Source: Candidatus Saccharimonadota bacterium (lineage in GTDB: Bacteria; Patescibacteriota; Saccharimonadia; Saccharimonadales; Saccharimonadaceae). Taken from it: a stretch of 51,796 nucleotides of DNA. Below, one piece after another: positions 1-51,796 of the stretch. Position 1 is the stretch's first letter, and each line of letters opens with the position of its first letter. The stretch is from positions 1 to 51,796 of the forward strand of contig WQXA01000003.1 in assembly GCA_009785095.1 (NCBI GenBank), read 5' to 3'. A model generated the notes under the pieces. That model saw only the letters and a list, made by a program, of their open reading frames with translations. It was not told where the DNA came from and ran no database searches. Position numbers and translations under genes: made by a program.

Positions 1-1
1 G

Positions 2-100
2 CACGTCCCGGTTTACATTTCCGAAAACATGGTTGGTCACAAATTAGGCGAATTCGCTCCGACCCGCAAATTCCGCAAACACGGAGGTAAGCAGAAATGA
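2..100 (+). CDS. rpsS: 30S ribosomal protein S19, C-terminal fragment (starts before window)
   Basis: Frame 2 translates [32 protein letters not shown], a typical S19 C-terminus, overlapping the rplV start (ATGA). Confidence 0.93.
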
Positions 101-645
101 CCAAAGAATTAAAAAACGCCGTCATTGCGAGCGCAGCGAAGCAATCCAATGGATCGCCACGCCGAACAGGTTCGGCTCGCGATGACAATGCTGCTACCGT
201 CCGTGCCTCCCTGCGCGATCTGCGCCTAGCACCCCGCAAAGTCGCTCTCGTGGCCGCGTTGGTTCGTGATCGCAGCGTCGACGACGCGTTGATTATATTG
301 TCGCATACGCCGAAACGCGCCGCGAAACCGCTGGCAAAACTGATCGCTAGCGCCCGCGCCAATGCCACCAACAACCACGGTCTACGCGCCGAAGGCCTGC
401 GCATTGCTAGTTTGTCGGTGACGGCTGGCCCGCGTTTCAAACGCTACCGCCCGGTGTCGCGCGGCCGAGCGCATCCTTTCCAAAAACGCACCTCACATAT
501 TTTTGTAGAAATTATTGGTGATATAAAACCGGCCAAAGTCATTGCGAAGAACGAAGAGATGAAGCAATCCAGTACGGCTAAAACTAATTCTGGATCGCCA
601 CGCCGAACAAATTCGGCTCGCGATGACAAGAAGGGAGATAAATAG
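97..645 (+). CDS. rplV: 50S ribosomal protein L22 with N- and C-terminal repeat-encoded insertions
   Basis: Core [23 protein letters not shown]...HIFVEI is L22; located between rpsS and rpsC. Confidence 0.95.
121..186 (+). repeat. GTCATTGCGAG...CTCGCGATGAC palindromic element, N-terminus of rplV
   Basis: 66 bp (22 codons), encodes [22 protein letters not shown]. Confidence 0.9.
538..627 (+). repeat. same palindromic family, C-terminus of rplV
   Basis: 90 bp (30 codons), [30 protein letters not shown]. Confidence 0.85.
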
Positions 646-646
646 A

Positions 647-1279
647 ATGGGACAGAAAGTCAACCCAATTTCAATGCGGCTCCAGGTTCACAAGAACTGG
701 GCGAGCAAATGGTTCGCGTCCGGCAAAAAAGATTTTGCCAATTGGCTAGCCATCGATCTGGCCGTGCGTCGCGCCATTGAAAAGAAATTCGAAACGCGCG
801 CTGTTATCAATCACATCGAGATCGAGCGCAACGCCAACCAAACCACGATCACCATATGGACGAGCAAAGCCGGTGTGGTCATCGGTCGCCAAGGCGCCGG
901 TGTCCAGGAACTGCGCGCGGAGCTCGAAAAAATCATTGGTGCGCCGGTGCGCCTCAACATCGAAGAAGTCAGAAAACCCGACCTAGCCGCCAAAATCGTG
1001 GCCGAAAATATCGCCCGCCAACTCGAGCGCCGGATCAATTTCCGCCGCGCTATGAAAATGGCAATTCAAAACGTCATGAGCGCGGGCGCTAAGGGCGTGC
1101 GCATCGAGATCGCTGGTCGCCTTAACGGGGCTGAGATGTCGCGTCGCGAAAAGCTCATCGAGGGCTCGGTGCCGCTGCATACTCTGCGTACCGATATCGA
1201 TTACCATCTGGCGGTGGCGAAAACGTTGGCCGGTACCATCGGCATCAAAGTTTGGATTAACCGAGGGGAGAAGCACTGA
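647..1279 (+). CDS. rpsC: 30S ribosomal protein S3
   Basis: [13 protein letters not shown]..., KH domain; SD aagggag upstream of ATG at 647. Confidence 0.97.
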
Positions 1280-1692
1280 TGCTACTGCCCAAGAAAACCA
1301 AATTCAGGAAAGCCTTCAAGGGTCGCAATCCGGGCGTGGCCTCGCGCTGTAATTATATCGCTTTTGGCGACTTCGGCCTGCAGAGTCTCGACAACGAGCG
1401 CGTCACCTCGCGCCAAATCGAGAGCGCTCGCCGAGCGATTTCTGGTCATACCAAGCGCGGCGGCAAAATCTGGATTCGCATTTTCCCACAAATTCCGGTC
1501 ACTAAAAAACCGCTCGATGTCAAAATGGGCTCCGGCAAAGGCAGCCCCGAATACTGGATCGCTCGCGTCAAAAAAGGCACAATCATGTTTGAAATGAACG
1601 GCGTGCCCGAGCCAGTCGCCCGCGAAGCCATGCGCCTAGCTTCCCACAAATTACCGGTTCGCACCCGATTCGTTAAACGGGAGGAGGCATAA
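1279..1692 (+). CDS. rplP: 50S ribosomal protein L16
   Basis: [19 protein letters not shown]... typical L16. Confidence 0.97.
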
Positions 1693-1964
1693 TGGCAGAC
1701 AAGAAAGTAAAGAAAGTCGTGGCTACCAAAACGACCAAGAAAGACACCACAGCCGTCGACCAAACTGCCCGAGATTTGCGCAAACTAACCGAGGCCGAAT
1801 TGCAAACTGCTCTAAAAACCGCTCGCGAGGATCTGCTAGCGGCGCAGAAAATGCTAAAAGCCAACGAGCTACCAAATAGCCAAGTCATTAAAAAATCTCG
1901 CCAAATAATTGCGCGGATTCACACTGTGTTAACCGAAAAGATCAAGGAGGCAAAAAATGTCTAA
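1692..1964 (+). CDS. rpmC: 50S ribosomal protein L29
   Basis: Position and the ARDLRKLTEAELQTALKTAREDLL...IARIHTVLTEK core. Confidence 0.9.
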   Translation: MADKKVKKVVATKTTKKDTTAVDQTARDLRKLTEAELQTALKTAREDLLAAQKMLKANELPNSQVIKKSRQIIARIHTVLTEKIKEAKNV

Positions 1965-2316
1965 ACGTACCATCACCGGCGTCGTATCATCAATCGCCGG
2001 CAAAAAAACCATCATCGTGACACGCACCACGCGCGAAACTCATCCGCTCTATGGCAAGAAATTCACGACCAGCCGCAAATTTAGCGTCCACGACGAGAAA
2101 AATGCAGCCAAAATCGGCGACACCGTCTTGATCGAAGAAAGCCGCCCGATTTCAGCCACGAAAACTTGGGTTCTAAAGGAAATCGTCGAACGCGGTCGCG
2201 AAATCGTCGAGATCAAGAAAACCGAAGTTGAGGCCGAGGCCGAAGCCAAGCTAGCCGAAAAAGCCGCCAAGAAAGTGGCCGAAAAAGCCGCGGAAACTGA
2301 GGGGGCGACAAAGTGA
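1957..2316 (+). CDS. rpsQ: 30S ribosomal protein S17
   Basis: ITGVVSSIAGKKTIIVTRTTRETHPLYGKKFTTSRKF...; E/A/K-rich C-terminal tail. Confidence 0.94.
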   Translation: MSKRTITGVVSSIAGKKTIIVTRTTRETHPLYGKKFTTSRKFSVHDEKNAAKIGDTVLIEESRPISATKTWVLKEIVERGREIVEIKKTEVEAEAEAKLAEKAAKKVAEKAAETEGATK

Positions 2317-2443
2317 TAAAGCAACGAAATGAGAGAAAAGAAAAGCGCGGAGAAAATCTAAAATTTGTTTTAGATTTGCGACAAGATTTTACTTTTCCGA
2401 ATGAGGAAGGTTTACCTCTTTTGACGACTGAAAGGAGACAAAA

Positions 2444-2812
2444 GTGATCCAGCAAGAATCCCGCCTCAAAGTCGCCGACAATAGCGGCGCCAAGGAAGTC
2501 CTGTGCATCAAAGTCCTCGGTGCAACGCGTCGTCGTTATGCTCGCGTTGGTGATGTCTTTACCGCTAGCGTCAAGGAAGCCGACCCGCACGGCAACACCA
2601 AGAAAAAATCGGTGGTGCGTTGTGTGGTTGTGCGCACTCGGAACAAAATCACCAGAAAAGACGGCTCGACCATCAAATTCGATGATAATGCTTGCGTTTT
2701 AATTAACGATGATAAAACACCGAAAGGCACTCGCGTCTTTGGGCCGATTCCGCGCGAACTGCGCGACCTCGGCTACGCGAAAATTGTGTCTTTGGCACCG
2801 GAGGTATTATGA
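2444..2812 (+). CDS. rplN: 50S ribosomal protein L14
   Basis: [26 protein letters not shown]... Confidence 0.97.
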
Positions 2813-3123
2813 AACGTATCAGAAAAGATGACTTAGTCAAAGTAATCGCCGGCGGCCAAAAGGGCAAAATCGCCAAAGTCGTCCGCGTCGACGACCGCAA
2901 AGTTTATCTCGAAAACGTCAACCTGCGTACTCGTCACGTGGCGGCCAATCGCCTGAACCAACAAGGCGGCAAAAAAGACGTCCATCTGCCGCTCGATATT
3001 AGCAACGTCGCTCTAGTCGTCGAGGATGTCAAAAACGCCGAAAAGACGAGCAAAGTTTCGTTTAGGATCAAGGACGGCAAGAAAACCCGTGTCGCAAAAC
3101 TGAGCAACAAGGAGGTGAAATAA
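2809..3123 (+). CDS. rplX: 50S ribosomal protein L24
   Basis: KOW motif: [25 protein letters not shown]. Confidence 0.95.
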
Positions 3124-3743
3124 TGGCCGAATCTAAAACTACCACGAAAAAAACCTCTCCTGCTGATAAAAGTAAATACACTCCGCGTCTCAAGAAACTT
3201 TACAATGAGAAATTTGTCAAAGAATTGAAAACCGAGCTGAAGCTAAAAAACGTTCACCAGGCGCCGAAACTGACAAAAATCGTCGTCAGCGCCGGCGTTG
3301 GTCGCAATAAGGACAACAAATCGTTCCAAGAAGTAGTGGCCAACACGCTGGCTCGGATTACTGGTCAAAAACCGATTAGCCGCACAGCCAAGCGCTCGAT
3401 TGCGTCTTTTAAGATTAGAAAAGGCATGGGCGCGCCGGTCGGCCAAAGTGTCAATCTGCGCGGCGACCGCATGTGGGAATTTCTCGATCGGTTAGTCAAC
3501 GTGGCTATGCCGCGGATCCGCGATTTTCACGGTGTTTCCGCCAAGGCCTTTGACCGCCAAGGCAACTACAATCTCGGTATCACCGAGCAATCGATTTTCC
3601 CGGAGTTAACGTTCGAAGAAACCGCCACGCCGCACGGCTTAGGAATTGCATTTACGATTTCTAACGGCAATCCGGAAAGCTCACGTAAATTGTTAGAAAA
3701 ATTTGGAATCCCGTTTGAAAAAACTGGAAAGGAGGCAAAATAA
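3123..3743 (+). CDS. rplE: 50S ribosomal protein L5
   Basis: [10 protein letters not shown]...[27 protein letters not shown]. Confidence 0.97.
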
Positions 3744-4012
3744 TGGCAAAGAAATCAGCACTGGCTCGCGACAAAAAACGCCAAGCAATGATCGCCAAGC
3801 ACGCTAGCAAACGCGCTGAGCTAAAAAGGCTCGGCGACAGCGAAGGCCTGCAAAAACTACCGCGCAATTCATCGCCGACCCGCCACAAAAATCGCTGCGG
3901 CGAAACCGGCCGACCGCACGCTTATATGCGCAAATTCGGCCTGTCACGTATCAGTTTTCGCGAACACGCCTCCAAAGGCGAAATTCCCGGTGTAACAAAG
4001 GCCAGTTGGTAA
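3743..4012 (+). CDS. rpsN: 30S ribosomal protein S14
   Basis: [40 protein letters not shown]. Confidence 0.96.
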
Positions 4013-4028
4013 AGGAAGGAGAAAGAAT

Positions 4029-4430
4029 ATGTCATTACAATCCACAGACCCGATCGCCGATCTCCTAACCCGAATCAGAAACGCTATCGCCATCGGCAAA
4101 AACGAAGTCCGCTTGCCGAGCAGCAAATTGAAATTAACGGTCGCCAAAGAATTGGTGCGAGCCGGCTATTTGGCCGATGCCAAAACCACCAAAGCCACGC
4201 CACGCGACGAGTTGATCGTGACGATCGCCGAAGACGGCACCAGTCCGACCATCACCGAAATCGCTCGTGTATCCAAACCCGGCCGCCGCGTTTACGCTCG
4301 CGCCGCCGATATTCCGCGCGTCAAATCCGGCCGCGGCGTCATGTTGGTTAGTACGAGCAAAGGCATCATGACCGGCCGCGAAGCCATCAAAAATCGCCTC
4401 GGCGGCGAGTTAATATGTAAGGTGTATTAA
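4029..4430 (+). CDS. rpsH: 30S ribosomal protein S8
   Basis: DPIADLLTRIRNA...GVMLVSTSKGIMTGREA. Confidence 0.97.
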   Translation: MSLQSTDPIADLLTRIRNAIAIGKNEVRLPSSKLKLTVAKELVRAGYLADAKTTKATPRDELIVTIAEDGTSPTITEIARVSKPGRRVYARAADIPRVKSGRGVMLVSTSKGIMTGREAIKNRLGGELICKVY

Positions 4431-4431
4431 T

Positions 4432-4656
4432 ATGGGAGAAACTATAGTGGCAGCCGATGAAGAAGGCAGACCAGGGGAAACCTCTGACGTTAGAGCAGCA
4501 CGATTAGCAGTTGAATCATCGCTAGGAGCACTGGTGAATCAGTTGTACGCGAGCCACAACGGTATTGTAATCACAGTGAGTAAAGAGGCGCTCTGGACGC
4601 TCGTGCTAGAAGAGGCAACGAGAAAGCTAGATTCACTGCCTGAAGGAAGGAAGTAA
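4432..4656 (+). CDS. hypothetical small protein (74 aa) between rpsH and rplF
   Basis: Complete ORF with start 2 nt after the rpsH stop and stop 4 nt before the rplF ATG; no resemblance to a ribosomal protein. Confidence 0.7.
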   Translation: MGETIVAADEEGRPGETSDVRAARLAVESSLGALVNQLYASHNGIVITVSKEALWTLVLEEATRKLDSLPEGRK

Positions 4657-4660
4657 GCAA

Positions 4661-5197
4661 ATGTCAAGAATCGGAAAACTACCAATCGCCATTCCGGCGG
4701 GTGTGACAATCACGGTTGAACCTGATTTCATCACCGTGCGGGGCCCGAAAGGCGAGCTAAAACAATTCACTTTGCCGCACGTGGACGTGGCGGTCGAGGG
4801 CGATCAAATCATCGTCACGCGAAAATCTGACGAAAAACTGGCCAAATCCCAACACGGCCTGATGCGCTCGTTGATCAACAACATGGTCGTTGGCGTCACC
4901 AAAGGTTTCGAGAAAAAACTCGAGATCAACGGCGTCGGCTTTCGTCTGGTTAGCAAAGGCCCGCAGGAAATCGAGATGGGTCTCGGCCTCTCGCATCCGG
5001 TCAGCTACAAGGCGCCCGAGGGCGTGACTTTGGCTGTTAATAAAATGGAAATCACGGTCAGCGGCATCTCTAAACAGCAAGTCGGCCAAACCGCGGCCGA
5101 AATCCGTTCCTTAAAGAAACCCGAACCCTACAAAGGCAAAGGCATAAAGTACGCCGACGAGACAATTCTCCGCAAAGCAGGAAAGGCAGGTAAATAA
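4661..5197 (+). CDS. rplF: 50S ribosomal protein L6
   Basis: MSRIGKLPIAIPAGV...KKPEPYKGKGIKYADE. Confidence 0.97.
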   Translation: MSRIGKLPIAIPAGVTITVEPDFITVRGPKGELKQFTLPHVDVAVEGDQIIVTRKSDEKLAKSQHGLMRSLINNMVVGVTKGFEKKLEINGVGFRLVSKGPQEIEMGLGLSHPVSYKAPEGVTLAVNKMEITVSGISKQQVGQTAAEIRSLKKPEPYKGKGIKYADETILRKAGKAGK

Positions 5198-5538
5198 TGG
5201 ACAAGATTCTAAACAAAACTCTGCGCAAAAACCGCGTGCGCGCCAAAGTCACCGGCACGGCCGAGCGGCCGCGTCTCAGCGTGTTTATTTCCGGCCGCCA
5301 CATTAGCGCGCAAATTATCGATGACACGACCGCTAAAACTCTGGCCGCCGCAACGACCGTCGGGCAGAAACTAACCGGCACGATGACCGACAAAGCCGCG
5401 CACATTGGTAAAGAAATCGCCGGGAAAGCCCAGAAAGTGAAAATCAAGACAGTCGTATTCGATCGCAACGGTCGCAAATACGCCGGTCGTTTAACAGCGC
5501 TAGCAGACGCCGCGCGCAAAGGAGGCTTGGAGTTTTAA
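5197..5538 (+). CDS. rplR: 50S ribosomal protein L18
   Basis: RVRAKVTGTAERPRLSVFISGRHISAQIIDD...FDRNGRKYAGRLTALADAARKGGLEF. Confidence 0.95.
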   Translation: MDKILNKTLRKNRVRAKVTGTAERPRLSVFISGRHISAQIIDDTTAKTLAAATTVGQKLTGTMTDKAAHIGKEIAGKAQKVKIKTVVFDRNGRKYAGRLTALADAARKGGLEF

Positions 5539-5540
5539 TC

Positions 5541-6359
5541 ATGAGTGAAGAAGTAAAGAAACCTAACGATGTCATTGCGAGTGCGGCGAAGCAATCCACC
5601 GAGAAACCCATGGATCGCCACGACGACAAATCGTCTCGCGATGACAACGCTAAATCCACCGCTCCGGCTGCCGCGAAAAACGGCGAAGCGCCCAAGAAAA
5701 AATTCGGCGCCGCTAATAACTTTAGTTCGGATAATATGGCGGCACGTGACGACCGCGGCAATCGTGGCCGCCCTAGCGATCGCGGCCGAAGTGGTGGCGA
5801 CCGCCGCGACAATCGCCGAGGCAATCGACGTGACAGCAAACCGGCCGAGGAAAAAATATTCGAGGAGCAAACCATTGCGGTCGACCGAGTTAGTCGTACC
5901 GTCAAGGGCGGCCGTCGCTTGCGTTTCAAGGCGCTAGTGGTGGTCGGCGACAAGAAAACCCGCGTCGGCGTCGGCGTCGCCAAAGGCCGCGATGTCCAAC
6001 AGGCCGTCGAAAAAGCCACTGGCGTGGCCAAAAAACACCTGATCACTATCCCGCTGGCGGGCACAACCATTCCGCACGACACGGAGATCAAACACACTGG
6101 CGCGCACGTTCTATTGAAACCAGCCGCGCCAGGCACCGGCATCATCGCCGGCGGTGTGATTCGTTCGATCATCGGTGTGACCGGCATTTCCGACCTGCTC
6201 AGCAAATCGCTCGGCAGCGCCAACAAAGTCAACATCGCCTACGCCACGATCGAGGCGCTCGAAAGTCTCGTCCCGAAAAGCGACTGGATCGGCGCTGAGA
6301 AGAAAAAAGTGGACTCCGCGAAAACTAAAGCCGCGCAGCATGAGGAGCCCGCAAAATGA
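5541..6359 (+). CDS. rpsE: 30S ribosomal protein S5 with long N-terminal extension (repeat-derived plus RG-rich)
   Basis: S5 core GRRLRFKALVVVGDKKTRVGVGVAKGRDVQQAVEKA; about 105-aa extension includes VIASAAKQS element and RGNRGRPSDRGRSGGDRRDNRRGNRRD. Confidence 0.95.
   Translation: MSEEVKKPNDVIASAAKQSTEKPMDRHDDKSSRDDNAKSTAPAAAKNGEAPKKKFGAANNFSSDNMAARDDRGNRGRPSDRGRSGGDRRDNRRGNRRDSKPAEEKIFEEQTIAVDRVSRTVKGGRRLRFKALVVVGDKKTRVGVGVAKGRDVQQAVEKATGVAKKHLITIPLAGTTIPHDTEIKHTGAHVLLKPAAPGTGIIAGGVIRSIIGVTGISDLLSKSLGSANKVNIAYATIEALESLVPKSDWIGAEKKKVDSAKTKAAQHEEPAK
5571..5645 (+). repeat. same palindromic family, N-terminus of rpsE
   Basis: 75 bp (25 codons), [25 protein letters not shown]. Confidence 0.9.
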
Positions 6360-6841
6360 AATACCACGAACTGAACACTAGCGCCAAGAACGCCAAAAAA
6401 CGTGTCGGGCGCGGGATCGCGGCGGGCGGCGGGAAAACTGCCGGCCGAGGCACAAAGGGTCAGAGATCACGCACCGGCAAAAAACTGCGACCGACTTTTA
6501 CGGGCGGCCAGTTGCCGCTCGTGCAAGCCGTTCCCAAACTGCGCGGCTTTAAGAGCAAGCGCATCCCCGCCCAGGTCGTCTATAGCGATGAATTAAATGC
6601 CATCAAAAGCGCCAAAATCGACAACTTTACTTTGTTCGAGGCGGGCTTGATTTCTACGCCGCATCACACGGTGAAAGTCATCGCGCGCGGTGATTTGACT
6701 TCCAAGGCCACGATCGAAATCGCCGCCATGTCGGCCTCGGTGGTCAAACAATTGGAAAAGAACGGCGGCAAATTTACTGAAACTGCTGTGCCTTTGCCGA
6801 AATCGACCAAAAAGGATAAGCCCGAAAAAGCTAAGAAATAG
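6356..6841 (+). CDS. rplO: 50S ribosomal protein L15
   Basis: VGRGIAAGGGKTAGRGTKGQRSRTGKK...GGQLPL. Confidence 0.96.
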   Translation: MKYHELNTSAKNAKKRVGRGIAAGGGKTAGRGTKGQRSRTGKKLRPTFTGGQLPLVQAVPKLRGFKSKRIPAQVVYSDELNAIKSAKIDNFTLFEAGLISTPHHTVKVIARGDLTSKATIEIAAMSASVVKQLEKNGGKFTETAVPLPKSTKKDKPEKAKK

Positions 6842-6851
6842 GGAGGTGGTC

Positions 6852-7664
6852 ATGAAGCTACTAAATGGGCGAGAGTTAGCCGGTTTTATCAAAGAACGCC
6901 AAGCCCGCCAAGTGCGAGGCCTCATCCAACACGACAAAATAAAACCAAAACTGGCGATTATTCAAACTTCTGATGATCCGGTGATCGATACCTATGTGCG
7001 GCTCAAGAAAAACTACGGCACCGACATTTTGATCGACGTCGATATCCACAAAATCCCGCAAACCGAATCCAAGAAACTCATCGCTAAATTGAACGCCGAT
7101 AAATCAGTCCACGGTATTATTGTGCAATTGCCGATGGATAATCCGGAGGAAACCGACGAGATCGTTAACGCCATCGCGCCAGAAAAAGACGTCGACGGCC
7201 TCGGTGAGCGGGCGATTCTCGATCCGGCCACGCCGATGGCTATCCATTGGCTCTTGAGTGGCTACAATGTGGAATTAAAGGGCAAAAAAATCGTCCTGGT
7301 CGGCAACGGCAGGTTGGTCGGGCGACCCTTGGCGCGCATGTGGCGAAATTCTGGTCTCGAGCCTGAAGCCATAAATTCCAAAACCCGAGACAGGAGCGAA
7401 AAATTACGCGTAGCGGACATAATCGTGACGGCGACAGGCGTGCCTGGCTTAATCAAGTCGGACGATATCAAGCCCGGCGCGGTGGTGGTCGATGCCGGCA
7501 CAGCCGACGACCACGGTCAAATAGTTGGCGATATCACGCCGGATATTAGAGAACGCACAGACATCACCATCACGCCAAAAATCGGCGGTGTCGGGCCACT
7601 CACCGTCACGGCGCTAATGGACAACACGATCAGGGCAGCTCGTGATTCTCCTCAGGCGGAGTAG
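6852..7664 (+). CDS. folD: bifunctional methylenetetrahydrofolate dehydrogenase/cyclohydrolase
   Basis: GIIVQLPMD..., PEKDVDGL, GRLVGRPLARM, VVDAGT motifs; SD gggaggtgg. Confidence 0.93.
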   Translation: MKLLNGRELAGFIKERQARQVRGLIQHDKIKPKLAIIQTSDDPVIDTYVRLKKNYGTDILIDVDIHKIPQTESKKLIAKLNADKSVHGIIVQLPMDNPEETDEIVNAIAPEKDVDGLGERAILDPATPMAIHWLLSGYNVELKGKKIVLVGNGRLVGRPLARMWRNSGLEPEAINSKTRDRSEKLRVADIIVTATGVPGLIKSDDIKPGAVVVDAGTADDHGQIVGDITPDIRERTDITITPKIGGVGPLTVTALMDNTIRAARDSPQAE

Positions 7665-8034
7665 TTTCGAAACCCATGACTTTCTTGACCTGTTCGACGA
7701 CCTGGCTAGGGGTCAGGTTGGCTTTGATGATATAGCTATCAATACCGAGCGATTCGAGATCTTTGGGCGCTTCCTGTTGACCTAAATTAGTTAGAACGAT
7801 GACCGGGACGTCCTGCCCGCCGGGCAGTTTGCGGATCCGCCGCAGAGCCTCCACGCCGTTCATTTCCGGCATTTGGATGTCGAGCAAAATCAGATCCGGC
7901 ATATGCCGCGAAACCATTTCGAGGCCGGACTTGCCGTCCTCTGCGATCTCGATCGTAAATCCCTCGGACTCGAATTTCATGCGATACATCTGGGCGATGG
8001 CCTGGTCGTCTTCGATGATGGCGATGTTAGTCAT
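7630..8034 (-). CDS. response regulator receiver (stand-alone REC domain)
   Basis: NIAIIEDDQAIAQMYRMKFESEGF...PDLILLDIQMPEMNG...VIVLTNLG; TATAAT 7 nt before ATG. 3' end overlaps the convergent folD end by about 35 bp. Confidence 0.9.
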   Translation of the reverse strand: MTNIAIIEDDQAIAQMYRMKFESEGFTIEIAEDGKSGLEMVSRHMPDLILLDIQMPEMNGVEALRRIRKLPGGQDVPVIVLTNLGQQEAPKDLESLGIDSYIIKANLTPSQVVEQVKKVMGFETTPPEENHELP

Positions 8035-8110
8035 GAGCATGATTATAACAGATATGTACAAAGCATGTAAAGTGCTGTAGAATGGATGTCATAGATAGGG
8101 GGGGGCTGTT

Positions 8111-9226
8111 ATGACAGAGGGGTTTGGTTTTGATATCAAACGCTTCTACTACGACGATTTTCAGGATGAGCATTCAACTCCAGAGACAAGAGCGCATATA
8201 GTTGGGGTCTCGGAAGAAGCGGCGGCCGCCAACCGAGAGTTCAAAGCAAGCGGCGGAGTAATATCAGATTTGAATAATCCCGGGCTAGAGGTGCTATTAA
8301 AAGACGCGCCGCAATTGTTGGATTATCAAAGATTAATCAAATTAAATATGGGAGCGGCAATGATGGCTTTTTACGATCCGTTCGGTCATCATGAGGTTCC
8401 AGTTTTGGGCGAAAATTTCGATGAGGCCACAATACGCTGGGCAACTGACCAATTATTCGGCATGGGTTTGCGATGGCGCGGTGGTCTAGAGGCATCTTTA
8501 TTAGAAGAAGATTTATTGACTGGGGCAGAGAAGGCTTTGATACTGGGCTGTGGTGCGGGGCATTATCCAATACAAGCAGTCAGGAAGCTCATGAGCGAGG
8601 GGTGTGATTTAAGCAGTACCCAGCTAACTCTGGTTGATAATAACAACCTCTCCATACGACAAGTGCGAGAAGCAGGATTAACTTTACCACCAGGTTTAAT
8701 TACTGCCGTGCCGCGTGATGTTCTTCACGAAAGGGGATACAGGAGAGATCACCTCACTGGAATATTGGGGAGATGGCTAATGTATGGCGTGCGTCCCATA
8801 GTTAGTGGTCGTAAGATAGGCGATGATTATGGAGCGGTAACCGATTTTGGTCTGATCGGGTGCTATTTGCCGCCAAATGACTTTAAAGCAAGAGCGAAAC
8901 TTGGCCCTATAGCTATAGCTGCCACTAAAAAAGGCGGCGATGCCAGCCTAAGGTCGATGTGGGAACATACCTCACATGCAGCTAATAATCAGAGATCTGT
9001 TACTGTTAACTCCATCGTGGTGCCACCCGAGGGCTCCAGAGGTGACGCTGCTAGATTACAACACGAACTGATTGAAGTGATCGATTGGCCAGCGCTGCGG
9101 TTAACACCGGAATCAGAAATGTTGGGCAGAATTGCTCTTAATTGCCCCGGAGTCCAGCAGGTAGAAATACACTACGATCCCAACGGTATATTCGTCATAT
9201 ATAAAATTAGAAATTATAAGCTATAA
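8111..9226 (+). CDS. hypothetical protein, possible class I SAM methyltransferase-like fold
   Basis: ALILGCGAGHYPIQAVRKL...LTLVDNNNLSIRQVREAG resembles a nucleotide/SAM-binding motif; poly-G8 lies immediately upstream of the ATG. Confidence 0.55.
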   Translation: MTEGFGFDIKRFYYDDFQDEHSTPETRAHIVGVSEEAAAANREFKASGGVISDLNNPGLEVLLKDAPQLLDYQRLIKLNMGAAMMAFYDPFGHHEVPVLGENFDEATIRWATDQLFGMGLRWRGGLEASLLEEDLLTGAEKALILGCGAGHYPIQAVRKLMSEGCDLSSTQLTLVDNNNLSIRQVREAGLTLPPGLITAVPRDVLHERGYRRDHLTGILGRWLMYGVRPIVSGRKIGDDYGAVTDFGLIGCYLPPNDFKARAKLGPIAIAATKKGGDASLRSMWEHTSHAANNQRSVTVNSIVVPPEGSRGDAARLQHELIEVIDWPALRLTPESEMLGRIALNCPGVQQVEIHYDPNGIFVIYKIRNYKL

Positions 9227-9233
9227 TGGTTAT

Positions 9234-11375
9234 GTGATTGATATTAAGCACCTAGCCTTGTTGGCGGCAATGGTAGCGTCTGTCGTGCTTGTTGTTATAA
9301 TTATTCTGGCGCGACAAATACCGAGGGCTCAACGTGCTGCATTAACAATTTTCTTCATGGCCGGTTTTGTCTGGGCAACGTTTCTCCTCTTGTTTTTGGG
9401 ATCTAATAACCACGACTCGGCAATCAGATTCGCTCAAGTGTACTACATAGCAGCTCTAGTTATCGCCTATTGTTGCGTCTGGCTTTCAATACTAATTACT
9501 GGTTTAATAAAATGGATCACATCTATTGCGCTGGCTTTACTATTGGTCATGTCAACCATAATAATGGTGAACTCAGGATTTATAATCGCCTCAGTACAAC
9601 TAGAGTTTAATGCTAACGCAATAATCTTGAGCAAAATTGGGTATTATATATACGTCGGCTGTTTCATACTTTATTGCGTGGGAGCAGTAGGTATTTTTGT
9701 TAAGTACCTCAATATGAACATATCAATATTGGAGAGGATTAGATCCAAGTACATACTAGCTGCCTTTGTGTTAGCCGGCGTGTTTGGCTCACTGTTTAAT
9801 CTAGTGCTGCCGGTGTTTGGTAACTATCGATTTATCTGGGTGGGGCCGCTTAATATATTGATATTCTCGGCAATTATGTTTATGGCCATAATAAAACACA
9901 GACTATTCAATCTACGTCTATACGCGGTGCGCTTCTTGTTGTTTGTGGTGGGGTCTCTGGTTTTGCTGGCCGTCTACGCGGTGGCCTTAGGTGTGCTGTA
10001 TAACACTTATGATGCGCAACATATGATTATCCAATTAAACATAGTAATCACGATAGTCTTCTTGGCGTTGGCGTATACATTCTACTACGGGATAATCACT
10101 CTAACAGAACGAAAGTTTGGTAGTGGACTGTTGAAATATGGGCTACTCTATGAACTTTCTTACAGTATGCTAGTTAACACCGATCTACATAGGATGCTCA
10201 ATGCGGTGTCAAAAGTTTTTTCAAAAAATATGCGAAGGAGCCGGGCAGTCTTTGTCTATAAGAACGATGATGACAACGAATTGTACGCAACCGATCAGCG
10301 AGAAATGATGTGGAAAAAGACCATAAGTGACGTCTCTAAATACATGAACCGGAACGATGTTGATATAATAATATCGGATGAAATCAGTGCCGACAGCACG
10401 CTAAGACAGTGGCTGCTTGATGAAAATATAGCTGTGATTATTAAACCAGAATCGCCGCGAAATTCCACCAAGGCGGATATTTTTGTAGTAATAGAGCGTA
10501 CGCCTTTGCGTATATATTCCAATAAAGAGATATCAATATTGACAACCATCGCTCAAATGATACGAGTCGCAACAGATAACGCGATTCATCTTAGGCAAAT
10601 TATTGATTTAAATAAAAGTTTGAATGACAAGATAGCTGATGCCACGGCTGATTTGAGGGCGACTAATCGTAAATTAAAAAAGCTTGATGCGGTCAAGGAT
10701 GACTTTATCTCGATAGTATCGCACCAACTGCGTACGCCTCTGACTAGCATTAAGGGTTACATCTCAATGCTCCTCGACGGTGATTTTGGCAAACTAACGG
10801 ACGAACAGAGGCGCGTGCTGAACGAGGCTTATTCTAATAGCGAGCGCATGGCGTTTCTGATTAGTGATTTTCTTGATGTGTCGCGACTGCAAACTGGCAA
10901 GCTGGAGCTGCGCAAAGTTCCAACGAAACTGGATGAGCTCCTGGGCATCGAAATACAACAACTTCGCATTTCGACCGCTACGCGCCAAATTGAATTGGAA
11001 TACGAGCCGCCCTCGAACTTGCCGGAGATCGATTGCGATCCTCACAAAATCATCCAAGTCATGGCAAATATGATCGATAACGCCATCTATTATTCGCACA
11101 GCGGTGGCAAAATCACGGTTAGTTTGTACGAACAGCACGGCCGGATTATTTTCGTGGTCAAGGATCAAGGCATCGGCGTGCCGCGCGCTGAACAGCATCG
11201 GTTGTTCACGAAATTCTACCGGGCGTCAAATGCTCACAAGATCCGACCCGACGGCAGCGGCGTTGGTTTGTACGTGGCACGCAAAGTAATCACAGCCCAC
11301 GGCGGCTCACTAATTTTCGAGAGCACGGAGGACGTTGGTAGCACCTTTGGTTTTCGTCTACCGATCAAACAATAA
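9234..11375 (+). CDS. sensor histidine kinase with multi-TM N-terminal domain
   Basis: Multiple TM segments, then FISIVSHQLRTPLTSIKGY (H box), NMIDNAIYYSHSGG (N box), DQGIGVP and GSGVGLYVARKV; GTG start 6 nt after TATAAT. Confidence 0.92.
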   Translation: MIDIKHLALLAAMVASVVLVVIIILARQIPRAQRAALTIFFMAGFVWATFLLLFLGSNNHDSAIRFAQVYYIAALVIAYCCVWLSILITGLIKWITSIALALLLVMSTIIMVNSGFIIASVQLEFNANAIILSKIGYYIYVGCFILYCVGAVGIFVKYLNMNISILERIRSKYILAAFVLAGVFGSLFNLVLPVFGNYRFIWVGPLNILIFSAIMFMAIIKHRLFNLRLYAVRFLLFVVGSLVLLAVYAVALGVLYNTYDAQHMIIQLNIVITIVFLALAYTFYYGIITLTERKFGSGLLKYGLLYELSYSMLVNTDLHRMLNAVSKVFSKNMRRSRAVFVYKNDDDNELYATDQREMMWKKTISDVSKYMNRNDVDIIISDEISADSTLRQWLLDENIAVIIKPESPRNSTKADIFVVIERTPLRIYSNKEISILTTIAQMIRVATDNAIHLRQIIDLNKSLNDKIADATADLRATNRKLKKLDAVKDDFISIVSHQLRTPLTSIKGYISMLLDGDFGKLTDEQRRVLNEAYSNSERMAFLISDFLDVSRLQTGKLELRKVPTKLDELLGIEIQQLRISTATRQIELEYEPPSNLPEIDCDPHKIIQVMANMIDNAIYYSHSGGKITVSLYEQHGRIIFVVKDQGIGVPRAEQHRLFTKFYRASNAHKIRPDGSGVGLYVARKVITAHGGSLIFESTEDVGSTFGFRLPIKQ

Positions 11376-11580
11376 ACGCCTGCACAATGATAAATACCAC
11401 GACGGCAACAATCGCCACCGCGATAGCACCACGCCGCACGAGCTTTCTGTGCTCATGCAGCCACTGCTGGAGCGGACTCCGCACCACGGCGGCGACTCGA
11501 TGAACCCGCATCACATTGTCGGTTTGCTTGGCGTCGACGCCGGCATATTTCTTATTACGTTTCTTCTTAGACTTGCCCAT
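11365..11580 (-). CDS. small basic membrane protein, hypothetical
   Basis: MGKSKKKRNKKYAG... with C-terminal TM; convergent overlap with the histidine kinase 3' end. Confidence 0.55.
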   Translation of the reverse strand: MGKSKKKRNKKYAGVDAKQTDNVMRVHRVAAVVRSPLQQWLHEHRKLVRRGAIAVAIVAVVVFIIVQAFIV

Positions 11581-11617
11581 ATCTCTATTTTATCATACAA
11601 TAGGAGAGACTTGGGAG

Positions 11618-11692
11618 GGTCCCGTCGTCTAGTGGTTAGGACATCAGGTTTTCATCCTGACAACAGGGGTTCGATTCCCCTCGGGATCACCA
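11618..11692 (+). tRNA. tRNA-Glu (anticodon TTC), CCA encoded
   Basis: Acceptor GGTCCCG/CGGGATC, anticodon stem TCAGG-TTTTCAT-CCTGA, T-loop GGGGTTCGATTCCCC. Confidence 0.95.
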
Positions 11693-11743
11693 AATCCAAG
11701 TCCGTTTCGGTGGGCTATTTTAATTTAAGAAGGAAAGGCTAAC

Positions 11744-13180
11744 ATGAGACCAAAAGAGACCGTCAAGCACACTAAGATCCTGGCGACTATCGGGCCAGCC
11801 GTCGAAAGTCCGGAGAAAATCGCCGCGCTAATTGACGCCGGCGTCGACGGCTGTCGGATGAATTTTAGTCACGGCGACGAAGAACAACGCCTGAATCAAT
11901 TCAAATGGGTTCGCGAATATTCCGCTAAAATCGGTCGTCACATCGCCATAGTCCAAGACCTCCAAGGGCCGAAAATTCGCCTCGGCCAACTAAAGGACGA
12001 TATGCGTTATGAGATTCGCACCGGTGATGTCATTGGTTTGACCTACGGCATCGAGCATGACGGCGGAAATAATTTGCCTAGCCAATACGACATCAGCGAC
12101 AAATGCCAGCCCGGCGACTCGATCTTTCTGTTTGATGGCAAAATTCGCACCACGGTACAGAGCATCGAAGGCAAAACCGTTTGGATAAAGGCCGAAAATG
12201 ACGGCTACGTAATTAGCCGAAAAGCCATCAACCTGCCGGATATGCGAGGCGGCCGGAGCGACATCCTGACCGAAAAAGATCTCGCCGACATCGAGTGGGG
12301 TTTGGACAAAGATTTCGATTACATCGCGCTGAGCTTTGTGCATCACGCCGATGACGTGCGCATGTTGCGCGAACTTCTGAAAAGTAAAGGCGTCGATCGA
12401 CCAATTATCACCAAACTCGAAACCAAATCGGGCGCCGATCCGGAAAATCTCGAAGACATCGTCAGGGCGAGTGACGGCGTGATGGTGGCGCGCGGCGATT
12501 TGGCGGTCGAAGCCGGCGCCGAAGTCGTACCGATCGTGCAACGCCAAATCATCGCTCTGTGTCAAAAACATTGCAAATTTAGCATCGTGGCGACGCAAAT
12601 GTTGGCTAGCATGGTCGATAATCCTGAACCAACTCGCGCTGAGGTCAGCGACGTGGCGACGGCCGCCATCGAAGGCGTCGATGTCGTAATGCTGAGCGAA
12701 GAAACCGCCATGGGCAAATATCCCATCGAAGCGGTCACCGTTATGCGCGACACCATTCTCTACGCACAGAATCACATGCCGGTCACGCCGCTCTATGTCC
12801 GCGAAGGCAGTGACAAGCGCCGCGATTCGATCGCCGAATCGGCCGTCTTACTCGCCGAGCGCTCTAACGCGGCGGCCATTATCGTTGAAACTCAATCTGG
12901 TAAGATGGTGCGCAATGTCTCGATTCATCGTCCTAAATGCCCAGTAATAGCCATAGCCACGACCGACCGGGTGGCCAACCAAGCCGAGCTAAATTACAAC
13001 ACTCGCGGTTTTTACGGCGGCGTCGGCGAAGGATACGTGGTGGCCGAAAAGTTGTTCGCTAACGGTCTGTTCGGCGAGGCGCCAGTTACCGTCGTCATGG
13101 TTCGACACAACCTGGATGGCGCGCCGATTCGCACAGCCAACACGATTCAACTTTACATGCTTGGCGATGACAAACAATAG
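11744..13180 (+). CDS. pyk: pyruvate kinase
   Basis: KHTKILATIGPAVESPEKIAALIDAGVDGCRMNFSHG...VARGDLAVE...ATQMLASM. Confidence 0.97.
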   Translation: MRPKETVKHTKILATIGPAVESPEKIAALIDAGVDGCRMNFSHGDEEQRLNQFKWVREYSAKIGRHIAIVQDLQGPKIRLGQLKDDMRYEIRTGDVIGLTYGIEHDGGNNLPSQYDISDKCQPGDSIFLFDGKIRTTVQSIEGKTVWIKAENDGYVISRKAINLPDMRGGRSDILTEKDLADIEWGLDKDFDYIALSFVHHADDVRMLRELLKSKGVDRPIITKLETKSGADPENLEDIVRASDGVMVARGDLAVEAGAEVVPIVQRQIIALCQKHCKFSIVATQMLASMVDNPEPTRAEVSDVATAAIEGVDVVMLSEETAMGKYPIEAVTVMRDTILYAQNHMPVTPLYVREGSDKRRDSIAESAVLLAERSNAAAIIVETQSGKMVRNVSIHRPKCPVIAIATTDRVANQAELNYNTRGFYGGVGEGYVVAEKLFANGLFGEAPVTVVMVRHNLDGAPIRTANTIQLYMLGDDKQ

Positions 13181-13198
13181 TGCTAAAATGGTTGTACT

Positions 13199-14437
13199 AT
13201 GAGTGGGACAACTTTTCCTTATAAAACCGTGCGTGATGTTGACGTCTCGGATAAACAAATATTAATACGCGAAGGTTACGACATGCCGCTTAACGAGGAC
13301 GGCACGATCGCCGATGATTTTCGCATCGCTGCGTCGCTGCCGACCCTTAATTACCTGATCGAGCGTGGCGCCAAAATCGTGCTGATTTCTCATATGGGTC
13401 GTCCCGGCGGAGAAATCCAAGAAAAACTCAGCCTCAGGCCGGTCGCGGATAATTTGTCAGAAAAGTTAGGCCGCGCCGTCAAATTCGTTCCCGATTGCGT
13501 TGGCGAAGCGGTTCAATTAGCAACCAAAAATCTAGCACCTGGCGATGTGGTGTTGCTCGAAAATTTGCGCTTCCACGGCCAAGAAGAACGAAACAATCGT
13601 GATTTCGCGGAACAACTCGCCAAAGATTCACACGCCGATCTGTTCGTCGAAGACGGTTTTAGCGTGGTGCATCGAGCGCACGCTTCGACGGCGGCCATCA
13701 CGGAATTCCTGCCCAGCGTGGCCGGACTACTGCTCGAAACGGAATATGTCGAAATAAAATCAGCCATCGACGATCCAAAACGACCCCTAACGGCGGTGCT
13801 CGGTGGTGCCAAAATTAGCGACAAAATTCCTTTGGTCAAGAAGTTCGTCGAAATTGCCGATAATATCGTCGTCGGCGGTGCCATGGCTAATAATTTCTTG
13901 AAATTCCGCGGTATCAACGTCGCGTCTAGCAAGGTCGAGCCCGACCAAGACGACATAATTCGCGAAATCCTGGATGTGGCTGAAGGAAAATTCGGCGCCG
14001 ATTTTAGCGAGAAATTCATCCTGCCGAGTGACGTCGCCATCGCGCCGCACGGCGATCCAAACGAAGATCGCATCGAAATCAACCTGAGCGAAAACCCACT
14101 CTACGGCGAGGCCAAAATCTTTGATCTAGGCGCGAATACCATCGACCAAATCTGTGAAGTAATCCGCGCCAGCGCCACGGTCATCTGGAACGGCGATCTA
14201 GGAATCGACACCACGCCGCAGTTCTCGCACGCTAGCTCGCGCGTCGCGTTGGAACTAACCAAAAACCCGCACATCGTCAGCGTCATCGGCGGTGGCGACA
14301 CGGCCGATTTCGTTCGCGATTGGGACGCGCAAAAAGGCGGCAGTTTCACCCACGTTTCCACCGGCGGCGGCGCTAGCTTGGAGCTGATGGCTGGCGATGT
14401 CTTACCGGGCATCGCGGCGCTGATGCCGAAAAGTTAG
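13199..14437 (+). CDS. pgk: phosphoglycerate kinase
   Basis: ILIREGYDMPL, HMGRPGG, LLENLRFHGQEE, RAHAS, LGGAKISDKI, GGGDTA. Confidence 0.95.
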   Translation: MSGTTFPYKTVRDVDVSDKQILIREGYDMPLNEDGTIADDFRIAASLPTLNYLIERGAKIVLISHMGRPGGEIQEKLSLRPVADNLSEKLGRAVKFVPDCVGEAVQLATKNLAPGDVVLLENLRFHGQEERNNRDFAEQLAKDSHADLFVEDGFSVVHRAHASTAAITEFLPSVAGLLLETEYVEIKSAIDDPKRPLTAVLGGAKISDKIPLVKKFVEIADNIVVGGAMANNFLKFRGINVASSKVEPDQDDIIREILDVAEGKFGADFSEKFILPSDVAIAPHGDPNEDRIEINLSENPLYGEAKIFDLGANTIDQICEVIRASATVIWNGDLGIDTTPQFSHASSRVALELTKNPHIVSVIGGGDTADFVRDWDAQKGGSFTHVSTGGGASLELMAGDVLPGIAALMPKS

Positions 14438-14494
14438 ATTGCATGAAAATTTAGCTTGTGCTAGAATAATAGCAGGAAATTACAGGGGAGGGCT

Positions 14495-15277
14495 ATGAAA
14501 AAGTACATCATCGGCAACTGGAAGATGAACCTCAATGTGCACGAGGCGTCGTTGTTCGCGACTAAATTATCGCAAGGGCTACCGATCCGGCGCGATGTCG
14601 AGACGGTGGTTTGCCCGTCATTCGTGGCGCTCCAGCCGCTCAGCCTCCAGGTCGATCATCGCCAAATGAAACTCGGCGCCCAGGATTGCTATTGGCGCGA
14701 TTCCGGAGCGTTTACCGGCGAAGTCGCAGCCACGCAACTGCGCGGTCTGGCGCAGTATGTTTTGGTCGGGCACTCGGAACGTCGTCACATTTTCGGCGAA
14801 CACGATCGCGACATTCGCTTCAAAGTCCAGGCCGCCCTGCGCAATGGTTTAACACCGGTGTTGTGCGTGGGCGAGACCGAACTTGAACGAAAAGAAGGCG
14901 ACACGGCTCACGTCCTCGAGGATCAGATCGTTAGCGGTCTGATGAATGTCGGCAGCGACCAAATCGATCAAGTGCTGGTGACTTATGAACCACTCTGGAC
15001 GATCAGCACCAGCGGCAGTCCACACGTCCCACAGCAGCACGAGCTCGAACAGGTTGTCAAAATTATCCGCTCCAAAGTCACCCACATGTTCGGCCGCGAG
15101 GCCGGCAAAGCCATCCCCGTACTCTACGGCGGTAGCGTCGACAAAGACAACGCGCGAATTTTCTTGAGCGTGGAGGGAATCGATGGCGCGCTGGTCGGTG
15201 CCAAATCGCTGATCGCGCCGGAATTTATTAGCATAGTTGAAATCGCCAGCGAAATCGCCAAAGAGGAGAAAAAGTGA
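14495..15277 (+). CDS. tpiA: triosephosphate isomerase
   Basis: IIGNWKMNLN, LVGHSERR, YEPLWTIST, PVLYGGSV. Confidence 0.97.
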   Translation: MKKYIIGNWKMNLNVHEASLFATKLSQGLPIRRDVETVVCPSFVALQPLSLQVDHRQMKLGAQDCYWRDSGAFTGEVAATQLRGLAQYVLVGHSERRHIFGEHDRDIRFKVQAALRNGLTPVLCVGETELERKEGDTAHVLEDQIVSGLMNVGSDQIDQVLVTYEPLWTISTSGSPHVPQQHELEQVVKIIRSKVTHMFGREAGKAIPVLYGGSVDKDNARIFLSVEGIDGALVGAKSLIAPEFISIVEIASEIAKEEKK

Positions 15278-15960
15278 ACAAATTTCGCGGCCAATACATG
15301 GACATGGTTCATCCATCGAGCGATGTTCAATTGTCGGACAAACCAAACCATGCCGACCAATTAGCCAAATCATCGCCGCCGGATCCCACGCCGCCCGAAC
15401 CAGAAAAAGAAGAAATCCCGCCTGACACGGTTGACGACCGCGAGGCCTACGAGTCGCCGTTTTTGCCGAACGTCGCAGTCGAAAAACGACCCCTAGGAGG
15501 TGGTTCGCCGGCCGACAACACCAGGCAACTTTTCGGTATCGACGAGGAGGCGCATGATACTTTTGACATCAATAACTTAGTCGATCTGAGCCGACCAGAA
15601 TTGCCGGCAGACGACAGTGGCAAAGGAGAGCTAGAGCCAGCACTACCGCCGGGTGACGAGCCGGGGCTAGAATCAGAGCCGGAACCTGCCGAGCCTGAGC
15701 CCGAACCTGAACCGCTGCCGGCACCAGAAGAGCCCGAGTCAACCCCAGAACCCGAACCCGAGAAACCAGAACCGATTCCAAAAACCCCCGAAACCGTCGA
15801 CAACCAACCCCAGGCGCCGTTCGCCCACGCCGCCGAGCCGGCCGCCAAACCAGGCAGCAAAAAACCTCACTTGTGGGCATTGCCGATCTTCTTCGTGCTA
15901 CTCGCTATCATCGGCGCCGCCATCGGAGCCCTAATCTACCTCTCAGGCTGGTTCGAGTAA
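15274..15960 (+). CDS. hypothetical membrane-anchored protein with Glu-Pro low-complexity stalk
   Basis: EPEPAEPEPEPEPLPAPEEPESTPEPEPEKPEP tract, C-terminal TM (LWALPIFFVLLAIIGAAIGALIYL); start overlaps tpiA stop. Confidence 0.7.
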   Translation: MNKFRGQYMDMVHPSSDVQLSDKPNHADQLAKSSPPDPTPPEPEKEEIPPDTVDDREAYESPFLPNVAVEKRPLGGGSPADNTRQLFGIDEEAHDTFDINNLVDLSRPELPADDSGKGELEPALPPGDEPGLESEPEPAEPEPEPEPLPAPEEPESTPEPEPEKPEPIPKTPETVDNQPQAPFAHAAEPAAKPGSKKPHLWALPIFFVLLAIIGAAIGALIYLSGWFE

Positions 15961-16052
15961 GAACTGCCGAGCTTGACTTTTTAAATAGCTTATGCTAAAC
16001 TCGGGGCAATCGTCCTAGCTACGAGCGGGTTTGCTGTGATACAATGGATCAG

Positions 16053-18461
16053 ATGAGAACTGATGAGACAGACAAAATTTTAGGGGGGTTGAATCCGCCG
16101 CAGCGCGAAGCGGTTGAGTTTGGCGAGGGGTCGCTACTGATTTTGGCCGGCGCTGGTTCGGGCAAGACGAAAGTCCTGACGCATCGCATCGCTCATCTGA
16201 TAACCGAGCGCGGCGTTAGACCGTGGGAAATTATGGCGGTGACTTTTACCAACAAAGCCGCCGGCGAGATGCGCGAGCGGCTGACGCAGTTACTGAATGC
16301 TGCACAACCAACTTCCCCGTCTCAGCCGACCAATTTCTCCGGTATAATTTCCTCGAATTTTTCTCAGGCGCTCCGTGCGGAGAACAAGCTCGTACTCGCG
16401 CTTGATGAAAAATCCTTCGGAAAGTTATCCGGAAAATTGGAGGCTTCGCCAGGAAAGTTGGCTGTGACAAACAACACTAATTTCATGCCTTGGATGGGGA
16501 CTTTTCATTCGATCGCCGTGCGGATTTTGCGGCAATACGGCGAGAATATCGAGATTCCGCGCAACTTCGTGATTTTGGATGAGACGGATCGGCTGGGATT
16601 TGTGAAAGCCGCAATGCGGCAGCTCGGCATCACCGACAAACAATTCAATCCGCGCTCAATTGTGAGTTTGATCTCGAACGCCAAGAACGATTGCTTGTCG
16701 CCGGACGATTACGCGGCCATCGCCAAGATGCCGGCGCAATTGGTCGCGGCCGATGTCTATCCGCGCTACGAGCGCTTGCGGCGCGACGGTCGGGCGCTGG
16801 ACTTTGATGATCTGTTGCTCGAAACGGTGAAATTGCTCGAAAATGTCAAAGAAGTCCGCGACGAATTACGCGGCAGATTGAAACACATCCTGATCGACGA
16901 GTACCAGGACACCAACAAAGCACAATACCAAATCGTCAAACTGCTTTTGAATGACGAGCAAAATATCTGTGCGGTCGGCGACGATTGGCAGTCAATTTAT
17001 TCTTGGCGTGGTGCGGACTTTACCAATATTTTGAATTTCGAGCGCGATTTTCCGGGCACTAAAACCATTAAACTGGAACAGAATTACCGCAGCACCGAGG
17101 CGATTTTGAACGCGGCGCACAACGTCATCGTCAAGAACTCTCGGCGTACCAACAAAAAGTTGTGGACAGATAAAAAGGGCGGCCAGCCGGTGCAAATTAT
17201 TCCGACAGGTAGCGAGAGCCACGAGGCCGAGATCATAGCGCAAAAAGTCGCCGCCGAGGTAACAATCGGCGCTCGAAATCACAACGATTTTGCGGTGCTG
17301 TATCGCACCAACGCCCAGAGTCGAATTGTCGAGGAAATTTTCTTGCGCTATGGCTTGCCTTACAAAATTGTCGGCGGTACGCGTTTTTACGATCGCGCCG
17401 AGGTCAAAGATTTGCTGGCGTACTTGAAACTGATTTACCAACCGTTCGATCGCGCTAGTTTCGAACGCATTGTTAACGTGCCGCGACGGGGACTTGGTGA
17501 GACTTCGGTTGGGCGATTTTTGCTCTGGCAACAGCGGCGCGGAACGTCGATTATTGACGCGCTAGTTAACGTGGAGCATTGCGACGAGTTGACGCCGCGA
17601 GCTAGAAAATCCTTTGCAAAATTGGGCGGCCTTCTACTGAGTTTGAGCAGAATCGCCGCCGACACGGCGCCCGACGAGCTACTAGAAAAGATCATTCGGG
17701 CGGTCGATTACCGTGCGCATCTCGACGATGGCACGCCGTCCGGCGAATCGCGGCTCGAGAACGTGGCCGAATTGGTTGGTGTGGCGAAATCTTTCAATGA
17801 CCTCGCGGAATTTTTAGAAGAAGTCGCGCTAGTGTCATCGGCCGATCAGAAAGCGGATAAAGCCGTCACATTGATGACTTTGCACGCCGCCAAGGGTCTA
17901 GAATTTCCGGTCGTGTTCATGGTCGGCATGGAAGAAGGCATTTTCCCCGGAACGCGCGCCGAGTACGAACCGGCCGCCATGGAGGAAGAGCGCCGACTCG
18001 CCTACGTCGGCATGACGCGAGCGCGGGCGGAGCTGGTTTTGACTTTTGCGTCGAGCCGCCTGCTCTATGGCGCGCGTCAATATAACTTGCCGTCGCGGTT
18101 TTTGAGTGATATTGATCCCGAAGTTAGTAAAACAGTTTTTTCTTCATCCAACTTGACGCGAAAAATGTCATACACTGGACAGCCGACAGAACCGTCCAGA
18201 AACGAACCTGTCGGTGTCGTCAGGAATATACATTTTTCGACGCCAAATCTGGTAGAGGATTCAGAAAAAAGTTTTACTAACTTCAGTATCGAGCCGCGCT
18301 TTGTTCCCGACGAGATCGAGCTGGTTGTCGGCGACGAGGTGCGCCACCAGATTTTCGGCATCGGCACGATTACTGCCATCGACGGCACTGTCGTTAGCGT
18401 CAAATTTGGCGGTAGCGTCAAAAAACTTAACGTCGCTTTTGCGCCGCTGGAGAAAATGTGA
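16053..18461 (+). CDS. pcrA: UvrD/PcrA-type superfamily 1 DNA helicase with two in-frame palindromic insertions
   Basis: LNPPQREAV, LAGAGSGKTKVL, DEYQDTN, EQNYRS, TLHAAKGLEFPVVF; ATG at 16053 lies 7 nt after TACAAT. Confidence 0.94.
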   Translation: MRTDETDKILGGLNPPQREAVEFGEGSLLILAGAGSGKTKVLTHRIAHLITERGVRPWEIMAVTFTNKAAGEMRERLTQLLNAAQPTSPSQPTNFSGIISSNFSQALRAENKLVLALDEKSFGKLSGKLEASPGKLAVTNNTNFMPWMGTFHSIAVRILRQYGENIEIPRNFVILDETDRLGFVKAAMRQLGITDKQFNPRSIVSLISNAKNDCLSPDDYAAIAKMPAQLVAADVYPRYERLRRDGRALDFDDLLLETVKLLENVKEVRDELRGRLKHILIDEYQDTNKAQYQIVKLLLNDEQNICAVGDDWQSIYSWRGADFTNILNFERDFPGTKTIKLEQNYRSTEAILNAAHNVIVKNSRRTNKKLWTDKKGGQPVQIIPTGSESHEAEIIAQKVAAEVTIGARNHNDFAVLYRTNAQSRIVEEIFLRYGLPYKIVGGTRFYDRAEVKDLLAYLKLIYQPFDRASFERIVNVPRRGLGETSVGRFLLWQQRRGTSIIDALVNVEHCDELTPRARKSFAKLGGLLLSLSRIAADTAPDELLEKIIRAVDYRAHLDDGTPSGESRLENVAELVGVAKSFNDLAEFLEEVALVSSADQKADKAVTLMTLHAAKGLEFPVVFMVGMEEGIFPGTRAEYEPAAMEEERRLAYVGMTRARAELVLTFASSRLLYGARQYNLPSRFLSDIDPEVSKTVFSSSNLTRKMSYTGQPTEPSRNEPVGVVRNIHFSTPNLVEDSEKSFTNFSIEPRFVPDEIELVVGDEVRHQIFGIGTITAIDGTVVSVKFGGSVKKLNVAFAPLEKM
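16303..16466 (+). repeat. long imperfect palindrome inserted in frame in pcrA
   Basis: Left cacaaccaacttccc pairs with right ggaaagttggctgtg; inner caatttctccggtataatttcctcgaatttttc pairs with gaaaaatccttcggaaagttatccggaaaattg. Encodes an extra ~55 aa between RERLTQLLNA and MPWMGTFHSIAVRIL. Confidence 0.88.
18121..18283 (+). repeat. palindromic element, family shared with uvrA, in frame in pcrA 3' region
   Basis: aagttagtaaaac...gttttactaactt ends; inner cgaaaaatgtcatacactgg / cgtcaggaatatacatttttcg; peptide [39 protein letters not shown]. Confidence 0.9.
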
Positions 18462-19774
18462 AAGGCCGAAAAACCAAAGTTTTCGTCGGCATGTCCGGCG
18501 GCGTCGATTCGTCGCTGGCTGCGGCCTTGTTGGTCGAGCAAGGCTACGACGTCACCGGAGTTTATATGAAAAATTGGACGGCCGATTTACCGGGAATGAA
18601 ATGCCCCTGGGCGGAAGATTTGGCCGACGCCAAGCGCGTGGCGGTGCAACTAAACATCCCGTTCAAAGTTTTCGATTTCCAGAAAGAGTACAAGCAAAAA
18701 GTGGTCGATTACATGATCGCCGAGTATCAGGCCGGTCGCACGCCCAACCCCGACATCATGTGCAACCAAGAGGTCAAATTCAAACTCTTTCTCGACGCGG
18801 CGCTGGCGGAAGGTGCGGATATGATCGCCACCGGACATTACGCCCGGATTGGCAGAAAGTTGTCAATTACGGATCCTCATACCCGACCGAAAAATACTGA
18901 TGTCTCCTCCAAAATTATCCCTCGGGAGACAAAAAAACTCGGCTCGTCGCCTCAGACACTTTTCGTCTCGCCGGGTAATAATTTTATCACAGACTCAGAT
19001 TTTTCGGAGGGTAGTTCGGATTCACAATTGACAACTACTAACGTTAGCCTTCTGAGGGCAAAAGATTCGAATAAGGATCAAACCTACTTTCTCTACCGCG
19101 TGACGGAGGAAGCGCTTCAAAGAACTCTTTTCCCGCTCGGCGATTTTACGAGCAAGGAACAGGTTCGACGAGAGGCGGCCGAGCGCGGGCTGAGCACGGC
19201 GCGCAAGAAAGACTCTCAAGGAATTTGTTTTGTCGGCTCGGTCGGCATTCGCGATTTCCTGTCGCAATTTGTCGAAACCAAACCGGGCGATATCATCGAT
19301 CAAGACAGTGGCCAAATCATCGGCCGCCACGACGGCGCGATTTTTTATACCTTCGGCCAACGTCACGGGCTGGGGGCTCTCTCGAAGCCCGGTGTTTCGC
19401 CTGAAAAACCGAGCTCCGAGGGAGCCCGCGTCGGCGGAGGATTGCCATACTATGTCGTCGCTAAAAACATGGCGAAAAACGATATCTACGTCAGCAGCAA
19501 CCTCAACGCGGCCGAGTTTTGGCGCCAAGAAATCAAATTGACCGATGTCCATTGGACAAACAAATTTTTTGCAAGCTCCGTCCTTGCAAAGAAGAAGTAT
19601 CAGATTCGCGTGCGTCATCGCGCGCCACTATTGGACGCCACTTTTGCAAGCTCCGTCCTTGCAAAGAAGGAGTTGGTTTTGAGACTAACCGAACCAGAGC
19701 GCGCCATCGCGCCAGGCCAATCGGTCGTTATCTACGACGGCGAAATTGTCCTCGGTGGCGGGATCGTCAAATAA
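18458..19774 (+). CDS. mnmA: tRNA 2-thiouridylase MnmA (TrmU) carrying several palindromic insertions
   Basis: VFVGMSGGVDSSLAAALLVEQGYDVTGVYMK, TPNPDIMCNQEVKF, ATGHYARI, DSQGICFVG; GTG start overlaps pcrA stop. Confidence 0.95.
   Translation: MKGRKTKVFVGMSGGVDSSLAAALLVEQGYDVTGVYMKNWTADLPGMKCPWAEDLADAKRVAVQLNIPFKVFDFQKEYKQKVVDYMIAEYQAGRTPNPDIMCNQEVKFKLFLDAALAEGADMIATGHYARIGRKLSITDPHTRPKNTDVSSKIIPRETKKLGSSPQTLFVSPGNNFITDSDFSEGSSDSQLTTTNVSLLRAKDSNKDQTYFLYRVTEEALQRTLFPLGDFTSKEQVRREAAERGLSTARKKDSQGICFVGSVGIRDFLSQFVETKPGDIIDQDSGQIIGRHDGAIFYTFGQRHGLGALSKPGVSPEKPSSEGARVGGGLPYYVVAKNMAKNDIYVSSNLNAAEFWRQEIKLTDVHWTNKFFASSVLAKKKYQIRVRHRAPLLDATFASSVLAKKELVLRLTEPERAIAPGQSVVIYDGEIVLGGGIVK
18859..19035 (+). 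repeat. long palindromic element in frame in mnmA
   Basis: gttgtcaattacggatcctcatacccgaccgaaaaat... pairs with ...atttttcggagggtagttcggattcacaattgacaac; ~60 aa between GHYARIGRK and NVSLLRAKDSNKDQTYFL. Confidence 0.88.
19374..19427 (+). repeat. 54-bp palindromic insertion in mnmA
   Basis: gggctctctcg / cgagggagccc outer arms, agcccggtgttt / aaaaaccgagct inner arms. Confidence 0.75.
19568..19590 (+). repeat. 21-bp mini-palindrome TTGCAAG-CTCCGTC-CTTGCAA (copy 1, in mnmA)
   Basis: Perfect 7-bp arms; encodes FASSVLAKK. Confidence 0.85.
19643..19665 (+). repeat. 21-bp mini-palindrome TTGCAAG-CTCCGTC-CTTGCAA (copy 2, in mnmA)
   Basis: Identical 21 bp; encodes FASSVLAKK a second time. Confidence 0.85.
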
Positions 19775-19801
19775 ATTCTGTGGAAAACTCTAAAAAAGTC
19801 C

Positions 19802-19830
19802 TTGACTTATGGATAAGCGTTATATACAAT
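19802..19830 (+). promoter_or_regulatory. strong sigma70-type promoter for surface protein gene
   Basis: TTGACT-17 nt-TACAAT; followed by strong SD aaggagata before ATG 19877. Confidence 0.75.
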
Positions 19831-19876
19831 ATCGGTGTATATTAATAAAATTAAAAGTTGAAGGAGATATACAACT

Positions 19877-20530
19877 ATGAGTAAAATAACTAAAATTGTA
19901 GCCGTTGCCGCTGTTTTGGGCATTATCGGTGTGACGGCGCTACCGATTGCTAGCTATGCGGCGGTGGTAACTGAAAATGTTACGGTGACGCTCTCGGTTA
20001 CTGATGGTTTGACCATTGGTGGTGCGGACGGCGACCCGAACACGGCGCTGATGAACTACAACCACGAATATGGTCCGGCTAGCAACGCTGCCGACTCGAC
20101 GGGTACGGCTTCTATGGCTAACCATGGTACGATCACGATTCTGAGCAACGTGGCGGCTGGTTATACGCTAACGCTGGCGAGCTCTACCACTGCTACTGGT
20201 CTAGAATGTAGCACTGCCACAACTTGTAACACCGCTAGTATTCCAACTCAAGCCGGTTTACCAGCGGCTGGCACGCCAGGTTGGTCGGCTGCCTATTCGG
20301 CTAAATTAGCTACTGCGGCTGGTACGGGTGACTTGACTAGCGCCGGTGGCGGTAGTGGATGGGTAGCTATGCCGGCTTCCAACGGTACGGCGCTACAGGT
20401 CGCTAGCACCTCGGCCATTTCGGCAGCTATGGGCGATCAGTACGATTACGCCTTTGCAACCGCTATCTCGGCGGCAACTCTGGCTGGTACTTATACCAAC
20501 ACAGTGACCTTTACGGCTACTAGCAAATAA
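19877..20530 (+). CDS. secreted surface protein, possibly WxL-domain-like
   Basis: Signal peptide (MSKITKIVAVAAVLGIIGVTALPIASYA), Thr/Ala/Ser/Gly-rich, ENVTVTLSVTDGLTIG start and GTYTNTVTFTATSK end. Confidence 0.65.
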   Translation: MSKITKIVAVAAVLGIIGVTALPIASYAAVVTENVTVTLSVTDGLTIGGADGDPNTALMNYNHEYGPASNAADSTGTASMANHGTITILSNVAAGYTLTLASSTTATGLECSTATTCNTASIPTQAGLPAAGTPGWSAAYSAKLATAAGTGDLTSAGGGSGWVAMPASNGTALQVASTSAISAAMGDQYDYAFATAISAATLAGTYTNTVTFTATSK

Positions 20531-20551
20531 TCTTATAAATTAGATTACAAT

Positions 20552-20580
20552 AACACGTCGATAATCTCGGCGTGTTTTTT
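20552..20580 (+). terminator. rho-independent terminator after surface protein gene
   Basis: aacacg...cgtgtt hairpin followed by TTTTTT. Confidence 0.7.
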
Positions 20581-20649
20581 GATTTCGATAAATTATCCTT
20601 GCACTGATTATGGTAATGGATTACAATATAGGGGAAGTAGGGGAGGAGT

Positions 20650-21585
20650 ATGATGTTTGGGAAGTTTAGCAAGCTCGCTGTCATAGCGATTCTGGTGGCG
20701 ATCGTGGCGGTCGGCCTCCGGGGAGCAACCTCGTCCGCCGACCCTGAGCGATCTGGGCCGGCTGATCGTATGACGTTATCACCGGTCAAAGATCGCCAAA
20801 AACTAGAGCCAGGCAAGCAATTCGACGGTCAATTCACCATCACCAACACCGGATCTCAACCGTTTGACTTTCGGGTCTATGTCAAGCCGTTCTCGATTGG
20901 CGAGGATTGTGTCGATCAATACGACATCAACAATGACTATACTCTGATGACGAAGTGGGTTAACTTTGAGCAGAATAATTATTACAACGTCGAACCGGAT
21001 AAAGTCCAAGTAGTCAAATTCAGCATTGACGTACCAAAAAACGCGCCGAGCGGCGGTCAATACATCGTGATTTTTGCCGAAACCGGAAAATTCGATCCCA
21101 ACGGCGGGGCGGCTGTTGGCGTCAACACGCGAGTCGGCTACAAATTCTATGGTGATCTCGGCGGCAAAAATATCGAGTCCGGCCGGGTCGAATCGATCCG
21201 CCAAGGCAACTGGTTTTGGGAGCCGCCGATTAACGGATCTAGCACCGTTCGCAACACCGGCAATGTCGATTTTACCGAAACCCATACTTATACGATCAAA
21301 ACACTGGGGGGCAAAGAAGTCTATAACGATAGCCAGAGCGAAGATGTCCTGCCTGATACTTGTCGGAAGATTACTCATACCTGGGGGAGCACGCCGACCC
21401 TTGGTATCTTCTGGGTGGAAAACACGATCGAATTCCTAGGTCGCGAGCAATCTAGCGAGAAAAAATTGGTCATTGTCGTACCGATCTACATCGTGGTGAT
21501 CTTTAGTTTGGTAATCACTCTACTCCTCTGGGCGCTGGTGCTGAAAATCAAGGGCGGCAAGAAAACTAACCCCAGGAAAACCTAA
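20650..21585 (+). CDS. DUF916/WxL-interacting-protein-like membrane-anchored surface protein (paralog 1)
   Basis: Signal sequence, TLSPVKDRQKLEPGKQFDGQFTITNTGSQPFDFRVYVKPF, SGGQYIVIFAE, C-terminal TM and basic tail. Confidence 0.65.
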   Translation: MMFGKFSKLAVIAILVAIVAVGLRGATSSADPERSGPADRMTLSPVKDRQKLEPGKQFDGQFTITNTGSQPFDFRVYVKPFSIGEDCVDQYDINNDYTLMTKWVNFEQNNYYNVEPDKVQVVKFSIDVPKNAPSGGQYIVIFAETGKFDPNGGAAVGVNTRVGYKFYGDLGGKNIESGRVESIRQGNWFWEPPINGSSTVRNTGNVDFTETHTYTIKTLGGKEVYNDSQSEDVLPDTCRKITHTWGSTPTLGIFWVENTIEFLGREQSSEKKLVIVVPIYIVVIFSLVITLLLWALVLKIKGGKKTNPRKT

Positions 21586-21596
21586 AAACAAACATC

Positions 21597-22607
21597 ATGA
21601 AAAAATTCCCATTGCTGATACTGGCGCTAATCGGGGTTCTGCTAATTGGTGGTTCGCTGGTTCTAAAAATCTCGGCGACAAAATCCACAGAATCCCCCGC
21701 AGTCCAAATTCATGTCACACCGATCGAGGTGAATCTGGCGCTCGATCCCGGGGAGGTTTACAACGGCAAATTCCAGGTCAGAAACAACGGCACCGACAGT
21801 TACGATTTTCATGTCACCGCTAATCGATTTTATGTCAAGGATCTGACTTATGAGACGACTTATGATGAGGAATCAGCCCACACCCAGATCGCCGAGTGGA
21901 TAAAATTTACTAGGACGGACTTTTACGGCCTCGAGCCGGGTGAGAAACAGGAAGTAGCCTATCGCATCAGCGTGCCCGAGGACGCCCCCGGCGGTGGGCA
22001 ATACGCTGTTTTGTTCGCTACGGTCAGCACTGAATCCTCCGGTGGAGGCTACGAAGTCGTCACCGATAGCCGCGTCGGCGTGAAAATTTACGCCAAACTA
22101 GCCGGCGAAACGCATATCGACGGCCGTGTCGAATCGCTCAAACAAGCAGGCTTCTACAAAAGAGGCCCCATCGAATCCATCGCCCGAGTCAAAAACACCG
22201 GCAACGTCGATTTTGATAGCACCCACGAATTCGTCATCAAATCCCTAAACGGCCGCGAGCTGTTTAGAGACGAAGTCACAAAACGCATCATGCCTGATAC
22301 TGTTCGAGAAGTCAAACTAAAATGGTGGGAAGACGGGGGAGAGGATGAATACGGGGCTACGATAATCAAGGACGGAACTCCAACCTTCGGCATCTTTAGA
22401 GTCCAAAACAAAATCTCATTCCTCGGCAAAGTCCAATATACCGGGGAGAAAATCGTAATCGTGGCGCCGATCTGGCTCATCATAATATTGACAATGGCGC
22501 TCCTCCTAATCATAGGATTAATTTTCCTTCTAATCCTGTTCATAGTCAAAAAAAACCGCCACAAAAAAATATTTGAACAGCACCAAAAACCCCACGGCGA
22601 CAGCTAA
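21597..22607 (+). CDS. DUF916/WxL-interacting-protein-like membrane-anchored surface protein (paralog 2)
   Basis: HVTPIEVNLALDPGEVYNGKFQVRNNGTDSYDFHV, PGGGQYAVLFATV, C-terminal TM plus basic tail; same architecture as 20650-21585. Confidence 0.65.
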   Translation: MKKFPLLILALIGVLLIGGSLVLKISATKSTESPAVQIHVTPIEVNLALDPGEVYNGKFQVRNNGTDSYDFHVTANRFYVKDLTYETTYDEESAHTQIAEWIKFTRTDFYGLEPGEKQEVAYRISVPEDAPGGGQYAVLFATVSTESSGGGYEVVTDSRVGVKIYAKLAGETHIDGRVESLKQAGFYKRGPIESIARVKNTGNVDFDSTHEFVIKSLNGRELFRDEVTKRIMPDTVREVKLKWWEDGGEDEYGATIIKDGTPTFGIFRVQNKISFLGKVQYTGEKIVIVAPIWLIIILTMALLLIIGLIFLLILFIVKKNRHKKIFEQHQKPHGDS

Positions 22608-22694
22608 GTTTCAAATGTTTGACTTTTCTCGCACGTTGTGATATAACAGAGGAGAATACATAATGAATGTTAATGAGAGGATTAGGTAATTATA

Positions 22695-23669
22695 ATGGCA
22701 ATAGGAAAACACGATATGACAACCCCCAACACAGATGGGGGGGGGTGGCGGTTTAGAGCTCAACGAGAAGATCCTCTAGCTGACGCTCCGCAAGGAGCTG
22801 ATGAACTAGTAAACTACTATCTCGGCTTTGCCAAACATAAAGACTACAAAGAAGTAAGTAGTTTAGGATTAGCCTCTAGTGAGGCTGCGGCGCAAGAGAC
22901 CCGATACCGGCAAGCCTGGACAGAGGCTCATTACATCAATGACCTTATGGACGCGGCTGCTGATAAAGAGAACACGACAGTAAATCAGATGTGGAGAATA
23001 CGGGAACGTTTAGCGCAAATATTAGCGAATGGTTTCTCAGCGAGACCAGATAGCGAAGGTGCTCCAGAAATTACCGATTCCATTATAAGCTTCGGCCAAT
23101 TGAGAGCTCTCGTACCCGAGGAACAACTGGCCAGATTATTACGCAAAGCCCACGACCCCGGCGGCGAAAACAGGTGCGTCGTCATCAGCCCAAGCCGTAT
23201 CCAGACGGTCGAGGAATTAGTGGCGAGTGGCGTCGAAGTCGGCGAATCCGCAGTAGATGTTTTGTCGTATTTTCGTGACAACGTAGAAACTGCACCGGAG
23301 GAAGACTTAGGCTACCAAGTTAGCATCATATCTACTCTTATTGATAGAAAGAGACCAGAGATCGACCACGCGCAAGCCGTTAAAGAAGGAACGCCCGGGT
23401 TTAGTGCCCTTATCACTATGCTTACCGAAATGAAAAAACAAGGCCCAGATGGAAATGGCCGGTATTTCAAAGAACTTATTCCCGGTGGCGGATTCGCAAT
23501 TATTTTATGTAGAGAAAAAGTTCTAGAAGAATCAAGAGAATCAAACTTGCGGGATTCGGTTTACGTTAGTATCAATCTCCGCGGCAGAATCGGGGTTTAC
23601 GGCTGCAGCGACAGCTTACGGGGCAATGCGTTACCTTCGGTCACAGAGACTCTAGAACCCGCTGCCTAA
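22695..23669 (+). CDS. hypothetical protein with poly-G9 tract near the N-terminus
   Basis: ATGGCAATAGGA...GATGGGGGGGGGTGG; tract at 22737-22745 is in frame at this length; TTGACT-17-TATAAC promoter at 22619-22647. Confidence 0.7.
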   Translation: MAIGKHDMTTPNTDGGGWRFRAQREDPLADAPQGADELVNYYLGFAKHKDYKEVSSLGLASSEAAAQETRYRQAWTEAHYINDLMDAAADKENTTVNQMWRIRERLAQILANGFSARPDSEGAPEITDSIISFGQLRALVPEEQLARLLRKAHDPGGENRCVVISPSRIQTVEELVASGVEVGESAVDVLSYFRDNVETAPEEDLGYQVSIISTLIDRKRPEIDHAQAVKEGTPGFSALITMLTEMKKQGPDGNGRYFKELIPGGGFAIILCREKVLEESRESNLRDSVYVSINLRGRIGVYGCSDSLRGNALPSVTETLEPAA

Positions 23670-23696
23670 ATCAATTTTCCGACCAACGATAAATCG

Positions 23697-23737
23697 CAAT
23701 CCAGAACTGGACTGCTTCGCTAGGCTCGCAGTGACGA
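23697..23737 (+). repeat. half-copy of the GTCATTGCGAG...CTCGCAATGAC repeat family
   Basis: aatccagaactggactgcttcgctaggctcgcagtgac matches the right half of the family seen in rplV/rpsE. Confidence 0.6.
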
Positions 23738-23779
23738 AATAACAAACAAGTTTGTTTCTTCTGTGGTAAAATATTAAGT

Positions 23780-25837
23780 ATGACAGCAGAAGACATCCGA
23801 AAAGCTTACTTGGAATTTTTCGCGGCGCGTGATCACGTAGTGATACCGCGCGCCAAACTGATCCCCGAGGGCGATCCGACCACGCTGTTTACCGGTAGCG
23901 GCATGCAACCAATGATCCCGTATTTGCTCGGGGAGCCGCATCCAGCCGGCAAACGCATCGCCGATAGCCAAACCTGTCTCCGAGCCCAAGACATCGACGA
24001 GGTCGGCAACAATCGTCACACGACTTTTTTCGAGATGTTGGGCAATTGGTCGCTCGGCGATTATTTCAAAGACGAGCAAATTCCTTGGATGTTTGAATTT
24101 TTGACTGAGGTAGTTGGTCTTGATCCGGCCAAACTTTACATCACTTGTTTTATTGGGGCGCCAGAATACGACATAGCAAAAGACACCCGCACGGCCGAAC
24201 TCTGGCAAAGTTTATTCAAAAAAGTCAGAATTGACGCCAAAATAGCCGACATCGGTTCTGCGACCGACGGTTACAAACGCGGCTTGAGAGACGACGAGCG
24301 CATCCTCTACTATGACGGCAGCAAAAACTGGTGGAGCCGAGGCGGTGATCCCGAGCGCACGTTGGTGGGCGATCCTTGCGGCCCCGACAGCGAGATGTTT
24401 TATGATTTCGGCACACCGCACGATGCGGAATTCGGCGAGCATTGCCACCCGAATTGTGATTGCGGACGCTTTATGGAAATCGGTAACAATGTTTTTATGG
24501 CTTACAAAAAGGTCGCCGACAGCAAATTCGAACCGCTGGCCAAGCCGAACGTCGACCACGGCTCGGGTCTGGAACGCATCACCGCCGCCGCTATCGATAA
24601 CCCCGACATCTTCCAAATTTCGCTGATGCGGCCGATCATCGACGAGCTCGAGAGACTGTCTAGCAAAAACTATGATTCCAACGCCACCGCCATGCGTGTC
24701 ATCGCGGATCACCTCCGGGCGGCGGTTTTCTTGGCGGTTGACGGCGTCAAACCATCGAACAAAGAACAAGGCTACGTCATGCGGCGCCTGATCCGCCGGG
24801 CGGTGCGGTTCGCCTTTGAGCTCGGCATCGAACAGAATTTCCTACCGGAAATCGTGCCGGTCATCGCGGACATTTACGCGGACGATTTCCCCGAAGTCGC
24901 CGCCGCGCGCGACGACGTCATCGCCACATTGGTCAAGGAAGAAAAAGCCTTCCGCCAGACTTTGCGAAAAGGACTAAAAGAATTTGAGAGGCTGATTAAA
25001 GGCGAGTCAAGCTCGGCGAGCGCTGTGAGCGCGGAATCGCAACTTGATGTCGCGCGACTATCGAAGGACGGCGAGAGAGTCAGTGAGGAGTCCTGTGACG
25101 ACAGGCACGACGAACGGCGCGACATCAATGTTGCGATGGAAGCGCGACTAACCGGCAAAGAAATCTTCACCCTTTACGACACTTATGGCTTTCCGCTGGA
25201 ATTGTCGGTCGAAGAAGCGTTCAAACAAGGAGTCGATTTGAGCGAAAACTGGCGCGCCGAATTCGATGACCAAATGGCCGAACAGCGCGAGCGCTCACAC
25301 ACGGCCACCAAAGGCACCTTTAAGGGCGGCCTGGGTGGTCACACTTTACAGCACAAAAAATACCACACGGCGACGCATCTTTTGCAATCGGCTCTGCGCA
25401 AAATTTTCGGCGACCAACTGCGCCAACACGGTTCGAATATCACGGAGGAACGCTTGCGGTTTGACTTTAATTTGGATCGCAAAATGACGCCGGAAGAAAT
25501 CGCCGAGGCCGAGGATTTGGTCAACGGTTGGATCGCCGACGATCTGCCGGTCAGTTTCTGTGAATATCCAACCGACCAGGCGTTAGAAATGGGCGCGATC
25601 GGCCCATTCGGCGAGAGGTACGGCGACACAGTCAAAGTTTACCAAATGGGCGAGGGCGACCGCATCGTGTCACTCGAAATCTGCGGCGGCCCACACGTCG
25701 ATCGCACCGGCGTTTTGGCAGAACTCCCCACTAGCCATCCCGGACTTGATCCGGGATCCAAAAAAATGAAATTCAAAATCACCAAAGAAGAAGCCACCGC
25801 CGCCGGCATCCGGCGGGTCAAGGCGATTTTGGAATAG
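23780..25837 (+). CDS. alaS: alanyl-tRNA synthetase, short form (685 aa)
   Basis: IRKAYLEFFAARDHVVIPRAKLIP, GSGMQPMIPYL, TCLRAQDIDEVGNNRHTTFFEMLGNWSLGDYFK, HTATHLLQSALR, EICGGPHVDRTG; TAAAAT 7 nt before ATG. Confidence 0.95.
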   Translation: MTAEDIRKAYLEFFAARDHVVIPRAKLIPEGDPTTLFTGSGMQPMIPYLLGEPHPAGKRIADSQTCLRAQDIDEVGNNRHTTFFEMLGNWSLGDYFKDEQIPWMFEFLTEVVGLDPAKLYITCFIGAPEYDIAKDTRTAELWQSLFKKVRIDAKIADIGSATDGYKRGLRDDERILYYDGSKNWWSRGGDPERTLVGDPCGPDSEMFYDFGTPHDAEFGEHCHPNCDCGRFMEIGNNVFMAYKKVADSKFEPLAKPNVDHGSGLERITAAAIDNPDIFQISLMRPIIDELERLSSKNYDSNATAMRVIADHLRAAVFLAVDGVKPSNKEQGYVMRRLIRRAVRFAFELGIEQNFLPEIVPVIADIYADDFPEVAAARDDVIATLVKEEKAFRQTLRKGLKEFERLIKGESSSASAVSAESQLDVARLSKDGERVSEESCDDRHDERRDINVAMEARLTGKEIFTLYDTYGFPLELSVEEAFKQGVDLSENWRAEFDDQMAEQRERSHTATKGTFKGGLGGHTLQHKKYHTATHLLQSALRKIFGDQLRQHGSNITEERLRFDFNLDRKMTPEEIAEAEDLVNGWIADDLPVSFCEYPTDQALEMGAIGPFGERYGDTVKVYQMGEGDRIVSLEICGGPHVDRTGVLAELPTSHPGLDPGSKKMKFKITKEEATAAGIRRVKAILE
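25035..25137 (+). repeat. palindromic element in frame in alaS
   Basis: atcgcaacttgatgtcgcgc pairs with gcgcgacatcaatgttgcgat; the peptide is foreign to AlaRS. Confidence 0.75.
25737..25757 (+). repeat. ATCCCGGA-CTTGA-TCCGGGAT palindrome (HPGLDPG-type) in alaS 3' region
   Basis: Perfect 8-bp arms; encodes SHPGLDPGS. Confidence 0.8.
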
Positions 25838-25841
25838 GTAT

Positions 25842-26377
25842 CTAATCTAAACTTTTCGCAAAATTTCTCTGCAAAAGCTCTAGTGGTATGTGCAGTCGGT
25901 CTGATAGGGTGGCTTTACTATAATCGTTAACAATCTCAGCCTTTTCTACCAGATTTTTTAAAAACCAACGTGCCTCCGTGTCATAATGCTTATGACTACT
26001 TAGTCGCACCACCAAAACCACAGTTGTTATAGCTGATGACGCTAAAAGTCCATAATAATCATCTAGTCTCATATGAGCAACTCTCTCGATTCTATCACGG
26101 CTATCTTTACCATGATTAGATTTTGGCTCTATTATAGTGTCGTATAGTCCACATAGTCCACCTGCTAGGTAAACACAATTAACATCTTGATGGGGATACA
26201 TTCTAGTGGCAAGAGTTAGCTTAGGGCTTCTCTCCATGCCAGCTCTACAGACTAAAAGGGTTCTAGTGCGAGTACTCGGTACGGCTAAATCGCGGCTCTG
26301 GGGGGGGGTAGACCGGATAAACGCAAATTTGGGTTGACAGAAGGAAAGACTAACCGTGTGTCGCTACAACGAATCAT
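25842..26377 (-). pseudogene. low-molecular-weight protein tyrosine phosphatase-like gene, currently out of frame at a C9 (G9 on +) tract
   Basis: ATG at 26377 follows TTGATC-17-TATAAT by 6 nt, but C9 at 26300-26308 sends this frame to a stop. The other frame reads ...PSTRTLLVCRAGMERSPKLTLATR with a CX5R(S) P-loop and no start codon upstream of the Cys. One additional C joins them. Confidence 0.65.
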
Positions 26378-26437
26378 CTTGTAATTATAACACAATATGT
26401 CTCATAGATCAACCTTCCGCAAATAATTGCGCACAGG

Positions 26438-26464
26438 TTGCGTAGAAGACTGTCTTCTACGCAA
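26438..26464. promoter_or_regulatory. 27-bp perfect palindrome between divergent promoters
   Basis: TTGCGTAGAAGAC-T-GTCTTCTACGCAA. Confidence 0.6.
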
Positions 26465-26480
26465 GGGTGTGTAAAACCCA

Positions 26481-26516
26481 TTGACAACCGGGTATAACTT
26501 GTATAAAATGTTATAC
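26481..26516 (+). promoter_or_regulatory. promoter with inverted-repeat operator overlapping -10
   Basis: TTGACA-17-TAAAAT; GTATAAC-N11-GTTATAC at 26492-26516 surrounds the -10. Confidence 0.55.
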
Positions 26517-26519
26517 ATC

Positions 26520-26777
26520 GTGAATAGATTCAAAGGCATCAAAATATTCGGTATCGGCAAAGTTGGGCCGAAAGGCCAGGTGGTGATACCGAGCGAAGCT
26601 CGCAAGGAGCTAGGTTTCAAGCCGGGCGACAAAGTCGTGGTGGCGGGCATGCCGCACAATAAATCGATTATGATCATGAGCGAGGACACGCTCCACATCC
26701 ATCTAACCCATATGCGCGAAAGTTACGAGGAGTTTGGCAAACACTTAAATAGTCTCGGTGGGAAAGGCAAACATTAG
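26520..26777 (+). CDS. AbrB/SpoVT-type transcriptional regulator (GTG start suggested)
   Basis: GIGKVGPKGQVVIPSEARKELGFKPGDKVVV swapped-hairpin motif. Confidence 0.85.
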   Translation: MNRFKGIKIFGIGKVGPKGQVVIPSEARKELGFKPGDKVVVAGMPHNKSIMIMSEDTLHIHLTHMRESYEEFGKHLNSLGGKGKH

Positions 26778-26780
26778 ATA

Positions 26781-28532
26781 ATGCTCAAATTTCTAAAATA
26801 TCTCGCCAAGTATTGGTGGCAGGTTGTCATTTTGTTCGCCGGAGTTTGCCTGCAGGTTTGGAGCTCTCTACAGCTGCCGGACATGATGAGTCAAATCGTC
26901 AACAAAGGCATCATCGGCGCCGACCAAACCTACATTTACCGCGAGGGCGGTCTCATGTTATTAGTCACCATAGCCGGCGGTATCGGTACATTGGTGGCGG
27001 GGTTCTTTGCGGCGCGCGTCGGGGCGGCCGTGGCGGCCAAAATTCGCGAGGATACCTTTAAAAAAGTAATCAGCTTCAGCCCGAACGAGACTAATAAATT
27101 CTCGACGGCTAGCCTGATCACGCGCTCAACCAACGACGTCAACCAAGTCCAACAAGTCACCATCATGGGACTCCGCATGGCACTCCAAGCCCCGCTAATG
27201 GGCGTCGGCGCGGTCGTCAAAGCCTTCACCACGGCGCCGGACATGGCCTGGATTATCGCGTTGGCGGTCGGGTCACTTTTGACGGTTATTATTACCGTCA
27301 TGATTTTTGCTTTGCCAAAGTTTCGTTTTTTGCAAAAGTTGATCGACAAATTGAATTCGGTGACGCGCGAAAACTTGACCGGCATTCGCGTGGTGCGGGC
27401 TTTTAATAATGAAAAGTACGAACAAAAGAAATTTCAAAAAGCCAACGACGAGCTGACCAAAACCAATCTGTTTGTTAACCGCGTGATGGTGGTGGTCTTT
27501 CCGATCGTCCAACTAATTTTGAATGTCACGACGCTGTTAGTGATTTGGGTCGGGGCGAGCTTTGTCGAAAAAGGAGCGGTCGAAATCGGCAATCTCATGG
27601 CGTTCATGCAGTACGCCCTCCAAGTCATGATGGCCTTCATGTTCCTAGCTATGATCTTTATTATGTTGCCCCGCGCCATGGTTTCGTGGAAACGTATCGA
27701 TGAAGTTTTGACCACAAAATTATCGATCCGACCACCAAAGAAAGCAAAGAAACCCCGCAGCGGCGAGCACGGCATCGTCGAATTCAAGGGAGTTAGTTTT
27801 TCTTATCCGGACGCTGATGAGCCGGTTTTGAGAGATATTTCGTTCAAGGCCGAACCGGGGCAAACGGTGGCGTTCATCGGCTCGACCGGCTCGGGCAAAT
27901 CGACACTGATCAATCTAATTCCACGCTTTTACGATGTGTCGAGCGGGCAGGTTTTATTGGACGGCGTCGACGTGCGCGACTACGCTAGCAAAGATCTAAC
28001 CGACAAAATCGGCTACGTTCCGCAAAGAGGCGTGCTATTCTCGGGCAGCGTCGAGAGTAACGTGGCTTATGGCATGGACGACAAAGACGAAAAACGTATC
28101 ACAAAAGCCATCGACATCGCCCAAGCCCACGAGTTCGTCCGCAAAATGGACGACGGCGTGAAATCGAAAATTTCCCAAGGCGGCACCAATGTGTCGGGCG
28201 GCCAAAAACAGCGCCTGTCCATCGCGCGCGCTATCGCCAAAGATCCGGAAATCTATATTTTTGACGATAGTTTCTCGGCGTTAGATTACCGAACGGATCG
28301 AAATCTCAGGGCGGCTCTAAAGAAACAAACCAAAAACGCTACCGTGCTAATCGTCGGTCAACGCATCAGCACCATCAAATCGGCCGACAAAATCATCGTC
28401 CTGGACGAGGGCAAAGTCGTCGGCGATGGCACTCATCGGGAACTTTTGGAGAGTTGCCGGGTTTATCAGGAAATCGCTAGATCGCAATTATCGACGGCTG
28501 AATATGCGGCGGAGGTGAGCCATGGAGAATAA
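26781..28532 (+). CDS. ABC exporter half-transporter (TMD-NBD)
   Basis: GSTGSGKSTLINLIPRFYD Walker A, VSGGQKQRLSIARAIAKDPEIYIFDDSFSALD. Confidence 0.93.
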   Translation: MLKFLKYLAKYWWQVVILFAGVCLQVWSSLQLPDMMSQIVNKGIIGADQTYIYREGGLMLLVTIAGGIGTLVAGFFAARVGAAVAAKIREDTFKKVISFSPNETNKFSTASLITRSTNDVNQVQQVTIMGLRMALQAPLMGVGAVVKAFTTAPDMAWIIALAVGSLLTVIITVMIFALPKFRFLQKLIDKLNSVTRENLTGIRVVRAFNNEKYEQKKFQKANDELTKTNLFVNRVMVVVFPIVQLILNVTTLLVIWVGASFVEKGAVEIGNLMAFMQYALQVMMAFMFLAMIFIMLPRAMVSWKRIDEVLTTKLSIRPPKKAKKPRSGEHGIVEFKGVSFSYPDADEPVLRDISFKAEPGQTVAFIGSTGSGKSTLINLIPRFYDVSSGQVLLDGVDVRDYASKDLTDKIGYVPQRGVLFSGSVESNVAYGMDDKDEKRITKAIDIAQAHEFVRKMDDGVKSKISQGGTNVSGGQKQRLSIARAIAKDPEIYIFDDSFSALDYRTDRNLRAALKKQTKNATVLIVGQRISTIKSADKIIVLDEGKVVGDGTHRELLESCRVYQEIARSQLSTAEYAAEVSHGE

Positions 28533-30534
28533 GAAACCCACCTCGGCCGGCGCTCGCATGGGTCGCGGCGGGCCGGTCAACATGAATACCGAAAAACCGA
28601 AAAATTTCAAGAAATCGATGTTCAAACTTTTGAGATATCTTCGGCCGCACAAGTGGATATTTTTCCTGGCCATTTTGTTGTCGACTGTGGCGGTGGCGTT
28701 TAGCATCATCAGCCCGCGAATCTTGGGCAACATGACCAATCAAATCGTGGATGATTTCGTGTCGGTCAAAGTTTACGATAGCATCATGGAAAAACTCCCG
28801 GAAGGTGCGAACTTGCCGGCGGGCACGACCGTCAAGGATCTGCTAGAAAAAATGAAACCGGATCAGAATATGGTCGAGCTATCGGAGATGGCCGACAAAA
28901 TTCCGGCCGCGCAAGTGGACTTGATCGAGAATCTGGATCTGTCCAAAAAACCAGAGTTTCACTACGACAAGCTAGCCGAAATCGGCGGCTTTCTGATCAT
29001 TTTGTATCTGATCTCGGTGGCGGCGAATTATCTTAGCGGTTGGATTGCCTCGGGCGTTATCATGAAAATCGTGCGCAAAATGCGCGAGCAAATTAGTGGT
29101 AAAATCAACCGGCTGCCGATCAGTTATTTTGACAAGCACCAATTTGGCGATACTTTGAGTCGCGTCACTAACGACGTTGACACGATCGGTCAATCGCTGA
29201 CCCAGGCGCTCAGTCAAGCCATCTCGGCGGTGTTCTTGGCCATCGGGATCCTGGCGATGATGTTCTCGATTTCGTGGCTAATGGCGCTGGTGGCGGTGGC
29301 GATCTTGCCGATTAGTTTCGGATTGATCGGCATGGTGGTCAAACGCAGCCAAAGACATTTCAGGAACCAGCAAAACCAATTGGCGGAGCTCAACGGTCAC
29401 ATCGAAGAAACCTACGCCGGGCAAATAGTCGTCAGAGCTTTCTCGGGCGAACAAAAGGCCACCAAAGAATTCGCCGGCATCAACAATCGCCTAAAGGGTA
29501 GCACTTGGCGGTCGCAATTTCTGTCCGGTCTCATGATGCCGATGATGCACGTTGTGTCGAACTTTGGCTACGTGGCGTCGGCGGTGCTGGGCGGTTGGTT
29601 GGCGCTCAATGGTCGGCTCAACATTGGCGATATCCAGGCCTTCATTCAATACATGGGACAGATCAACCAACCGATAACCCAAGTCGCGCAAATCGCCAAT
29701 CTGTTCCAATCGACGGCCGCCGCGGCTGAGCGAGTTTTCGTTTTTCTCGACGAAAAAGAAGAACCGACCGAAAGTCCGGACGCTAAAATCCTTTCCAAAA
29801 TTAGCGGCCAGGTCGAATTTAACAAAATCAATTTCTCCTACGAACCAGGCAAAAAAATCATCCGAAATTTCTCGGCGCACATCAAACCGGGCGCCAAAAT
29901 CGCGCTGGTCGGGCCAACCGGCGCCGGCAAAACCACCGTGGTCAATCTTTTGATGCGGTTCTATGACATCGATTCTGGCTCGATCAAAATCGATGGCGTG
30001 GACATCCGAGACATGAAGCGCAGCGATGTGCGCCGGCTGTTCGGCATGGTGCTCCAGGACACCTGGCTGATTTCTGACACGATCGAGGCGAACCTAAAAT
30101 ACGGTAGTCCCAACATCACCGACCAGGACATGAAAAAAATCGCCAAATTCGCGCACGTTGATCACTTTGTGCGAGCGCTGCCGGCAGGCTACAACACGAA
30201 AATTAACGAGGACAGCGAAAACATCTCAACCGGCGAGCGGCAGCTCCTGACCATAGCTCGCGCCATGATGCTAGACGCGCCGATGCTGATTTTGGACGAG
30301 GCGACTAGCAACGTTGACACGCGCACCGAAGTCCTAATCCAGGAAGCCATGGAGCGGCTCATGCGCGGGCGGACGACTTTTGTGATTGCTCATCGTCTCT
30401 CAACCATCGTGAATTCTGACCTGATTCTGGTGATGCAAAAAGGCAACATCGTCGAACAGGGCACCCATCGGGAACTTCTGGCCAGAAACGGTTTTTATGC
30501 CAAACTCTACAACTCGCAGTTTGTGGGAGAATAG
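28522..30534 (+). CDS. ABC exporter half-transporter (TMD-NBD), partner of previous
   Basis: GPTGAGKTTVVNLLMRFYD, STGERQLLTIARAMMLDAPMLILDEATSNVD; overlaps the previous gene. Confidence 0.93.
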   Translation: MENKKPTSAGARMGRGGPVNMNTEKPKNFKKSMFKLLRYLRPHKWIFFLAILLSTVAVAFSIISPRILGNMTNQIVDDFVSVKVYDSIMEKLPEGANLPAGTTVKDLLEKMKPDQNMVELSEMADKIPAAQVDLIENLDLSKKPEFHYDKLAEIGGFLIILYLISVAANYLSGWIASGVIMKIVRKMREQISGKINRLPISYFDKHQFGDTLSRVTNDVDTIGQSLTQALSQAISAVFLAIGILAMMFSISWLMALVAVAILPISFGLIGMVVKRSQRHFRNQQNQLAELNGHIEETYAGQIVVRAFSGEQKATKEFAGINNRLKGSTWRSQFLSGLMMPMMHVVSNFGYVASAVLGGWLALNGRLNIGDIQAFIQYMGQINQPITQVAQIANLFQSTAAAAERVFVFLDEKEEPTESPDAKILSKISGQVEFNKINFSYEPGKKIIRNFSAHIKPGAKIALVGPTGAGKTTVVNLLMRFYDIDSGSIKIDGVDIRDMKRSDVRRLFGMVLQDTWLISDTIEANLKYGSPNITDQDMKKIAKFAHVDHFVRALPAGYNTKINEDSENISTGERQLLTIARAMMLDAPMLILDEATSNVDTRTEVLIQEAMERLMRGRTTFVIAHRLSTIVNSDLILVMQKGNIVEQGTHRELLARNGFYAKLYNSQFVGE

Positions 30535-30542
30535 CCTCTATA

Positions 30543-31892
30543 CTAAATTACGGGAGATTTTATACCGATCTGAAATATTGCTGACAAGCCACCTTCTTTA
30601 ATAAGCCGCTCTATATCTCTTTTGGCAAATAATTCACCATTAAAGCTGATGTATACACCGTTATCAAGCCTTTGGGCACAAGCCACGGCGTGCCCTAAAT
30701 TGAACAGGCCTTCAGAGGGCGTAAAGCCAGAGATTGGGGTTGTTGAACCCGTGAGAATAATTGTCTTTCGTTGGGGGGGGGTTAGTTTTTCATCTATGTA
30801 TTTGGCTAAGGCATCTATCTTAAACGTACCTGTCGTTATCACCAGTTTATCGTACGGGCTTTTTTCTACTACTTTTAATATTTTTGCAAAATCGGAATTC
30901 GTAAGTCTGCGGCTATCCTTAACAAACAGCTCGGTAAATTCTGCGTTCACATAATCGAGTGTCTCAATAAATTCCGGAATAATAGAAGTCTTGTTGGGAA
31001 CCACGGTGTCATAACGGCGCTCGTAATGAAAATCTATAGTTCCGCCAGTCATAATAAAATGAATTTTTGACTTGTCAACCATGTGCAATAATCTCCTTAT
31101 CCTTTCTAACAGTTTACCATTTTCAACGTAGAACAGCAAGAGTATCGGAACGGTTGCCAACGCATATGAGAGCAGAGTTCCCACATATATCCCCATAGTT
31201 GGATAGAAATAATACACTCCAACTGCGTAACATACAATCGAGATTGAGCCAATCGGTATATATTTCAGCAAGGCATGAAGGTGCATGACACTATACTTTC
31301 GGTGCACCATCAGCATGAGTGGCAAGGTTGTGGCGGGGAAAGAAGCAAGTAGTCCTGCCCAAGCTGAACCTGCTACCCCTGCGATAGTAGTGACTGTGGT
31401 AATGATTGAACCTGCTACAAGTGCTTTTATAACAATCGATTTAAAAGACGCTCTTACGTTTACCCCTGTTTGCATTTTTCTTATCTGGGTGAAAGGTACT
31501 GCTAGGAAGATGATCGCAAGTAGGGCGACTACTATACTAATGCCTAGATTGAATTTAATTTGCTCTAGTAGATAAGCAATGAGTAGAAAAGCAGCTGTTG
31601 CCGAGGTGACTGACAAGATCAAGGTGAACTTAGTAAATATCCTGGCTGCCAAATAGTAGGCGCCTATGAAAGCTAGGAATGTAACAATACCCACGATGTT
31701 GAATACGGCACTTTGAGAAGCAAATTCTGCGCCATTTTCTAATCCAAAAAAGAATAACGACAGAGCAACACCGACCGGATAACCTGAGAGTACGCTGGCA
31801 ATTTTGGGATTTATCCTCTCAAACAATTCCGACAGTATGACAACTGAGCTGACGGCAACCGTAAATTTTAGGATAAACATTAGATCAATCAT
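30543..31892 (-). CDS. multi-TM membrane protein fused to a C-terminal asparaginase-like domain; contains C9 (G9 on +) tract
   Basis: N-terminal ~270 aa hydrophobic; C-terminal KIHFIMTGGTIDFHYE...DKLVITTGTFKI resembles the asparaginase fold. Tract 30773-30781 encodes TPP, in frame. Confidence 0.6.
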   Translation of the reverse strand: MIDLMFILKFTVAVSSVVILSELFERINPKIASVLSGYPVGVALSLFFFGLENGAEFASQSAVFNIVGIVTFLAFIGAYYLAARIFTKFTLILSVTSATAAFLLIAYLLEQIKFNLGISIVVALLAIIFLAVPFTQIRKMQTGVNVRASFKSIVIKALVAGSIITTVTTIAGVAGSAWAGLLASFPATTLPLMLMVHRKYSVMHLHALLKYIPIGSISIVCYAVGVYYFYPTMGIYVGTLLSYALATVPILLLFYVENGKLLERIRRLLHMVDKSKIHFIMTGGTIDFHYERRYDTVVPNKTSIIPEFIETLDYVNAEFTELFVKDSRRLTNSDFAKILKVVEKSPYDKLVITTGTFKIDALAKYIDEKLTPPQRKTIILTGSTTPISGFTPSEGLFNLGHAVACAQRLDNGVYISFNGELFAKRDIERLIKEGGLSAIFQIGIKSPVI

Positions 31893-31931
31893 CTGTAGAT
31901 AATCTGTGCTAGCAGACTCCTTATTCAATAC

Positions 31932-32019
31932 TGGTGCGCACGAGAAGATTTGAACTTCCACGGCCGTGATGGCCACTAGCCCCTCAAGCTAGCGCGTCTA
32001 CCAATTCCGCCACGTGCGC
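31932..32019 (-). tRNA. tRNA-Leu (anticodon GAG)
   Basis: rc GCGCACGTGGCGGAATTGGTAGACGCGCTAGCTTGAGGGGCTAG...GTTCAAATC...CGTGCGCACCA. Confidence 0.93.
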
Positions 32020-32125
32020 ATATGCAGGCGCCCTTGGCGTCTTGACAGGCGCGGCGTCTACGATAGTTTTCTATCTCGCTCCGCTCTGACAGGCCGCCAC
32101 GTGCGCATAGCTTACAATGCTTGTA

Positions 32126-32202
32126 TGGTGGGTCTGGCAGGGCTCGAACCTGCGGCCTTGCGAATGTGAATCGCACGCTCTAGCCAACTGAGCTACAAAC
32201 CC
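32126..32202 (-). tRNA. tRNA-Val (anticodon CAC)
   Basis: rc GGGTTTGTAGCTCAGTTGG...TGCGATTCACATTCGCA...GGTTCGAGCCC...ACCA. Confidence 0.92.
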
Positions 32203-32203
32203 C

Positions 32204-32280
32204 TGGTGGAGTATGCCGGATTCGAACCGGCCACCTCTTCGCTGCCAGCGAAGCGCTCTAGCCAAATGAGCTAATACCCC
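32204..32280 (-). tRNA. tRNA-Ala (anticodon GGC)
   Basis: rc GGGGTATTAGCTCATTTGG...CTTCGCTGGCAGCGAAG...GGTTCGAATCC...ACCA. Confidence 0.92.
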
Positions 32281-32299
32281 GATTGTTAAATTTGTTAAA

Positions 32300-32376
32300 T
32301 GGTGGGTTGTGAGGGGCTCGAACCCCCGACCTCCTCGGTGTAAACGAGGCGCTCTAGCCAACTGAGCTAACAACCC
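32300..32376 (-). tRNA. tRNA-Val (anticodon TAC)
   Basis: rc GGGTTGTTAGCTCAGTTGG...CCTCGTTTACACCGAGG...GGTTCGAGCCC...ACCA. Confidence 0.92.
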
Positions 32377-32489
32377 CGAATACAAACATTGTAACCGCAT
32401 TAATTGTACCAAACTAGAGCCAGTCTCGCAAATTTCGCCACAGCAGCAGTCGTTGGACATAAGCACGAAACTTTTGTATAATGCTTGAC

Positions 32490-33740
32490 ATGGGTATTTT
32501 TAAGAAATCGACCGACGAAACGCCGCACATTGTGGCGCTCGACATCGGCACCGAATACACCAAAGCCCTGATCGCGCGCGTCCGTGGCGACGAGCTCGAA
32601 GTCATCGGGATGGGTCGGGCTCGCCAAGAGGTCGGCAACATGTTTGGCGGCGCTATCGCCGACATCACCGGTGTGGTCAAAAACTGTGAAACTGCCCTGG
32701 TTCAGGCCGAGGAACAGGCCGGCGTCCAGGCCAAGAAAGTCATCATCGGCATCGCCGGCGAGTTCGTCAAAGGCCTGACCTCGACCATCCGTTACAAAAG
32801 ACCACAACCCGATCGTGAGTTGGGCGCGGCCGAGATGGAATTGATCATCGAAAAGGTTCAAGAACGGGCAGCCATCAAGGCGCAGAAACAGATCGCCTTT
32901 GAGACCGGCAACGCAGATGTCGAGGTCAAATTGGTCAACTCGGCCATCGTCAGCATCCACATTGACGGCTACAAAGTATCAAACCCGATCGGCTTCCAGG
33001 GCAAAGACGTCGCCATCCAAATCTACACCGCTTTTGCGCCGATGGTGCACATCGGAGCGCTCGAGCGCACAGCGGTGGAACTCGATCTCGAGCTAGTCGC
33101 CGTAGCGGCCGAACCATTCGCCGTGGCGCGGGCGGTGCTCGGCAACGATGCTAACTCGACTTTTACGGCTGTGTTGTGCGACGTCGGCGGTGGATCGACC
33201 GACATTGCGGTCATCAACGACGGTGGCGTCGAAGGCACGCGCATGTTCGGCGTGGCGGGGCGCAGTTTCACCAAAACCATCGCTAACGATCTAGATATCG
33301 GCTACGAATCGGCCGAAAAACTAAAATTGAACCTCGACGATCCAAAGATCAAACCGGCCGTCAAGAAAACCATCGACGAAGCCGTCGACAAAACGCTCAG
33401 CGTCTGGATATCTGGCGTGCAATTGGCGCTCGGCGAGTTCGACGCGATTGATCACTTGCCGAACCGGATTTTGCTGTGCGGCGGCGGTGCGTCTCTTCTG
33501 GCATTGGTCGATGCGCTAAAAACCGGCGATTGGTACAAGGAACTACCTTTCACTAGGAAACCGACCGTCCAACACATCAAACCTTCGGACGTCGTCGGCG
33601 TGACCGATACAACGGGCGACGTGACTGATCACACCATGATTACGGCTCTCGGGCTGTTGCGCGTTGGTTATGATACAATGATTGGTAGCGAGGACGACAA
33701 TGGTCTTCGCGATAGATTGAATAGGATTCTAAGAATATGA
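32490..33740 (+). CDS. FtsA/PilM-like actin-fold ATPase
   Basis: IVALDIGTEYTKALIA, LCDVGGGSTDIAVI, RILLCGGGASL; TATAAT 7 nt before ATG. Confidence 0.8.
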   Translation: MGIFKKSTDETPHIVALDIGTEYTKALIARVRGDELEVIGMGRARQEVGNMFGGAIADITGVVKNCETALVQAEEQAGVQAKKVIIGIAGEFVKGLTSTIRYKRPQPDRELGAAEMELIIEKVQERAAIKAQKQIAFETGNADVEVKLVNSAIVSIHIDGYKVSNPIGFQGKDVAIQIYTAFAPMVHIGALERTAVELDLELVAVAAEPFAVARAVLGNDANSTFTAVLCDVGGGSTDIAVINDGGVEGTRMFGVAGRSFTKTIANDLDIGYESAEKLKLNLDDPKIKPAVKKTIDEAVDKTLSVWISGVQLALGEFDAIDHLPNRILLCGGGASLLALVDALKTGDWYKELPFTRKPTVQHIKPSDVVGVTDTTGDVTDHTMITALGLLRVGYDTMIGSEDDNGLRDRLNRILRI

Positions 33741-35443
33741 GCGAGAAAAAGAAATCCGTCGGGTTGAATAGTTCTGACCAAGACAAACTAGTCGGTCGAG
33801 ACACTATTTACATCGACACCGAGGACGACATCACGTCCATCATCGAAAAAGTCAAAGCCTCCGACAGTTCGGTGTTGGCTCTAGTGCCGCCCAAGCGAAC
33901 CGGCGTCCTCCAGAGCGTCGTTAGCCTGAAATTGCTACAAAAGACAGCCAAACTGGGTCGCAAGAAAATCGCTCTGATTACTACCGATGCGGCACTGATC
34001 GCTCTAGCGGCCGGCCTGCGCATCCCGGTGGCGCGTAACTTGACGACACAGCCCGAACTGCCCGAAGCGCCCGAATTGGACGACAGCGACAGCGATATCA
34101 TAAACGGCGACGAAATAGCCATCGGCGATTTGGCGCGCGCGACCGATCGTCGCGGCTCAAACGAAAACAAAGAAGTCTCCGCCGCTGTCAAAGCCATCGA
34201 AACTGACGATCGCATCAAAAACGATTTAGACGCCGATGGTACGCCGGACGACAAACCAAAACCCAAGAAGCCGCCCAAATCCAAACGCCTGCCGGATTTC
34301 AATAGCTTTCGAAAGAAATTGTTTATCTTTGGCTCACTCGGGTTGGCGCTGATAATTTTCTTGGTCTGGGCGATCGTGTTCGCACCGCGCGGCACCATCA
34401 TTATTACTGCTGAGACTACTTCTAAGGACGTTAACGTCGTCGTTTCGCTGCGGCCAAATGCTGATACTGATATCGAAAACAAAGTCATCAAGCCAACCAT
34501 CAAACAGATCAAAAAGACCGAAACCATCAATTTCACGGCGACCGGCAGCAAAGAAATCGGCGACAAAGCCACCGGCAAAGTCGAAATCACCAACAAAAGT
34601 GGCAATAGCCGCACCTTTAGCGCCGGATCGGCCATTATCGCCTCCGGTGGGCAACGGTTTGTCTTTAACGAAACCATCACCGTGGCTGGTGCCAGCGTCA
34701 GCGGCGGCGGCTCGATAGTTTACGGATCGGTCACGACCGCGATAACCGCGGCCAACATTGGCGCGTCCTCCAACATTAGCGGCGGAACCACCTTGTCGGT
34801 GACCAACGGCGGTCTCATCACCATCGAAGCCAAGGGCGACTTTACCGGCGGCAGCAGCGAAACCGTCAAAGTCGTCCAAGAATCCGACCTCGATCTAGTG
34901 ACCGAAAAGCTTAAAAACCAAGGCGACCAAAACAGCATCAAAACCGAACTAGAGGCCGAAATGGGCGACGACGTAGTGGTGCTGAGCGACAGTTTCGTGG
35001 CCAACTACGGCGCGGTCAGTAGCAAACCGGCGCTCGGCGAAGCGGTCGAAAATGGCGACCCGCGTGCCACCATGGAGATTACTTATACCATAATTGGCAT
35101 CGCTGAGGCCGATCTCGAGAACTTGGTCAAAACCGCCATCGGCGAAACCGAGAATCAGAAAATCTACGATAGCGGAGTCAGCAAAATCCAATTTATCAAC
35201 TTTACAGCCAACGAAAATAGCTACAGCGTGACCATCAAAACCACCGCCCAAGTCGGACCCGATCTCGACAAACGCGAAAAACAGATCAAAGAACGAGCCG
35301 TCGGCAAACGATCGGGCGAAATCGTCTCAGACATCGAATCTATCCCGGGCGTCAGCAGCGTCAAAGTCCAGTTCTCGCCGTTCTGGGTCAAAACTGCGCC
35401 AGAAGCAGACAAACTAAAGGTGGAATTCGCAGTTAATGAGTAA
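33737..35443 (+). CDS. hypothetical single-TM protein with large extracytoplasmic baseplate-J-like/adhesin-like region
   Basis: TM at about aa 192-212 (LFIFGSLGLALIIFLVWAIVFAPRG); Thr/Ser/Gly-rich repeat-like region beyond it. Confidence 0.6.
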   Translation: MSEKKKSVGLNSSDQDKLVGRDTIYIDTEDDITSIIEKVKASDSSVLALVPPKRTGVLQSVVSLKLLQKTAKLGRKKIALITTDAALIALAAGLRIPVARNLTTQPELPEAPELDDSDSDIINGDEIAIGDLARATDRRGSNENKEVSAAVKAIETDDRIKNDLDADGTPDDKPKPKKPPKSKRLPDFNSFRKKLFIFGSLGLALIIFLVWAIVFAPRGTIIITAETTSKDVNVVVSLRPNADTDIENKVIKPTIKQIKKTETINFTATGSKEIGDKATGKVEITNKSGNSRTFSAGSAIIASGGQRFVFNETITVAGASVSGGGSIVYGSVTTAITAANIGASSNISGGTTLSVTNGGLITIEAKGDFTGGSSETVKVVQESDLDLVTEKLKNQGDQNSIKTELEAEMGDDVVVLSDSFVANYGAVSSKPALGEAVENGDPRATMEITYTIIGIAEADLENLVKTAIGETENQKIYDSGVSKIQFINFTANENSYSVTIKTTAQVGPDLDKREKQIKERAVGKRSGEIVSDIESIPGVSSVKVQFSPFWVKTAPEADKLKVEFAVNE

Positions 35444-35861
35444 ATCGGGGGTGGTCATTGGTTTGGATGTCGGCGCTGTCCGCGTTGGGGTGGCGCGCGG
35501 CGATTTAGCGGTCAAAGTCGCGTCGCCTTTGCCGGCTATACTAAACGACGACCAAATTTGGCGCCGCCTCCAGCAACTAATCGAGAGTAATCACGCCGAA
35601 ACAGTAGTGGTTGGCCTGCCGCGCGACGCCGCAGGTCTCGAAACCGCACAGTCCAAAATATCACGCGATTTTGCTGAAAAATTATCGAGAACCGTCTCCG
35701 CGGCGGTGGTTCTCCAGGACGAGAGTTTGACCTCTAAAATCGCCGAGCAGACTTTGCGGGCGCGGGGCGGGTTCCAGGAGCAAATGCTGCGCGATGGCAC
35801 ACTCGATTCCGAGGCCGCCGCACTGATTTTGGCTGACTACTTAGAAGGAGGCCGATCGTGA
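35436..35861 (+). CDS. ruvX: YqgF/RuvX-family Holliday junction resolvase-like
   Basis: GLDVGAVRVGVARGD, VVGLPRDAAG, ESLTSKIAEQTLRARG, DSEAAALILADYLEG. Confidence 0.88.
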   Translation: MSKSGVVIGLDVGAVRVGVARGDLAVKVASPLPAILNDDQIWRRLQQLIESNHAETVVVGLPRDAAGLETAQSKISRDFAEKLSRTVSAAVVLQDESLTSKIAEQTLRARGGFQEQMLRDGTLDSEAAALILADYLEGGRS

Positions 35862-37120
35862 CATCACCCAAAGCCAACCCACCGAAAAAACCGCGCCACG
35901 AAAAACGCCGCAACAAGAAAATCGCCAAATCGCGCCGGCCGTCCTTTGACATTGCTCGTGACTATGTTGAGATGAATTTTGCAGTGTTGATGGAGCCCGA
36001 ACTGACGCCCAAAGAGCTGAAAAAGAAGCGAAAAAGCGAAGCCAAGGCCGAGAAAAAGGCCGAAAAACAACGCCACCGCGTGCGCAATGCCTTTTTGTCG
36101 CTGCTCGGCCTGATTTTTATCGCCGCCGGCGTGGCCTTCTTGTGGTGGAATACGGCGCTCCAACCGGTCAAACCGTTGGCTGACGGCGAGGAAATCGTAA
36201 CCCAAAAATTCACGGTTTACTCTGGTGACACCACTGACGAAATTGCGGCGAACTTGCAAAAATTTGGTTTTATCAGGAGCGAGCTAGCTTTTCGTATCTA
36301 TTGTCGCTTAAACGGCATCATAATCCAGGCCGGCGAACACCAACTCAGCCCCAGTCACTCAACCCAAGAAATCGCCGAAATCTTGACCGAAGCCTTGGCC
36401 AAAGAGATCGAAATCCAAATACCACCGGGTCAGACTTTGGATCAATTGCGCGGCGTTCTGCTCAAAATCACGGATGAAAACGAGAATCGAATCTATAGCA
36501 ACGCCGATATTGATGCGGCCTACACGGCCGATTATAATAGCTCGCTGTTCGACGGTCGCCCCAAAGATCTGCCCGCCAAAACTCGCCTCGAGGGTTACAT
36601 TTACCCCGATACTTATCGCATTTACCAGGACGCGCCGTTAGAGGATTTGGTCAAGAAATCGCTCAAACGATTCGAAGAAGTCGCGGCCGAAAACGATTTG
36701 ACGACTCAATTCGCGGCGCGCGGTTTGAGCTTTTACGAGGGTCTAATACTAGCCTCAATCATCGAAAAGGAAGTCCCCAGCGCCACAGATCGCAAAATGG
36801 TGGCCGGCGTGTTCTTTAACCGCCTAGCGGTCGGCGAACCATTGGGCGCCGACGCCACCTATAAATACGCCTTCACGAGAGGACTCTGCGCGGTTGACGG
36901 CCCCTCTTGTGACTCGGCCTACAACACGCGCAAACACGGCGGTTTTCCACCTGGCCCGATCTCGAACGTGAATTTGACGGCGTTGGTGGCGGTAGCCGAA
37001 CCGACTGATCATGATTACTTTTATTACGTCTCTGGTGACGACGGCACGAATCACTTTTCGAGGACTCTAGCGGAGCACGAGGCTAACATCGCGGCTTACT
37101 GTCACGAACTGTGCCGCTAG
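35858..37120 (+). CDS. mltG: endolytic transglycosylase MltG
   Basis: LEGYIYPDTYRIYQDA, LILASIIEKEVPSATDRKMVAGVFFNRLAVG, PGPISNVNLTAL, HFSRTLAEHEAN. Confidence 0.92.
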   Translation: MTSPKANPPKKPRHEKRRNKKIAKSRRPSFDIARDYVEMNFAVLMEPELTPKELKKKRKSEAKAEKKAEKQRHRVRNAFLSLLGLIFIAAGVAFLWWNTALQPVKPLADGEEIVTQKFTVYSGDTTDEIAANLQKFGFIRSELAFRIYCRLNGIIIQAGEHQLSPSHSTQEIAEILTEALAKEIEIQIPPGQTLDQLRGVLLKITDENENRIYSNADIDAAYTADYNSSLFDGRPKDLPAKTRLEGYIYPDTYRIYQDAPLEDLVKKSLKRFEEVAAENDLTTQFAARGLSFYEGLILASIIEKEVPSATDRKMVAGVFFNRLAVGEPLGADATYKYAFTRGLCAVDGPSCDSAYNTRKHGGFPPGPISNVNLTALVAVAEPTDHDYFYYVSGDDGTNHFSRTLAEHEANIAAYCHELCR

Positions 37121-37182
37121 ACTTGACACGAAAGCCTTAATTTGATACAATGTATAGCGCTCGGTGTCAATATCGAGCCCTT

Positions 37183-38283
37183 ATGAAGAATAGTAAATCA
37201 GTTGCGAAATCCAAGCGATTTCATCTCAAGGTGTCGAGTTTTGCGGTCTATGCCGGCGTGCTGCTGGTGTTGGTTGTTCTTGCGATGTCCGGCTACAAAT
37301 CGCCGAATGTCGAAGCCGAAAAACAAGCCGCCATCAGCCAGCCAATCACGACGACCGGTGTTACGGCGCCTGTGACGACGTTAGACGACGTCAAATCAGC
37401 CAATTTAGCCGCCAACGTGGCTTCCTCGGCCAATTTGTCGGTGGCTGATAGCGTCTACAACCAATCGATCTCGGTGAGTACGAGTGCTGATCTTGGCCAG
37501 TACAACGCCACCGTCGCTAGTAGAGCCCAAGCGGCCGATCTAGCGGCCACGAGCGTGTTGGCTTCTTACACAGTAGTCGAAGGCGACACCGCCAGCTCCA
37601 TAGCCGACAAATTTGGCGTGTCAACTCAAACTATTAGCTGGGCGAATAATCTAACGGGCGACGCTGTGGCGGTCGGTTCCACTGTGGTGGTGCCGGCGGT
37701 GGACGGTGTGGTTTATACGGTCAAAGCCGGTGATGATTTGAGCGGTATCGCCGCCAAGTACAAATCCAACCTCGACAGCATTATCATGGTCAACGACCTA
37801 GACGACGCGACGGCGGCGACTGACACCAAACTACTCTTGCCGGACGGCGTTTTACCGGAAAACGAACGGCCGGGCTATCGGGCACCGGTGAGGGCGACTT
37901 CGAACTCGAATCGCGAAAACGGTGGCCGCAGCTCGATGTTTGTGCCAGTTTCGGGCGGCAACCGCTACGCTTATGGTTACTGTACTTGGTACGCCTATAA
38001 CCGCCGAGTGCAATTGGGGCGGCCAATACCGAGCAACCTCGGTAACGCCAACAGCTGGGCTAGCCGAGCTCGCGCCGCCGGTTATCTAGTCAATCGCACG
38101 CCGGCGCCGGGCGCAATCTTTCAAACCGCCTCTGGTTATGCTGGGCACGTTGGCATTGTCGAACGCGTTAACCCCGATGGCTCGATCTTTGTCTCTGAGA
38201 TGAACAACCGAGCTTACGGTGGCTGGGGCAAAATTAGCACCCGAACTATCTATAATCCGGGCGATTATTATTACATTCACTAA
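37183..38283 (+). CDS. secreted LysM and CHAP domain peptidoglycan amidase/endopeptidase
   Basis: Two LysM-like motifs (YTVVEGDTASSIADKFGVSTQTISWANN; YTVKAGDDLSGIAAKYKSNLDSIIMVNDL), CHAP YGYCTWYAYNRR...GHVGIVERV; TTGACA-17-TACAAT at 37123-37151. Confidence 0.9.
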   Translation: MKNSKSVAKSKRFHLKVSSFAVYAGVLLVLVVLAMSGYKSPNVEAEKQAAISQPITTTGVTAPVTTLDDVKSANLAANVASSANLSVADSVYNQSISVSTSADLGQYNATVASRAQAADLAATSVLASYTVVEGDTASSIADKFGVSTQTISWANNLTGDAVAVGSTVVVPAVDGVVYTVKAGDDLSGIAAKYKSNLDSIIMVNDLDDATAATDTKLLLPDGVLPENERPGYRAPVRATSNSNRENGGRSSMFVPVSGGNRYAYGYCTWYAYNRRVQLGRPIPSNLGNANSWASRARAAGYLVNRTPAPGAIFQTASGYAGHVGIVERVNPDGSIFVSEMNNRAYGGWGKISTRTIYNPGDYYYIH

Positions 38284-38298
38284 TCTGTAAAATGTCAA

Positions 38299-38328
38299 GA
38301 AGCGTCTCGCCACGAAGGCGCTTTTTTG
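38299..38328 (+). terminator. probable terminator after LysM-CHAP gene
   Basis: aagcg...cgctt followed by TTTTTT. Confidence 0.55.
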
Positions 38329-38329
38329 A

Positions 38330-39631
<1,302 letters not shown>

Positions 39632-39668
39632 CTTGCAGCCACAAACCCCCTCATGCTACAATGGAATC

Positions 39669-39869
39669 ATGAGTGAATCCGCAGTCATAGATTATCTGAA
39701 AAACGCGCCGCTCGCGAAACTTGCGAAAGTTGCGCGGATTGTTGATCAGCGTTTGGCTAAGAGCAAAACCGACGCAGCAATTGCTGAGGGTCGCCAGGAT
39801 ATCAAAAACAACAAAATCCACACCGAGGCCGAAGTCGACCGCTTGCTCGCGGATAAGTTTGGAATCTGA
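39669..39869 (+). CDS. putative antitoxin
   Basis: 66-aa ORF abutting a ParE/RelE-like ORF; TACAAT 6 nt before ATG. Confidence 0.6.
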   Translation: MSESAVIDYLKNAPLAKLAKVARIVDQRLAKSKTDAAIAEGRQDIKNNKIHTEAEVDRLLADKFGI

Positions 39870-40136
39870 ATGAAAATTATTTACACCGCTCGCGCCGAAC
39901 GCGATTTGCTGGCGTTGGGTGATTATCTGTTACAAAATGATTTTGCTATGACGCCACTCATCAAGATTCGTGACAAAATTCGAATGCTAAAAACCATGCC
40001 GCAGCTCGGCCGCAAGTACGATGAAACTGCGCGACAAATAACAGTTCTGCGAAAGAACGTAGTTTATTATGAAATCCAAGGTGACGCGATTTTCATTCTT
40101 CATATCAGTATTGGGCGGCAAGAAAAAGGATTGTGA
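39870..40136 (+). CDS. ParE/RelE-family toxin
   Basis: KIIYTARAERDLLALGDYLLQ...MPQLGRKYDETARQITVLRKNVVYYEIQGDAIFILHI. Confidence 0.75.
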   Translation: MKIIYTARAERDLLALGDYLLQNDFAMTPLIKIRDKIRMLKTMPQLGRKYDETARQITVLRKNVVYYEIQGDAIFILHISIGRQEKGL

Positions 40137-40221
40137 CCAACATATCGCCCCTCCGCGCCAACGGCCATAAGCCTTACGCTAACACAAAACTTTCTTCTAC
40201 CAGAATAAAAATCTTGAGTCT

Positions 40222-40941
40222 CTAGATCTCGGTGGTTTCTTTAGACTCAGATTTTCTCTGATGTTTGATCACCACGATTAGCAACGCTAGCATCAGTCCC
40301 AAAATAATCACGCCTACGATTGACGCAACAATTATCGGCATCAAAGCCAAGGTATCATCCTCCGCGGTTTCTTCTGTAGCATCTGCAACAGGCGACGAAT
40401 CTAATGAGGCTGGCGCATCATCGTTTGCGGTAATTATTACCCCTATCCGATATGTGTTGTCTACATAGCTTCCACTGACAGCTTCGGCCGCAGTCTCAGT
40501 TTCAGCGAAAATGACGGCAGATTGGTAACCGATTTCGATGTCAGAGGGCACATTGACGACAAATTTAACCTGGGCGGTTTCGTCTGGTTCGAGTGGGATG
40601 TTCTCGACTATCTCACCGGGCAGAAAAGTCCTGACCGTTCCCGCGATTGTGACCGATTCGATCTCAATCCATCTCGAGATGAGAGTACTATTCTTCTGTG
40701 TGCCAAAGTCAGAAACTCCATCGGTTTCACTGTACGGCGACACATATAACTTAAACGAAAAAGCAACATCTCCTCGGTTGATAACCTCGAATGTGTCCTC
40801 TGACGTTTTGTTCGCTTCGAGGTCGATAGTGATCCGCGCCGGTTTTATCGTCATGATTGGGCTGGTTGCACTGACGACGCCCGAGCCGAGGGATAACAAA
40901 CCCATAAAGGCCAACGCGACGGCAACAAATCTCAACTTCAT
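40222..40941 (-). CDS. DUF916/WxIP-like membrane-anchored surface protein (paralog 3)
   Basis: Signal peptide, ITIDLEANKTSEDTFEVINRGDVAFSFKLYVSPYS, C-terminal TM plus basic tail; TATAAT 7 nt before ATG. Confidence 0.65.
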   Translation of the reverse strand: MKLRFVAVALAFMGLLSLGSGVVSATSPIMTIKPARITIDLEANKTSEDTFEVINRGDVAFSFKLYVSPYSETDGVSDFGTQKNSTLISRWIEIESVTIAGTVRTFLPGEIVENIPLEPDETAQVKFVVNVPSDIEIGYQSAVIFAETETAAEAVSGSYVDNTYRIGVIITANDDAPASLDSSPVADATEETAEDDTLALMPIIVASIVGVIILGLMLALLIVVIKHQRKSESKETTEI

Positions 40942-40977
40942 ACAACCAATTATACTACTTTGTGATAAAATAAGGAA

Positions 40978-42405
40978 GTGAAACCATCCCAAACCTTCTT
41001 TTTCTATGACCTCGAAACTTCCGGTCTGTCCGGGCGATACGACCGCATTATGCAATTCGCCGGCCAGCGCACCGACATGGATTTGAACCCGATCGGCGAG
41101 CCGATCAATTTGCTAGTCAAACTGACCGACGATATTTTGCCGTCGCCGGACGCTATCATGATCACCAAAATCACGCCGCAACGAACCGTCCAGGACGGCA
41201 TTTCCGAAGCCGAATTCGTGCGCCGATTCACGGCCGAAATCACCACGCCCGGCACGATTATCACCGGTTTCAACAACGTCCGTTTCGACGACGAATTCAT
41301 GCGCCATGCGCTGTGGCGGAATTTCCACGATCCGTACGAGTGGTCGTGGGCGGACGGGCGATCGCGCTGGGATTTGCTCGACGTGGTGCGCTTGGTGCGG
41401 GCGCTGCGCCCCGATGATATAAATTGGCCATTTAATACAAAGGACGGCAAGAAAATCCCGACCGTCAATTTGGTCGACATGGCGCGGGCGAACGGATTCG
41501 AGAACGAAAGGGCACACGACGCGTTGGCTGATGTTGAGACGCTGCTGAGACTGGCCAAACTTTTAAAGGAAAAACAGCCAAAAATGTGGGATTATTTGCT
41601 GAAAAATCGTGACAAAAAAGCAGTCGCCAAGTTGGTAAATCCGAGCGAGCCGAGAGCCTTTGTTTACGCTAGCGGCCGCTATCCGGCCGAGTTCGAAAAG
41701 ACCACCGTCGCCTGGCCGCTCGCGCCGGCCAAAAAACCGGGCGCGGTGATCGTCTATGATCTGCGCGTCGATCCCGCGAGCTGGGCGGATAAAAGTTTGA
41801 AAGAGTTAGAAAAAATCGCCAATGCGTCCTACGAGGAGCGAAAAAGCGAAAATTTCGCGCCATTGCCGGTCAAGGAGCTCGGGCTAAACCGCTGTCCCGC
41901 CGTGGCGCCGATCGGCACGCTCGACGCGGCGGCCAAAAAACGTTTGGGACTCGACATGAAAAAGGTCGAGGCGAACTTTGATTATCTAAAGGAAAATCGC
42001 GGGTTGGTCGACAAATTGGTGGCGGCCGTCGGTTCGCGTCCCGATTTCGCCACCGCGCCGGACGTCGAAGGTCAACTCTACGACAGCTTCACGCCCGACG
42101 CCGACCGCGCGCGAATTCGTGCCGTGGCCGCCATGAACGCCGAAGATTTAGCAGATTTCCACCCAACTTTCACCGACGAACGCTTGCCGGAATTGTTGCT
42201 ACGTTACAAGGCGCGCAACTTCCCAACCTCCTTGAGCGAAGAGGAGCGCGCCGAATGGGAAATCCACCGCGCCGCCAAATTCCAACGCGAAATTCCGAAA
42301 TTCATGGAGAGCCTGACGCGCCTCGCCCAGGCGCCGAATACGGACGATTTCTTACTCCAAGAACTCCAACTCTGGGCAGAATCGATCGCGCCGATGGTGG
42401 ATTAG
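40978..42405 (+). CDS. sbcB: exodeoxyribonuclease I-like (SbcB)
   Basis: TFFFYDLETSGLSGRYDRIMQFAGQRTDMDLNPIG (DEDD exonuclease), FNNVRFDDEFMRHALWRNFHDPYEW; GTG start 6 nt after TAAAAT. Confidence 0.9.
   Translation: MKPSQTFFFYDLETSGLSGRYDRIMQFAGQRTDMDLNPIGEPINLLVKLTDDILPSPDAIMITKITPQRTVQDGISEAEFVRRFTAEITTPGTIITGFNNVRFDDEFMRHALWRNFHDPYEWSWADGRSRWDLLDVVRLVRALRPDDINWPFNTKDGKKIPTVNLVDMARANGFENERAHDALADVETLLRLAKLLKEKQPKMWDYLLKNRDKKAVAKLVNPSEPRAFVYASGRYPAEFEKTTVAWPLAPAKKPGAVIVYDLRVDPASWADKSLKELEKIANASYEERKSENFAPLPVKELGLNRCPAVAPIGTLDAAAKKRLGLDMKKVEANFDYLKENRGLVDKLVAAVGSRPDFATAPDVEGQLYDSFTPDADRARIRAVAAMNAEDLADFHPTFTDERLPELLLRYKARNFPTSLSEEERAEWEIHRAAKFQREIPKFMESLTRLAQAPNTDDFLLQELQLWAESIAPMVD
42375..42403 (+). 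repeat. 29-bp direct repeat, left copy (3' end of sbcB)
   Basis: ggcagaatcgatcgcgccgatggtggatt, exact match to 42965-42993. Confidence 0.95.
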
Positions 42406-42460
42406 GGTTGCTTTTTCAAAACAAATGTAATACAATTGTAGTCATAAAGAAAGGAAAACT

Positions 42461-42703
42461 ATGACTACCGCAGTAAAAAGTATTCGCCTGAACGCTGACG
42501 AGATGAAATTACTCGAAACAGCAGCGCAATTTTACGGCATGAGCGTGCCAAAATTCTTAAAATTTTCTGCTAAAAAACAGGCCGAGGACGCGCTCGACGT
42601 AGCGATAGCCGAAAAAATCCTCAGCGAAGACAATAGCCGCATTAGCTGGGATGAATTTGCCAATGAATTTTTGAGCAAAAAAAATGATAGTTTACCAAGT
42701 TGA
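42461..42703 (+). CDS. putative antitoxin (RelB/DUF1778-like)
   Basis: KSIRLNADEMKLLETAAQFYGMSVPKFLKFSAKKQAEDALD; overlaps downstream toxin. Confidence 0.75.
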   Translation: MTTAVKSIRLNADEMKLLETAAQFYGMSVPKFLKFSAKKQAEDALDVAIAEKILSEDNSRISWDEFANEFLSKKNDSLPS

Positions 42704-42959
42704 ATTCAAAGTAACTTTTATCAAAAGTCTACGCAAAATCAGTAGCGTCGATCGGACGCGAATCGAAAAGTGGATTGTCAAAAACCTGCACGACACCGCG
42801 AATCCGCGCGCCCAAGGCAAAGCGCTGACGGGAAACCTCAACGGACTGTGGCGCTATCGTGTCGGTAAATATCGAATTATTGCGCAGATCCGCGACGCAG
42901 AATTGATTTTATTAATGATCGATGTCGCAAATCGCGGGCAAGTTTACAGGAATAGATGA
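42684..42959 (+). CDS. RelE-family toxin
   Basis: YQVEFKVTFIKSLRKISSVDRTRI...ALTGNLNGLWRYRVGKYRIIAQIRDAELILLMIDVANRGQVY. Confidence 0.88.
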   Translation: MIVYQVEFKVTFIKSLRKISSVDRTRIEKWIVKNLHDTANPRAQGKALTGNLNGLWRYRVGKYRIIAQIRDAELILLMIDVANRGQVYRNR

Positions 42960-42964
42960 ACTAT

Positions 42965-42993
42965 GGCAGAATCGATCGCGCCGATGGTGGATT
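42965..42993 (+). repeat. 29-bp direct repeat, right copy (after the TA pair)
   Basis: Exact copy of 42375-42403. Confidence 0.95.
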
Positions 42994-43012
42994 GATGTGT
43001 TAAAATATAAGC

Positions 43013-43056
43013 ACTGAAACACGACCGGAACTGGAATGTACCGGTCGTGTTTCAGT
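43013..43056. terminator. hairpin terminator (bidirectional possible)
   Basis: actgaaacacgaccgg-N12-ccggtcgtgtttcagt, perfect 16-bp stem. Confidence 0.7.
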
Positions 43057-43068
43057 TTATTGCGAATC

Positions 43069-43407
43069 TCATAACTTGAACCCAGCCATCATATTCTGGA
43101 ACTCCTGGCGGCTGGTGTTGCAACCTGTTTGGACGAGCATGAGAGAAAATGGTTTGGCTGCGATAAAGGCAGTGCCGGGATGTTTGGTCATGTCGGACAT
43201 AAAACTCTTAACCGCGTTCTCTTTCTGGCCAGCATCGTATAATTCGAGTGCACGTTTAATCGCCCAGTTTAAATGTTCGCGAGGCGTCGTCTCGGCAGTC
43301 TCTGCTTCTCCTCCGACATCTGGGCTCATCAAAACCCTCGCACCAACAGCGTCCGCGACCTCATGAATAGGTCCACCATGTCTCGTTGGATCAGAAGAGT
43401 TTTCCAT
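43069..43407 (-). CDS. hypothetical protein
   Basis: 112-aa ORF upstream of (reading into) the hairpin at 43013-43056. Confidence 0.5.
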   Translation of the reverse strand: MENSSDPTRHGGPIHEVADAVGARVLMSPDVGGEAETAETTPREHLNWAIKRALELYDAGQKENAVKSFMSDMTKHPGTAFIAAKPFSLMLVQTGCNTSRQEFQNMMAGFKL

Positions 43408-43483
43408 TTATTCTTTCCCCATTTCTGATTGACTTTGATAACATCGCCGGAATCCCGTCAACCAAAAAGGACACCGCGAGGTG

Positions 43484-43580
43484 TCTTACTTCCGTTCACA
43501 ACCGAGGCATAGCCCAAATCGTTTACGCGGTGCCCATTGCCGGTCTATGCGTAAACGTGGTTGTGTAAAAGTAAGACTCT
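43484..43580. repeat. nested intergenic palindrome upstream of uvrA
   Basis: gtcttacttccgttcacaacc ... ggttgtgtaaaagtaagac with inner gtttacgc...gcgtaaac. Confidence 0.65.
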
Positions 43581-43652
43581 TGCATTGTACTACAATTTCT
43601 TCTACATGACAAGCTGGACTTTTTTGTCTAAACGGTGTATAATGCCTCGGTT

Positions 43653-46600
43653 ATGTCGGAGAAAGTCATCAGGGTTCGCGGCGCGCGCGAACATAATCTA
43701 AAGAACATCAATGTCGAGATTCCGCGCGATAAATTTGTCGTCATCACCGGTCTCAGCGGATCGGGCAAATCTTCTTTGGCATTCGATACAATTTACGCCG
43801 AAGGCCAGCGTCGCTACGTCGAATCGCTCAGCTCCTACGCCCGGCAATTCTTAGGCCAGATGGAAAAACCCGACGTTGACCAAATCGATGGCCTCAGCCC
43901 GGCTATCTCGATCGATCAGAAATCGGCCAGTCGGAATCCGCGCTCGACGGTGGCGACAGTGACAGAAATCTACGATTATTTACGATTATTGTTCGCGCGT
44001 ATCGGCATCCCGCATTGTCCGGCCTGTGGCCGCGAGGTTCAGCGCCGCACGCCGCAAGCGATTATTGATGAGATCATGAATCTCGAAGGGCGACGCGTCT
44101 ACATCGGCGCGCCTCTGGCTAAGCAAAAGAAAGGCGAATTCGCGCACATTCCTGATCAATATATGGCTAAGGGATTTGCCCGCGCCCGCGTCGACGGCGT
44201 GATTTATGCGCTCGATGAGTGGCCAGAGCTCGACAAGCAACACAAGCACGACATCGAACTCATCGTTGATCGTTTGGTCATTCAACCGGACGCGATTTCG
44301 CGCATCACCCAATCGGTCGAAACGGCGCTCGAACTCGGCGGCGGCACGGTCGAAATAGTCGAGTTAAGTTCAGACGCGGTCGCTGCCTCGCGTAACATTT
44401 CTTCCGAATCGGACTTGACGCGAAAAATGTCATACACTGGTCGTCCGTCAGAACCGTCGCAGAGCGACGAACCTGTCGGCGACGTCAGGAATATACATTT
44501 TTCGACATCAAATCTGGTAAATGATTCAGAAGAAAGTCACGCGGGCGCGCTTGCTAGTGAGATTATTCATGTCTTTTCCACTTCTTACGCTTGCGTCGAC
44601 CACCCCGACGAGCAGATTCCCGAGCTCGAGCCGCGGCTGTTTTCTTTCAACGCGCCGTTTGGGGCTTGTCCGATTTGCACCGGTCTCGGTTCGCGGTTGG
44701 AGGTTGATCCCGACCTTGCTCTGAACTTGAATTTGACTATCGCCGAGGGGGCGATTCGGCCGTTCAATCGCGTCAACGTCGATGCTTGGTGGATGAAGAA
44801 ATTGGCGGCGGTTGGTCAAAAACACGGTTTTGATCTGCGCACGTTGGTGAAAGATCTGTCTGATGACGCCAAGCAGAAAATCCTCTATGGCACGGGCGCG
44901 CAGAAATACACCGTGACGCTCGGCAACGGTCGCGATTATGATACGACGTACGAGGGCGTGATTCCGAATCTGGAGCGGCGCTGGAAGGAGACCGATAGCG
45001 ATTTCATGCGGCGCGACATTGAGCGTTTTATGCGTGAGCGCGAATGTATGGTTTGTCACGGCACGCGTCTCAAACCGGTCGTGGCCGCCGTCACTATCCA
45101 AGGTCTAAGCATCGTCGACATTTGTAATCTCGGTGTTGATGATGCGCTCGATCTGTTCAAGAATAAAATCAAGTTGACCGAACAAGAGGAATTTATTGCT
45201 CGCCAAATTTTCAAAGAAATCATCGCCCGACTCGGTTTCATGAGTGATGTCGGGTTGGATTATCTCGAGCTCGGGCGCGCGGCTAATACGCTGAGCGGCG
45301 GCGAAGCGCAAAGAATCCGCCTAGCTACCCAGATCGGTAGCGGCCTGCAGGGCGTCCTTTATGTCTTGGACGAGCCGTCGATCGGCCTGCATCAACGTGA
45401 CAATGAGCGGCTGATCGCCACGCTCAAACATCTGCGCGATCTCGGCAACACGGTTTTGGTGGTCGAACACGACGAGGAAACCATTCGCGGCAGCGATTAT
45501 TTGCTCGACATCGGGCCGGGCGCGGGCGAACACGGCGGCAAAATTGTGGCCGAAGGCACGCCGGCCGAAGTCGCCAAAAATCCCGATTCGATCACCGGTC
45601 AATATTTGAGTGGCAAGAAAAAAATCGCCGTGCCAAAGAAACGCCGCACCATCGACCCGAAACGTCAATTGATCATCCGCGGCGCGCGCGAGCATAACCT
45701 GAAAAAGATCGACGTGGCTTTTCCGCTGGGCGTCCTGAACGTTGTGACCGGTGTTAGCGGCTCGGGCAAATCGACGTTGGTGAACGACATTTTGAGCAAG
45801 GAACTAGCGGCTCGTCTCAACCGCGCTCAGGCTGTGGCCGGGGCGCATGAGAGCATCGAGGGCATCCAATTCCTAGACAAAGTCATCACCATCGATCAAT
45901 CGCCGATCGGTCGCACACCGCGCTCGAATCCGGCGACTTACACCGGAGTTTTCACGGCAATTCGCGAGCTGTTTGCGGTCACGCCCGAGGCCAACATTCG
46001 CGGCTACAAAGCCGGTCGGTTTTCTTTCAACGTGCGCGGCGGTCGCTGCGAAAATTGCCAAGGCGACGGCGTCATCAAAATCGAGATGCATTTTCTACCC
46101 GACATTTATGTGACCTGTGAAGAATGCAAAGGCAAGCGCTACAATCGCGAGGCGCTCGAGATCAAATACAAAGGCAAAACCATCGCCGACGTGCTCAAAA
46201 TGACGGTCGAAACCGCGGCCGAGTTTTTCAAAAACGTGCCGGCCGTGGCGCGGAAATTGGACACTTTGGTCGAGGTGGGCTTGGGCTACATCACGCTCGG
46301 CCAACCGGCCACGACATTTAGCGGCGGCGAAGCCCAGCGCATAAAACTAGCCACCGAATTATCGCGCCGCGCCACGGGAAAAACTCTCTATATTTTGGAC
46401 GAGCCGACGACCGGCCTGCACGCCGACGACGTCAAACGTCTGCTGGCGGTGCTAAACGCCCTGGTCGAAACCGGCAATTCAATGATCATTATCGAGCACA
46501 ACGTCGACGTTATCAAATGTGCCGACCACATCCTCGACCTCGGCCCGGACGGCGGTTTGAATGGCGGCTACGTCATCGCCAAAGGCACGCCCGAGGAAGT

Positions 46601-46658
46601 GGCGGAGGTCAAGAAATCTTATACTGGGCAGTATCTGAAACAAACATTAAAACTCTGA
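43653..46658 (+). CDS. uvrA: excinuclease ABC subunit A with in-frame palindromic insertion
   Basis: [71 protein letters not shown] 9 nt before ATG. Confidence 0.97.
44390..44542 (+). repeat. palindromic element in frame in uvrA, same family as pcrA 18121-18283
   Basis: gcgtaacatttcttccgaatc / gattcagaagaaagtcacgc arms; peptide [42 protein letters not shown]. Confidence 0.9.
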
Positions 46659-46665
46659 TTATGAC

Positions 46666-46684
46666 TGCAGGAACGGTTCCTGCA
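46666..46684. repeat. mini-palindrome TGCAGGAACGGTTCCTGCA
   Basis: 9-bp arms around one G. Confidence 0.8.
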
Positions 46685-46747
46685 AACGAAACGATTCTAT
46701 ATTCTATACTGGACAATATTTAAAAGTTGTGCTACGATATTAACAAT

Positions 46748-47336
46748 ATGAGAACCAGACCGGGGTTTGAGAGTGATGCGGATTATGAAGAGTGGCTGCG
46801 AGATTCCGGAACACCCCCGGGAGATTTTTTGGACAGTGTTCTTGCTGATTTTGATGCAAATTCTTACCCGCTCGATTTCGAAGAATATCTAAAGCTATAT
46901 CGCCAGCGTATGGGGGGGGGGAACGAACAGCGGTATCAACTGTTATGGGTATGCGCTAGGGACTACAACTGAAGCATGGCAGACAGGGTCATTAGATATA
47001 TTTAGATTCCCAGGGTCAGCTGCTGCCGGGCACTCTTTAAGATACGAGATACCCCCTGGAGGTTTGACGGACGACGCAATAATGAATAGGTTCATCGCGG
47101 ATATAGGCTTTTTTGGGTTTGCAATTTCAACTTCCGCAAAAGCTATGCAGGTTGTAATGTGTGTTCAGCATGATCCAGACGACGGGGGCTTCAATGGCTT
47201 TCACGTTGCTCGACGTGATCGATGTGGAAGATGGTCTCACAAGCCAGGTTGGGTGGGGGCTCCCGAACGCATCGAAATAGTTGGTGGTAGGGTAGGTCGC
47301 TTTTCTGTCATAGGGCAAGTAGGCATAACCAGATAG
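46748..47336 (+). pseudogene. putative cysteine-peptidase/amidase-like protein, currently out of frame at a G10 tract (truncated product 46748-46972)
   Basis: From ATG 46748 to G10 at 46912-46921, then stop at 46972. One base removed opens ...GGGTNSGINCYGYALGTTTEAW...GFHVARRDRCGRWSHKPGW... to 47336. Promoter TGGACA-17-TACGAT at 46710-46738. Confidence 0.65.
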
Positions 47337-47341
47337 GGGAC

Positions 47342-47362
47342 TTGCAAGCTCCGTCCTTGCAA
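47342..47362. repeat. mini-palindrome TTGCAAG-CTCCGTC-CTTGCAA, same as in mnmA
   Basis: Identical 21 bp to 19569-19589 and 19644-19664. Confidence 0.85.
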
Positions 47363-47378
47363 AAGGAAAGACAAGGGC

Positions 47379-47397
47379 TGCAGGAATGGTTCCTGCA
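47379..47397. repeat. mini-palindrome TGCAGGAATGGTTCCTGCA
   Basis: 8-bp arms; near-identical to 46666-46684. Confidence 0.8.
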
Positions 47398-47456
47398 AGC
47401 GCTGACGCCATCTTTTCAGGGTTGATCATTTAGAATTATTGTGATATAATATTAGC

Positions 47457-47966
47457 ATGATTGAAGTGCGAAGAGCCACCCGGACTACAGAACAAGGGAC
47501 GCTTTTTGCGGAGCATGTTCTTGAGCGGGGGGGGGTAGAGTATCAAATTGATATCACCGCTCTGATCTCTTTAAAAGAAAAGGTAGGTAGTGAGGCCAAG
47601 TCGTACATAGATGACCTGGTTGAGATATTACGATGTGTCCGGGAAGAGCGCAGCATGATGTTTGCCGATGAGGATGAGTATTTCTTGAAAATAATATTTT
47701 TCGAAACGATAGGAGCAGTTAAAGATCGTCACGATCAAAGTGCAATCCTTAATTTTTTCAGATCATATATGAGCAGTGACGATGAACCACCGGATGCACC
47801 CGGTCGCCTAGTACCGCATGTTGTTACAAGCAATCGCGATCCAAATAAAAGATCTACAACAAAGCATCCTGCTGCTCAGACTGCATTACAACTCGCAGGT
47901 GCAGGAGGCTTACCTATGAGGCGAAAACCACCCAAAGGTGATCGCGCCCTTGCTTACAAGGACTAA
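47457..47966 (+). CDS. hypothetical protein with poly-G9 near the N-terminus
   Basis: TTGATC-17-TATAAT, ATG 6 nt later; GAGCGGGGGGGGGTAGAG at 47523-47540 is in frame. Confidence 0.65.
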   Translation: MIEVRRATRTTEQGTLFAEHVLERGGVEYQIDITALISLKEKVGSEAKSYIDDLVEILRCVREERSMMFADEDEYFLKIIFFETIGAVKDRHDQSAILNFFRSYMSSDDEPPDAPGRLVPHVVTSNRDPNKRSTTKHPAAQTALQLAGAGGLPMRRKPPKGDRALAYKD

Positions 47967-47972
47967 TTACAA

Positions 47973-47993
47973 TTGCAGGAACCGTCCCTGCAA
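47973..47993. repeat. mini-palindrome TTGCAGG-AACCGTC-CCTGCAA
   Basis: 7-bp arms, same length and NNCCGTC loop as the TTGCAAG form. Confidence 0.8.
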
Positions 47994-48068
47994 AGAAACG
48001 CAACAAAACAAAACAACACAATAACCTCAATGGATAATATTCAACAGACGTGATACAATAGAATAACC

Positions 48069-48446
48069 ATGAGGAAATACGCCATCTTTTTTGCTCGTTG
48101 GGTGTTGACGTCGCTCGGTCTCTGGATCGTGGTGCGTCTTTTTGGGCACGAAGCCGATGTCACTGTCGCGCAGTCGGTCGCTACTTTCTTGTTGGCTGGC
48201 CTGATTTTTGCGTTCATTAATTCGATCTTAAAACCGGTCATCACCACTTTGTCGCTGCCGTTCGTTTTGGTCACGCTGGGGCTGTTCATGCTGATCATCA
48301 ATGGCCTGATGGTTTGGCTGACGATTGCTCTGTCGCCGAATCTCCAAATGACTTTTGGTTGGGCGATCGTTTCCGGAATCGTCCTAAGTCTGGTAAACTA
48401 TTTAATGAGTGAGATCGATGATATAGGGATTAAGGAGAAGAAATAA
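48069..48446 (+). CDS. small multi-TM protein of the phage-holin-4 (YvlD-like) family
   Basis: Four hydrophobic segments, FINSILKPVITTLSLPFVLVTLGLFMLIINGLMVWL. Confidence 0.75.
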   Translation: MRKYAIFFARWVLTSLGLWIVVRLFGHEADVTVAQSVATFLLAGLIFAFINSILKPVITTLSLPFVLVTLGLFMLIINGLMVWLTIALSPNLQMTFGWAIVSGIVLSLVNYLMSEIDDIGIKEKK

Positions 48447-48673
48447 TGGAAACGCTTCAGGAAATTTTACCAACCATAACGATCGTTAGCGCGGCTTTGA
48501 TGGTGTTGATGATCCTTTTGCAATCGCGCGGCGCCACGCTCGGGGCTGGTTTTGGCTCGAGTGGCGAGCTATTTACGACGCGGCGCGGCCTCGAAAAGAA
48601 CTTATACGAAACAACGATTGTCGTAGCGGTAATCTTCGTCCTGTCGATCGTGACCAATTTAATTTTAGGTTAA
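48446..48673 (+). CDS. secG: preprotein translocase subunit SecG
   Basis: LMILLQSRGATLGAGFGSSGELFTTRRGLEKNLYETTIVVAVIFVLSIV. Confidence 0.88.
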   Translation: METLQEILPTITIVSAALMVLMILLQSRGATLGAGFGSSGELFTTRRGLEKNLYETTIVVAVIFVLSIVTNLILG

Positions 48674-48674
48674 A

Positions 48675-50525
48675 ATGGCCAAAGAAGAGACCGTTTCCAA
48701 AGAAACAGCGACCGACCAGCCGGCCGAGAAAAAGTCGCTCAAAGAACGTTGGCATAGGATCAAACCAACCAAACGTAACGTCGATCGTGGCCAACGCGCG
48801 CTAAGTAGGCACATCCGCAAATTCCTGGTTCGGCGCTGGGACAACTTGCGGTTAGCGCGCCGCGAAGTCATCGGTTGGTTAGTTTTGGTGGCGGTGCTGG
48901 TGATGATCGGCTGTCTCCAAACGCTCCTCTACACGCGCGGCACAGAAACCACCGCGGCGGTTGATGGCGGGACTTATGCCGAGGGCATCGTTGACAAAAT
49001 AGTCACCATCAATCCGCTCTACACTGTGACCGACGGCGAGCGAGCGGTGTCGAGTTTGATCTACGCCGGTTTGCTCGGTCTCGATGAAACGGGGCGTCTG
49101 CGTCCGGAGCTGGCTACTTCGTATTCGATTAGCCAGGACGGCAAGACATACTCAGTCAAATTGCGCGATAACGTCAGGTGGTCGGATGGTCAGAATTTTA
49201 CGGCCGACGATGTGGTGCTGACGGTCGAGCTGATGAAAAATCCCACTGTCGGGTCGGCGCTGCTGAGCACTTGGAAAAACATCGAGGTCAAGAAAATTGA
49301 TGATAGCGAGGTGGCTTTCACGCTGCGGAGTGTCTCGTCGTCGTTTCCTTTTGCGCTCAATTTTGGCATTTTGCCAGCGCACATTATGAAGGAAATCAAA
49401 CCGACGGACATCCGAAATACTTTTAATGACAATCCGGCCAAAGTGGTTGGCACCGGCGCGTTCGTCTTTCGCGGCGAGGAAGCGCTAGCTAACGGCCAGA
49501 CCGTGCTGCGGTTGGCGGCCAACGACCGCTATTTTCGCGGCGCGCCGCGCATCAACAACATGACCATCCAAACTTACGCCACGAGCGAGGATTTGTTAAA
49601 GGGATTTATAGCAAACGAAATTAGTGCGGCCGCGGATCTAGGCACGCGCGAGGCGGCCTTGGCGCTAAAGCAATCGGGCACGAATCTGATCCAGACGCCG
49701 CTCGGCGATGGGGTTTTCGCCATGTTCAATAACAAAGGCGAAATCACGAGCGACCTAGCCGTGCGCGAAGCCTTGCGCCTCGGCATCGATCGATCGGCCG
49801 CGCGCTCGGCGGTCACCGACCAGGTCGATGATGGCGCCGAATTGGCAACGGTTTCGGCGCTCGAAACGCCGCTCTTGCCGAACCTCGTCTACGGCGTCGC
49901 TCAATTAAGACAACCCGACTATGACCTCGAGGCGGCCGCCGAAAAATTAGACGCGGCCGGCTGGAAATTGGACGATAACGGCCAACGCGTCAAGGACGGC
50001 CGACCGTTGACGCTGAGCGTCGTCACGGTTCGAGATACCGACTACGAACCAGCCGCCCAAAACCTAGCCGAACAGTGGCGTCGGCTCGGCATCGAGATCG
50101 ATTTCACCGCGGCCGATCCGTCGAGCGCCCAACAAAACTATTTCATTCCGCGCTCTTACGACGTTTTGGTTTACCAGCTCCACCTCGGCGCCGACCCCGA
50201 CGTGGCGGCTTATTGGGCGTCGTCCCAGGCCACCGCGCGCGGTTTGAACTTTGCTAATTATAACTCGACTTTGGCTGATCTCGCTCTGACCAACGCGCGA
50301 ACTCAATTGAATCAGGAGAGGCGGAATGCCCGCTACGTGGACTTTGCCAAGCAATGGCTAAAAGACGCGCCAGCCATCGCTCTCTACCAACCGATGTATT
50401 ATTACTTGACAGACACCGGAGTCCATAGCTTGACGGTCGACGACGTCATTTTCGACAACATATCACGTTTCTCGGGCGCCCGCGATTTCACGGTCAACAT
50501 CGGCAAAGTTAAAACCACGCCCTAG
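48675..50525 (+). CDS. peptide ABC transporter substrate-binding protein (SBP family 5)
   Basis: GTYAEGIVDKIVTINPLYTVTDGERAVSSLIYAGLLGLDETG...LATSYSISQDGKTYSVKLRDNVRWSDGQNFTADDVVLTVE. Confidence 0.88.
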   Translation: MAKEETVSKETATDQPAEKKSLKERWHRIKPTKRNVDRGQRALSRHIRKFLVRRWDNLRLARREVIGWLVLVAVLVMIGCLQTLLYTRGTETTAAVDGGTYAEGIVDKIVTINPLYTVTDGERAVSSLIYAGLLGLDETGRLRPELATSYSISQDGKTYSVKLRDNVRWSDGQNFTADDVVLTVELMKNPTVGSALLSTWKNIEVKKIDDSEVAFTLRSVSSSFPFALNFGILPAHIMKEIKPTDIRNTFNDNPAKVVGTGAFVFRGEEALANGQTVLRLAANDRYFRGAPRINNMTIQTYATSEDLLKGFIANEISAAADLGTREAALALKQSGTNLIQTPLGDGVFAMFNNKGEITSDLAVREALRLGIDRSAARSAVTDQVDDGAELATVSALETPLLPNLVYGVAQLRQPDYDLEAAAEKLDAAGWKLDDNGQRVKDGRPLTLSVVTVRDTDYEPAAQNLAEQWRRLGIEIDFTAADPSSAQQNYFIPRSYDVLVYQLHLGADPDVAAYWASSQATARGLNFANYNSTLADLALTNARTQLNQERRNARYVDFAKQWLKDAPAIALYQPMYYYLTDTGVHSLTVDDVIFDNISRFSGARDFTVNIGKVKTTP

Positions 50526-50545
50526 GTGTGTGATACTATGATAAA

Positions 50546-51796
50546 ATGGGAAGCATGAGCATCAAATACGATGGCCCAGTGATTCTGGTGGTGATGGACG
50601 GCTATGGGCTGAGCGATAACGAAAACGGCAACGCCATCATGGCGGCGCACAAACCGACCTTGGATCGCATCTCGGCCGAGTATCCGATGCAGAAACTAAA
50701 GGCGAGTGGTACGGCCGTCGGGCTGCCGAGCGACAGCGATATTGGCAACTCCGAAGTCGGTCACAACGCCATGGGCGCCGGGCGGATTTACGCCCAGGGC
50801 GCGCGGTTGGTCAATGAGGCGATCGAGTCGGGCGCGATGTTCAAGGGCAAAGTCTGGCAAGAACTGATCGACAACGCGAAAAAGAATCATACCTTGCACT
50901 TCGTCGGTTTACTCAGCGACGGTAATGTGCATTCTAATATCAATCATCTTTTCGCCATGCTCGACGAAGCGGCGCGCGAGGGCGTACAGAAAGTCCGCGT
51001 GCACATCTTGCTCGATGGCCGCGATGTCGAACCACAAAGTGCCTTGAAGTATATTGATGAATTAGAAAAGAAACTAACCGAGATAAATTCTAAGACTTGT
51101 CATTCCGAACTTGTTTCGGAATCTACTATAAATCCAGACGAGACCCTGAAACGAGTTCAGGGTGACAATTTGCCTTTCGACTACCAAATTGCCGATGGTG
51201 GCGGACGTCAACAAATAACAATGGATCGATATGAAGCCAACTGGCCGATGGTCGAGCGCGGCTGGAATTTGATGACCGGCCAAAACCTTGAAAGTTTCGA
51301 GAGCTTTAACTCGGCACGCGAAGCCGTAGAAAAATTTTATCGTGAAAATCCGAACGGCACCGACCAGGACACCCCGCCGTTTTATGTGGCGGGTTCCCAG
51401 GGCGCAATCATGCCCGACGATAGCGTCATTCTGTTCAATTTCCGCGGTGATCGGGCGATTGAGATTTCCGAGGCTTTTGAGAGCGGCTCGGACTTTGATA
51501 AATTTGATCGCGGCGCTGGTTTTGAAAATGGTTTCAAAAATTTCGCCTCACTACTCGAATACGATAGCGAAAAGCATATCCCGAAAAATTTCCTGGTGGC
51601 GCCGCCGGAATTCACGCACACTTTGGGCGAGGAAGTCGCCAAGGCCGGCCTGCGCCAACTAGCGATTTCCGAGACGCAAAAAATCGGCCACGTGACGTAC
51701 TTTTTCAACGGCAATCGGGCGGCCAAATTCAACCCCGACCTCGAGGACTACGTGGAAATCCCGTCCGATCGCGTGCCATTCGACACCGAGCCGGCC
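50546..51796 (+). CDS. gpmI: 2,3-bisphosphoglycerate-independent phosphoglycerate mutase (continues past window)
   Basis: VILVVMDGYGLSDNENGNAIMAAHKPTLDRI, SGTAVGLPSDSDIGNSEVGHNAMGAGRI, HILLDGRDVEP. Confidence 0.93.
   Translation, partial: MGSMSIKYDGPVILVVMDGYGLSDNENGNAIMAAHKPTLDRISAEYPMQKLKASGTAVGLPSDSDIGNSEVGHNAMGAGRIYAQGARLVNEAIESGAMFKGKVWQELIDNAKKNHTLHFVGLLSDGNVHSNINHLFAMLDEAAREGVQKVRVHILLDGRDVEPQSALKYIDELEKKLTEINSKTCHSELVSESTINPDETLKRVQGDNLPFDYQIADGGGRQQITMDRYEANWPMVERGWNLMTGQNLESFESFNSAREAVEKFYRENPNGTDQDTPPFYVAGSQGAIMPDDSVILFNFRGDRAIEISEAFESGSDFDKFDRGAGFENGFKNFASLLEYDSEKHIPKNFLVAPPEFTHTLGEEVAKAGLRQLAISETQKIGHVTYFFNGNRAAKFNPDLEDYVEIPSDRVPFDTEPA
51099..51166 (+). repeat. GTCATTCCGAACTTGTTTCGGAATC...ACCCTGAAACGAGTTCAGGGTGAC element in frame in gpmI
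   Basis: Two sub-hairpins; encodes CHSELVSESTINPDETLKRVQGD, foreign to GpmI. Confidence 0.85.

What the first reader, a model, noticed from the sequence alone, without database searches (positions are those of the whole stretch)
46748..47336. Putative secreted or toxin-like cysteine hydrolase gene split by a G10 tract
From ATG 46748, G10 leads to an early stop (46972). Deleting one G opens a continuous frame to 47336: ...RQRMGGGTNSGINCYGYALGTTTEAWQTGSLDIFRFPG...GGFNGFHVARRDRCGRWSHKPGWVGAPERIEIVGG... The NCYGYAL and HVARRD..G.WSHKPGW blocks look like the Cys and His blocks of a papain/NlpC-like fold. The catalytic part is made only in the shifted state.
Basis: partly seen in the sequence, partly recalled or inferred. 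Interest (0 to 1): 0.8.

Follow-up and report, generated by a model that had tools for sequence, protein, structure and literature searches.

The report
Saccharibacterial gene switched by poly-G tract
A small gene in an uncultured Saccharibacterium is cut out of frame by a run of ten Gs, and this run is one of about 90 such runs in the genome, which suggests that these tiny, probably host-dependent bacteria use a large set of random on/off gene switches that I could not find described for them before.

Summary
A G10 tract at 46912-46921 ends the ATG46748 frame after 74 aa, while the frame ending at TAG 47336 is open from the tract onward and has no start of its own before the Cys. Both halves separately match the same intact, tract-free proteins in related species, so this is one gene, out of frame at the present tract length.

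The larger finding is outside the coordinates. G and C run lengths in this genome are bimodal: almost none of 7-8, then 87 runs of 9-13 in 703 kb. Same-genus relatives show the same pattern. The tracts lie early in coding frames or between -35 and -10 hexamers, and mark genes with few homologues in sister species (16/82 against 386/549). Best reading: a contingency (phase-variation) locus, assembled in its OFF state, in a Saccharibacterial lineage with a dense poly-G phasome.

'Secreted or toxin-like' has no support. A Cys-His hydrolase (DUF7689-like) is plausible but unproven: Cys and His are conserved, the Pfam score is below cut-off and the fold prediction failed. Switching itself was not observed, because no reads were available.

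The parts
46710..46738 (+). Promoter-like site TGGACA-17-TACGAT, 9 nt before the ATG (nearly leaderless)
   Evidence: consensus scan; not tested functionally
46748..46911 (+). 5' part of the gene (55 codons including the Met that shares the first G of the tract)
   Evidence: matches the N-terminal part of intact homologues L179 and L002
46912..46921 (+). G10 tract, proposed slippage switch
46970..46972 (+). Premature TGA of the ATG frame at G10 (74 aa product)
46922..47336 (+). 3' part of the gene, open frame, DUF7689-like Cys/His protein, stop TAG 47334-47336
46941..46943 (+). Codon of the conserved Cys (NC motif), candidate nucleophile
   Evidence: conserved in all three homologous sequences that cover it
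47202..47204 (+). Codon of the conserved His (FHVARRD), candidate catalytic His
   Evidence: invariant in four sequences
46667..46683 (.). Palindromic repeat GCAGGAACGGTTCCTGC after uvrA (11 copies of the family in 419 kb)
47342..47362 (.). Palindromic repeat TTGCAAGCTCCGTCCTTGCAA just after the stop (28 copies in 419 kb, 1 in the fetched half of G001, 0 in the fetched part of G002)
47380..47396 (.). Second copy of the GCAGGAAYGGTTCCTGC palindrome; the gene lies between two copies
47457..47966 (+). Neighbouring orphan gene (169 aa) with its own promoter-like site (47422-47450) and its own G9 tract at 47527-47535, in frame
43635..46658 (+). uvrA, left border of the variable interval
48069..48446 (+). 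Phage_holin_4_2-like membrane protein, right border of the variable interval

Best explanation
The locus is a poly-G contingency (phase-variation) gene, caught with its tract at a length that puts the 3' two thirds out of frame (OFF). Slipped-strand mispairing during replication would change the tract length and reversibly switch production of a protein of about 194 aa. It is one of roughly 90 such tracts in this Saccharibacterial genome, which fall into translational switches (tract early in the ORF) and transcriptional switches (tract in the promoter spacer). The protein is probably a soluble Cys-His hydrolase-like protein distantly related to DUF7689 (about 0.45); its target is unknown. My guess is an effector-like or host-interaction role, because the tract-bearing genes here are soluble, fast-evolving and lineage-specific. 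Shown: the split, the single-gene nature, the genome-wide tract set and its placement. Inferred: slippage in living cells, enzymatic activity, role.
For: Run lengths are bimodal for G and C but not for A and T in three congeneric genomes. Both halves match one intact homologue, with no other lesion. Among classified coding tracts, length 9 is 16 ON/2 OFF and 10 or more is 6 ON/8 OFF (p=0.008), as expected if frames switch with length. Tracts sit in promoter spacers in 10/66 (G000) and 11/30 (G001) cases against 2.2% for random positions (p=1.6e-6 and 1.9e-11). In-ORF tracts cluster in the first third of the ORF (25 of 37). Tract genes lack homologues in sister species: 16/82 against 386/549, p=1.6e-18. 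A homologous pair carries a tract at the same early site with different length and state: L021 C10 in frame, L040 C8 out of frame. MutS is not detected in any of the 40 relatives; G000 has one weak hit.
Against: No read-level or strain-level length variation could be examined, so switching was not observed. Only distant homologues exist and none has a tract at this site, so tract conservation in this gene itself is not shown. A single slipped tract in a recently acquired gene would look the same. DUF7689 is below cut-off and the fold prediction failed. Lack of MutS is shared with relatives that have no tracts, so it does not explain the lineage pattern.
Confidence: 0.8

Rival explanations
1. 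Plain pseudogene: a single fixed frameshift in a dispensable, recently acquired gene.
For: The gene is absent from same-genus genomes and is out of frame; homologues lack the tract.
Against: No other lesion in about 190 codons; conserved residues kept; the lesion lies in a G10 tract in a genome with about 90 similar tracts, most of the coding ones in frame.
Confidence: 0.1
2. Assembly or sequencing error in homopolymer length.
For: Homopolymers are error-prone; the genome is a draft of 38 contigs, 82% complete.
Against: Errors would blur lengths around existing runs, not create a gap at 7-8 with a mode at 9-10 only for G and C; the pattern recurs in other genomes of the genus, and tracts are placed in promoters and early in ORFs. 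An error at this tract alone cannot be excluded and would only change the recorded state.
Confidence: 0.04
3. Recoding: the tract is a slippery site where RNA polymerase or the ribosome slips, so a fraction of the product is always full length, without switching at the DNA level.
For: Long homopolymer runs can promote slippage (general knowledge). A different gene is out of frame at C8 in both G001 and G002 (frames read by hand from the DNA).
Against: Tracts in promoter spacers cannot act by recoding; shift directions differ between genes; lengths vary between homologous sites.
Confidence: 0.06

Closest known systems
Poly-G/poly-C contingency loci of Campylobacter jejuni (PMC4965091: 29 loci with tracts of 7 or more in NCTC11168; PMC6321876, PMC8355987; abstracts seen)
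   Same: G/C homopolymer tracts of about 8-11 within reading frames or intergenic, ON/OFF by tract length, dozens of genes
   Different: Different phylum; about 129 tracts of 8 or more per Mb here against roughly 18 per Mb (29 in about 1.64 Mb, genome size from general knowledge). Campylobacter loci mostly modify surface structures; tract genes here are depleted of membrane segments (3/41 against 116/335) and mostly orphan
Promoter-spacer homopolymer switches, as known from Neisseria, Bordetella and others (general knowledge)
   Same: Tract between -35 and -10 hexamers, so that length would set promoter strength
   Different: The gene in question is of the coding type, not this type
Pfam DUF7689 (PF24738)
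   Same: Alignment over residues 9-113, spanning the NC, His and S-x-K-x-G-W blocks
   Different: Score 15.2 bits against a cut-off of 22.6; the other homologues do not match it
Hypervariable repeat gene of a Gracilibacterium (PMC6851277)
   Same: Repeat-driven variation in a CPR genome
   Different: One gene with in-frame 9-mer repeats changing protein sequence, not homopolymer ON/OFF switching

Membership tests
Homopolymer contingency (phase-variable) locus | G/C tract of hypermutable length in ORF or promoter | tested here: met
   G10 at 46912-46921; that it is hypermutable was not measured
Homopolymer contingency (phase-variable) locus | Change of tract length toggles an otherwise intact frame | tested here: met
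   Both sides open and homologous to one intact protein
Homopolymer contingency (phase-variable) locus | Tracts over-represented beyond chance across the genome | tested here: met
   Bimodal run lengths
Homopolymer contingency (phase-variable) locus | Length polymorphism among cells or strains | not testable with these tools
   No reads or conspecific genomes; only between species and at other genes
Homopolymer contingency (phase-variable) locus | Reversible switching of expression | not testable with these tools
   Needs culture or reads
DUF7689 (PF24738) | Score above the curated cut-off | tested here: not met
   15.2 against 22.6 bits
Papain/NlpC-like cysteine hydrolase | Conserved Cys and His in that order | tested here: met
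   NC in three of three, His in four of four sequences
Papain/NlpC-like cysteine hydrolase | Papain-like fold | tested here: inconclusive
   Single-sequence model, mean pLDDT 42; no PDB sequence match
Secreted toxin | Signal sequence or delivery domain, linked immunity gene | tested here: not met
   No hydrophobic N-terminus; homologues' neighbours are housekeeping genes; neighbour 47457 is not found beside them. A route without signal sequence is not excluded

The most novel reading that the evidence does not exclude
A lineage of Saccharibacteria carries one of the densest homopolymer phasomes seen, and it switches not surface antigens but a pool of soluble, lineage-specific, effector-like proteins, so that each epibiont cell presents a random subset of effectors to its bacterial host.
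Probability: 0.3. Interest if true: 0.85.

Novelty: new variant of a known kind. Interest (0 to 1): 0.62.

Why it matters
Saccharibacteria are probably host-dependent bacteria with very small genomes. If about 90 genes switch at random, host range, phage resistance and population structure in these organisms would rest partly on bet-hedging, and draft genomes would record OFF genes as pseudogenes or miss them. The tract also gives a sequence flag for the fast-evolving, interaction-type genes of uncultured lineages. My searches of the held literature found no description of homopolymer phase variation in Saccharibacteria; that library is incomplete.

Tried and rejected
Phage or plasmid origin: no match. 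Viral relatives by peptide pattern: none. PHROGs, PADLOC, NCBIfam for the gene: none. Pfam DUF7689 across 295 genomes of the family: nothing, and the control also failed to ring, so uninformative. Named relatives by peptide pattern in GTDB genomes: none. ADP-ribosylglycohydrolase hit (E 0.043): rejected, covers 54 residues and is below cut-off. Homology between this gene and the tract-broken gene at the same place in G001: similar by eye, but hhalign gave probability 0.1% with very thin profiles, so not claimed. Immunity partner next door: gene 47457 has only weak partial relatives. Lack of MutS as the cause: shared by tract-free relatives.

Full report
1. The observation. The sequence at 46748-47336 is as described. 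From ATG 46748 the frame runs through G10 (46912-46921) and stops at 46970-46972 after 74 residues. The frame that ends at TAG 47334-47336 is open from the tract for 140 residues. It has no start codon upstream and its first internal start, TTG 47064, lies after the Cys codon. So at this tract length the Cys-containing part is not made from any start I can see.

2. One gene, not two. Intact homologues exist in another genus of the same family: G008 (L002, 199 aa) and G330 (L179, two tandem copies, one cut by a contig end). I kept the two halves apart. The 5' half aligns to the N-terminal part of L179 (score 47, 0 of 1000 shuffles as high) and of L002 (42, 0 of 1000 against its N-terminal part, 2 of 1000 against the whole protein). 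The 3' half aligns to the rest (128 and 78, 0 of 1000 each). The homologous loci have no G or C run of six or more. They sit among housekeeping genes (a gene that looks like ribosomal protein L25, an ABC transporter; my reading of the translations), not beside uvrA and not beside a relative of 47457, so the gene has moved and has no fixed partner. It was not found in the two same-genus genomes, and in 380 genomes drawn across the phylum only the genome itself matched.

3. The protein. Cys (NC), His and a following S-x-K-x-x-W block are conserved. Pfam gives DUF7689 at 15.2 bits, below the 22.6 cut-off, and the homologues do not match it. No solved structure matches, and a single-sequence model is unusable. 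A Cys-His hydrolase is the best guess, not a result. There is no hydrophobic N-terminus. A promoter-like site lies 9 nt before the ATG, so the gene is probably expressed on its own, nearly leaderless.

4. The genome. The window is a whole contig of a 781 kb draft genome. Contigs named Candidatus Saccharibacteria match its relatives G001 and G002 and in part itself, in runs of neighbouring genes at about 40-65% amino-acid identity, so I take it to be Saccharibacterial; the genome itself carries no name here. In 703 kb of it, G runs fall from 12 of length 6 to 1 of length 7 and 2 of length 8, then rise to 32, 22, 4 and 1 at lengths 9, 10, 11 and 13. C runs fall from 10 of length 6 to 0 and 2, then 17, 10 and 1 at 9-11. 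A and T runs simply decay. Two other species of the genus show the same bimodality (50 tracts of 8 or more in 668 kb, 36 in 418 kb). Among relatives, a handful of other genera have many G9 matches, most have few or none, and other families of the order are nearly free of them.

5. Where the tracts are. Two classes stand out. In the first, the tract is inside an ORF in the G-sense, mostly in its first third (25 of 37). With rough rules, tracts of 9 were 16 in frame and 2 out, and longer tracts 6 in and 8 out; these rules also% of random positions OFF. In the second, the tract fills the spacer between TTGACA-like and TATAAT-like hexamers: 10 of 66 tracts in G000 and 11 of 30 in G001 against 2.2% of random positions. 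Examples are TTGACA-aatttc-G10-TATGAT (L016:4457) and TTGACT-tttttc-G9-TATACT (L029:18458). The promoter class also occurs in many gut bacteria outside Saccharibacteria, so it is not unique to this lineage.

6. What the tracts mark. Tract-associated genes have far fewer homologues in sister species than other ORFs: 16/82 against 386/549 (p=1.6e-18), and the same direction in five other comparisons. ORF calls were simple longest-ORF calls, which adds noise to both groups, and some tract ORFs are antisense or spurious; spurious ORFs would also lack homologues, so the size of the effect is uncertain. Tract genes are depleted of membrane-like segments: 3/41 against 116/335, p=1.5e-4. Of 52 scanned proteins most have no Pfam match; the rest are mixed: methyltransferases, a short-chain dehydrogenase, NUDIX, GDSL lipase, M66 peptidase, a reverse transcriptase. 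This differs from the surface-structure bias of the classical phasomes.

7. The same place in a relative. In G001 the order exoI, uvrA, variable interval, holin-like gene, solute-binding protein is kept. Its uvrA-holin interval holds other genes, among them one broken by a C8 tract 121 nt after its ATG. An ortholog with C8 lies at another place in G002. Both are out of frame at the tract. These proteins also have a Cys and a His in order, but a profile comparison did not link them to the gene here.

8. Evidence of change across species. A homologous pair has the tract at the same early site with different lengths: C10 in frame in G000 (L021:15670), C8 out of frame in G001 (L040:5533). Another pair keeps a tract at the same site with G10 and G11, both in frame through neighbouring changes. 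The pairs are distant (26% and 47% identity).

9. Judgement. The gene is best read as a phase-variable locus recorded in its OFF state (0.8). The statement about mechanism rests on the pattern of tracts, not on observed switching. Mismatch-repair MutS was not detected in relatives, and only a weak hit occurs here; this fits easy slippage but is shared with tract-free relatives. The toxin reading is dropped. The general kind is well known from Campylobacter and Neisseria; what is new, as far as the held papers show, is its presence, density and unusual cargo in Saccharibacteria.

Noticed in passing
window 8098-8105, 22737-22745, 26300-26308, 30773-30781, 47527-47535: Five further G8-G9 tracts in the window: in a 5' leader 5 nt before an ATG, early in a 324 aa orphan ORF, intergenic, antisense to an asparaginase-like gene, and early in the 169 aa neighbour.
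   Followed up: partly
L022:5640-9953 (G000:C12): A gatA reading frame appears to carry an inserted alpha/beta-hydrolase-like domain with a G10 tract near its end that puts the rest of GatA out of frame; a methyltransferase gene between gatA and gatB is also out of frame at a G10.
   Followed up: partly
window 47342-47362, 46667-46683, 47380-47396 and many loci: Two families of short palindromic repeats (TTGCAAGCTCCGTCCTTGCAA, 28 copies, and GCAGGAAYGGTTCCTGC, 11 copies in 419 kb); the first is nearly absent from same-genus relatives. The gene studied lies between copies.
   Followed up: partly
L190:4396-5009 (G001:C15), L055:731-1350 (G002:C10): Orthologous genes in two species, each out of frame at a C8 tract, with conserved Cys and His in the 3' part; in G001 it lies at the same place after uvrA.
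   Followed up: partly
L014:8841 and L029:18458: Homologous genes (28% identity) in two species both have a tract in the promoter spacer, but one is poly-C and the other poly-G, suggesting independent origin.
   Followed up: no
G000:C1:38598-39149: Weak MutS_V match (31.4 bits) inside a 1169 aa open frame in a genome group otherwise without MutS.
   Followed up: no
   Followed up: no
alignment A3 members: One tract-associated gene encodes a reverse transcriptase with matches to defence-related RT families.
   Followed up: no
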